In this document: positions 1-47,493 of the stretch, in pieces
Layout of the letters: each line of letters starts with the position of its first letter
Numbering within the stretch: position 1 is the stretch's first letter
Assembly: GCA_027415345.1 (NCBI GenBank)
Contig: DAIBTC010000003.1
Location: forward strand, 1-47,493
Direction: 5' to 3'
Source: Nitrospirota bacterium
GTDB taxonomy: Bacteria; Nitrospirota; Leptospirillia; Leptospirillales; Leptospirillaceae
Length of the DNA stretch: 47,493 nt
Program-made: the position numbers and the translations under genes
Notes under the pieces: generated by a model
What the model was told of the DNA's origin: nothing
Database searches by the model: none
Seen by the model: the letters and a program-made list of their open reading frames with translations, nothing else

Positions 1-18
1 CGTCCCTGAGGAGGCGTG

Positions 19-1041
19 TCACTTTCCGGCGATCTGGTAGGGGATCACCCGAAGGCTCCACCCGACGCCCTTGCCCGGCGAAGATATCTTTGGCAGAAGC
101 CCTCCGAAAAAATGATCAACAACGGGAAGAGTCCCGTCGGATAAGGACTTTTTCCAAAGATTTTCCAGCACGGGAAGGCTCCGGCCTTCCAGGGCCAGAA
201 TCCAGATGTGGCCCACATGGTTTTTCATTCCGGAGGAAAGAGTGGCCACCAGCGTCACCGCCTTCTGGTTTTCGGGCGGAAAGACGACCGGGATTCCCGC
301 CGGGATCCTGCCCTCTTCGCCCAGATGACCCGGAAACAAAAGGGTCGCCCTCCCTCGCTCGTCCACGTCAAAGAGATAGACAGTAGCCGGACGGGTCAGG
401 GAAAAACGGATATGCATCGTCTCTCCCTCCCGGAGCACTCCTGACTTCCCGATTCCCATGGAACGGATAGAAAATGCCGGTTCGCGGCGCAGCCGCCGCA
501 CCGTTCCCCCGATCACGACCTGGCAGGATCGCCTCTCCCCTTCCTTTCGGCAGGATTCCCGAAGGATTCTGTAGCGGGGATAAAGATCCAGGGCCCTTTT
601 CATTTTCCGGAGGATCCTTTGCCTGTCGCCGGGATCCGGAACATGGGTCGAATCATAGAACCCCGAAAGCGTCTTTTCGATTCCGGTACACCGGTCGAGG
701 CGGGAGAGGGCCGCTCGCTCGGCAAGGGCCAGGACGGTTTGGTCGGAGGCGCTCTTTTCCATGATCCCCGCTCCGGCGATGAGAAATTCCACCCGGCTTC
801 TGGAGGCGGAAAGAACGAGCGACCCGCAGGGCAAAAGCTCGGGAGGAGCAGGGGAAGCTATCGGGGGGGCCGGGTTCCCGGGGGGACCTGCCGGTTTTTT
901 CCCCGGAACCGGAAGGGTCCCGGACGGAGGGGTAAGGGGCGCCCCCGGGACCTGTTGTCCGGGTCTTCCAGGGGTTTGGCATCCCGGAAGAAGGAGGAGA
1001 AGGGTGAGAAGACCTGCGAGTCCGGCCAGACCTCTTCTCAT
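19..1041 (-). CDS. Lipoprotein with C-terminal DUF4384-like domain
   Basis: ORF with lipobox signal peptide (LLLLLPGC); segment IRFSLTRPATVYLFDVDERGRATLLFPG resembles DUF4384 domains. Confidence 0.6.
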   Translation of the reverse strand: MRRGLAGLAGLLTLLLLLPGCQTPGRPGQQVPGAPLTPPSGTLPVPGKKPAGPPGNPAPPIASPAPPELLPCGSLVLSASRSRVEFLIAGAGIMEKSASDQTVLALAERAALSRLDRCTGIEKTLSGFYDSTHVPDPGDRQRILRKMKRALDLYPRYRILRESCRKEGERRSCQVVIGGTVRRLRREPAFSIRSMGIGKSGVLREGETMHIRFSLTRPATVYLFDVDERGRATLLFPGHLGEEGRIPAGIPVVFPPENQKAVTLVATLSSGMKNHVGHIWILALEGRSLPVLENLWKKSLSDGTLPVVDHFFGGLLPKISSPGKGVGWSLRVIPYQIAGK

Positions 1042-1151
1042 GGGAAAGGCCTCCCGGGGGACCCTCCGGAGCGTGATCCCTGTCGATTATCCCGGGGGGG
1101 TCCGGAATAGCTTCCTTCAGGGCCGGGGACGGCCCGGAATTTTCCTTCCAT

Positions 1152-1179
1152 TGGACATTTCAAAATATTGGTGTATCCT
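1152..1179 (+). promoter_or_regulatory. Candidate sigma70-like promoter for the decapeptide-repeat gene
   Basis: TGGACA (1152-1157), 16-nt spacer, TATCCT (1174-1179) in an AT-rich intergenic region. Confidence 0.3.
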
Positions 1180-1317
1180 TTTCAATGAATGAGGCAGGGT
1201 GGATAAAAATATTAAAATAAAAAGGAGTTTTCTGGCCATGCCTTAAGGGGTGTTTTTAAATAAAATTTCTAAAAGATTATTAAAATTTATTGAACTAAAA
1301 AAGAAATGGAGAGATCG

Positions 1318-1686
1318 ATGGAACCCGGAAAGACCACCTCGACCCTGGAAAAGTTCCGCTCTTTCATGACCGAACTGACCTATGTCCGCCCCTCCATGTC
1401 GGACCTCGACCGCTTCAAGGCCCTGACGGTCGAAATGGAACGGTTCCGCACCTTCATGGGGGAAGTGGAAAAGTTCAAGCTTCTCCTGGCGGAGATGGAC
1501 CGCTTCCGGGCCGTGTTCGCCTCCGAGCAGGATCGCATGAAGAGCCTCATGGCCGAAATGGAACGGTTCCGGTCCTTTATGGAGGAGATGGAAAAAATCC
1601 GGCCCTTCATGAGCGATCTTGAGGAGTTCCAGGGAGCCCTGGAAGAGCTCGAGCGCTTCAAGGCCTTCATGGCGGAAAAACGATAG
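1318..1686 (+). CDS. Small protein made of ~11 tandem 10-residue repeats, consensus [LMV][ED][RK]F[RK]x[FL]Mx[ED]
   Basis: ORF 1306-1686; GGAGAG at 1308-1313 favours ATG at 1318. Manual parsing: LEKFRSFMTE/LTYVRPSMSD/LDRFKALTVE/MERFRTFMGE/VEKFKLLLAE/MDRFRAVFAS/EQDRMKSLMAE/MERFRSFMEE/MEKIRPFMSD/LEEFQGALEE/LERFKAFMAE. Confidence 0.75.
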   Translation: MEPGKTTSTLEKFRSFMTELTYVRPSMSDLDRFKALTVEMERFRTFMGEVEKFKLLLAEMDRFRAVFASEQDRMKSLMAEMERFRSFMEEMEKIRPFMSDLEEFQGALEELERFKAFMAEKR

Positions 1687-1689
1687 GCC

Positions 1690-1711
1690 AGGGCCCCCAT
1701 CACCGGGCCCT
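1690..1711. terminator. Putative bidirectional GC hairpin between convergent genes
   Basis: AGGGCCC-N8-GGGCCCT perfect 7-bp stem, 3 nt after the repeat gene stop; no U tract. Confidence 0.45.
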
Positions 1712-1725
1712 TCGCCTCTTCCCGT

Positions 1726-3315
1726 TCAGTTGAGGGGCAAAAAGACCGAAATGTCCAGGTCCGGGAACAGGGCATCCCGGCCCCGGACCTCCTGGAAGAC
1801 ATCCTCCCGGAACCGGCCTGAGACCAGCATCTCCCGGAGGGCCCAGAACTGGTAGAGGTGGCCCTTCAGACGGTCGACCGCATACTCCACCATGGTCTTG
1901 GTGGTCATGATGAAGGGCCAGTCCGAACTCTGGGCCAGAAGGAGCTCCCGGCCCATCTGATTTGCGATCTCGCGCTCGCGCCCCCGGAATCCCCCGGCGT
2001 GCTCCGACAGACGGACCATCTCCCGGGCCGCCTCGAACAGGGGAGGATAGATCCAGTCGTTGGTCCCGTTCATCCAGAACTCATAATACCCGTTCTCTCC
2101 CCAACTCGACGGCTCGGGCTCCCCCGACGAGGCCGGAATTCCCGCCCGCACAAGCTCGACCGGCGTATGGACCTCGACTGTTTTCTGGCGGGCCACCTCC
2201 CGGAAAACCTCCTCGAGGAAGTTCACCCCCTCGAACCACCAGTGTCCGAAAAGCTCGGCATCGTAAGGACAGACCACCGTCGGGGAAATCCCCAGGGTTT
2301 CTGAAAGGCCCCGGATCTGGGCCGTCCTCCGTTCCACGAAATCCCGGGCATGCTCCCGGACCCGGTTCTGGGCCCAGGCCGGATTGTAGATCTCCTTCTG
2401 GTCCGTGGGGCCGGTGATCCGGTGGTATTTGAGACCGGTCATGCCACGGGGGCCATCGGTATGGAGATAGGGCCGGACATAGTCGTAGTCGAGGTCGTAG
2501 CCGATGTCGCGGTAGAAGTCCCGGTAGTCGAAGTCCCCCGGATAGCCCTCCTTGGCGCTCCAGACCTGCCGGGAGGATTCGGGGTCGCGCGCGAAGGCCC
2601 AGACCCCGGCCGGAGTGACAAGGGGGGCATAGACCCCGGCCGGAGGCCTTGGGTCGGCATAGAGAAGGCCGTGGGCCTCCATGAAAAAGAAGCGGAGCCC
2701 CTCCTTTTTGAGGATCCGGTCGAGCCCCTCGTAATAAGCGCACTCCGGGAGCCAGATGCCCTGGGGCGCCCGTCCGAAGACACGCCGGAAGGTCGAGACG
2801 CCGACCCGGACCTGGGCCTCGGCCGATCCCGGAACCTCCTGGAGAAAGGGGAGGAATCCATGGGTCGCCCCGCAGGTGATCCCCTCGAGGGATCCCGATT
2901 CCATGTGGCGGCGGAAGGCCTTGGGAAGATTTCGCCCCAGGTCCTGTCGGTAGACCCTTTCGAGGAATTCGAGATGGTCCCGGTAGAAACGCGCCACGCC
3001 CTCGAACTCCGTCCCCCGGGTCCGCCCCACCTCCCGCTCGGAGAGCTCCCGGAGAAGGGAGAGGCGTTTCTCGAACCTGTTCATCAGGAGCGGATCCTCC
3101 ATCATGGAGACCAGGGTGGGAGAGAGGGTCATGGTGATCCGGAATCTCACAGCGTCCCTGTTCAGACGGTCGAACATGGCCAGAAGGGGAAGGTAGGTTT
3201 CGATCAGTCCCTCGAAAAACCAGTTCTCCTCGAGGAAGATCTCATGCTCCGGATGACGGACGTAGGGGAGGTGCGCGTGAAGAACAAAAACGAGATTTCC
3301 CTGATTTTCGGCCAT
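1726..3315 (-). CDS. GH57 1,4-alpha-glucan branching enzyme-like
   Basis: HAHLPY motif, WLPECAYY (Glu motif), CPYDAELFGHWWFEG (Asp motif), size ~529 aa; GGGAGG SD before ATG at 3315. Confidence 0.8.
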   Translation of the reverse strand: MAENQGNLVFVLHAHLPYVRHPEHEIFLEENWFFEGLIETYLPLLAMFDRLNRDAVRFRITMTLSPTLVSMMEDPLLMNRFEKRLSLLRELSEREVGRTRGTEFEGVARFYRDHLEFLERVYRQDLGRNLPKAFRRHMESGSLEGITCGATHGFLPFLQEVPGSAEAQVRVGVSTFRRVFGRAPQGIWLPECAYYEGLDRILKKEGLRFFFMEAHGLLYADPRPPAGVYAPLVTPAGVWAFARDPESSRQVWSAKEGYPGDFDYRDFYRDIGYDLDYDYVRPYLHTDGPRGMTGLKYHRITGPTDQKEIYNPAWAQNRVREHARDFVERRTAQIRGLSETLGISPTVVCPYDAELFGHWWFEGVNFLEEVFREVARQKTVEVHTPVELVRAGIPASSGEPEPSSWGENGYYEFWMNGTNDWIYPPLFEAAREMVRLSEHAGGFRGREREIANQMGRELLLAQSSDWPFIMTTKTMVEYAVDRLKGHLYQFWALREMLVSGRFREDVFQEVRGRDALFPDLDISVFLPLN

Positions 3316-3616
3316 GTCATGCCTCCCTTGGTCATCCACCCGACGGATCCGGATCAGGCGATTTTTTCATCAAACAAGTCTGCCGGGTCTGTGATTTCCC
3401 GATTAATGATCGGTCCCCGTTGGTCTTCGTGGCCAAGTCCCGCCGGAATCTTTCCCCCGAATGAAACCTACCCCCAGCACGAAGCCGCCGGAGGAGGAGG
3501 TCTCCCCGGCCCCGGGGCTCCCACCTTGACACGTTTTCGGCGGTCCTCACTTATTCCGGGACCGCTTTCGTTTCCTCCTCGGAACTCGGCCTAAAGGAGG
3601 AAGATTCGGGTTCGGA

Positions 3617-3653
3617 GGCCCTCCGAGAGGGACTCTCCGGGGGATCGGAGGCC
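3617..3653. other. GC-rich hairpin downstream of the aldolase gene
   Basis: GGC(C)CTCCGA ... TCGGAGGCC, nested GAGAG-GGA-CTCTC; no U tract. Confidence 0.35.
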
Positions 3654-3665
3654 GGACGGGGTCTG

Positions 3666-5030
3666 TCACTGTCCTTTGAAGTATTGGTTCAAAAGGCCCG
3701 ACGTCCCGGAGAGTCCGAGTTTAGAAAAGAGCGAGACGAAGCGTTTCTCGAGGTCATCCATGATCGGAGCCAGGACATTCTCCGGAAGGGAGGAGAGCTG
3801 CCTCTTGAAGGGACCGTAGGTCCGCTTCCGGTTTTTGTAGAAGAACTGCTCTTCCGTCTCCCCTGCCTTCCGTTCCCCGGCACACTCCTTCGTCATGAAG
3901 GCTTCCATCTCCTTTTTGAGCCCCGCCGGAAAGGCCGGGTGGTCGAAGACGGCGTTCTGGAAACCGGTCGCGAGATGGATTTCCAGAGTCTTCACCCTGG
4001 GAAAGTGGTCGAAGAGATCTTCCGGAAGGGTCGAGGCCCCGTGCTGGACCGCCCCCCCCATGTGGTAGCGGCTCCGGGCCCGCTCTCCCAAGGCCTCCAG
4101 AGTTGCAAAGTCGAGATCCACGGGGGCGATGCGTCCGTCGGGAAGCGGAACTCCCCCATGGGAGGTCCCGGTCTGGACGCTGATCTTGCTGATCGGCACA
4201 TCCCTTGCGTCCAGACGCGCGAGTTCCTCACCGTAGACCTCCATGAAGGCATCGAGTTCCTCGGGAGAGGAGTTCTCCTTGCCCACCTCCCCGATCTCCC
4301 CCCCCACCGAGACCGGAGATTTCTCCTGGGCCGGGGTGATCTGGCGGATGAAATGGGTCAGAAGGGCCGTCATCTTTCCGTTCTCCCTCTGCTGGTCGTG
4401 AAGGTCCGGGGGGTCGAGGGTCACCAGGGTCGAGGCGTCGATGTCGATGTTCCGGTAGCCGGCATCGATCGATTCCTGGATCAGTTTCTTGAGGCTCTCA
4501 ATTTCCCCGGCAGGATCGCGGGCGTAGTTCTTAGCGTTGAACTGGTAATGATCCCCCTGAACGAAAATCGGACCGGTATGGTTTTCTGCCAGGGCTCCGG
4601 CCATGACGAGGCCCGCGTATTCCATCGGACGCTGGAAGGAATACCCGATCTCGCTCTTGGCGAGCTCGAAGATGACCGGCCCTCCATCGATGGATCGCAT
4701 GGCCCGGAGAACCCGTCGCACGGTGAGGTAGGTGAGTCCCCGGATATTGATGGCCGGGACGGTGAATCCCCCGGCCTCTCCGCGGCCGATGGCCCGGTAG
4801 AGGGGTTCGATGGAGGCCAGGGTAGCCCCGGATTTCAGAAAGGCCGACCGGAGGAGACGGAAGGCCTGTCCCCGGATTCCCGCATCCGGATGGAAGACGA
4901 GATCCTCCAGGAGGGACTCGAGGTAGTCCTTCCTGAGCCGGGGAAGGTCGGTCACCTCGGGCCATCCTCCGGAAAATTCGGCGACATACCGGTATTTTTT
5001 CTGCCAGTCGTTCACGATCTCCTGGGTCAT
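3666..5030 (-). CDS. Class II fructose-bisphosphate aldolase-like protein, extended form
   Basis: GGFTVPAINIRGLTYLTV, QGDHYQFN and VGGEIGEVGKENSSPEEL match class II aldolase blocks; start MTQEIVNDW at 5030 rather than the 620-aa ORF start. Confidence 0.65.
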   Translation of the reverse strand: MTQEIVNDWQKKYRYVAEFSGGWPEVTDLPRLRKDYLESLLEDLVFHPDAGIRGQAFRLLRSAFLKSGATLASIEPLYRAIGRGEAGGFTVPAINIRGLTYLTVRRVLRAMRSIDGGPVIFELAKSEIGYSFQRPMEYAGLVMAGALAENHTGPIFVQGDHYQFNAKNYARDPAGEIESLKKLIQESIDAGYRNIDIDASTLVTLDPPDLHDQQRENGKMTALLTHFIRQITPAQEKSPVSVGGEIGEVGKENSSPEELDAFMEVYGEELARLDARDVPISKISVQTGTSHGGVPLPDGRIAPVDLDFATLEALGERARSRYHMGGAVQHGASTLPEDLFDHFPRVKTLEIHLATGFQNAVFDHPAFPAGLKKEMEAFMTKECAGERKAGETEEQFFYKNRKRTYGPFKRQLSSLPENVLAPIMDDLEKRFVSLFSKLGLSGTSGLLNQYFKGQ

Positions 5031-5113
5031 GCCTGGTCCTCCTGGGGTAAGAATGGTCACTCTTGGTCCTGTGGCCAAAACCGGCCGTTTCGCAAAACGT
5101 TCTCTCAGGGCGT

Positions 5114-6118
5114 TCAGGGAAGCGAAATCTCCCGAAGAAACTGGGCCGCCTCTTCGGGAGGGGTGGGGTTGATGTAGAACCCGGTCCCCCATTCGAAGCC
5201 GGCCACCTGTGTGAGCGTCGGCATGATCTCGAAATGCCAGTGGTAATAATCCTCGGAGCCCTTGTCCTGGAGCGGGGCGGTATGGAGGATGAAGTTGTAG
5301 GGCGGATTCATGAGGGCCTTGTTGAGGCGCCTCAAGACATCGAGAAAGATCTTGGCCAGCGCCTCGTACTGGGACTTCTGGCCTTCCTGGAAGGAAGCGG
5401 CATGACGCTTGGGCAAGATCCAGACTTCGAAGGGAAAGCGGGAGGCAAAGGGAGTGATCGCCACAAACTCCTGGTTTTCCGCGACGAGACGTGAGCCATC
5501 CATGACCTCCTGGCGAATGATGTCGCAAAAAATGCAGCGTTCCTTCTCCTCGAAATGGGTCTTGGCTCCGACCATCTCCTCGATCACCACCGTCGGGATG
5601 ACGGGAAGGGCGATGAGCTGGCTGTGGCTGTGTTCGAGCGAGGCTCCGGCCGGTTCCCCGTAGTTCTTGAAAATCATGATGTACCGGAACCGGGCATCCT
5701 TCTTGAGATCGAGAATCCTGTCCCGGTAGGCCCAGAGGACATCCTCGAACTCTTTTTCGGAAAAGCTCGCCAGAGTCTTCCGGTGTTCGGGGGTCTCGAT
5801 GATCACCTCGTGGGCCCCGACCCCGTTCATCTTGTCATAGAGCCCCACCCCCTCCCGGTCGAGACTTCCCTCGACCATGAGCGCCGGAAACTTGTTGGGA
5901 ACGACCCGGAGGGTCCAGCCCGGAGTGTTGGGGAGGCTTCCCTGGACGCGGTAGGCCAGAACCTCGGGGGGCGTCTTGTCCTCCTGGCCCGCGCAGAGAG
6001 GGCAGACCTGATAGCGGTATTCGTTCTTGAAGGTCTTGTAGTCCACAGGTCGACGGCTCCGGGCCGTGGAGATGATCACCCAGCGACCGACGATGGGATC
6101 CTTTCTGAGATCAGGCAT
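5114..6118 (-). CDS. galT: Galactose-1-phosphate uridylyltransferase-family protein
   Basis: CPLC/CIFC cysteine pairs, EHSHSQLIALP and HWHFEIMP HIT-type motif; start MPDLRKDPIVGRWVI overlaps upstream stop by 8 nt. Confidence 0.82.
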   Translation of the reverse strand: MPDLRKDPIVGRWVIISTARSRRPVDYKTFKNEYRYQVCPLCAGQEDKTPPEVLAYRVQGSLPNTPGWTLRVVPNKFPALMVEGSLDREGVGLYDKMNGVGAHEVIIETPEHRKTLASFSEKEFEDVLWAYRDRILDLKKDARFRYIMIFKNYGEPAGASLEHSHSQLIALPVIPTVVIEEMVGAKTHFEEKERCIFCDIIRQEVMDGSRLVAENQEFVAITPFASRFPFEVWILPKRHAASFQEGQKSQYEALAKIFLDVLRRLNKALMNPPYNFILHTAPLQDKGSEDYYHWHFEIMPTLTQVAGFEWGTGFYINPTPPEEAAQFLREISLP

Positions 6119-8273
6119 GGGGCTGGCTCCTTGAATCATGTCCCGTAAATATCGTGATAGTGGCCTCTCCCCCCAGGAGGCGGGCCAGGGGAATACCATG
6201 GATGAAAAGGGTTCCCTGGAAGGTCCGCTCAAGTCCCGATTCCGACAGGGAGACCGTCTCGATCGGGGCGTGGATCAGGCGGACGACTCCGGAGAGCCGG
6301 GCCAGAAAGGCGGTCTTCGACCAGGTATCCTCCCCCCTGTACCAGCCGACCTCCCCGTGTTCCCAGGGCTCGTCCCAGAGGAAAGGATCCTTCCGTCCGT
6401 CCACACGGATCGTGCGGCCGGAATCATGGCCGGCAAGAAGGGTGAGGGGCAGCTCGAAAAAGAGGGCCCATTCCTTCCATGATTCGGGCAGGCCCGTCAA
6501 TCCGGGGGAGGAAAGAGACCATGTGACGGAAAAATGGTCCTCGGAAAAGCGGTAGGACTTCGACAGGCGGAAGGGAATTCCCGCCACCTCGCCCGCTCCT
6601 TCCATCTGGAGCTTGCCGTCCGGTCCGGAGACTACGCGGTAGGGAGTCCGGCCCATGTCGGGCGACAGGGCCGATCCGTCGAGAAGTCCCGGGGCGGGGG
6701 TCCCTATGGGCGCAAAGCCCTCGGCAAAGCCCCGGCGGGGACGGCGGTCGTAAATGATCCCCTCCATGGCCTGGCCTATGTCGCCGACCGGCCGGTCATG
6801 GATCGAGGCGATTCCCCCCTGGCCTGCGGTAGCCTCCTCTTTTTTCTTTTGGTCCTCCCGGTGGCGGATGTGGTAGGCCTCCTCCTGGCGGGTCAGGGTG
6901 TTGGTCAGGTGAAATCCTGTGATCCGGTCGTCCCATTCGAGAACGCTTCCGCCATATCGGGGAGTGACCCAGAGATTGTAGGAGCGTTGCCGGACGAAGA
7001 ACTCCCTTGTCCCGTCCGCGTCGAAGTCTCCTTCGAGAAGGGCCGGCACAGGAAGCTTTCCCTCGGATTCCATGCGCTGCTCGGCCAATAGAAGGTTGGC
7101 GAAGGCCTCGTGGCGGAGATTTGACAGATAGATTCCCCCGAAAAGCCCGTGCCAGTAAACGTCGTTTCCCTGGGCCTTGAGGTAGGGGGACAAAACCCCG
7201 TCCGGAGGCTCCGAGGAGGGCCAGGCCTCCCGCAGGAAGGCTCCCGTCAGGAGCATCCGGTGGTAGAGGCGGTGGACATCGGGATACTTGACCAGAAAGT
7301 TCTCGAAGATCCCTCCCCGGAAGAGGACTCTCAAGTCGGGGTCGGCCCCTTCCCGCTCCCACTTCAGGGACCACTCGTGAAAGGCGTGACTGGTCCGGGC
7401 CGGCAGGGCCCACTCCATCATTTCGGTGTAGGAGGCATTGGGAAGGACGGCGATGCCGGTGGGAGTCCGGCCGGCCACCACCTCCCCCATGGAGGCCACC
7501 CGGAGCCATCCCGACTGGTCGTGAAGCATGGAAAAGAGATGCTCGAGGTATTTCTCCTCCCAGACCCAGCGGTAGGTCTCGGGCCAGATACCGAACTTTT
7601 CCCCGTCGTCGGCATAGGTGAGGACCCGCCCTCCCCGCGCCCGCCGGTCGAGGAAGGACAGGAGCTGGTCGACCGGACGGAAGGGGATCAGGTACCGAAG
7701 CTCCTTGGATATCGGAAAGATCCGGAGGGGCGCCCCCTCCCAGGGAACGGTGTAGTAGCCGTGAAGATCCTCGTCATCAATGCCGGCCAGATGAAAATGG
7801 TGATCGTCCAGGGGCGCATAGGTCAGCCCCAGGGGAAAAAGTCTCGCCGGCAGATCCGTCTCCCACACCCGTTCAGCCAGCCAGAATCCCTCCCCCGAGA
7901 TTCCGAGCCTCGTCTCGAGGTGGCGCCGCATGAGGTCGACCTGGCGCCGCTGGTCGGCCGACCGGAGCCAGCAGAAGATCGGCTCGTAGAATCCTCCCCC
8001 GATGACCTCCGCCTGACCGCGCTCCACCATTTTTTTGAGCCGGTCCAGGAAGGAGGGCTCGTTCGCCTCGATCCACTCGAGAAGGGGTCCGGTATAGTGA
8101 AGGGAGGCATGGAGGGTCTCGTACTGCCACAAAAGATCGAGGGTGGGGCGGTAGCACCGGTCGAAGGATTCCCGGAAGACATGGGAAAAATTTCCTGCCG
8201 GCTGGTGGTTGTGCAGGACAAAGACCATCGTTGCCCGCCGGTCCCCCTCCGAACCCGCCTTTGTAAATTCCAT
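6111..8273 (-). CDS. GH57 alpha-amylase / 4-alpha-glucanotransferase-like with C-terminal beta-rich domains
   Basis: HNHQPAGNF, GEGFWLAERVWE, TYADDGEKFG motifs; start MEFTKAGS at 8273 with GGAGG SD. Confidence 0.75.
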   Translation of the reverse strand: MEFTKAGSEGDRRATMVFVLHNHQPAGNFSHVFRESFDRCYRPTLDLLWQYETLHASLHYTGPLLEWIEANEPSFLDRLKKMVERGQAEVIGGGFYEPIFCWLRSADQRRQVDLMRRHLETRLGISGEGFWLAERVWETDLPARLFPLGLTYAPLDDHHFHLAGIDDEDLHGYYTVPWEGAPLRIFPISKELRYLIPFRPVDQLLSFLDRRARGGRVLTYADDGEKFGIWPETYRWVWEEKYLEHLFSMLHDQSGWLRVASMGEVVAGRTPTGIAVLPNASYTEMMEWALPARTSHAFHEWSLKWEREGADPDLRVLFRGGIFENFLVKYPDVHRLYHRMLLTGAFLREAWPSSEPPDGVLSPYLKAQGNDVYWHGLFGGIYLSNLRHEAFANLLLAEQRMESEGKLPVPALLEGDFDADGTREFFVRQRSYNLWVTPRYGGSVLEWDDRITGFHLTNTLTRQEEAYHIRHREDQKKKEEATAGQGGIASIHDRPVGDIGQAMEGIIYDRRPRRGFAEGFAPIGTPAPGLLDGSALSPDMGRTPYRVVSGPDGKLQMEGAGEVAGIPFRLSKSYRFSEDHFSVTWSLSSPGLTGLPESWKEWALFFELPLTLLAGHDSGRTIRVDGRKDPFLWDEPWEHGEVGWYRGEDTWSKTAFLARLSGVVRLIHAPIETVSLSESGLERTFQGTLFIHGIPLARLLGGEATITIFTGHDSRSQPHA

Positions 8274-8274
8274 C

Positions 8275-10434
8275 TCACAGCCTCCAGATCGATTTGACAA
8301 ACTGTTCGTCGGGAACCTGAATCGACAGGGTGTGGCCCCGGGGACACTGGTCGACCATCGTCTCTCCCTCGTAGAGCTCGAACAGGGCCCCGACCCACTC
8401 CCCGGGTTCAAGACCCAGGATCCGGTAGGGAATGGCGATTTCCCCGATCTTTTTAAATCCCCACCGGGCCTTTCCCCCCTCGGTTCCCTCAAGGGGGATC
8501 TCCCCCGTTCCGGGGGCAAGCGGACAGCGGATCTTTGTTTCCCGATGGTCGAGAAACCGGAGGACAAGGAGGGAATCGTGCCGCTCTTCATTCCGGTAGT
8601 TCTCGTCGAAGTCCACCCGGATGTAAAGAGTCTCCTCGTCAAAGCCGTAATAGATGGCCGCGAGCGGAGTCTCCCGGAGATACATGGAGCCCTGGAGCTT
8701 GTGGTTGTCGAAGAATCCGGCCCCGGTCCATTCGAAATAATGGGTGACCTCTCCGTCGATGATCGGCCTGATGAAGTCCACCGGAAGGGTGACCCCCGTC
8801 CCCATCTCCGTCTCCCGGATGGGCTCGTTTAGGAGAATGGGAGGGGAGAGTCCCAGAATCCGGTAGACATTCTGCTGGTGGACACGGAAAAGGCGGTCGA
8901 ACTCGGGGGACTGGAGGCTCTTGAAATCGTCCCCGTACCACCAGAACCAGTCGGAGCCTTCGGCGGCAAAGAGTTCCCGGCGGGCCCGCTCGACCGTGTC
9001 CGCGGGCATCTTTTTCCCCAGGTCTCCCTTCGTCGCCTCCGCGAAGGCCTTCCGGGTCTCCCCGAGAAAATTCCATCCCTTGTTGTCCTCGGGGTGGCCG
9101 ATCCAGATCTTGAAGTCGTGGTTGATCCAGGATCCCGTGGCCAGCCTGTCGATCGGCCGGGCCGTCGTTTGCGACAGGCTTCCCGAGACGGTCTCGGTCC
9201 GGAGGAAGGGGTGGGCGGAGAGCCTTTCGAAGACCGTTTTCAGGAAGTGGAACCCTCCATCGGCATAGGCTTCCCAGGGATTTTCCCCGTCGAGGATGAT
9301 CGGGATCGTGGCATTTCGGCCGGCGACCTCTTCCCGCTTCGCGATCTGCTCCATGAGTCCCAGAAGGTCTGAGGCCGCCTCCGTCCCGTTGTACCGGGCA
9401 TAGGCGAATCCGATCCGGTCCGACAGGTTCCGGTCCCGGAAGACCATCCTGACCTTCGCCCCGTCAATGGTGACCTCGTAAGGTTCGTACAGGCTCCCCT
9501 CCTTGAGGTTGGCCATCTCCCGGGAGATGAAGAGGATGTCCTCGTCGGAGGCCATCCACTCGAGCCCTGCCTTCTGGGCGATCCGGACCACCTCCGGAGA
9601 GACCGATCCTTCGGAGGGCCACATCCCCTTCGGACGAAGGCCGAAGACCTCTTCGTGTCGCCTCAGGGCGTTTTCGACCTGGAGGGCGGCATCTTCCGGC
9701 CAGGAGAACTCTTCGGGAAGGGAGAGATTGGGATGGGCCCTTCGGGCCGTCGTAGACGAGATCAGAAGGGGAAGGATGGGATGGAAGTAGGGGGAGGTCG
9801 AGATCTCGATCCGCCCCTCCTGGGCCAGGGAACGGTAGAGGGGCACCAGTTCCTTCAGGATCGCCCGCTGGAGATCGAAGAGGGCCTTCTTGTCGACCTC
9901 GGTGAAGTTCGCTCCCTGCCCGATCCACTGTTCGACCTCCGGATGGCGGGACCGGGCGGCATATCCGAACCAGGTGAGGTTGAACCACATCTGGAGGTCC
10001 AGAAAGTCCTGGGCATTCATCTGGGAGACCACCCGCCCGAAGTCGGCATCCTTCACCGGCTGCTTCGACTGGACCTTCTGCCACAGGAAAAGGTATCGCG
10101 GATAGGGTTTTATCATGGTTTCGTAGGCGCAGGAGAAGAAATTCCGGGCCAGGAAGATCTTGTCGCCGTTGTCGAGGTCGGTGGCGGGCTTTAAGGAGAG
10201 CTCCTGGTAGGAGTCCACCACCTGCCCCTCCCCCAGGGCCAGGATCTGGTCGAGCAGGATCGGGACGATATTCACCGTCTGGCGGATTTTCGGAAAGAGC
10301 CCCGCCATGTGGGGAATGTCGTAGTACCCCCGGACGCCGTGGAGACGGACCCAGGGCAGGACCATCTCGTTGGTCAGGGGATCGAAGTAGGAGGGCTGGT
10401 GCATGTGCCAGACAAACAGAACATTCGCGTTCAA
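8275..10434 (-). CDS. GH57 amylopullulanase-like glycoside hydrolase
   Basis: HMHQPSY, GMWPSEGSVS, IPIILDGENPWEAY motifs plus C-terminal beta-rich domain. Confidence 0.75.
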   Translation of the reverse strand: MNANVLFVWHMHQPSYFDPLTNEMVLPWVRLHGVRGYYDIPHMAGLFPKIRQTVNIVPILLDQILALGEGQVVDSYQELSLKPATDLDNGDKIFLARNFFSCAYETMIKPYPRYLFLWQKVQSKQPVKDADFGRVVSQMNAQDFLDLQMWFNLTWFGYAARSRHPEVEQWIGQGANFTEVDKKALFDLQRAILKELVPLYRSLAQEGRIEISTSPYFHPILPLLISSTTARRAHPNLSLPEEFSWPEDAALQVENALRRHEEVFGLRPKGMWPSEGSVSPEVVRIAQKAGLEWMASDEDILFISREMANLKEGSLYEPYEVTIDGAKVRMVFRDRNLSDRIGFAYARYNGTEAASDLLGLMEQIAKREEVAGRNATIPIILDGENPWEAYADGGFHFLKTVFERLSAHPFLRTETVSGSLSQTTARPIDRLATGSWINHDFKIWIGHPEDNKGWNFLGETRKAFAEATKGDLGKKMPADTVERARRELFAAEGSDWFWWYGDDFKSLQSPEFDRLFRVHQQNVYRILGLSPPILLNEPIRETEMGTGVTLPVDFIRPIIDGEVTHYFEWTGAGFFDNHKLQGSMYLRETPLAAIYYGFDEETLYIRVDFDENYRNEERHDSLLVLRFLDHRETKIRCPLAPGTGEIPLEGTEGGKARWGFKKIGEIAIPYRILGLEPGEWVGALFELYEGETMVDQCPRGHTLSIQVPDEQFVKSIWRL

Positions 10435-10456
10435 AAGGAGTCCCTTTCAGTGGGTC

Positions 10457-11719
10457 TTATTCCCGGTTCTCCCGGATCCACCGTTCGATTCCCTCCTGGG
10501 TCACCACCACGATTCCCCCCGATGAGACAAAAAAGAATTTTTGGTCCTCCTCAGGGTTGAATCCCACCCGGAGGTCGGCGGGAATCCGCACGTCCTTTTC
10601 GACGATGCAACGGTTCAGGCGGGCGTACCGGCCAATGTCGACCCCGTTGAAGACCACCGACTCGGAGACATGGGAATAGCTGTTGACCCGGATGCCATGA
10701 GAGAGAATCGAACGGTCGATCTGTCCCCCCGAGATGATCGAGCCGCCGCAGACGATCGAATCGGTGGCCACCCCCACCCTCTTGTTCTTCTCGTCGGCGA
10801 AGACGAATTTGGCCGGGGGAACCTGAGGACGGTAGGTCCGGATGGTCCAGTAGGGATTGTAGAGATTGAAGGAAGGGGTGACCGCGACCAGGTCCATGTT
10901 GGCTTTCCAGTAGGCATCGATGTTGCCGATATCACGCCAGTACCCCGTTTCCAGATCCTCCATCCCCGGAATGGTGTTTTTGCTGAAATCGTAGACAAAG
11001 GCTCTTCCTTCGGAGGCAAGGCGGGGAAGGATGTTGTGGCCGAAGTCGTGCTTGGAGGAGGAGATCTCCGAATCCTCCCTTAAAACATCGATCAGATCCT
11101 TCGTCCGGAAGATGTAATTTCCCATGGAGGCCAGGGCGGTCGTCCCGCCGGGAACGGTCGGCTCCGGATCTTGGGGCTTCTCCAGGAAATCCCGGATTTT
11201 CCCGTCCTCCGTCCGGATCACCCCGAACTCCCGGGCTTCGGCAAGAGGCACAGGAATGGCCGCGACGGTGACCGATCCTCCCGCTTCGACGTGATGGTCC
11301 AGCATCTGCCGGATGTTCATCTTGAAGATGTGGTCGCCGCCAAAGATGCAGACATGATCGGGCATTTCGTCAAGGATCAGGTTCATGTTCTGGAAGACGG
11401 CGTCGGCGGTTCCCTGAAACCAGTGGGGGCCGGTCCGCATCTGGGCGGGAACCGGGTCGATGTACTGGTCGAGGAGAGGCGAGAGGCGCCATCCCCGGGA
11501 GAGATGGGTGTTGAGGGAGTGAGACTTGTACTGGGTCAGGACCTTGATCTTTGTGAAACCCGAATTGACGAAGTTCGACAGGACAAAATCAATGATCCGG
11601 TAGGCACCCCCGAAGGGAACGGCCGACTTGACCCGGTCGGAGGTCAGGGGGAACAGGCGTTTCCCCTCCCCCCCTGCCAAAATGATTGCCAGAACGTTTT
11701 CCCGGTCCCGATGATCCAT
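10457..11719 (-). CDS. glgC: Glucose-1-phosphate adenylyltransferase
   Basis: AIILAGGEGKRLFPLTSDRVKSAVPFGGAYRIIDFVLSN is the classical GlgC N-terminus. Confidence 0.95.
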   Translation of the reverse strand: MDHRDRENVLAIILAGGEGKRLFPLTSDRVKSAVPFGGAYRIIDFVLSNFVNSGFTKIKVLTQYKSHSLNTHLSRGWRLSPLLDQYIDPVPAQMRTGPHWFQGTADAVFQNMNLILDEMPDHVCIFGGDHIFKMNIRQMLDHHVEAGGSVTVAAIPVPLAEAREFGVIRTEDGKIRDFLEKPQDPEPTVPGGTTALASMGNYIFRTKDLIDVLREDSEISSSKHDFGHNILPRLASEGRAFVYDFSKNTIPGMEDLETGYWRDIGNIDAYWKANMDLVAVTPSFNLYNPYWTIRTYRPQVPPAKFVFADEKNKRVGVATDSIVCGGSIISGGQIDRSILSHGIRVNSYSHVSESVVFNGVDIGRYARLNRCIVEKDVRIPADLRVGFNPEEDQKFFFVSSGGIVVVTQEGIERWIRENRE

Positions 11720-11740
11720 CGACAGCCTCCAGCAAGAGGT

Positions 11741-11947
11741 TCAGGAATTTCCGAGAAAGGTGCGGTTTAAAATGCGCAGGATTCCGGTCCGGGCGGGAGA
11801 AAGGGAAAAAAGGCCCCAGAAAAAAAGGAGGAGGGAGGAAAAAAGGTAGGCCACCCATTTTTCCCTTCGCTCATGGCGAAGGAGAAGGCGAACTGAGTAG
11901 ACCGCCCCGAATCCCCCCACGATCAGAAATATCCAGTCGTACACCAT
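11741..11947 (-). CDS. Small hypothetical membrane protein
   Basis: MVYDWIFLIVGGFGAVYSVRLLL...WVAYLFSSLLLFFWGLFSL, two predicted TM segments. Confidence 0.45.
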   Translation of the reverse strand: MVYDWIFLIVGGFGAVYSVRLLLRHERREKWVAYLFSSLLLFFWGLFSLSPARTGILRILNRTFLGNS

Positions 11948-12153
11948 TCTCCGGCCCCTTTCCTCAGGATTCATCCTACCAGAATCGAAGGAAAAGGCCA
12001 ATTGCCCGAAGCTCCTGGCTCCGGAACCCTTGGAGAAAGGGTTAATCAAGGGGGGTCAGGGATCCTGGCAAAACCCGTCGTCGAGGGTCTCGAAGTGGGA
12101 CAGGGACTCCGAAGGCCCATTTAAAGGGAAGGTTTTCAGCGGAAGTTGAGGAA

Positions 12154-12175
12154 GGGCCCGGATAAAGGCGGGCCC
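12154..12175 (-). terminator. Putative terminator of the atp operon
   Basis: GGGCCCG-N8-CGGGCCC perfect 7-bp stem 8 nt past the atpC stop; no strong U tract. Confidence 0.5.
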
Positions 12176-12182
12176 CCGACGG

Positions 12183-12617
12183 CTATTCTTCGGTGACCTG
12201 GCCCGGATGCCGGGAGGAGCGGCGGCGCGCCACGATGGATAGGCGAACCGACTCGCGCTTGAGTTCCAGGAGATAGGTCCGGCGCTCGATTTCGGAGATG
12301 GGCCTCTTCAGGGCCTCCTCGGCATTTTCGCGGGCCCGCCGCGCCAGCTGTTCGTCAATCTCGTCGGCGCGTTCTACAGTATTGGCCAGGATGATCACCG
12401 ACTTGGGAAGGACCTCGGCCACGCCTCCGCTCACGTAGTAGGAATAAAGGGCCGCCCCCTTCCGGACCACGAGCTCTCCCGGGTCAAGCAGAGAGATGAA
12501 GGGGCTGTGGCCGGTGAGGACGCCAAACTCCCCGTCCACACCCTTGGCCTTGACGAAATCCACCTCTTCGGAGATGAGCTCCCTCTCCTGAGAGACCAGC
12601 GTCAGCATGAATGCCAT
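12183..12617 (-). CDS. atpC: ATP synthase epsilon subunit
   Basis: LTLVSQERELISEEVDFVKAKGVDGEFGVLTGHSPFISLLDPG; last gene of atp operon. Confidence 0.95.
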   Translation of the reverse strand: MAFMLTLVSQERELISEEVDFVKAKGVDGEFGVLTGHSPFISLLDPGELVVRKGAALYSYYVSGGVAEVLPKSVIILANTVERADEIDEQLARRARENAEEALKRPISEIERRTYLLELKRESVRLSIVARRRSSRHPGQVTEE

Positions 12618-12620
12618 GGC

Positions 12621-14997
<2,377 letters not shown>

Positions 14998-15001
14998 CGA
15001 T

Positions 15002-16504
15002 TTATCCGTTGAAAGAGGCGGTGAATTCGGTCAAACCCGCCTTCAAGGTGGCAATCGTGGCTTCAGACAGGGCCTTCTCCTCCCGGATCGTTCCAAGAAG
15101 ATCGGCTCTGCGGCTGTCGAGATAGAGGAAGAATTCCTTTTCGAAGGCCGCGATGCGGTCCGGCTTGACCCCGTCGAGAAAGCCGTTCGTCACCGCAAAG
15201 ATGATCGCGATCTGCTTTTCGACGGGCAGGGGTGAATAGTGCCCCTGCTTCAGGATTTCCGTCAGCCTGAGGCCCCTCTCGATCTGGTCGCGGGTGGTCT
15301 TGTCGAGATCGGAGGCAAACTGGGCAAAGGCCGCCAGTTCCCGGAACTGGGCCATTTCAAGGCGCATTTTTCCCGCCACCTGCTTCATCGCCTTGATCTG
15401 GGCGGCCCCTCCGACACGGGAGACGGAAATGCCCGGATTGATGGCCGGCCGGATCCCCGAATAGAAGAGGTCGGTCTCGAGGTAGATCTGGCCGTCGGTG
15501 ATGGAGATGACATTGGTCGGAACGAAGGCGGAAACGTCGCCAGCCTGGGTCTCGATGATGGGGAGGGCCGTCAGGGATCCCCCTCCGTTCTTTTCGTTGA
15601 GGCGGGCCGCCCGCTCGAGAAGACGGGAATGGAGATAGAAGACGTCTCCGGGATAGGCCTCGCGCCCCGGAGGACGCCGAAGAAGGAGGGACATCTGGCG
15701 GTAGGCCCAGGCATGCTTTGTCAGATCATCGTAGACAATGAGGGCATCCATCCCGCGGTCCCGGAAATATTCTCCCATGGCGCAGCCGGCGTAAGGAGCG
15801 ATGTACTGGAGGGCGGCAGGTTCCGCCGCAGAGGCGGACACGACGATCGTATAGTCCAGAGCTCCGTGCTTCTCCAGGGTCCGGACCACATTCACGACGC
15901 TCGAGGCCTTCTGGCCGATGGCGACGTAAATGCAGACCACGTTGTTCCCCTTCTGGTTGATGATGGTGTCGAGGGCGATCGTGGTCTTTCCGGTCTGCCG
16001 GTCTCCGATGATGAGCTCGCGCTGGCCGCGGCCGATGGGAATCATGGCATCGATCGACTTGATCCCCGTCTGGAGGGGAACAGAGACGGACTTTCGCGTG
16101 GAAACCCCCGGAGCGATCTTTTCGATAGGGGAGTGGAGCTCAGCCTTGACCGGGCCCTTCCCGTCGAGCGGCTCCCCCATGGGGTTGACCACACGACCGA
16201 CCAGGCCGGGTCCGACCGGGACCTCCATGATCTTTCCCGTCGTCCGGACCTCGTCTCCGACAACGGCCTCCTCGCCGCCCTCGAGAATCACGGCCCCGAT
16301 TTCGTTTTCCTCGAGGTTCAAAACCAGGGCCGAGCCGCCCTTGATGATTTCGAGCATCTCCCCGTACATGGCCTTTTCAAGCCCCGAGATGCGAAGGATT
16401 CCGTCTCCTGAGGAGAGGATTGTTCCGCGATCGGAGGTCTCGACCCCTCCCTTGAAGCTTCCCAGGTTTTTCATCAGGTTTTCGGTAATATCTGAACTTT
16501 TCAA
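15002..16504 (-). CDS. atpA: ATP synthase alpha subunit
   Basis: [19 protein letters not shown], full-length 500 aa. Confidence 0.97.
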
Positions 16505-16584
16505 GGCACCCTCATATCGATTGAATGTCGCCCGCCCGGCGGGTCCTTATTCTGCGCCCGGAACACCCCCCTCGGGGGAGTCTC

Positions 16585-17196
16585 TCAGGCCGTTCTCAAC
16601 AGCTGACGCTCGAGTTCCCTTATCCTGGCCGCAAGACTCGCATCCCAAACCCGGGAGCCGATCCGGATTTCAAGGCCGGCCAAAAGTTCGGGCCGGACCT
16701 TCCAGACGGGCTTGACGGAAAGACGCTGGTCCGGAGATTTGGAGGCTGCCAGTTCCCGGCCCGGTCCCTCATTGACGAAACGAAGAAGGGCTTGGGTAAT
16801 TTTCGCCTGGAGATCGGAAGGGAGCGGAGCGGGAGAATGGACCTCCACCACGACCCGGCCAGACTGAAGGTCGAAACGTGTCTCCAGGGCCCTTGCCAGA
16901 TGGGGGATTCCCTCCCACAGATTCCCCTTGAGGAGGGGCTCAAGAAGGAGCTCCTCCTGACCCGGAAGCTCCTGGCCCAGGGATTCGGAAAGAAGATTCC
17001 GGAAAAAACCTGTCTTGTCTTCGAGGGAATACCGTCCATCCAGGGCAAAACTCATCGCCGGACGAATTTTCCGGACTCGGGTCATGAGATCCAGGATGGC
17101 CATCCACCGGTCAAGCTTTCCTTCATCCGTTCCGATCGTGCCGGCGATCGCTTCGGCCCATTTGTCCAGAAAACGTTCATCAAGGCGCCGCCCCAT
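16585..17196 (-). CDS. atpH: ATP synthase delta subunit (OSCP-like)
   Basis: Position between atpF and atpA; GLEIRIGSRVWDASLAARIRELERQL C-terminus. Confidence 0.88.
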   Translation of the reverse strand: MGRRLDERFLDKWAEAIAGTIGTDEGKLDRWMAILDLMTRVRKIRPAMSFALDGRYSLEDKTGFFRNLLSESLGQELPGQEELLLEPLLKGNLWEGIPHLARALETRFDLQSGRVVVEVHSPAPLPSDLQAKITQALLRFVNEGPGRELAASKSPDQRLSVKPVWKVRPELLAGLEIRIGSRVWDASLAARIRELERQLLRTA

Positions 17197-17702
17197 CAGC
17201 CGGCCTTCCTCTCGTCGAGCGCTTTCATCGCCTTGTTGATAAAGAGAACCTTCTGGGTGTCCGAGAGGCTTTCCTCAAGAAGGGTTTCGAGACTCCGAAC
17301 GATGAGGGTCACCGTCTCCGTCCGGAGGTCCGCCTTCATCTTTTCCCGGTCGGCCGCGATCTGGGCCGTGGCCTTGTCGAGTTCCGCCTTGACGGAAAGG
17401 GCCAGTTCCTTTTCCCGTTCCTCCCGGAGCGTCCGGGCCATTTCCTCGGCCTGGCGAATCATGGCGTCGGATTGGGCCCTGGCTTTTTCGAGAAGGGCAC
17501 GCTGCTCGGCCAGAAGCCGTTCGGACTCCTCCCGGTTGGCCCGGGCGGCCTCGAGGTCGGAGGAGACCTTTTTCCGGCGCTCCTCAAGGATCCGTGTCAT
17601 GGCGGGGTACAGGTATTTCGCGACGATCAGAAGCATCAGCGCAAAGGACACCACCGACCAGAAGACAAGAGAGGGAAAAAATTTCGTATCAAACTGAGGC
17701 AT
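17196..17702 (-). CDS. atpF: ATP synthase b subunit
   Basis: N-terminal TM segment then long charged helix; operon position. Confidence 0.92.
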   Translation of the reverse strand: MPQFDTKFFPSLVFWSVVSFALMLLIVAKYLYPAMTRILEERRKKVSSDLEAARANREESERLLAEQRALLEKARAQSDAMIRQAEEMARTLREEREKELALSVKAELDKATAQIAADREKMKADLRTETVTLIVRSLETLLEESLSDTQKVLFINKAMKALDERKAG

Positions 17703-17798
17703 GGTCCAATCCTTTGATTCCCTGATGGTGATCCGTCCGACTGACGTGAATCAGGCGGGCCGTCCGGAAACTCCAGACTTTCGGATCCTGAAAGAGGT

Positions 17799-18029
17799 CT
17801 ACTTTCTGAGACCCATGATGATAAAGGCGATCACGAGTGCATAGAGGGCCACGGCTTCCGAGAGGGCGAAGCCCAGCCACATGTACTTGGAGACGCGGCC
17901 TTCGATCTCGGGCTGGCGGGCGACGGCCTCGATCATTTTCCCGAAGATATACCCGATTCCGGCTCCCGATCCGGCCACACCGATCGCCGCGGCACCCATA
18001 CCGATCAACGCTGCTGCATGCACATCCAT
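17799..18029 (-). CDS. atpE: ATP synthase c subunit
   Basis: GSGAGIG motif, RQPE loop, ALSEAVALYALV carboxylate helix; AGGAGG SD. Confidence 0.96.
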   Translation of the reverse strand: MDVHAAALIGMGAAAIGVAGSGAGIGYIFGKMIEAVARQPEIEGRVSKYMWLGFALSEAVALYALVIAFIIMGLRK

Positions 18030-18065
18030 GAAAAAGTTCCTCCTGATGATTGAAATAAACTGTCG

Positions 18066-18800
18066 TTAGTGGTTCAACTTCATCGCCTGCCCCAGGTAGA
18101 CGGCGGAGAGAACGGCGAAGATATAAGCCTGGATAAAGGCCACCAGGACTTCGAGCAGGTAAAGGACGACTGAAATGGAAAAAGGGAGCCACTTGAGATA
18201 GATCGCAAGCGAGGTCGTCAGGCTCAGGAGCACGAAGAGGATCGTATGCCCGGCCGTCATGTTGGCGAAGAGACGAACCGCCAGGGAGAGAGGACGCGCA
18301 AGCTGTGAGATGATCTCGATCGGGACGACAAGAGGCATCATCCATCCGGGAACTCCTTCCGGGACCAGGATCGAGAGGAACTTCAACCCGTGCTTCACAA
18401 ACCCGATCACAAGGCTGATGAGATAGACCGTGAGGGCCAGGAGGCCCGTGACGACGATCTGGGAGGTGATCGTATAGACCCCCGGAATCAGGCCCAGAAA
18501 ATTGCTGAGAAAGACGAAGAGAAAGAGGACGAAAATCGGAAGGAGGAACTTTTTCCGGTTTTCCGCGCCTACATTTTCGTCAACGACCGTCGTCAGCGTT
18601 TCAAAGAGCATCTCGAGAGTCGTCTGGAAACGTCCCGGAACGAGGGTCGCCACCCGGACAAAATACAGGCTCGCCAGGGCCGTGATCCCTACCATCAACC
18701 ACAGGGAGACCACCGCCTGGGTCACGGAAATATCGAATCCCAGGAGATGAAGCCGGATGATCGGATGAAGGAAGAACTCTTCCAGAGGATTGCCCTGCAA
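18066..18800 (-). CDS. atpB: ATP synthase a subunit
   Basis: LARPLSLAVRLFANMTAGH; TTG start at 18800 with GGAGG SD. Confidence 0.95.
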   Translation of the reverse strand: MQGNPLEEFFLHPIIRLHLLGFDISVTQAVVSLWLMVGITALASLYFVRVATLVPGRFQTTLEMLFETLTTVVDENVGAENRKKFLLPIFVLFLFVFLSNFLGLIPGVYTITSQIVVTGLLALTVYLISLVIGFVKHGLKFLSILVPEGVPGWMMPLVVPIEIISQLARPLSLAVRLFANMTAGHTILFVLLSLTTSLAIYLKWLPFSISVVLYLLEVLVAFIQAYIFAVLSAVYLGQAMKLNH

Positions 18801-18845
18801 CCATGCCTCCCAATGTTTCGAAAATTCGGCGGAAGAGCCGGAACC

Positions 18846-19073
18846 TCAGCTCTTGTCGCTGTCGTCGTCGATCAGCCGGCTCATCTCCCGGTAGACCAGC
18901 CAGAAACCGGTCACACCGCCGACCACCAGCCCCAGGAGCGACAGTGCCGGAAAAATCTTCATCTTCAGGATCGTATCGAGGTAGTACCCGACAGCGGCGA
19001 AGGAAAAGGTCACCGCCACCAGCTCGAAGCCGACCCTCGCAATGAACCAGCCACCCCGGTTTTGTTGCGCCAT
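18846..19073 (-). CDS. AtpI/AtpZ-family small membrane protein
   Basis: 75 aa with two TM segments at the head of the atp operon. Confidence 0.75.
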   Translation of the reverse strand: MAQQNRGGWFIARVGFELVAVTFSFAAVGYYLDTILKMKIFPALSLLGLVVGGVTGFWLVYREMSRLIDDDSDKS

Positions 19074-19159
19074 GAGAAAACCTTCAGGCTAGAACAGATA
19101 TCCGGAACGTCGCGGACCCGTGATACATTTTTTCTTTCTTAAAAACGCATATCTTTTTT

Positions 19160-19188
19160 ATTTTAGCCACCAAATGAAAAATATTCAA
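19160..19188 (-). promoter_or_regulatory. Near-consensus sigma70-like promoter for the atp operon
   Basis: On minus strand TTGAAT (19188-19183), 17-nt spacer, TAAAAT (19165-19160), ~85 nt upstream of atpI/Z start. Confidence 0.7.
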
Positions 19189-19324
19189 GCCATATTCCGT
19201 CCACATCCCGGAAAGGGCGATACCCCGGGCGGTCTTTCTTGGCTTCCGGGCGTGGACCGGTGTACCCTAAGAACAATGAGTCTTCCGGAATGGAAGACCT
19301 CGGGAAACCCTGATCTGAGGACTT

Positions 19325-19840
19325 ATGATGATTCCCCGCATTCTCTGGCTTGTCTACGGATACCTGCTGGTCTTCATGACGGGAGGGGCGCTCCTGATGA
19401 CCCTGTTCGTCGCCCCCTCCCTTTTTGCGCACCTGGGGGTCGCGAAGGCAGGAGAGGCCGTGTCGGTCCTTTTTCCAGGGTATTTTCACCTTCTCTTTAC
19501 CGGGGCGATCATCGAGGTCTCCCTCCTCCTGCTCCTCTCCCGGATTTCCTCACGTCCCACCCGGGCCCTCCTTTGGGGATGGACGGGTGGTCTGGTCCTT
19601 TCGGGGGCCCTGGCCCTCTACCTGGGGCCCCATGCCCTGGAACTCAAGCGGCTGCACGACCAGATGCCGGCCGATGTTGCGAGGGCGGACGCCTTCGCCA
19701 TGGCCCATCGCATCACCTTTCTCATCAACCTCTCGCTCCTCCTGGGCCTTCTGGGAGCCACCCTCTCCCTTCTTTCGGGGACCGTCAGCCCGCCCCCGGA
19801 AAGAGCTCATCCGGGCCAGCCGCCAGGAAGTCCGGCCTGA
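19325..19840 (+). CDS. DUF4149-like integral membrane protein
   Basis: Four hydrophobic segments, VAPSLFAHLGVAKAGEAVSVLFPGYFHL and KRLHDQM pattern. Confidence 0.65.
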   Translation: MMIPRILWLVYGYLLVFMTGGALLMTLFVAPSLFAHLGVAKAGEAVSVLFPGYFHLLFTGAIIEVSLLLLLSRISSRPTRALLWGWTGGLVLSGALALYLGPHALELKRLHDQMPADVARADAFAMAHRITFLINLSLLLGLLGATLSLLSGTVSPPPERAHPGQPPGSPA

Positions 19841-20453
19841 AGGAGGGATTCCCCCCCGGGTCTCCAAATCCCCACAGGACCCCGCAGGTTTTCACTCCGG
19901 CCCTGACCCCGGCCTCGATGTCCACCGCGCTGTCCCCGACCATGAGGACCCGGACGGGATCGACCCCGCGCCCTTCCACGACATGAAGGATCGGCATGGG
20001 GTGAGGCTTTCGTTCGGAACAGGAATCCCCTCCCACGATTTCTACAAAAAATCGGTCGGCTCCCAGCCTTTCGAGAAGGGAGCGGCACAGTCCCTCCCTT
20101 TTGTTCGAGACCACGGCCGAAGGAACGGAAAGCCGGGCGATCCCCTCCAAAATCCCGTCATAGAACCGGGTGTTGTCCGCCAGGTGAATGCGGTACCACT
20201 CCAGGAAGAGATCGATCGCCTTCTCTACCGTCTCCGGGGAGGTGTCCTTCGGAAGCGCCTCGGTCACGAGATGCCGCACTCCCTGACCCACCATCCGGGA
20301 AAAACGGTCGAAAGGGACAAGCGGATACCCCAGGGCCCTCATGGCCACGTTCGTCGCCTCCACCAGGTCCAGCCGCGAATCCACCAGCGTCCCGTCCAGG
20401 TCCCAGAGGACCAGTTCGTAGTCTGACAATCTCACCCTAGGGCTTTCGGTCAT
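19785..20453 (-). CDS. gph: HAD-family phosphoglycolate phosphatase-like
   Basis: LWDLDGTLVDSRLDLVEATN, VVSNKREGLCRSLL, MVGDSAVDIEAGVRAGV. Confidence 0.85.
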   Translation of the reverse strand: MTESPRVRLSDYELVLWDLDGTLVDSRLDLVEATNVAMRALGYPLVPFDRFSRMVGQGVRHLVTEALPKDTSPETVEKAIDLFLEWYRIHLADNTRFYDGILEGIARLSVPSAVVSNKREGLCRSLLERLGADRFFVEIVGGDSCSERKPHPMPILHVVEGRGVDPVRVLMVGDSAVDIEAGVRAGVKTCGVLWGFGDPGGNPSFRPDFLAAGPDELFPGAG

Positions 20454-20471
20454 TCCTCTCTCCTCATTTTT

Positions 20472-21506
20472 TCACCGATGGCTTCCGTTCCCCTCTCCGG
20501 GGACCTCCCGCAGGAGATCCCCCAGGCGGTTGAAGAGGACGACCAGGAGAACGATGAGCCCTCCCGAGGCCAGAAGCCAGGGGGCACTGTTCATCGTTTC
20601 AAGCGACTGGCTCTCCGCCAGGATGTTTCCCAGGCTCGGATGGGGTTCGGACAGCCCAAGGCCCAGAAAGGAGAGACCGGCCTCCCCCACGATGAAGGCC
20701 GGGATCGAGAGCGTCACGCTGACCAGCAGATAGTAGCGCATGTTGGGCAGAAGGTGGCGGAAGATCACGCGGGCGGGAGAAGCCCCTGCCGCCACCGCTG
20801 AAAGGATGAAATCACGCCCGGACAGGGAGAGGACGAGGCCCCGGACCACCCGTGACAGGGAAGCCCATCCGATGAGGCTCAGGGACCCCGTGATGATCAG
20901 GGTGATCGCCTCGGAGGAGAGTCCGTAGGGAACGATGGAACGAAGTCCCATCAGAAGATAGAGGGCCGGGACCGCCATGACGATCTCGGAGAGGCGCATC
21001 AGGATCCGGTCCGTCCAGCCGCCGGCATACCCTGCCACCATCCCCACCACGGTTCCGATGGAAAAGGAGATCGCCACGCCCAGAAGGGAGAGGAGGAAGG
21101 AAAAGCGCATGCCGTAGAGAAGCCGGGAAAACAGGTCCCGCCCGAAGAGGTCTCCCCCCATCAGGTAGAAGCGGCCCGGACTCCGGGCGCATACCAGGTG
21201 GCGGGAGGAGCGGATGATTCCCCACATCGTATAGGCCTCTCCCCGGCAGAAAAACCGCAGGGGGACGGTCCGGCCGGACTTCACATACCGGCGCCGCACC
21301 GGATCCCTGAGAGCCAGAACCGGAACGACGAGACCGCCCTTTCCCATTTCAGGCCAGACGGCGGGGGCATAGGGAAGGTCGAACCGGACCGCGTCATAGC
21401 GGTAGGGCGCCAGAAATTCCGCGAAGAGACTCGTGACCCCCAGGAGGATCAGCAGCACCCCCGAGAGGCCCACCCTGCGCAGTAAGGTCCCTGCCCCCTC
21501 CCTCAT
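20472..21506 (-). CDS. ABC transporter permease (OppC/DppC type)
   Basis: FGRDLFSRLLYGMRFSFLLSLLGVAISFSIGTVVGMVAGYAGGWTD; starts inside upstream stop (ATGA). Confidence 0.85.
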   Translation of the reverse strand: MREGAGTLLRRVGLSGVLLILLGVTSLFAEFLAPYRYDAVRFDLPYAPAVWPEMGKGGLVVPVLALRDPVRRRYVKSGRTVPLRFFCRGEAYTMWGIIRSSRHLVCARSPGRFYLMGGDLFGRDLFSRLLYGMRFSFLLSLLGVAISFSIGTVVGMVAGYAGGWTDRILMRLSEIVMAVPALYLLMGLRSIVPYGLSSEAITLIITGSLSLIGWASLSRVVRGLVLSLSGRDFILSAVAAGASPARVIFRHLLPNMRYYLLVSVTLSIPAFIVGEAGLSFLGLGLSEPHPSLGNILAESQSLETMNSAPWLLASGGLIVLLVVLFNRLGDLLREVPGEGNGSHR

Positions 21507-22471
21507 GCCCTCTCCCTGACCCGGGGATCGAGAAGATAGAGCATCATGTCGGCAAGGAGGTTCCCCAGGAGCAGGAGGACCGCTCCCATCAGGACCCCTC
21601 CCATGACCAGGTAGAGGTCCCGGGTCATCACTGCATGGAGCATGAGACGGCCCATCCCGGGCCAGCCGAAGATCATCTCGGTAAAGGCCGCCCCGGAAAG
21701 GAGGCCGCCCAGCTCCATCCCGAAGAGGGTCACCAGGGGGTTGACCGCATTCCTGAAAAGATACCGCCAGAAGATGACGCGCTCGCGCAACCCAAGCCCC
21801 CTGGCGGCGGTCATGAAGGGCTGGGAGAGGACTTCCAGGACGGACGATCGCATGAGGCGGTAGAGGACTCCGAAGCTTCCCAGGGCCAGGGTCAGGGAGG
21901 GCAATACCAGATGCCGGAGAAGGTCGAGAAGGCGCTCTCCGGAGCCTGCCCCGGAAGCCAAGGCCGACCGGGCCCCTCCGATGGGAAACCATCCGGTCTT
22001 CTCGGCCACCAGAAGGCCCAGGAGGGCCAGGAAGAAGGAGGGGACCGAAATCGAAAGATAGGAGAAGGAGAGCAGGGACCGGTCGAAAAGCCCCCCTTCC
22101 CTTCGGGCCCCGAAGACCGCCAGGGGGAGGGCGGCCCCCCAGGCGATGATGACGGCAGTCAGCGTGAGAAGGAGGGTCATCGGAACCCTCTGGGCGATCA
22201 GGTCGGAGACGGGAACATGGTAGGAAAAGGAGTATCCCAGATTCCCGTGGAGAAGGGCGCGCATCCAGTGAACAAACTGGGTGAAGAAGGGAAGACCCAG
22301 TCCGTACTGCTCCTTGAGGGAGGCGATCACGCGCGGGGAAATCTGGGGATTTAGGGCCATCTGGGAGAGAAAGTCTCCCGGGGCGAAATCCATCATGACG
22401 AAGGAGAGGAAGATGATCCCCAGAAGGACCAGGAGCATGTGGGAGAGACGGAGGAGGACGGCCCTGATCAT
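21503..22471 (-). CDS. ABC transporter permease (OppB/DppB type)
   Basis: MIRAVLLRLSHMLLVLLGIIFLSFVMMDFAPGDF; ATGA overlap with upstream SBP gene. Confidence 0.87.
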   Translation of the reverse strand: MIRAVLLRLSHMLLVLLGIIFLSFVMMDFAPGDFLSQMALNPQISPRVIASLKEQYGLGLPFFTQFVHWMRALLHGNLGYSFSYHVPVSDLIAQRVPMTLLLTLTAVIIAWGAALPLAVFGARREGGLFDRSLLSFSYLSISVPSFFLALLGLLVAEKTGWFPIGGARSALASGAGSGERLLDLLRHLVLPSLTLALGSFGVLYRLMRSSVLEVLSQPFMTAARGLGLRERVIFWRYLFRNAVNPLVTLFGMELGGLLSGAAFTEMIFGWPGMGRLMLHAVMTRDLYLVMGGVLMGAVLLLLGNLLADMMLYLLDPRVRERA

Positions 22472-24201
22472 CGGATCACCAGACGGGCCTTCTGGGTCAC
22501 AAGCGAGATATGGGGAATCACCCCGCCCAGCGGGGTGGGATGAATTCCTCCCAGGGTCTTCCGGACCGCCGTGATGGCGTCGGGACTGACGAGGTCGACC
22601 ATCGGAACCTCCCGGGTGGCGATCTCCTGCCACTGGGCATAGATTTCTTTGCGTCGGGCGACGTCGAAGGTTCCGACCCCCTGGTCGAAGAGGCGGTCGA
22701 CCTGGGCCTCCCAGGGAGTCGAGGGTCTCTTCTCTCCGGGGTTCCAGAGATGGAGAAAGCCTGATGACCGCCAGACGGTGGCGTTTCCGTGGGGATCCAG
22801 GGTCCCGGTGAGTCCGAAGAGGAGCATCTCCCACTGATGCGAGGAAAGGACCATCGTCGAGAGCATGTTGAACTGGAGCGGGACAACCCTTATACGGATT
22901 CCCAGGGGATCCAGCATGGCCTGGACCATCTGGGCCATGGAGATCCGCTCCGGAGACTCGGTGTTGGTCATGAGAAGGATCGTGACCCGGTGGCCGGTGG
23001 CGTCATAGAGCCGCCCATTCTTCCATACGAATCCGTCCTTTGCCAGAAGGGCCCGGGACCGGTCGGGATCACGGTGGTAACGGAAGACCCCCGGATCGAA
23101 GAAGGTCTTGTTGGCCGGACTCACGGGTCCGGGAATCGGGGCCCCCAGCCCGTTGTAGATCACATTGATCAGGGCCTTGCGGTCGATGGCGTAGGCGATC
23201 GCCTGCCGGAAACGGCGACTGCGGAACCAGGCGATCTTGTAGGAAGGGATCGGCGCCTTCAGGTTTTCATTGAATGTCAGGAAGGTTTCCGTCTGGGATG
23301 GCCCCCGGACAAGGAGACGGAAGGCCCGGGACTCCGCGACATCAGAAAGGACCGGCACCTGGGAGGGGCTCACTCCGATCAGGTCGCTTTTCCCCGCCAG
23401 AAATCGGAGAAGTTCGCTGTTCTGGTTGGGAATGATCCGGAGAATGACCCGGTCGAGATAGGGAAGATCGGCCGGAATCGGCCGCCTGAAGCCCGGCGGG
23501 GGCGTGTAGAGGGGATTTTTGACGAGAAGAAGGTATTGTCCGGGGACATATCGTTTGAGGCGGAAGGGCCCGGTTCCCACGATTCCGGAGGGAGGGGTCC
23601 TCACCGACCAGGTGGTGTTGAAGCGTCCGGCGTCCACGGCCTTCGAGAGGAGATGCTCGGGGAGGATCTCCACCCCCAGCTCCTCCAGAAGAGGGGCAAA
23701 GGGTTTCGCCGTCTCGAAGATGACCGTCCGGTCGTCGATGGCCCGGACCGTGAAGGGCTTGCCGTCGACGGTCAGGATGTCCCGGACGGCAGCCGCCACG
23801 GCCGGATTGTAGTAGACGCGGTTGAAGGTGAAGACCACATCCCGGGAGGTCAGGGGGGTTCCGTCCGACCAGCGGACCCCCTTCTCCAGGGTAAAGGTGA
23901 CCCTCATTCCGGAGGAATCGATCTTCCAGCCTTCCGCAAGATCAGGCTTTATCTGGCCGTCATAGGGGGAGACCCGCGTCAGGCCCCGGAAAAGATAGCC
24001 AAGGACCTGCGTGCTGGTCGTCTCCTGGGCCAGGGCCGGATTGAAGGTCTTGGGATCGGAGAGGATGTCGAAGGTCAGGCGGCCGTTGAGGGGAGACGGG
24101 CGGGGAACGAGGGTGAAGACCCGGTCGGTTCCCCCGGCCCCTCCCCGGGAACAGGAAGGAAGAAGCAGAAGGAACACGATGAGAATGAGCCGGAGTCCCA
24201 A
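22468..24201 (-). CDS. ABC transporter substrate-binding lipoprotein, family 5 (OppA-like)
   Basis: Lipobox LLLLPSC; LAEGWKIDSSGMRVTFTLEKGVRWSDGTPLTSRDVVFTFNRV; start codon appears to be TTG without clear SD. Confidence 0.87.
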   Translation of the reverse strand: MGLRLILIVFLLLLPSCSRGGAGGTDRVFTLVPRPSPLNGRLTFDILSDPKTFNPALAQETTSTQVLGYLFRGLTRVSPYDGQIKPDLAEGWKIDSSGMRVTFTLEKGVRWSDGTPLTSRDVVFTFNRVYYNPAVAAAVRDILTVDGKPFTVRAIDDRTVIFETAKPFAPLLEELGVEILPEHLLSKAVDAGRFNTTWSVRTPPSGIVGTGPFRLKRYVPGQYLLLVKNPLYTPPPGFRRPIPADLPYLDRVILRIIPNQNSELLRFLAGKSDLIGVSPSQVPVLSDVAESRAFRLLVRGPSQTETFLTFNENLKAPIPSYKIAWFRSRRFRQAIAYAIDRKALINVIYNGLGAPIPGPVSPANKTFFDPGVFRYHRDPDRSRALLAKDGFVWKNGRLYDATGHRVTILLMTNTESPERISMAQMVQAMLDPLGIRIRVVPLQFNMLSTMVLSSHQWEMLLFGLTGTLDPHGNATVWRSSGFLHLWNPGEKRPSTPWEAQVDRLFDQGVGTFDVARRKEIYAQWQEIATREVPMVDLVSPDAITAVRKTLGGIHPTPLGGVIPHISLVTQKARLVIR

Positions 24202-24218
24202 TGATGCGCCAAAACCCG

Positions 24219-24548
24219 TCAGGGTTTTTTGGCTGGAGCGGACGCGACCGGATTTTTGGCGGGAACTTCCGGAGCCGGAAGCGCCTTGATCGGGGCGTTC
24301 AGAAGCAGGGAGGATCCGACGGGGTTCTGCTTGAGAAGGGCGAGCGAAAGGGAGGTCACCATGAAGATGGTGGCCAGGACGACCGTGACCTTGCTCAAAA
24401 AGGGCGTGGCCCCCCGGGCCCCGAACATCGACTGGCTGGAGCCGCCGATCATGACTCCGGTTTCGGCCCCCTTCCCCGACTGGAGAAGGACAGCGGCGAT
24501 GATGAGAAGAGAGGTGAGGACATGGACGATGGTGATGAAAATGCTCAT
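24219..24548 (-). CDS. secG: Preprotein translocase subunit SecG
   Basis: ITIVHVLTSLLIIAAVLLQSGKGAETGVMIGGSSQSMFGARGATPFLSKVT. Confidence 0.93.
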   Translation of the reverse strand: MSIFITIVHVLTSLLIIAAVLLQSGKGAETGVMIGGSSQSMFGARGATPFLSKVTVVLATIFMVTSLSLALLKQNPVGSSLLLNAPIKALPAPEVPAKNPVASAPAKKP

Positions 24549-24613
24549 GAAACGTTTCCTTCCCGTAAACGATGAAATGTCATTGTCAACCCCTGGCGGC
24601 CATCCCTTTTGCC

Positions 24614-25381
24614 TCAGGGACGGCCGAAGAGCCTGTCGAAGACCCGGAGCACATTGCCCCCGTCAAGAAAGGCCGTTCCTACCAGGAAGCCATGAAGCGT
24701 CCCCTTTTCGAAGAGCCCGGAGACGCTCTCGTCATTGACCGACCCTCCGTAGAGAAGGCCCGAGGCACAGTCCGGGCCGAAGGTCTTCAGGAGATGGGAG
24801 GAGACCTCCCGGATCTCCGGAAGACCGGCGGTCTGACCGGTCCCGATGGCCCACACCGGCTCATAGGCCCAGTAGACCGGGATCCGGATCCCTGCTTCCC
24901 GGCTCTTTTGGACCCGCTCCCAGACCGGGCCGACCTGCCGGCTCCAGACCGTTTGGCAGTTTCCGGATTCACGCTCCTGGCGCGTCTCGCCGAAACAGAC
25001 CACAGGAAGAAGACCTGCGGACAGGGCGCGCGTCACTTTTTCAGCGACGGTCCCGTCGGTCTCCCCAAAATACTGGCGCCTCTCCGAATGTCCCAGGAGG
25101 ACCCCCTCGACCGCCAGGTCCTTGAGCATGGCGGCGCTGACCTCCCCCGTGTAGGCTCCCTTTTCGAAGGCGCACATGTTCTGGGCCATGATCCCGAACG
25201 GGAGGTTCCGGCTTTTGCACTGGTCCCCCAGAAATTCGAGATAGGGATAGGACGGGCAGAGGACAAGACGGACCCCCTTGTCCCTCCAGACCCTCCAGCG
25301 GTCTTCTCCGGCCAGGCAATCGAGAAAGGCGGAAATCTCGCCTTTGGTCATGTTCATCTTCCAGTTGGCGATCATCAGCAT
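24614..25381 (-). CDS. tpiA: Triosephosphate isomerase
   Basis: MLMIANWKMNMTKGE, LLGHSERRQYFGE, WAYEPVWAIGTG. Confidence 0.96.
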   Translation of the reverse strand: MLMIANWKMNMTKGEISAFLDCLAGEDRWRVWRDKGVRLVLCPSYPYLEFLGDQCKSRNLPFGIMAQNMCAFEKGAYTGEVSAAMLKDLAVEGVLLGHSERRQYFGETDGTVAEKVTRALSAGLLPVVCFGETRQERESGNCQTVWSRQVGPVWERVQKSREAGIRIPVYWAYEPVWAIGTGQTAGLPEIREVSSHLLKTFGPDCASGLLYGGSVNDESVSGLFEKGTLHGFLVGTAFLDGGNVLRVFDRLFGRP

Positions 25382-25395
25382 GAACGCTCCCTATC

Positions 25396-26592
25396 TCAGG
25401 TGGCGTCGGGAATCACCGAAAGGCCGGGAAGCTCCTTGCCCTCGAGAAGTTCGAGGGCCGCGCCGCCCCCCGTCGAGATGAAGGTCATGCTGTCCGATTC
25501 TCCCGCCCGGTAGACAGCCAGGGCCGTATCTCCTCCGCCGACGATCGTCAGGGCGTAACAGTTGGCCACAGAGTGGGCCATGGCAAAGGTTCCCCGCGAG
25601 AAGGCATCCTCTTCGAAGACTCCCATCGGCCCGTTCCAGAGGATGGTCTTGGCATTCTCCAGAACCTCCGAGAAGAGGCGGACGGAGGCCGGACCGATGT
25701 CGAGGGCCGTCCAGCCCGGCGGGATCTCCTGGTAGGGAACGATCTTTGTGGGGGCATTGCTCTCGCGGCTCTCCGCCACGACGCAGTCCATCGGAAGATA
25801 GAACTTGACGTTTCTCGTGCGGGACTTGTCGATCATCTCCCGGGCGACATCCACGAGGTTCTCCTCGACCAGGGATTTCCCGGTCTCAAGCCCCATGGCG
25901 CGATAGAAGGTGAAGGCCATGCCTCCGCCGATCACCATCTTGTCCACCTTCTCGTGGAGATTGGCGATCACGCCCAGCTTGCTCGAGACCTTGCCGCCCC
26001 CCAGGACGGCCACGAAGGGACGGGTGGGATTGGTGATGGCCCCCTTCAGGTAGGAGACCTCCTTTTTCATCAAAAACCCGATCGAGAGCTCCTTGATGTA
26101 ACGGGTGATCCCCACGACAGAGGCATGGCTCCTGTGGGCGGTCCCGAAGGCGTCGTTCACATAGACGTCGGCCAGACGGGCTAGCTTCTTCGAAAACTCC
26201 TCGTCGTTCGTCTCCTCCCCCTTGTCGAAGCGGAGGTTCTCCAGAAGGAAGACCTCTCCGGGGGCCATCTTTCCGATTTCCCGCTCCACCGCCGGCCCGA
26301 CAAGCTCACCCGTGTAGTGGACCTCCTTCGAAAGGAGCCGGGAGAGCCTCTTGGCCACCGGGGCCATGGAATATCTCGCGTCCGGAGCGCCTTTGGGACG
26401 GCCCAGATGGGAGGCCAGGATCACCTTCGCTCCCTCGTCGATCAGATAGTTGATGGTCGGAAGGGCCGACCGGATGCGGCGGTCGTCGGTGATATGCATG
26501 TCCCCGTCCAGGGGAACATTGAAGTCAGCCCTCAGGAAAACGCGCTTGTTATGGACATCAAGCTGGTCGACGCACTGCTTCGATCGCTCCAC
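25396..26592 (-). CDS. pgk: Phosphoglycerate kinase
   Basis: RVFLRADFNVPLDGD, LASHLGRPKG, WNGPMGVFE; GTG start. Confidence 0.97.
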   Translation of the reverse strand: MERSKQCVDQLDVHNKRVFLRADFNVPLDGDMHITDDRRIRSALPTINYLIDEGAKVILASHLGRPKGAPDARYSMAPVAKRLSRLLSKEVHYTGELVGPAVEREIGKMAPGEVFLLENLRFDKGEETNDEEFSKKLARLADVYVNDAFGTAHRSHASVVGITRYIKELSIGFLMKKEVSYLKGAITNPTRPFVAVLGGGKVSSKLGVIANLHEKVDKMVIGGGMAFTFYRAMGLETGKSLVEENLVDVAREMIDKSRTRNVKFYLPMDCVVAESRESNAPTKIVPYQEIPPGWTALDIGPASVRLFSEVLENAKTILWNGPMGVFEEDAFSRGTFAMAHSVANCYALTIVGGGDTALAVYRAGESDSMTFISTGGGAALELLEGKELPGLSVIPDAT

Positions 26593-26641
26593 CCTTCCTC
26601 CTTGGTCAGGTTGTTCGGGGCCTCACGGATTTGTTCCGGCC

Positions 26642-27670
<1,029 letters not shown>

Positions 27671-27743
27671 TCACCTATCCCTTCATCGTTGTTGAAATCC
27701 TGACCAGGCGGTGTCACTCCCGGACTTCTGTCTTCTGCCCCCG

Positions 27744-27772
27744 ATTATGCGTTTTTTTTCGATTCCATTCAA
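27744..27772 (-). promoter_or_regulatory. Near-consensus promoter for gapA-pgk-tpiA-secG
   Basis: On minus strand TTGAAT (27772-27767), 17-nt spacer, CATAAT (27749-27744), ~75 nt upstream of gapA. Confidence 0.65.
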
Positions 27773-27783
27773 GGAGGAGGCGC

Positions 27784-27812
27784 TTGCAGACGCCTTTCAG
27801 ACGGTCGATAAT
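27784..27812 (+). promoter_or_regulatory. Candidate promoter for the cytochrome c pair
   Basis: TTGCAG (27784-27789), 17-nt spacer, GATAAT (27807-27812), 35 nt upstream of ATG 27848. Confidence 0.4.
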
Positions 27813-27847
27813 GGACAAAAATTCCAATCATTCCGCGAGGACAGGTG

Positions 27848-28624
27848 ATGGTTGTTTCGAGGTCTGGATCAGGCCTTTTCTCTTCGCTTACCCGGGCCGG
27901 GATCCTGTTGGGAGCGCTCCTTGCCCTTTTCCCCTCCCGGGCCAGGGGGGCCGACACGGAGGCCGCCCTCATCGCCTGGGGCCACACCATCGCCATGCAG
28001 GGAAACGGCCTTCCCGGAAACACCGCCTGCGCCGAATGCCACCGGATCAACGGAGGGGGCATGCCCTCCGTGGGGATTCCCCGGATCGCCGGCCAGACCG
28101 AAACCTACATCTATCGCGAGATCCGTGGCGTCCAGGAGGGAACCCGGTACTCCCCCTACATGGACGGAATCGTCCAGAACCTCTCGCGCCGGGACATCCG
28201 GGCCGTCGCCCTCTACTACTCGACCGTCCGCACCCCCAAGCTTAACGATCCCGCCTCCTACAACCCGGCCCTCCGGGAGCTCGGCCGCCGGATCGCCCAC
28301 CGGGGACTCTGGGACCGGAACATCCCGGCCTGCATCCTCTGCCATGGCCAGGACGGGCGTGGAATCCCCCCGAACTTTCCCTATATCGCCGGCCAGAGCA
28401 CGACCTATCTCATGGGCCAGCTGATCTCCTTTGCCGTCGTCCGCCGCAAGGACGACCCCGAAGGCCTGATGCGGGGCATCGCCTCGAAGCTTACCCACCG
28501 TGAAATCAAGGCGGTCGCCCAGTACTTCGCCAGCCTCGATCCCCCCGTCTATGGAAAAATCCCCGAAAAAAACCGGCCGGACCGCCTCCGGCTCATTCCC
28601 GAGAAGGAGACCCCGACCCCATGA
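27848..28624 (+). CDS. Diheme cytochrome c4-like protein (TsdB-like)
   Basis: Signal peptide, two CxxCH motifs (CAECH, CILCH) in two homologous halves. Confidence 0.75.
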   Translation: MVVSRSGSGLFSSLTRAGILLGALLALFPSRARGADTEAALIAWGHTIAMQGNGLPGNTACAECHRINGGGMPSVGIPRIAGQTETYIYREIRGVQEGTRYSPYMDGIVQNLSRRDIRAVALYYSTVRTPKLNDPASYNPALRELGRRIAHRGLWDRNIPACILCHGQDGRGIPPNFPYIAGQSTTYLMGQLISFAVVRRKDDPEGLMRGIASKLTHREIKAVAQYFASLDPPVYGKIPEKNRPDRLRLIPEKETPTP

Positions 28625-29430
28625 CCGCCCGATCCCTGATCCTATTGATTCTTCTTGCCGCAGGACTTCTTCTCGATCCCCGGCCGACCGGGGCCACCGG
28701 GAACCAAAACTTCCAGTTCTTCGCTCCTCCCGCGGAGGGCACCCTGCCCAACGGACCCCTGGGACGGCTCATCCGCCAGGGGGAGCTGATCTTCATCCAC
28801 ACCGGCCAGTACGCCCCCCGGTACGTCGGAAACGACCTTACCTGCGAAAGCTGCCATCTCGACCGGGGGATCAAGCCCTATTCGGCCCCGCTCTGGGGGG
28901 CCTACGGAACCTATCCGCGCTACCGGAGCAAGAACCACCAGGTCAACACCCTCGAAGAGAGGATCCAGGGCTGCTTCCGCTTCTCCCTGAACGGAACCCC
29001 TCCCCCGGTCGGGAGCAAGACGATGAAGGCCCTTATCGCCTACAGCTTCTGGGTCTCCCGGGGAGCCCCGGTCGGTCTCTACCTGAAGGGACAGGGGATC
29101 GTCCGGATGTCGAAGCCGGCCCGTCCTCCCGATCCCCTTCGGGGAAAGGCGATCTTCGAGGCCCGGTGCTCCCTCTGCCACGGCCTGGACGGACAGGGCA
29201 CCCAGTCGGACAACGACCAGGTGGCCTTCCCCCCGGTCTGGGGACCGCATTCCTACACCAAGGGGGCGGGTTTTTACAAGGTGTCCAAACTCGCGGGGTT
29301 CGTAAAAATGAACATGCCCCTTTCCAAGGGGGAAACCCTCTCCGACCAGCAGGCCTGGGATGTGGCCGCCTACGTCGACAGCCAGCCTCGGCCCGAAGAT
29401 CCCAGAAAGGCCGAGGGGGGCAAGCCCTGA
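28621..29430 (+). CDS. Diheme cytochrome c, TsdA-like (thiosulfate dehydrogenase / tetrathionate reductase family)
   Basis: CESCH and CSLCH; HTGQYAPRYVGNDLTCESCHLDRGIKP, NTLEERIQGCFRFSLNG (candidate Cys heme ligand), FVKMNMP, DQQAWDVAAYVDSQPRPEDPR; ATGA overlap with upstream cytochrome. Confidence 0.65.
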   Translation: MTARSLILLILLAAGLLLDPRPTGATGNQNFQFFAPPAEGTLPNGPLGRLIRQGELIFIHTGQYAPRYVGNDLTCESCHLDRGIKPYSAPLWGAYGTYPRYRSKNHQVNTLEERIQGCFRFSLNGTPPPVGSKTMKALIAYSFWVSRGAPVGLYLKGQGIVRMSKPARPPDPLRGKAIFEARCSLCHGLDGQGTQSDNDQVAFPPVWGPHSYTKGAGFYKVSKLAGFVKMNMPLSKGETLSDQQAWDVAAYVDSQPRPEDPRKAEGGKP

Positions 29431-29431
29431 C

Positions 29432-30079
29432 CTAGAGGCCTGCGGCCTTCCGGGCTTTCAGGTCTTCATCGAAATTGTCGAAGGGCTTCAGGTAGTTTTC
29501 AAGGAAAAGCCTCTCCTTGGTCGACATCCGGTCCCGGACTCCCAGATACCATCGGCCCACGAAATAGACGTACTTGTCCTTTTCCCCGAGCTGGGAGGGA
29601 AGAGAGACCGAAGGCTTTCCGGGTCCCGCCCCGGCCTTGGTCCCGGGGGCGGGACCGGGTCCTAGGACAACCGCCAGAAGGAGAAGAAGGACCGCCACCA
29701 CGGCCGCCCCTCCCCCGATCAGCCCCCATTCCTTCCGGGAAGGCTTGAGCGACTGGGCCAGGGCCTCATAGGCCCTCCGGTTCCGGTCGTCGATCTCCTG
29801 AAACTCCTCCCGGATCGTTTCCATCAGCCGGTCGCTTTTTTCGGAGAGCCTTCCGATCTCGGCCCGGACAGGACCCAGGACAACCTCTGAGGCAGCCAGA
29901 TCCTCGGAAAGGGAGCGCAGGAGACATTCCTCCCGGCTGAGGCCGAGGGATCGGGCCTTTTCGGAAAGGGCAAGGTTTAAGGATTCGGGGAGCTGGACTG
30001 TGACGGACACAGATCCTCCCCCGGTTGCCGATGAATTGACAATGGCCGGGTCCCGGTCCATGGGAGTCTCCTCCAACAA
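29432..30079 (-). CDS. Hypothetical single-TM protein with N-terminal ribbon-helix-helix-like segment
   Basis: VSVTVQLPESLNLALSEKARSLGLSREECLLRSLSEDL looks RHH-like; TM GLIGGGAAVVAVLLLLLAVVLG. Confidence 0.5.
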   Translation of the reverse strand: MLEETPMDRDPAIVNSSATGGGSVSVTVQLPESLNLALSEKARSLGLSREECLLRSLSEDLAASEVVLGPVRAEIGRLSEKSDRLMETIREEFQEIDDRNRRAYEALAQSLKPSRKEWGLIGGGAAVVAVLLLLLAVVLGPGPAPGTKAGAGPGKPSVSLPSQLGEKDKYVYFVGRWYLGVRDRMSTKERLFLENYLKPFDNFDEDLKARKAAGL

Positions 30080-30191
30080 AGCCGCCTGTGAATTCGGACA
30101 AGAGTCCGCAATGGTGGGAATATTGTCTATTCTATCAGCTTTTCCCGGAGGGTGCGACCGATTCTTTGAGGGGGGTCTGGGGATCGTCCTC

Positions 30192-32552
30192 TCAGGGGGC
30201 GCCGGTCAGGTTGTAGAGACCGGCATCGGGAAGGGGCGTTCCCGTTGCCGCTTCGGTCAGGGGTTCCTCGCCCTTCTTGTACTCCTCCACGACGAATTTC
30301 CGGGCTGTGAGCGGAACGCGAAGACCCGTTTCGGGATCGATCCGGACATCGACGATGTCATCGGGAATCCGGAAGGTCTGGTTCGGAGGAAAGTACGGGA
30401 GGGACCCCTTCATCACATCCATCCAGATGGGCAGAGCGGCCTTGGCTCCGAATTCTCCGTGGCCCATGGACCGGTGATCGTCCATGCCGACATAGACTCC
30501 CACCACGAGACTGGGGGAAAAGCCGATGAACCAGGCGTCCCTGAAGTCGTTGGTGGTCCCGGTTTTTCCAGCGAGAAGGACTCCCAGGGAAAGGGCGTCC
30601 CTCCCCGTTCCCTCGCGGATCACGCTCTGCATCATGGAGGTCATGAGATAGCTGTAGGCCGGGTCGTAGACCGGACGGGGCTCGGGCACGAATCGGAAAA
30701 TGGTGGTCTTGTGGTAGTCGAAAACCCGGTCCACGGCATGGAGGGGCTCCCGGATCCCCTCGTTGGCGATGACGGAGTAGGCCCCGGTGATTTCGATGGG
30801 ACGCACCGTGGCCGAGCCCAGCGCCAGGGTCAGATCATGGGGAAGGGGTGTCGTGATCCCGAGCCTTCTCGCGAAATCGATCACCGATCCCACCCCCACC
30901 TTCCGGACGAGCCGGATGGTCGCCAGGTTGATCGACTCCGCCAGGGCCTTCCTCATGGGAACAGGACCCAGGAAATTCCTCTCGAAATCCTTCGGTCTCC
31001 AGACCCGGTGATGGATCCGGTCAAAAAAGACCAGGGGCGAATCATTCAGGATGCTACCCGGGGAAAATCCCTTCTCCAGGGCGGCCCCGTAATCGATCAC
31101 CTTGAAGACCGATCCCGGCTGCCTCAGGGCCTGGACGGCCCGGTTGAATTTGCTCCGCTTGAAGCTGTACCCGCCCACCATGGCCAGAATCCCCCCGGTC
31201 TTGGGGTCCAGGGCCACGACGGCCCCCTGGACCAGGGGAACCTGGTCCAGGGATCCCTCGAGGAGCCATCCGGACTTCTCCTTCGCGGAGGCCAGGATGT
31301 GGGCCATGACCACATCCCCCGGCCGCAGGATTTTCGACAGGGAAAAAGAAGAGAGAACCTTCCTGTCCCGGTTGATTTCGGGTCCGGAAAGAACCGTTTT
31401 GGCCCACTGGGCCCGTTCGACGGAGATACGCCCCAGGTGCTTCTCCAGGGAAAACCAGGCGTATTTCGGGCCGACCCGAAGGATCGTCACTTCGGAACGG
31501 GTCCCGGTCAGGTCCTCAAGCAGGGAAGCGTTTCCCGCGGGACGGGTCTCGCGAAGAACGGCCACAAGGGGCTTTCCGCGGAGGACCCGGATCGGTCCCC
31601 GGAACCCCTGCCTCCGGTCGATGGCCCGGAGCCCCTTCCGGAGGGCATGGACCGCCTGGAGCTGGATCCTCAGGTCAAGGGTCGTGAAGATCCTGAGCCC
31701 TCCGCCGAACAGTTTCTTCGCCGGCATCTCCCTTTCGAGCTTCTGGCGGACATACTCGAGAAAGTAGGCGCTGGGACTTGCCGAATGGGCGGGAGGGACC
31801 AGTTCGAGGGGAGCCGCGTAGGCCTTCTTCTTCTCCTCCAGGGTGATGTAGCGGACCTGGGCCATCCGGTCGAGAACGACCAGCTGGCGGCGCTTGCTGG
31901 CCTCGGGATGAAGAAAGGGGGAAAACTCGATGGGGGAGCGGATCATGCCCGCGATCATCGCCATCTCCGGCAGGGCCAGATCCGAGAGGGACTTTCCGAA
32001 ATAGGTCCTGGCCGCGGCCGACACCCCGTAGGCCCCTTCCCCGAAATAGATCTGGTTCAGGTAGAGTTCGAGGATCTCGTCCTTGGTCAGGACCTTTTCG
32101 ATCCGGTAGGAGAGAATCGCTTCCCGAAGCTTTCTGATGAAGGTCTTTCGGTGGGTCAGGAAGATGTTGCGCGCCAGCTGCTGGGTGATCGTGCTGGCCC
32201 CCTCGCGGAGATATCCGGCCAGGGCGTCCGAGATGGCCGCACGGATGATGGAGCCATAGGCCAGGGCGCCATGCTGGTAGAAGTGGGCATCCTCCACGGC
32301 CAGAATGCTGTGAATGACCAGCGGAGGAATTTTTCCCAGCGGGACATACTCCCGGCGCTCCTTGTAGAAGGATCCGATTCTCTGGCCGTTTCGATCATAG
32401 ATGTGGGAGGTGGTGAAGGGAACGTAATGGCGCAGGAAGTCGACCGACGGAACTCCCGCGACAACACGCTTGTAGAAATAGTACCCGGCCGTTCCGGCCG
32501 TCCCTCCGACGATCAGGAGGAGGATGAGGGATATGAGAAGGAATTTTTTCAA
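30192..32552 (-). CDS. Penicillin-binding protein 1A family (transglycosylase/transpeptidase)
   Basis: ILAVEDAHFYQHGALAYGSIIRA, GASTITQQLARN, RQPGSVFKVIDYGAAL, AGKTGTTNDFRDAWFIGFSP. Confidence 0.95.
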   Translation of the reverse strand: MKKFLLISLILLLIVGGTAGTAGYYFYKRVVAGVPSVDFLRHYVPFTTSHIYDRNGQRIGSFYKERREYVPLGKIPPLVIHSILAVEDAHFYQHGALAYGSIIRAAISDALAGYLREGASTITQQLARNIFLTHRKTFIRKLREAILSYRIEKVLTKDEILELYLNQIYFGEGAYGVSAAARTYFGKSLSDLALPEMAMIAGMIRSPIEFSPFLHPEASKRRQLVVLDRMAQVRYITLEEKKKAYAAPLELVPPAHSASPSAYFLEYVRQKLEREMPAKKLFGGGLRIFTTLDLRIQLQAVHALRKGLRAIDRRQGFRGPIRVLRGKPLVAVLRETRPAGNASLLEDLTGTRSEVTILRVGPKYAWFSLEKHLGRISVERAQWAKTVLSGPEINRDRKVLSSFSLSKILRPGDVVMAHILASAKEKSGWLLEGSLDQVPLVQGAVVALDPKTGGILAMVGGYSFKRSKFNRAVQALRQPGSVFKVIDYGAALEKGFSPGSILNDSPLVFFDRIHHRVWRPKDFERNFLGPVPMRKALAESINLATIRLVRKVGVGSVIDFARRLGITTPLPHDLTLALGSATVRPIEITGAYSVIANEGIREPLHAVDRVFDYHKTTIFRFVPEPRPVYDPAYSYLMTSMMQSVIREGTGRDALSLGVLLAGKTGTTNDFRDAWFIGFSPSLVVGVYVGMDDHRSMGHGEFGAKAALPIWMDVMKGSLPYFPPNQTFRIPDDIVDVRIDPETGLRVPLTARKFVVEEYKKGEEPLTEAATGTPLPDAGLYNLTGAP

Positions 32553-32580
32553 GGTCGCCCGGAGGTCAGAGACATGCTGA

Positions 32581-32622
32581 AGAACAGAAAAGCGGGATCT
32601 CCCCGCCAGGGAGAAATCCCGC
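32581..32622 (-). terminator. Intrinsic terminator downstream of the 45-aa small ORF
   Basis: GCGGGAT/CTCCC-loop-GGGAG/ATCCCGC hairpin (32592-32622) followed on minus strand by TTTTCTGTTCT. Confidence 0.65.
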
Positions 32623-32737
32623 CCTCGAAATGAGGAATGAATCCATCAGAATAATGCCATAAAAAATGTCGTTTCAAAAACCTGTTGCCGTCATGTCTTG
32701 ATCGTTCCGGCAGGACCCGGAAACGACGCGGAAACCT

Positions 32738-32875
32738 CTACTTCTCGAAGGTCTTCATGATCGTGAATGCGGTCAGGAGGGCGACTCCGGTCAGGACGAC
32801 AAAAACCACGAAAAGGGTCATGTTGGCGTAGTTGGCTTCGGTAGGATTGAAAGAACCCATCTTGTAAATCTGCAT
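32738..32875 (-). CDS. Small single-TM protein, 45 aa (MQIYKMGSFNPTEANYANMTLFVVFVVLTGVALLTAFTIMKTFEK); absent from supplied ORF track
   Basis: ATG at 32875-32873 with GGGGAGGG SD, stop TAG 32740-32738; own promoter and downstream terminator. Confidence 0.75.
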   Translation of the reverse strand: MQIYKMGSFNPTEANYANMTLFVVFVVLTGVALLTAFTIMKTFEK

Positions 32876-32976
32876 AATCCCTCCCCAGAATGGCGTTCAT
32901 TGATTCGGTGCGATGCCGGCAGGCATCGGGCCCCGGGACAAGATGACATGAATTCCCAGATCCATAGGCAAAGCAC

Positions 32977-33005
32977 AATATACCCCAGAGAGAAGAAGGG
33001 GTCAA
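32977..33005 (-). promoter_or_regulatory. Strong sigma70-like promoter for the 45-aa small ORF
   Basis: On minus strand TTGACC (33005-33000), 17-nt spacer, TATATT (32982-32977). Confidence 0.72.
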
Positions 33006-33051
33006 CACCCGAAAACCGGAAAGAAAAAATTTGGATCCTCCGGGCCGGCTC

Positions 33052-33687
33052 CTATCCGGCCCGGGTCTCCCGGTCATGGGCGATGAAGTCGGAGAGGGTA
33101 AAAAAGGAGAAGAAGGGAACCCCCTGCTCCCGGAAACGGTCGCGCCCTCCCTCCTCCCGGTCGACCAGGGCCACCACCTCCATGACCTCGTATCCGTTTT
33201 CCCGGCAGGTCTGGACGGCGCGGAGGCCCGAGGCCCCGGTCGTCACGACATCCTCGACCACGATGACCCGGGCCCCGGGAACAAGGTCCCCCTCGACCGG
33301 GTTCTTCGTTCCGTGGCCCTTTGTCTCCTTCCGGACCACGAAGGCGGGGATGGGGCGGCGGTAGAGGCCGCTGACCAGGGAGGTCGCCACTCCGATCGGG
33401 TCGGCACCTAGTGTCAGCCCTCCGATCCCGTCGGGATCGCGGTTCGCGATCCGGTGGAAAAGGAGGTGGCCGATGAGGTACTGGGCCCGGCAATGACCAA
33501 GGGTGGTTTTCTTGCAATCGATATAGACCGGACTCGTCTTTCCCGAGGAGAGGGTGAAGGGATTGTCGGGTCGATAGAGAAAGGATCTCTCGTAGAGGGT
33601 CCGGAAGAGCTCCTCGCGGTCGGCCGCGAGCCGGGCCTCCCATTCATCGGGAGGAACGGGCTGGAGATGGGTGAGAAGTTCTACCAA
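33052..33687 (-). CDS. pyrE: Orotate phosphoribosyltransferase
   Basis: FTLSSGKTSPVYIDCKK, VIVVEDVVTTGASGLRAV (PRPP-binding motif). Confidence 0.93.
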   Translation of the reverse strand: MVELLTHLQPVPPDEWEARLAADREELFRTLYERSFLYRPDNPFTLSSGKTSPVYIDCKKTTLGHCRAQYLIGHLLFHRIANRDPDGIGGLTLGADPIGVATSLVSGLYRRPIPAFVVRKETKGHGTKNPVEGDLVPGARVIVVEDVVTTGASGLRAVQTCRENGYEVMEVVALVDREEGGRDRFREQGVPFFSFFTLSDFIAHDRETRAG

Positions 33688-33797
33688 TGAGGTGGCCTGC
33701 AGATCTCGTCTGCCCGAATGTCCGGGGCTCGAAAATGATTGGGGGATCCGGAAATGTGAAAACTCCGGAGCTGGCTGGAACAGCCGCGTCCTTACAA

Positions 33798-33881
33798 TGG
33801 TGCCGAAGGCGGGACTTGAACCCGCACGGGTTTCCCCACACGCCCCTCAAACGTGCGTGTCTACCATTCCACCACTTCGGC
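33798..33881 (-). tRNA. tRNA-Leu (anticodon GAG), CCA encoded
   Basis: Acceptor GCCGAAG/CTTCGGC, anticodon stem CACGT/GCGTG with loop TTGAGGG, long variable arm, TTCAAGT T-loop, genomic CCA. Confidence 0.93.
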
Positions 33882-33936
33882 ACAATCCGGCATATCCTGC
33901 GTGAGGGCGAAAAACTTCTTGATTCTACTGCCTTCC

Positions 33937-35202
33937 TCATCCGAAATCAATATCCTGATCCGGGGGATCCCGGGCGGCCTCGTCCCAGGGAGGGGGGAGA
34001 ATCCCGGACCGGAAGCCCAAAACCGCCAGAACCGACCCTGTCAGCGCCACGGCCGACAGGACGAGGAGGGTCTGGTTCGGGCCCAGGAGATCGAGGAGAT
34101 GGCCCGCCAGGAGCTGGGAGAGGGAGGCCCCGGCCGAGACGACGGCCCCCGCAACCCCCTGGAGAAGGTTGAAGCGGCCGGTTCCCCTGGCGAAATCGGC
34201 CACGAGAACGGGAAGAACCACCGACATGATCCCCATCACTGTCCCGTCCAGAACCTGGCCCACAAGGATCCCCCCGGCCGACTGCGTCTCCGAGAGAAGC
34301 CCTCCGCGCAGGGCCAGGACCAGGAGGCACAGCCCGAGAAAGACGGAGCCGTTTTTTGCCCTCCGGACCAGGGCGGGCGCAAGAAGGGAAAAGGGAACCA
34401 TGACGGCCTGGGTCACCAGGACAAGAAAGGCCATGACCCGCGCCGGGGACTCGGAGAGAACGATTCCCGAGAGCTTGTCCCCCGCCAGGGGAAGCATGGC
34501 GGTGTTCGCGACAAAGAAAAACAGGAGAATCCCCAGAAAAAGAAATAGAGAGGGGGAAAAGATTCGTGAAACCGGGAGGGCTTCCCCCTCTATGGCCATC
34601 TCGCGCGCACGCCGGGGATCGATCGCCCCACCCGGCACTCCGAAAAGAATCAGCCCCGCCAGGAGAGAGGAAAGGGCGTAGTAGACGAAAATGGCGAAAT
34701 AGCTTCCGTGAAGGGCGATCAGAAGGACCGAGGCCGCTCCGAAGACAGAGCCGGCATGGCCAGCCCCCTGGGCCTGCCCCGTCAGTCTGGGAAACCCTTC
34801 GGAGCCCACGAGCCCCATCGCCACGGCTCCCAGGACGGGCATGATACCTCCCTGGGCCATCCCCAGGAAAAACTGGGCCAGAAGGGTCCTCCCGAGGGAG
34901 GGATGGCCGTGGAGAAGCAGGCATCCGGCGGCAAAGGATGTCGCGAGCACCAGAAAAAAGGCCCTTTTGGAGGCGAGGCGGTCGGCCAGGTGCCCCGCGA
35001 CCGGCTGGAACAGGAGAAGGACCAGGCTCCCGAAGGCCAGGACGAATCCCACCTCCCGTGACCTCCAGTGCTCTCCCAGCAGGAGGTCGATGCTCATGAG
35101 GGGCATGATCCCGGTCTGGATGTCGCCTGCCAGAAAATTGGCCGCGAGAAAGGGCAGACGGCCGGGAACGGGTCTTTCGGATCCCTCCCCGCTCCCGCTC
35201 AT
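33937..35202 (-). CDS. MFS transporter
   Basis: About 12 hydrophobic segments; FQPVAGHLADRLASKRAFFL loop motif; start overlaps upstream stop (ATGA). Confidence 0.82.
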   Translation of the reverse strand: MSGSGEGSERPVPGRLPFLAANFLAGDIQTGIMPLMSIDLLLGEHWRSREVGFVLAFGSLVLLLFQPVAGHLADRLASKRAFFLVLATSFAAGCLLLHGHPSLGRTLLAQFFLGMAQGGIMPVLGAVAMGLVGSEGFPRLTGQAQGAGHAGSVFGAASVLLIALHGSYFAIFVYYALSSLLAGLILFGVPGGAIDPRRAREMAIEGEALPVSRIFSPSLFLFLGILLFFFVANTAMLPLAGDKLSGIVLSESPARVMAFLVLVTQAVMVPFSLLAPALVRRAKNGSVFLGLCLLVLALRGGLLSETQSAGGILVGQVLDGTVMGIMSVVLPVLVADFARGTGRFNLLQGVAGAVVSAGASLSQLLAGHLLDLLGPNQTLLVLSAVALTGSVLAVLGFRSGILPPPWDEAARDPPDQDIDFG

Positions 35203-37604
35203 TCCCCCTCCATCTCCACGGAAAAATCCCTTCCTTCCCACCGTTGGGAGGCGGTCCAGAAGAAGGTGAAGTCCACGGGAGCCTTCTGGCCGGGAGGCAG
35301 GAAAAGGTCGACATAGCCGCACCCGATGGCCGGCAGGAAGACCGCCTCCCGGTCCCCCACCGTTTTCCACCCGTCGGTGGAAAATCGGAGCCGGAAGGGC
35401 GAAAGGGCCAGGAGGCGAAGGGTCTGGCCCGGACGCATCCGCCGGAGCTGGCGGTTGAACTTCCAGATTTCCAGATCCCGGCGTCCCCCGCCCTCCAGAT
35501 AGCGCCTTCCCACCGACGGGAGCCGGTCGAAGACGACTCCGTCATTGACCGACCGGAGAAGACGGATGTATTCCGCATGGGCCCAGGCCAGCGGGTTCGC
35601 CGCCCCGGTCGGACGCCCTAAACGGCAGGAGGAGCCGGAGAGGTCGGGGCCGTCCCAGACCTGTTCGGGAATCAGCCCTCCGGCGGTCGCGAATCCCTCC
35701 ATCGCCCGGAGGTAGGGGAGAGGATCCCCTCCGGCGGCCAGTTCGTAGTGGCCCCTCTCTCCCGTGAGAAGGGGCCAGGCCCGCCCCGTCCCCCAGCCCA
35801 GGAAGGGCCCCCCGTCCTCCCGTTGCCCGTATCCGTCGTGGTTGTAACGCCGGAAACTGGGCCCGACGGGGGTCTCCACCCGGAGAAGGGCATCGATGAC
35901 CCTCACCGAGTCGACCACCAGGGGGTCGTCGGCCCGGCGGATCCCGTACCGGACAAGATCCAGGAACCCTCCGTCGACGATCTCCCGGGCCGGATAGCGG
36001 AAGGGGGTCCCCGGCGGCTGGTTGGCGAGCTCGATCCACGCCTGGTCGACCTCTTCCACCGGAGAGGGGTCCCCCGCCACCGTGGGGAGGATCCGGACGT
36101 AGTGGCGGGAGATCCCCGGCACGAGCGTCCCGGACCGGGTGGTCGTCCAGCCGTCGAGGCGGCTCTCGAGAAAGTCCGCATAGTCGAGGAAAAACTGGCC
36201 CTCCGCCCCGTCCCCCCGGCTCTGGGCCCAGAGGCCGGCACAGACCAGGGCGGAAATCATCGCCGCAAAGGTCGAGGGAGAATAGCCCCGGGCCTCCTCC
36301 CAGCGGTCCTGCTGGGTGGAGGGACCATGGCGCACGAGGTAGGAGGCGGCCGAGAGGACCAGCGGGTAGGGATCGAAGGCCTTGAGGCCGTTTTCCCGGT
36401 AAAGCCTCCAGGCCAGGATGACCGGATGGGCCACCCCGTCGAGCTGGATTCCCGTCCAGTAGGGGGATCCGTCCACCCAGAAGTTCTGGTGGAATCCCCC
36501 GTCGGAAAGCTGGCTGGCCGCCAGATAGACCAGGGCCCGGTAGGGGCTTTCGGCATCGCCGCAGGCCAGGAGGCCAAGGGCGCTGTGGCAGAGGTCCCGG
36601 GTCCAGACGAGGTGGTATCCTCCCAGACCGGCCTGGTCGTCGTGGAAGTCGCCCCAGGGGATGCTCTGGGAGGCGATGATGGCCCCGGGATAAAGCTTGT
36701 CCTCGTGGGAGCGGAGAATGTTGTGGCTGATCCGGTAGAGCCGTCCCCCGTCTCCTCCGTGGACGCCCAGGGGAAGGATCTTGTCGGAAACCCGGCTCCA
36801 CTGCTCGAGAAAGCGTCCCTTCTGTTCGATGTAGTGGATTCCCAAGGACTGGAAAAGGGTGGTCAGGGCCCCGTGCTGTCCCGTTCCGAAGGAGAGGCCG
36901 ACCGTGAACTCCTGGGAGCCGTCCACCGCCAGCTCCCCCACTCCCGCCACATTTCCGTCGGTGGCCCGGTCGAACTCCCAGCGAAGGGTCCGGTGGCGGA
37001 GAAGGTCGGTGACTCCGTCGCTTTCCCCCACGAACCCGCAGGAGAGGTGCCGGAAGGGGATGGTCGCCCCCAGGGCCATGTAGATTCCGTTCTTCCAGCC
37101 CAGAAGTCCGGTCTTGCCGGCATGGGAAAAGCGGCACAGACTGTTGCCGGCCCCTCCCACGTCGAGATGGGGCTCGACCACGACGAAGAGTCGGAGAATA
37201 TCGGCCAGGGCCGGATCGGCCTCGAGCCGGACGCGGATCAGAAGGCAGGGCAAATGGGGGTCCCCCATCACCTCCTTGACGAGACGGTAGCGCCCTTCGC
37301 GGTCGGAGGAGACGAGGCGGTAGCCCGGAGCCTCGGTCTCACCGAAAAAGGACAGATCGTGGCGAAGGTCCCGGCGCTCCTCGTGCACGAAGCGTCCGTC
37401 GGTGACAAGAAATTCCAGGTCCCGGATCTGGGGGCGGTCCACCGTGGGGTAGTAGATCTCGTTCACGATCCCGTGGGAGAGGGTGTACCAGAGGTTTGAG
37501 GCCGTATTGTAGGCCGTTCCGATTCCGTCCTTGCGGCTTGATGTCCAGCGGGGAGGCGACCCCGGATGGCCGAAGGCCTCCCCTCCCCTGTTTCCGTTAT
37601 TCAT
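35199..37604 (-). CDS. GH15 glucoamylase (glucan 1,4-alpha-glucosidase)
   Basis: KDGIGTAYNTASNLWYTLSHGIVNEIYYPTVD, GYHLVWTRDLCHSALGLLA, NPLAWAHAEYIRLLRS; GGGGAGG SD. Confidence 0.88.
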   Translation of the reverse strand: MNNGNRGGEAFGHPGSPPRWTSSRKDGIGTAYNTASNLWYTLSHGIVNEIYYPTVDRPQIRDLEFLVTDGRFVHEERRDLRHDLSFFGETEAPGYRLVSSDREGRYRLVKEVMGDPHLPCLLIRVRLEADPALADILRLFVVVEPHLDVGGAGNSLCRFSHAGKTGLLGWKNGIYMALGATIPFRHLSCGFVGESDGVTDLLRHRTLRWEFDRATDGNVAGVGELAVDGSQEFTVGLSFGTGQHGALTTLFQSLGIHYIEQKGRFLEQWSRVSDKILPLGVHGGDGGRLYRISHNILRSHEDKLYPGAIIASQSIPWGDFHDDQAGLGGYHLVWTRDLCHSALGLLACGDAESPYRALVYLAASQLSDGGFHQNFWVDGSPYWTGIQLDGVAHPVILAWRLYRENGLKAFDPYPLVLSAASYLVRHGPSTQQDRWEEARGYSPSTFAAMISALVCAGLWAQSRGDGAEGQFFLDYADFLESRLDGWTTTRSGTLVPGISRHYVRILPTVAGDPSPVEEVDQAWIELANQPPGTPFRYPAREIVDGGFLDLVRYGIRRADDPLVVDSVRVIDALLRVETPVGPSFRRYNHDGYGQREDGGPFLGWGTGRAWPLLTGERGHYELAAGGDPLPYLRAMEGFATAGGLIPEQVWDGPDLSGSSCRLGRPTGAANPLAWAHAEYIRLLRSVNDGVVFDRLPSVGRRYLEGGGRRDLEIWKFNRQLRRMRPGQTLRLLALSPFRLRFSTDGWKTVGDREAVFLPAIGCGYVDLFLPPGQKAPVDFTFFWTASQRWEGRDFSVEMEGE

Positions 37605-37737
37605 CGGAGCCTCCCCTGGAAAAAACCGGATCCGTCTCACTCCCGAAGCGTGGCAAAGCTTCCGGATTCTGTCAACCAATAGGAGATTGGGTCCCGGGTA
37701 AGACGACTCGGGTGGGCCCAGGACAGGGTCCGGGGGG

Positions 37738-39345
37738 TCAGGGCCCGGAGGGCGGCCCCTCCGAAAGCTCCCGCATGTAGCGGACGATCTCCGAGTCCGG
37801 AACGGTGGCCCGGAGGGCCAGGCGGAGCACCAGGAGGGAAAGGAGGGCCACCAGCCCCATGTCGCCAAAGAAGGAAAGGACTCCCCGTCCTCCCAGACTC
37901 GGGGGTCCCAGCTCCGACAGGATCCACATGCCCCCGAAGTAAGGGAGGACCCACCAGCTGTGGGAGAGCCCCCAATCCTCCCTCAGGGAGACACCTTTTT
38001 TCCTTCCGGAGAGAAGCCACCCCGAGAGCGTCCCCAGGAGGACGAGGAGGAGGGCCAGGAGGGTGAATCTCAGGGTGGCGAGACCGGACCAGAAGACGAT
38101 CCAGTTCGAGACCACGAAGGCCAGGGGAGCGAGGATTCCCGCCTTCCAGAGACGGAAGGGGCGCGGAAGCTCCGGCATCGCCTGCCTGAGCTGGAGAAGA
38201 ATGACGGGACCCAGGCAGTAGGACAGGACGGTGACGGAGGAGATGTAGGCCACGAGGCGGTGCCACGAGGGAAAGGGAAAGAAGAAGAGGGAGCCCAGGA
38301 TCCAGGCCAGGAGAAGCCCGGCCCAGGGAACTCCCTGGCGGTTGATGCGGGAGAGGAGACGGGGAGCGCTCCCCGTCTCCCCCTGGGCCATGGCGATCCG
38401 GGCGGCAGAGGTCAGGTAGATGAAGGCGGTGCCGGCCGGAGAGACCAGGGCGTCGGCATAGAGAACCATCCCCCACCAGAGGGCTCCCAGGGAGACGGCC
38501 AGGGCCGCGAAGGGACCGGTCACCCCCGGGAAGCTGAGCCCCTTCCAGCCCCCTTTTGCAAGGGCTCCCGGATCGACGGAGAGGAGAAAGGCCGCCTCAA
38601 GCCCCATGTAAAGGAGACTTCCCACCAGGACGGAGCCGATGACGGCAAAGGGAATGTTCCGTCCCGGGTTCTTTGTCTCTCCCGCCAGGTCGACCGCCTG
38701 CCGGAAGCCGAAGAAGCTGAAGATGACTCCAGCGTTGCCCACCGCCACGAACATCCCTTCGAGCCCCTCCCTGGGAATTCCGACGGAGAGGTTTTCCGGA
38801 TGGAAGGAGAGGAGGAGAAGGAGGGCGATGGTGGCGAAGGGAATGACGAGCTTCCACAAGGTGGCGGCGCTGTTGATCATGAGGACCAGCCGGATGACCA
38901 GAAAGTTCAGGGCCGTGATCATTCCCAGGAGCAGGATGGCGACTCCGGTTCCCCGGAGGGTCAGAAGCCCCGAGACGGGGTCCACGAAGCCCGGAAGGTA
39001 GTTGTTGGCGTAGGCCAGGATCGCCATCACCTCGACGGGGGGGACAGAGACGTAGGAAAAAAAGAGGATCCAGCTCCAGAGCTTTCCCAGGAGGGGACCG
39101 TTCCCGATGTGGCTCATGTGGATGATGGCTCCGCTTCGGGGAACGAGGGGCCCCAGCTCCGCGTAGACCAGGCCCAGAAGGAGAATGGAGAGGGCCCCGA
39201 TCGTCCAGGAGCCAAGAGACAGGGGCCCGGCTTCCCGGGCGGCGTTCAGGGGACCGAAAAGCCATCCGGAGCCGATGACGGCCCCGAGGCTGGCATAGAG
39301 AAGACCGAGCGGCCCTCCCTCGCGGCGTAGGGTTCCGGAGGCCAA
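37738..39345 (-). CDS. APC-family amino acid permease
   Basis: LYASLGAVIGSGWLFGPLNAA, 12+ TM segments. Confidence 0.85.
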   Translation of the reverse strand: MASGTLRREGGPLGLLYASLGAVIGSGWLFGPLNAAREAGPLSLGSWTIGALSILLLGLVYAELGPLVPRSGAIIHMSHIGNGPLLGKLWSWILFFSYVSVPPVEVMAILAYANNYLPGFVDPVSGLLTLRGTGVAILLLGMITALNFLVIRLVLMINSAATLWKLVIPFATIALLLLLSFHPENLSVGIPREGLEGMFVAVGNAGVIFSFFGFRQAVDLAGETKNPGRNIPFAVIGSVLVGSLLYMGLEAAFLLSVDPGALAKGGWKGLSFPGVTGPFAALAVSLGALWWGMVLYADALVSPAGTAFIYLTSAARIAMAQGETGSAPRLLSRINRQGVPWAGLLLAWILGSLFFFPFPSWHRLVAYISSVTVLSYCLGPVILLQLRQAMPELPRPFRLWKAGILAPLAFVVSNWIVFWSGLATLRFTLLALLLVLLGTLSGWLLSGRKKGVSLREDWGLSHSWWVLPYFGGMWILSELGPPSLGGRGVLSFFGDMGLVALLSLLVLRLALRATVPDSEIVRYMRELSEGPPSGP

Positions 39346-39351
39346 GAGGGA

Positions 39352-40449
39352 CTACCCTCCGGTCGTCGGACGGAAGGAATTTCCGGGAAGGACCTCCCTC
39401 AGTTTCCGGATCAAAAGCCGTCGGCCCGGGAGACCCCAAAGCGGGACAAAGCCCCGGGAGGTGGTATAGCCCGGGGCCTGTCCCTCCGTCAGGACCCACG
39501 CCGCCAAACCACGGACTTCCGACATCGTCGGCTCGGGAAGGTCGGGACTCACCATCCAGAACTCCACGCCGGTCACGGGCCAGGCTCCGGGATGGGTCCC
39601 TCCGCCGACAAGGGAGCGGTTGTACCCTTCCGGAAAGGGGATCCGGGACCCCATCCCCGCAACGGCGTCTCCGATCGACCCGGCCGAGGCCGCCACATAC
39701 CGGCCGGCATCATTTTTGAGAGCCACAGCCCTGAGTCCCGACCGTTCGACCCATCCCAGCCCCACATAGCCGATCGCCCCCTCCTCTTCCCGGACCGCGG
39801 CCACAACAGCCCGGGATCCGGAAACAGCCCGGGCATTGGGGTTTTCCGGCCATTCCGGAAGGGGTTCGCGGCCCACATTCTCCCGCCACCACCGGCAGGA
39901 ATGGGCCAGATAGTCGCTCAGGAGAAAGGAGGTCCCCGAGGCATCAGCGCGCACGACCGGCCGGACCCGAAGGTGGGGGAGGGAGAGGCCGGGATTCTCC
40001 CGGAGGATGCGGGGGTCGTCCCAGAAGGCGATCCGGCCCGAAAGCAGGCGGGCCAGAAGGGCCCCGTCGAGACGCAGGGTCGAGGTGCGGGCCGTGACGG
40101 GAAGATTGACCACCGGCACCACCCCCTCGAGCGCCACCGGAATCAGGACGATATGTCCCTTTTTTGCGAGTTCACGAGGGGTGAGGAAGATGTCCGAGGC
40201 TCCGATCGAGATGTTCCCTTCAAAGGTGCCGGAGATTCCGGCGCCCGAACCTGGCGCAAGGACCCGGAGGCCCACCCCCGGATGTTCCTGCTCGTATCCG
40301 CGGGCCCAGGACTGGTTCGCGGGATAGAGCATGGAGGAGCCGGAGAGGATGAGATCTTCGGAAAAGGCGGGGGTGGCGCAAAGGAGGACCCCCACCCCTC
40401 CCAGAAGGGAAAGGAGTGTCCAGAGGCTCTGTGGGCGGAGAAGGAGCAT
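39352..40449 (-). CDS. PstS-like phosphate-type substrate-binding protein
   Basis: Signal peptide; GSSMLYPANQSW, GSGAGISGTFEGNISIGASD, VRADASGTSFLLSDYL. Confidence 0.8.
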   Translation of the reverse strand: MLLLRPQSLWTLLSLLGGVGVLLCATPAFSEDLILSGSSMLYPANQSWARGYEQEHPGVGLRVLAPGSGAGISGTFEGNISIGASDIFLTPRELAKKGHIVLIPVALEGVVPVVNLPVTARTSTLRLDGALLARLLSGRIAFWDDPRILRENPGLSLPHLRVRPVVRADASGTSFLLSDYLAHSCRWWRENVGREPLPEWPENPNARAVSGSRAVVAAVREEEGAIGYVGLGWVERSGLRAVALKNDAGRYVAASAGSIGDAVAGMGSRIPFPEGYNRSLVGGGTHPGAWPVTGVEFWMVSPDLPEPTMSEVRGLAAWVLTEGQAPGYTTSRGFVPLWGLPGRRLLIRKLREVLPGNSFRPTTGG

Positions 40450-40466
40450 GATTCCTCCCTTTGTTG

Positions 40467-40739
40467 TCAGGATTTGTCCCCCGTCTCCGGGGGCCCGGAG
40501 GGCTCCCGGGATCCCTTTTTTCCGGTCCGGGGATTCTCCGGCTGGATCGGTCGGGGACGGGGCGTTCCGAGTCCCGAAAGAAAATAGCCAAAATAGAAAG
40601 TCGCGATGCCGAAGAGGAAGATCTTGAGAAGAAACATCATGGTCATGCTCTGGATGAAGAAGAGCACGACATCGACGAATGTCACGACAAGTCCCAGAAG
40701 CTGGAGGGCCCGGCCGAGGGGATAGAGGAGATCACGCAT
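40467..40739 (-). CDS. Small hypothetical membrane protein
   Basis: MRDLLYPLGRALQLLGLVVTFVDVVLFF...MMFLLKIFLFGIATFYFGYFLSGLG; start overlaps upstream stop by 8 nt. Confidence 0.6.
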   Translation of the reverse strand: MRDLLYPLGRALQLLGLVVTFVDVVLFFIQSMTMMFLLKIFLFGIATFYFGYFLSGLGTPRPRPIQPENPRTGKKGSREPSGPPETGDKS

Positions 40740-41190
40740 GGGACTCGTTCCTCCGTATTTCGGAGAGGCACAGGTCGGCAAGCCGTCGGGAACGCTCCGG
40801 ATCGGGGGGCCGGCAGGCCACGGCGAGGATCACCGACCCCCCCTTGCGGGTGGCCGGAACGGTGAGGGGCCTGACCGTCGTCCGGGTGGCCACGTTGGTC
40901 AGGGGCCCCCCGGTCCGGGAGGCGATCCGGTCGTTCACCTTCGGGTCGTCGGTCAGGGCGAAGGCCAGGCGGAAGGAGGCCTCGTCCCCCTCGAGATAGC
41001 CTCGGGGAATCCAGAGGATCCGTCCTTCCTCCGCAAGCCTTTCGAGCTCCGGAAGGACCACGGGAGAGATCAGGGTGATCCGGGCCCCGGCCTCGAGGAG
41101 GCGGGGGATCCTGCGGAGGGCCACGGAGCCTCCCCCCACCACCAGGACCGGCTCGCCCGTGAGGTCGGCAAAAAGGGGAAAATAGTCCAT
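40732..41190 (-). CDS. Precorrin-2 dehydrogenase / siroheme synthase N-terminal domain protein
   Basis: MDYFPLFADLTGEPVLVVGGGSVALRRIPRLLEAGARITLISP (Rossmann motif). Confidence 0.85.
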   Translation of the reverse strand: MDYFPLFADLTGEPVLVVGGGSVALRRIPRLLEAGARITLISPVVLPELERLAEEGRILWIPRGYLEGDEASFRLAFALTDDPKVNDRIASRTGGPLTNVATRTTVRPLTVPATRKGGSVILAVACRPPDPERSRRLADLCLSEIRRNESHA

Positions 41191-41918
41191 CAGATATACC
41201 CCCGTCTCTTCCAGTAGTCGAGAAGGATCCGGGCCTTTCCGGCATAGGGAGAGGTCTTCCCCTGGCGGACGATGGTCTCCATGACTGCGGCGGCCTTCTT
41301 CCTCCTCTTTTCCCGAAAAAGGGACTTGGCATACCAGAACTGGGCCCGGGCGTAGATCTTCGAATCGGGGTACTTGAGAAGGATCGAATGGAACCGGTAG
41401 GCCGCCGCCTTGAAGAACTTTGTCCGGTAGTAGAAATTGCCCACATAGAAATGAAGGGCGGCCTTTCTCTCCCGGCAGTAGGCCACCTTCTTCTCCGCCT
41501 TCTCCACATAAGGCGAATCGGGATATTCGTCGATGACCTTCTGGAAGTCCGCCAGGGCCTTCTCCGTCGGTGTCGGGTCCCGGTCGACCTTCCCGATCTG
41601 GTAGAAGTCGCACATCCCGATCCTGTACTGGGCGAAGGCCGCGAGGGGATGGGTGGGATGAAGCTCCAGAAAACGCTTGTATTCGCCCCGGGCCTCGATG
41701 AAATCCCCCTTGAAGTAGAAACGGGAGGCCTCATCGAGAAGGGCCGAGGTCCCGAAGACCTTTGTCCGGAAAGAGTGGGTCGGCTCGTCCTTGGGAAGGA
41801 TGTTGGTAAAGGGGTTGTACTTCTGGAAGGTGTTGCTGAGACTTGCGCACCCCGAGAGCCCCGTGATCAGGAGGGCCCCCGCCAGAAGACCCGCTAGCCG
41901 TTTTCCCGTTTCTCCCAC
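41190..41918 (-). CDS. bamD: Outer membrane assembly factor BamD-like lipoprotein
   Basis: Lipobox LSGC, TPR-like KALADFQKVIDEYPDSPYVEKA; GTG at 41918 preceded by GGGAGG. Confidence 0.78.
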   Translation of the reverse strand: MGETGKRLAGLLAGALLITGLSGCASLSNTFQKYNPFTNILPKDEPTHSFRTKVFGTSALLDEASRFYFKGDFIEARGEYKRFLELHPTHPLAAFAQYRIGMCDFYQIGKVDRDPTPTEKALADFQKVIDEYPDSPYVEKAEKKVAYCRERKAALHFYVGNFYYRTKFFKAAAYRFHSILLKYPDSKIYARAQFWYAKSLFREKRRKKAAAVMETIVRQGKTSPYAGKARILLDYWKRRGYI

Positions 41919-41932
41919 TCCGAAAACCTCCC

Positions 41933-41961
41933 TTGACGGCCTCCTTCTTCGGCCGCACAAT
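41933..41961 (+). promoter_or_regulatory. Candidate promoter for FabH-like gene
   Basis: TTGACG (41933-41938), 17-nt spacer, CACAAT (41956-41961). Confidence 0.4.
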
Positions 41962-42003
41962 GACAGTCATGTCCAAATTCCTTTTTCCGCACCGGCTTCG
42001 TCC

Positions 42004-42987
42004 ATGACGACGCGACCGGTCTATCTCAGGATCCCGGGACGGGCCGTCGGATCCCGCCTTGTCGACAACCGGGAGCTGTCAAGGCTCACGGGGACGCCTT
42101 CCGAGACCATTTTTCGTCTCACCGGCATCAGAACCCGGGCCTACGCCCCCTTCGAGGACGAGGTGGAGCTTGCCGTCCGCGCCGCCCATGACCTCTTCCG
42201 CCGCCTTCCGGACCTGCCCAGGCCGGACTTCCTTCTGGCCGCCACCACCACGCCATCAAGCTTCATCCCGTCGACCGCCGCCCGGATCTCGTCACGCCTC
42301 TATCCCGACGGAGGGCCCCCCGCCCTGGATGTCGGAGGATCCTGCTCAGCCTTCATGACGGGGATCTTTACCGCCAAAAGCCTTGTCGCCTCCGGATCGG
42401 CAGGCGCGATCCTTCTCGTGAACACCGAGCGCAAGACGGGACACGTCTGCCCCGTCCATACCCCGGAGACGGCCCTCCTCTTCGGGGACGGCGCTTCGGC
42501 CACCTGGATTTCGGCTGACCCCTCGGGTCCGGGTCCGGTCTTTTCCCTGCGGGATCTCAGAATCGGGGCGGCCGGCCGGAACGCCTCCCTCATTACCTAT
42601 ACCTCAGACCCGGAGACAGGCCGCAAGATTTTGTCGATGGACGGCCCCTCCCTTTTCCGGCATGCCGTCCGGATTCTTGCCCGGGAGATCGGCACCCTCC
42701 TCCGGGACCACGGCATAACCCCGCACGAGGCCCGGGCCTTTCTCCTTCATCAGGCCAACGGCCGCATCCTTGACGGGATCGCGACCCGGCTGAAGCTCCC
42801 CCCGGACCGGATTCCCAGGACAGTGTCCGTGTATGGTAACACGTCTTCGGCCTCCCTGGGGATCACTCTGGGGGACTTTCTCGACAAATCCCCGGATCCT
42901 TCTCCGGGCCCCCTGGTTCTGGGGGCCATCGGGGGCGGGATCACCTGGGGAGTGGGCCTCCTCGATCCCGTCCGAAGGGGATTTTGA
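42004..42987 (+). CDS. Beta-ketoacyl-ACP synthase III (FabH)-like protein
   Basis: Cys/His/Asn triad in GGSCSAF, LLHQANGRI, VYGNTSSAS; 328 aa. Confidence 0.82.
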   Translation: MTTRPVYLRIPGRAVGSRLVDNRELSRLTGTPSETIFRLTGIRTRAYAPFEDEVELAVRAAHDLFRRLPDLPRPDFLLAATTTPSSFIPSTAARISSRLYPDGGPPALDVGGSCSAFMTGIFTAKSLVASGSAGAILLVNTERKTGHVCPVHTPETALLFGDGASATWISADPSGPGPVFSLRDLRIGAAGRNASLITYTSDPETGRKILSMDGPSLFRHAVRILAREIGTLLRDHGITPHEARAFLLHQANGRILDGIATRLKLPPDRIPRTVSVYGNTSSASLGITLGDFLDKSPDPSPGPLVLGAIGGGITWGVGLLDPVRRGF

Positions 42988-43018
42988 CATAGGGGGAGAA
43001 AGTCACAGGACAGGAGAA

Positions 43019-43076
43019 GGATCGGCCTTGCCAAAATCCGATCCCTTCCAGGAAAGGGGTTCCCCGGTTTCCCTGG
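43019..43076. terminator. Hairpins between convergent FabH-like and ntrX genes
   Basis: GGATCGG-N12-CCGATCC (43019-43044) and CCAGGAAAGGGGTTCCCCGGTTTCCCTGG (~43048-43076); no U tract. Confidence 0.4.
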
Positions 43077-43124
43077 ACAGGGCACTGGAAAAACCGTCCC
43101 CGAAATTCAGCCCGGCCTTTTGGC

Positions 43125-44498
43125 TCATTCCTTCCCGTCTTCCTTCTCCCCCCCCTCCCACATGCGGATCTTTCTGTGAAGGGAGGTCCGGTCGACACCC
43201 AGACGGGCGGAGGCCCTGGCTATATTTCCCCCGCACCGCGCCAGGACCTCCATGACGTAGCTTCGCTCGAAGCGGTCCCGGGCCTCCCTTAAGGGGAGCT
43301 CCGGCTGCGGGAGGGCCTCCGGGGCCAGATCCGGAAGACTTCCGGGAAGCATCCCGCGAAGGTCCTCCTCCTCCACCACCGGCCCCGGAACCAGGATCAG
43401 GAGCCTCTCGACAAGATTCTTGAGCTCCCGGACATTGCCCGGCCAGGAATGGGCGCCAAGGCGCGAAAGGGCTCCCGGGGAAAACTCCTTGGGCCGGTGG
43501 CCCGAATCCCTGGAGAGAAGACGGACGAAATGCTCGACAAGCCCGGGAATGTCCTCCCGATGGTCCCGGAGGGGGGGAACCGGAACCTGGACCACATTGA
43601 GGCGGTAGTAGAGATCCTCCCGGAAGAGGCGGGAGGCGATCATTTCGGAAAGGTTCCGGTTGGAGGCGGAGACCACCCGCACGTCGAGCGGAATGGAATG
43701 GCTCCCCCCGACCCGGACCACCGCCCGTTCCTGGAGGACCCTCAGGAGTTTGGCCTGCAGGCCGAAACTCATGTCCCCGATCTCGTCGAGGAAAAGCGTC
43801 CCTCCTGAAGCCTGCTCGAACTTTCCCTTCCGGAGCGAAAGGGCCCCCGTGAAGGCCCCCCGTTCGTGGCCGAAGAGCTCGCTTTCGATCAGTGTCTCGG
43901 GAATGGCGGCGCAGTTGATGTCCACGAAGGGTCCCTTGGCCCGCGGGGAGGCCCGGTGAATGGCCCGGGCCACCAGCTCCTTTCCGGTTCCGTTTTCCCC
44001 CGAGACCAGCACCCACCCTTCGGTGGGAGCCACCCGGGCGATGAGCTCGCGAAGCCGCTCCATCGCGGGGGACTGGCCCACCAGCTCGGACTGGACCGTG
44101 ATCCGCTCCCGGAGATCCCGGTTCTCCCGTTCGAGGGCCCGCTGCCTCAGGGCGTTGCCGGCCACGGTCAGCACCCGGTCGAGGGAGAAGGGCTTCTCGA
44201 TGTAGTCGAAGGCTCCGGATTTCAAGGCCCGGACGGCCGTTTCGATGGTTCCGTGGCCGCTCATCACCACCACCGCCGGGGGATCGGGTTCCTTCAGGAT
44301 CTCTCCCAGGAGGGTGATCCCGTCCTCCTCGCCCAGCCAGATGTCGAGCAGGACGAGATCCGGAGGATCACTGTCCAGGATCGCCCGGGCCTCTCCCCGG
44401 GATCCCGCCACCGAGACCCTGTAGCCTTCATCCTCGAGAACCGAGGAGAGGGTCTTCCGGAGTGCGGCTTCATCATCCGTCACAAGAATGTGGTCCAC
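43125..44498 (-). CDS. ntrX: Sigma54-dependent response regulator, NtrX/NtrC type
   Basis: Receiver domain, GENGTGKELVARAIH, GAFTGA motif, C-terminal HTH; GTG start directly after ntrY stop. Confidence 0.88.
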   Translation of the reverse strand: MDHILVTDDEAALRKTLSSVLEDEGYRVSVAGSRGEARAILDSDPPDLVLLDIWLGEEDGITLLGEILKEPDPPAVVVMSGHGTIETAVRALKSGAFDYIEKPFSLDRVLTVAGNALRQRALERENRDLRERITVQSELVGQSPAMERLRELIARVAPTEGWVLVSGENGTGKELVARAIHRASPRAKGPFVDINCAAIPETLIESELFGHERGAFTGALSLRKGKFEQASGGTLFLDEIGDMSFGLQAKLLRVLQERAVVRVGGSHSIPLDVRVVSASNRNLSEMIASRLFREDLYYRLNVVQVPVPPLRDHREDIPGLVEHFVRLLSRDSGHRPKEFSPGALSRLGAHSWPGNVRELKNLVERLLILVPGPVVEEEDLRGMLPGSLPDLAPEALPQPELPLREARDRFERSYVMEVLARCGGNIARASARLGVDRTSLHRKIRMWEGGEKEDGKE

Positions 44499-46730
44499 TC
44501 ACGTCTCCCTTCGGTGCGCCGCCCTCTCGGCCGGGGGGGCCGGTTCGGGAACGGGAAGCTCGATGGTGAAGACCGCCCCCGATGGAGAGGCCGGGGCATG
44601 GGTGATCGTCCCCCTGTGCTCGCTCACGATTCTCTGGACGATGGCGAGCCCCAGCCCCATCCCGGCGTCGCGGGTCGAAAAGTAGGGAAGGAAGATCCGG
44701 TCGACCGCCTCCGGGGGGATTCCCGGACCGCTGTCCTCGACCTGGATCCGGAGGGTGCTCCGGCCGAAATCGTGGGTGACGGCGATCCGGATCCGGCCCT
44801 CTCCCTTCATCGCGGAGATGGCGTTTTCGAAGAGGTTCGAAAAGACCCTCCGAAGGGCCTGGGGGTCGATCCAGATGTCGGGGGGGTTGCGGTCGATCTC
44901 CACCTCGAACTCGACCCCCCGGTGGGCCGAACGGTAGAGGACGACGCTTTCGAGAAGGACCGGTTCGACCGAGGCCAGGACCGGCCGGCTTTCCGGAAGA
45001 CGGGCGAAGGTCGAGAATTCGTCGACCAGGTGCTTGATCCCGGCGACCTCCGAGATGATCGTCTGGATCGACTCCTCGAAGACACGGGCGAGGTCGGAGG
45101 CATTTTCGGAAAACTTCCGCCGGAGACGCTCCGCCGCGAGCTGGATCGGGGTCAGGGGATTCTTGATCTCGTGGGCGATCCGCTGGGCCACCTCCCGCCA
45201 GGCCAGCGCCTTCTGGGCATTCAAAAGTGTGGTCACGTCGTCGAAGACGACGACGGCCCCTGCCCCCGGGTCCTCGAACCGGTTGTAGCGCATCCGGAAG
45301 GTCTGGGGAGGTTCCGTCCCCACCGTCACCTCCTCCTCGACGTGGAGCCCCCCCGACATGAGGACCCGGTCGATCCAGAGATCGAAGGTGTGGAAGGCGG
45401 GATGGATGACCTCACCCAGGGGCCTGCCCAGGACGAAGGAGCGGGGAATTCCCAGGATTTCTTCTGCCGAGCGGTTGAAGGTGGTGACGATCTTCTCCCG
45501 GTTTAAGGAAAAGACCCCTGTTCCGATGTGTTCGAGCACCTTTTCCATGTACTCCCGCCGGTGGGACAGCTCCCGGTTGGTATTGGTGAGTGTCTCGCTT
45601 GAAAGGGCCAGGTCCGAGGTCATCTGGTTGAAGGACTCCACCAGGGCCCCGAACTCCTCCTCCCCTGTTAAAGGAACCCGGACGGACAGGTTTCCCCGGG
45701 CCACCTCGTCGGTGGCCTTTTCCAGGGCCAGGAGGGGGCGGGTGATCCGGCGGGCCAGAAAGAGCCCGAACCAGATGGCCCCGAAGATGATCATCAGGGT
45801 GATCATGAAAAAGACCAGGAGATAGGACTGGCGGATGGGATTTCGGAACTGGCGGAGCTCCCGGTAGTCCGAAAAGGCGTGGGTCAGGGTGGCGAGCTTT
45901 CGGGAGAAGGCCTCCGGAACGAAGGCGTCCACCACCAGGACGGCAGGGCCCTCTGGACCTTCAAGGCCGACCGGATAGAAGCCCCGGACAAGGTCCCCCA
46001 CGCCCGTATGGGTGACCCGGCTCTTCCCGGTTCCTGTCACCGATCCGAGTTCGCCGGCCGTTGGAGCGTCGAGAAGGCGCACATTGAGATCGACCGCCCG
46101 GGCGATGAGGGCCGGAGCTCCGGGAGCCGTCCTGTAGAGCTCGAGGCCGGAGAGGCCAAGCTCCCGCTTTTTCTTTTCGAGAAAGTCGCGGAGGGTTTCT
46201 CCCTCCTGGTTGTCCCGGGCCACAAGAAGGTCGGAGAGGACCCGGGCGGTCCGCAAGGTGTCGCGCCGGGTCTCGCGATAATACTCCCGGGAGACGGAGG
46301 CCGAGGCCCGGAGGGAATCGGAGACGGGGAAGCTGAACCACCGCTGGACCGAGGTGTTCAAAAAGCCCGAGGCCACGATGAAGAGAAGGAGGGAGGGGAT
46401 CAGGACCATGAGGAGGAAGGAGCCGATCAGGCGCGCCTGGAACCCTCCCCCGAACCCTGATCCGGACCGGTTCCAGTAGACCTTCGCCACATTCCGGAGA
46501 AGGACATAGAGGAGAAGGACGGCCAATACCACATCGATGTTGAAGAGGAAGACGACGACCACCCGGGCCATGAGGTTCGATCCTCCGGGACGGGCCGCGT
46601 GCTGGTACTCGAGACCGGTCACCAGAAGAAGGGCCAGAAGGATCGTACCGACCAGGACGGGGAGGGAGGAGAAGAGGCTCCGGGGAAATCCCCCCGTCCT
46701 GTTTCCTCCGGAGGAGCGTTCGGGGCCCAT
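44499..46730 (-). CDS. ntrY: Membrane sensor histidine kinase, NtrY type
   Basis: TM segments, HAMP, PAS, HEIKNPLTPIQLAAERLRRK, GPGIPPEAVDRIF, GMGLGLAIVQRIVSEHRG. Confidence 0.9.
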   Translation of the reverse strand: MGPERSSGGNRTGGFPRSLFSSLPVLVGTILLALLLVTGLEYQHAARPGGSNLMARVVVVFLFNIDVVLAVLLLYVLLRNVAKVYWNRSGSGFGGGFQARLIGSFLLMVLIPSLLLFIVASGFLNTSVQRWFSFPVSDSLRASASVSREYYRETRRDTLRTARVLSDLLVARDNQEGETLRDFLEKKKRELGLSGLELYRTAPGAPALIARAVDLNVRLLDAPTAGELGSVTGTGKSRVTHTGVGDLVRGFYPVGLEGPEGPAVLVVDAFVPEAFSRKLATLTHAFSDYRELRQFRNPIRQSYLLVFFMITLMIIFGAIWFGLFLARRITRPLLALEKATDEVARGNLSVRVPLTGEEEFGALVESFNQMTSDLALSSETLTNTNRELSHRREYMEKVLEHIGTGVFSLNREKIVTTFNRSAEEILGIPRSFVLGRPLGEVIHPAFHTFDLWIDRVLMSGGLHVEEEVTVGTEPPQTFRMRYNRFEDPGAGAVVVFDDVTTLLNAQKALAWREVAQRIAHEIKNPLTPIQLAAERLRRKFSENASDLARVFEESIQTIISEVAGIKHLVDEFSTFARLPESRPVLASVEPVLLESVVLYRSAHRGVEFEVEIDRNPPDIWIDPQALRRVFSNLFENAISAMKGEGRIRIAVTHDFGRSTLRIQVEDSGPGIPPEAVDRIFLPYFSTRDAGMGLGLAIVQRIVSEHRGTITHAPASPSGAVFTIELPVPEPAPPAERAAHRRET

Positions 46731-46733
46731 GGG

Positions 46734-47493
46734 TCAGGAGACCCCCGCAATGTGGCCGAGACCGGTGAGAAAGGGTCCCCAGTCCTCGGGACGCCGGGGC
46801 AGCGGAACCACCCCGGAGGCGGTGAGGGTGAAGGCCCCCATGAGTCCTCCCCGGCCCGTCTCCCGGATCCTCACCCGGGCCTGGGGGGCGGGGCCTGTGA
46901 GACTGGCCCAGAGCCTGCCACGGATCCGTGACTCTCCGACTGTCACCTCCACCGGTCGGGCTTCGAGCAGGCCGGGGACCATGGAAAGGATCACCCGGAG
47001 GTCGCGAAGATTGCGGCCTCCCACGGAAATTTCCTGCGAGGTGACCACCGCCCGGGCCCGGAGACGGTTGATGGGTCCATGGAGATAGCTCCGGAAGGCG
47101 AGCCGGCCCCCCGGGAGGGGGGTCCCCCCGGCAAGGAGGGGGGCCAGGGAACGGAGGTCGACGGTTCCCCGCACGAAGAGGCTGGCCAAGGGCTCTGTGC
47201 CGAAAGAGAGGAGCTGGCCCTGGACGGACAGACCCCCTCCCGGAGACCGGGTCCGGATCTCGAGGTCCGGAACTCCTCCCTCGGCAAAGGTCGCCGTGGC
47301 ACGAAGGGAAGAGGAGGAGAGGCTCCGGCCGGAGACCTCCGCCTCAAGGCGCCCCTTGGGAACCTCGAGACGGAAGCGGTTCATGAAGAGGTTCGGCCGG
47401 AGAAGGGCCCGGTCGGCGTGGAGCGTCATCCCCAGCCCCCGGGAGGGGAGCCTCAGGGAGAGATCGCTCCGGACAAGAGAGATGCGTCGGATG
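46734..47493 (-). CDS. AsmA/TamB-like protein, N-terminal part outside window
   Basis: Open frame continues to window edge (IRRISLVRSDLSLRLPSRGLGMTLHADRALL...); repetitive beta-rich composition. Confidence 0.45.
   Translation of the reverse strand, partial: IRRISLVRSDLSLRLPSRGLGMTLHADRALLRPNLFMNRFRLEVPKGRLEAEVSGRSLSSSSLRATATFAEGGVPDLEIRTRSPGGGLSVQGQLLSFGTEPLASLFVRGTVDLRSLAPLLAGGTPLPGGRLAFRSYLHGPINRLRARAVVTSQEISVGGRNLRDLRVILSMVPGLLEARPVEVTVGESRIRGRLWASLTGPAPQARVRIRETGRGGLMGAFTLTASGVVPLPRRPEDWGPFLTGLGHIAGVS

Follow-up and report, generated by a model that had tools for sequence, protein, structure and literature searches.

A decad is a heptad lengthened by a stammer, and its periodicity of 10/3 residues per turn is assumed to be the lower limit for coiled coils (PMC4786415). 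Isolated stammers are accommodated by a segment of 3-10 helix (PMC4786415). The stalk of Actinobacillus OMP100 resembles the protein described here in having 10 residues over three turns with a 3-4-3 spacing, for which left-handed overwinding is expected, but it holds a single decad among heptads, absorbed by a short 3-10 segment, whereas here there are ten decads and no heptads (PMC4786415). Helix contacts with a decad decomposition, [4,3,3], are also present in hexaprenyl diphosphate synthase (3aqb; PMC9369452), although there two enzyme subunits touch each other and no repeat protein is involved. Hendecad (11/3) repeat proteins likewise consist of short amphipathic helical units in tandem, but they have an 11-residue period and a right-handed drift, and a period of 11 is absent here (z -2.5). 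Crescentin is intermediate-filament-like, heptad-based and much longer than the decad protein. Bacterial coiled-coil filaments of the crescentin type are coiled-coil structural proteins, the role that is proposed below for the decad protein (PMC10873595). The literature searched for decad repeats, with most subscription journals outside its coverage, contained no protein of tandem decads.

The gene lies near one end of a window of 47,493 nucleotides (the whole stretch of DNA that was analysed), in the following setting.

1151..1179, plus strand: putative sigma-70-type promoter, TTGGAC-17-TATCCT, from a consensus scan and alignment (read by the scan as TGGACA-16-TATCCT)
1186..1317, plus strand: AT-rich 5' leader, about 130 nt in length, with a GGAG Shine-Dalgarno sequence just before the ATG; its start is placed from the putative promoter
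1318..1686, plus strand: gene of the decad-repeat protein, 122 aa, ATG at 1318
1345..1494, plus strand: units 1-5, five decads, with RP at positions 5-6 of unit 2
1495..1527, plus strand: unit 6, MDRFRAVFASE, the sole 11-residue unit, at the centre of the array
1528..1677, plus strand: units 7-11, five decads, opened by Q71 of unit 7, with RP in unit 9
1690..1711, strand not assigned: small GC-rich hairpin agggccc/gggccct (arms 1690-1696 and 1705-1711), found by eye between the convergent decad and branching-enzyme genes
1726..3339, minus strand: GH57 1,4-alpha-glucan branching enzyme, convergent neighbour (Pfam PF03065 and PF09210)

Translation of 1318-1686 gives a nine-residue leader, MEPGKTTST, followed by five decads, the 11-residue unit, five further decads and a terminal KR. 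The sequence-only reading had parsed the protein in the same way, as eleven units, ten of 10 residues and one of 11, behind a short leader. Units 1-5 read LEKFRSFMTE, LTYVRPSMSD, LDRFKALTVE, MERFRTFMGE and VEKFKLLLAE, and units 7-11 read QDRMKSLMAE, MERFRSFMEE, MEKIRPFMSD, LEEFQGALEE and LERFKAFMAE. The ATG at 1318 is the likely start codon, because the GGAG sequence lies upstream of it and conservation begins at MEPGK/MDxGK. A 140-aa open reading frame on the minus strand (1380-1802) overlaps the gene and probably mirrors its repeat.

In nearly all units position 10 is acidic and position 5 is basic, and the hydrophobic positions 7 and 8 adjoin, widening the sticky face. Position 1 is hydrophobic in every unit except unit 7, where Q71 is the sole polar residue at this core position. 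Among the aligned homologues core position 4 is invariant in nine of the eleven units and the flanking acidic position 10 in eight. Both RP prolines, S69, Q71 and the sequence SEQD at the junction of units 6 and 7 are also invariant.

The period of 10 residues was tested in three ways. The BLOSUM autocorrelation peaks at shifts of 10, 20 and 30 residues (z 9.1, 8.3 and 6.3), values reached by none of 2000 shuffles, and stands at z 2.2 at shift 7 and -1.1 at shift 11. Column information in a fixed frame, scored with one inserted residue removable, amounts to 1.44 bits per residue at period 10 against 0.27 +- 0.05 in shuffles (z 21.7), and to z 0.2 and -2.5 at periods 7 and 11. The residue whose removal best restores the period is S69, within the 11-residue unit. 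For 444 control open reading frames, taken both from the window and from fetched loci, the maximum z at period 10 is 4.9, and several of the six that score highest look like antisense readings of the decad gene itself. Fourier power at 3.5 is at the chance level (p 0.32) and shows no excess at 3.667. The protein thus has neither the 7-residue core period of a canonical heptad coiled coil nor the 11-residue period of a hendecad coiled coil or 11-mer amphipathic repeat, and it has the 10-residue period and 3-4-3 hydrophobic spacing of a decad (10/3). The initial proposals of a 10-residue period, with no better one at 7 or 11, are therefore upheld, periods 7 and 11 lying at or below chance by column information. 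The description, in the sequence-only reading, of every unit as a heptad plus a stammer agrees with published terms, in which a decad is 7+3 residues at 3.33 per turn (PMC4786415).

The protein matches no recognised family, by the curated cut-offs of Pfam and NCBIfam and by the requirement of a strong E-value for PHROGs. The best Pfam match is HMMR_C, with 21.6 bits against a cut-off of 28.6, NCBIfam matches are far under their cut-offs, and the best PHROG match has an E-value of 0.0024. Searching the PDB by sequence gave best E-values of 0.12 and 0.28. Foldseek found no match in the PDB and nothing under an E-value of 3.6 among viral models. The term "orphan" that had been given to the protein has to be qualified; it is not a singleton but a genus-level family under strong purifying selection.

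Of 14 genomes sampled from the genus, 13 carry one copy of the gene, at full length and 59 to 100% identity. In the remaining genome (G010) a branching-enzyme fragment lies at a contig edge and the assembly is incomplete, so that absence there is unproven. A scan of public genomes gave 11 loci, all Nitrospirae metagenome assemblies by title, which overlap with the 14 genomes, several contigs agreeing in length and position, and are not an independent count. All loci compared are syntenic, with the gene next to that of the GH57 branching enzyme. The 12 aligned homologues, the most divergent at 59% identity, all have the same number of units and are 122 or 123 aa long. The dN/dS ratios of the computed pairs (Nei-Gojobori) do not exceed 0.23 and mostly lie between 0.02 and 0.17, with one pair lacking any amino-acid change and the most distant pairs near synonymous saturation. 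By these comparisons the gene is real and under strong purifying selection.

Four other genera of the family were also sampled, and in their genomes no such protein was found by profile and no period-10 reading frame beside the branching enzyme; most of them retain the enzyme and its neighbours. Sampled phages, plasmids and viral contigs contain no relative, and a 60-mer of the decad consensus matched nothing in plasmids. In 296 genomes of the phylum the 60-mer matched this gene only, twice per genome, with E-values up to 1e-4. Two matches from other searches, at the start of a PurL-like protein in the gene's own genome (G000:C66, E 0.19) and within a carbamoyl-phosphate-synthase-like protein elsewhere in the phylum (G160, E 0.005), were judged by eye from their reading frames to be chance. 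An unannotated stretch of Escherichia phage phiWec174 (L062:1001-1117) is weakly similar to the decad consensus (E 0.01, 46% identity). The decad protein is so far known from one genus of Nitrospirota. In a locus from another genus (L039) a gene for an HlyD-type adaptor directly follows the branching enzyme, whereas a clade B locus of this genus (L022) has two genes between them, one for a GH15 glucoamylase and the decad gene. This gene order suggests that the genus acquired the decad gene, the alternative being its loss elsewhere.

An exact 18-nt repeat within the gene had been taken as a sign of growth by duplication. The repeat is present, and both of its sites encode the conserved peptide EMERFR, four units apart. 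Between the two sites 10 to 18 of the 18 bases agree, depending on the relative, with only 10-12 in the more distant ones. A conserved peptide with drifting codons fits these matches better than recent duplication does. Growth of the array by recent duplication is rejected on the strength of this decay with distance and of the unit number, which is fixed in all 12 aligned homologues. A search for tandem repeats at the DNA level found none.

The gene has a leader and a promoter-like site of its own. The putative promoter is the sole such site in the consensus scan (shuffles, 0.4 +- 0.6). In 8 of the 12 homologous loci, those of clade A, it can be aligned and is for the most part conserved; clade B loci carry GGTGTATAAT upstream instead. 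The AT-rich leader noted at the outset is confirmed by a GC content of 29%, against 57% in the gene. The GC content of the 170 nt before the ATG is 25-31% in clade A loci and 35-42% in those of clade B, and that of the gene is 53-59%. Rfam has no match in the leader. The flanking hairpin, also noted earlier, can be seen by eye and is possibly a terminator, but the scan for terminators did not pick it up. Synonymous codon choice is nearer to that of the ATP synthase genes than to that of the neighbouring metabolic genes, by 0.097 +- 0.034 on a log2 scale. The ATP synthase genes served as the reference because ribosomal L14 and S12 were not found in the incomplete genome. The codon usage suggests good expression, as far as a short gene and a small reference permit.

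On the other side of the decad gene a divergent gene for a DUF4384 protein occupies 19-1041 (minus strand). This protein evolves much faster than the decad protein, because within clade A it has 36-78% identity to the window copy and in L022 its place is taken by the GH15 glucoamylase. The branching enzyme is part of a glycogen-type carbohydrate cluster (1726-11719, minus strand), which also has genes for a class II aldolase-like protein, a GalT-like protein and a GlgC-like nucleotidyl transferase, and two GH57 genes besides. In several relatives the alignment to the aldolase-like reading frame (3666-5528, minus strand) is split in two, and the sequence around residues 140-166 is variable. Upstream of the cluster are F-type ATP synthase genes for the epsilon, beta, gamma and alpha subunits (12183-16504, minus strand).

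AlphaFold predicts a single chain of the window protein as a continuous helix of residues 13-125, numbered from an upstream ATG at 1306 (mean pLDDT 84, pTM 0.40), and residues 51-120 average above 90. A clade B protein is predicted as helices 9-22 and 30-121, with a break at the first proline and the same mean pLDDT (84) and pTM (0.40). The hydrophobic moment peaks at 106.5 degrees, or 3.38 residues per turn, with a value of 0.34, and is 0.02 at 100 degrees. The amphipathic helix originally suggested is supported, as a predicted structure. The hydrophobic stripe winds left-handedly round an alpha-helix, with one turn in about 42-48 residues. The charge is nearly balanced, with 22 basic and 25 acidic residues, and no 19-residue stretch is strongly hydrophobic (maximum Kyte-Doolittle mean 0.43). 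Opposite charges are enriched at i/i+5 and i+3. A separation of i to i+5 is the interchain g-e' spacing of parallel coiled coils. The enrichment fits parallel, in-register chains, although any period-10 pattern with such charges gives the same spacing automatically.

The best explanation, to which we assign a probability of roughly 0.4, is that of a soluble, nearly all-helical protein of which at least two chains pair, parallel and in register, into a strongly left-handed coiled-coil rod or scaffold in the cytoplasm. Its hydrophobic residues recur every 10 residues, which would amount to three helical turns. Because the stripe winds to the left and the moment is almost zero at 100 degrees, binding to a flat surface is unlikely; the stripe would most naturally be buried against other helices. 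The resulting rod would comprise about 110 residues, be roughly 160 Å long, and might serve as a structural or scaffold element. The central 11-residue unit may ease part of the supercoil strain, and the invariant glutamine at the next core position, Q71, may help to set the register or the oligomer number. The fixed unit count and the low dN/dS are as expected if length and register matter.

Several points argue against such a rod. AlphaFold often draws long single-chain helices for sequences of this kind, and the pTM is only 0.40. Ten chained decads may not form a regular coiled coil, because 10/3 is the published lower limit and strain and 3-10 helix occur even at single stammers (PMC4786415). 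The invariant RP prolines may kink the rod. An uninterrupted decad coiled coil, regular at 10/3 residues per turn throughout, is for its part doubtful; by simple geometry its pitch angle in a dimer would be about 23-26 degrees, about double the 11 degrees of a heptad coil.

Folding back of the chain near unit 6, so that the two arms of five decads pack on each other as a helical hairpin or bundle, alone or in a domain-swapped dimer, is an unlikely arrangement with several features in its favour. The irregular unit is exactly central, the invariant SEQD resembles a helix N-cap box, and a winding stripe that is buried within a bundle would escape extreme supercoiling. However, AlphaFold is most confident of an unbroken helix at this very place (block means of 95-97 in both proteins), unit 6 has no Gly or Pro, and antiparallel pairing would juxtapose like charges, with position 10 acidic and position 5 basic.

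Less probable still is a lattice of straight helices, in a sheet, bundle or filament, each touching several neighbours in turn. In an undistorted helix of 3.63 residues per turn each decad turns the hydrophobic patch by about 90 degrees, so that four decads (40 residues, or about 11 turns by arithmetic) regain the same face, and the adjacent hydrophobic positions 7 and 8 broaden the sticky face. Against this, the similarity between units does not rise at 40 or 41 residues above what the decad series itself gives.

The carbohydrate cluster raises the prospect of a helix that coats or binds a component of it, for instance glycogen granules or the branching enzyme. The gene adjoins the branching enzyme in each locus compared, in clade B it sits between this enzyme and the GH15 glucoamylase, and the cluster includes the GlgC-like and two more GH57 genes. 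Yet the decad gene runs towards the branching-enzyme gene and is preceded by a promoter-like site of its own, which makes co-transcription with the cluster improbable, and related genera keep the cluster without the gene. Adjacency at one locus that is inherited within one genus is weak evidence, and the position of the gene is a correspondingly weak clue to function; we consider a partner of this kind improbable.

The helices of apolipoproteins, perilipins and synucleins are built on 11-residue (11/3) repeats, by which the same face stays against a flat surface. A lipid- or granule-surface helix of this type is highly improbable here, since two units are enough to rotate the nonpolar face away (moment of 0.02 at 100 degrees), even though the helix is long, amphipathic, rich in Phe and Met and balanced in charge.

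In coiled-coil theory a periodicity of 10/3 stands at the edge of what a helix tolerates, and the examples cited are isolated decads. A natural protein that consists almost wholly of decads, and whose length is fixed by strong selection, is a ready test of this limit. In protein design the decad protein might also serve as a new building block.

Follow-up and report, generated by a model that had tools for sequence, protein, structure and literature searches.

Gene organization of the pyrE-PBP1A region

The window, the 47,493-nucleotide stretch of DNA analysed here, is contig C282 of a 2.0 Mb assembly that is 82% complete. On its minus strand, flanked by pyrE and PBP1A, lies a gene for a protein of 45 amino acids (Table 1). 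A sequence-only reading had proposed a 45-codon ORF at this place, and the ORF was found as described, starting with ATG. The same reading had proposed that a small membrane protein is indeed encoded here, under a promoter and terminator of its own, a view that orthologues, dN/dS ratios and conserved signals now support.

Table 1 Features of the small-protein locus in the window
Feature	Position	Strand	Basis or remark
45-aa single-TM protein gene	32738..32875	-	45 codons, ATG start; range includes the stop codon
Promoter TTGACC-N17-TATATT	32977..33005	-	Consensus match and conservation
7-bp leader hairpin CGATGCC-TGCC-GGCATCG	32911..32928	-	One clade only
GGGGAGGG Shine-Dalgarno-like sequence	32879..32886	-	Direct reading of the letters
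Intrinsic-terminator-like hairpin and U-rich tail	32588..32626	-	Hairpin scan, fold z, counterpart in 20/20 genomes
Second promoter-like site TTGAAA-N18-TATTCT	32648..32677	-	Consensus scan; genus-conserved block downstream; function inferred

Two other places in the window were recorded. Two adjoining c-type cytochrome genes occupy 27845-29430 (plus strand), the second with a SoxA/TsdA-type domain. At 35704-35802 (minus strand), ARAGORN called a tRNA-Val inside a glucodextranase-like gene; this call is probably false because Rfam gave no tRNA-Val there.

Distribution and selection

A tblastn search detected the protein in the genome of the window, in 12 of the 13 remaining genomes of its genus, and in all seven genomes of four further genera. 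Intact orthologues are thus present in 20 of the 21 genomes of the Leptospirillum family, spread over five genera, and none shows the frameshifts or stop codons that the sequence-only reading had named as grounds for rejecting it. A core of 42 codons aligns across all 20 orthologues with neither gaps nor indels, the reading frame being kept at protein identities down to about 42%. At the N-terminus, the proteins of the four other genera are longer by 5-7 residues. In the sole family genome without the gene (G007), a close PBP1A orthologue is missing as well (best identity 36-38%), so the locus was probably not assembled there; wherever its locus was recovered, the gene is present, in a single copy.

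A profile search of 346 Nitrospirota genomes recovered those 20 genomes at E ≤ 5.4e-26, with the next matches appearing only from 5e-4. The rest of the phylum gave seven weak matches (E 5e-4 to 0.01). Five were inspected and judged spurious, since they lay on the wrong strand of longer genes or out of frame with them, two being interrupted by stop codons. Scanning 85,462 GTDB species genomes returned 18 loci, every one from metagenome-assembled genomes (MAGs) of the Leptospirillum group, and the named carriers are Leptospirillum and "Nitrospirae bacterium" MAGs. No credible relative outside the family was found in either set, and searches of plasmids and phages gave no match to the 45-aa protein.

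With the window copy as reference, dN/dS ranged from 0.05 to 0.13, far from the value near 1 that would have spoken against the gene, and the pooled pN/pS within the genus was 0.13. The frame is thus a coding one under purifying selection, and we conclude that the ORF is a genuine gene, single-copy in the Leptospirillum family.

Predicted structure and topology

The AlphaFold model (mean pLDDT 82.4) consists of one helix, residues 13-44, preceded by a loose N-terminus. There is one hydrophobic segment, and hydrophobicity over 19 residues peaks at residues 21-39; prediction thus bears out the single transmembrane helix noted in the sequence-only reading. Thirteen residues are invariant: Y4, K5, G7, P11, T20, L21, V23, F25, G30, I39, K41, F43, and E44; those at Y4, K5, G7, and P11 precede the helix, and those at I39, K41, F43, and E44 stand at its end. 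A conserved helix face gave no signal (p = 0.83). The net charge of the window copy is 0 on the N side and +1 on the C side, which weakly favours an N-out, C-in orientation. We consider it an inner-membrane protein whose N-terminus probably lies outside and whose short tail, KTFEK, inside; the topology is nevertheless uncertain, as three of the relatives checked have more lysine and arginine on the N side than on the C side.

Promoter, leader, and expression level

The promoter, earlier described as near-ideal, matches 10 of 12 consensus bases, and all 13 same-genus genomes retain its hexamers (TTGACC and TATA[T/G]T). Promoter-like sites number two in the 1-kb region, against a mean of 0.3 in shuffled sequences. 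These signals make transcription of the small gene from this promoter very probable. The leader would be about 95 nt long, counted from the predicted start site, and the Shine-Dalgarno-like sequence that had been reported could be seen in the letters ahead of the start codon. The leader hairpin stood up in part: the 7-bp stem exists in the window, but six of the 13 same-genus genomes lack it, and it is limited to one clade. Its loop had been quoted from the other strand, and on the gene strand reads TGCC. RNA comprising leader and gene folds no better than shuffled sequences (z = +1.0). In genus g3, the leaders (L028, L033, L034) contain a near-perfect palindrome, AAAAGTCGGCCGACTTTT, ahead of the start codon; its sequence is unrelated to the leader hairpin of the window.

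High expression, which had been suggested as a possibility, received no support from codon usage, which resembles that of background genes: 44-60% of background chunks were at least as ribosomal-like as the small gene, and just 0-8% of ribosomal chunks scored as low. The test is a weak one, with about 40 informative codons and, for the window copy, a ribosomal set taken from a relative (G002). The window's own genome yielded neither a ribosomal L2 nor a COX1 match, presumably owing to assembly gaps, and for this reason the ribosomal and COX1 tests were run on relatives.

The segment between the gene and PBP1A

Downstream of the gene, the scan found a hairpin of 17 pairs close to the position where a terminator had been proposed (32581-32622); the fold of the region scored z = -2.7. 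A hairpin with a U-rich tail lies 3' of the gene in every one of the 20 carriers, about 100-145 nt past the stop codon in 19 of them, and this arrangement suggests that the transcript very probably ends there.

The second promoter-like site, on which the sequence-only reading was silent, comes after the stop codon and ahead of the terminator. It is followed by a block conserved in the genus, and the motif CATTCCT...GAGGGCGGGRTT occurred once per genome in 11 of the 13 same-genus genomes searched, always at the locus upstream of PBP1A. The gene had been called an autonomous monocistron, which is plausible given its own promoter and terminator, but a second conserved promoter-like block before the terminator complicates that description. 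From the hairpin to the PBP1A start codon, the window has about 35 nt, too short for a separate PBP1A promoter, so the hairpin may double as an attenuator or as the end of a short RNA. We therefore list 32588-32677 as a segment that may encode a short RNA or a leader attenuator of PBP1A.

Comparison with known small membrane proteins

Searches of the Pfam, NCBIfam, PADLOC, and PHROGs libraries returned nothing credible for the 45-aa protein, a PDB profile search produced a single hit, to a chlorophyll-binding protein and attributable to chance (E 0.58), and a literature search found no paper describing it. The PsbN profile (PF02468) scored 11.8 bits against a curated cut-off of 25. SecE (PF00584) is a separate gene, over its cut-off in 5 of the 21 family genomes (G015, G002, and G017 among them).

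CydX (YbgT/YccB) of cytochrome bd is a small one-helix oxidase subunit and to that extent resembles the family protein; however, its profile (PF08173, YbgT_YccB) did not match, and the genuine CydX is another gene elsewhere, over the cut-off in 16/21 family genomes. Regulators of the AcrZ, KdpF, and MgtS type are of similar length, have one helix, and function as stand-alone proteins, whereas the family protein matches no Pfam or NCBIfam model. The FixQ profile (CcoQ/FixQ, PF05545) did not match the protein even at E 10; it exceeded its cut-off in 0/21 family genomes, although it is a weak detector, passing the threshold in just one of 14 control genomes. Like CcoQ/FixQ and CcoM, the latter given as a 36-aa subunit of cbb3 oxidases in PMC10433244, the family protein is a small one-helix membrane protein of comparable size; unlike them, it has no curated-model match and lies away from oxidase genes, adjoining pyrE and PBP1A and not encoded with ccoN, ccoO, and ccoP.

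Possible functions

A gene that is constantly present in one copy, under strong selection and with a promoter of its own, that is confined to one family, and whose product has invariant residues on either side of the helix looks more like one for a small constitutive subunit or an assembly factor than like a toxin gene or a mobile gene. We favour, with a probability of roughly 0.35, a role in a larger complex of the inner membrane, preferably one of the respiratory chain. The protein would insert into the inner membrane by its one helix and serve the complex as a small constitutive subunit or as a factor for assembly or stability; the host might be, for example, a stand-alone cbb3-like oxidase gene without a detected CcoQ. 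Cultured members of the Leptospirillum family live by iron oxidation, according to PMC7231039. COX1-family genes above the cut-off were present in 19 of 21 family genomes. One of them (L112, 8633-10057, genome G015) is cbb3-like by our reading, and no oxidase partner genes were recognised beside it. These findings would allow for a small subunit encoded elsewhere in the genome but are not evidence of one. Against a respiratory role stand the neighbours pyrE and PBP1A, with no genomic link to respiratory genes, the lack of homology to a known subunit or of a conserved helix face, and the weak topology evidence.

The main rival, close behind, is a regulatory role: the small protein would bind a transporter, protease, or envelope enzyme, possibly PBP1A, and adjust its activity, as AcrZ, KdpF, and MgtS do for their targets; we hold it as a tentative alternative. 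Size and one-helix build suit what is generally known of that class, and PBP1A lies just downstream of the gene in the window, as it does in three relatives of other genera, but the small gene has its own promoter and is separated from PBP1A by a terminator. The adjacency itself says little, because the order pyrE - PBP1A - gap is conserved.

Somewhat less likely still is a membrane protein of another kind, for instance an acid stress-adaptation peptide acting on the membrane itself. Confinement to a single acidophilic family (acidophily as given in PMC7231039) would suit such a peptide, while the invariant residues flanking the helix suggest a specific partner.

We consider it very unlikely that the protein is the type I toxin in a toxin-antitoxin pair: a short one-helix peptide and a leader hairpin in one clade recall such systems, but the single copy in each genome with a recovered locus, the constant neighbours, the strong purifying selection, and the lack of plasmid or phage relatives speak against it, and a simple consensus scan of 32400-33400 found no plus-strand promoter-like site for an antisense RNA. 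A chance ORF, or a non-coding RNA misread as protein, can be practically dismissed despite the short length and the absence from the ORF track of the sequence-only reading, since synonymous changes far exceed replacements and the indel-free frame survives the divergence given above.

Significance

The protein is a lineage-restricted newcomer of a familiar type, the small one-helix membrane proteins. Annotation tends to miss such proteins, and with this one their number grows by a gene that is firmly conserved across a whole family. Its host bacteria drive acid mine drainage and biomining. Within the favoured respiratory-chain reading, a bolder version, which we regard as improbable, makes the protein an obligatory, unrecognised subunit of the Leptospirillum iron-oxidation electron-transport chain, replacing CcoQ in an oxidase with scattered genes. 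If membership in that chain were true, the protein would provide a way into a complex of only partly known composition.
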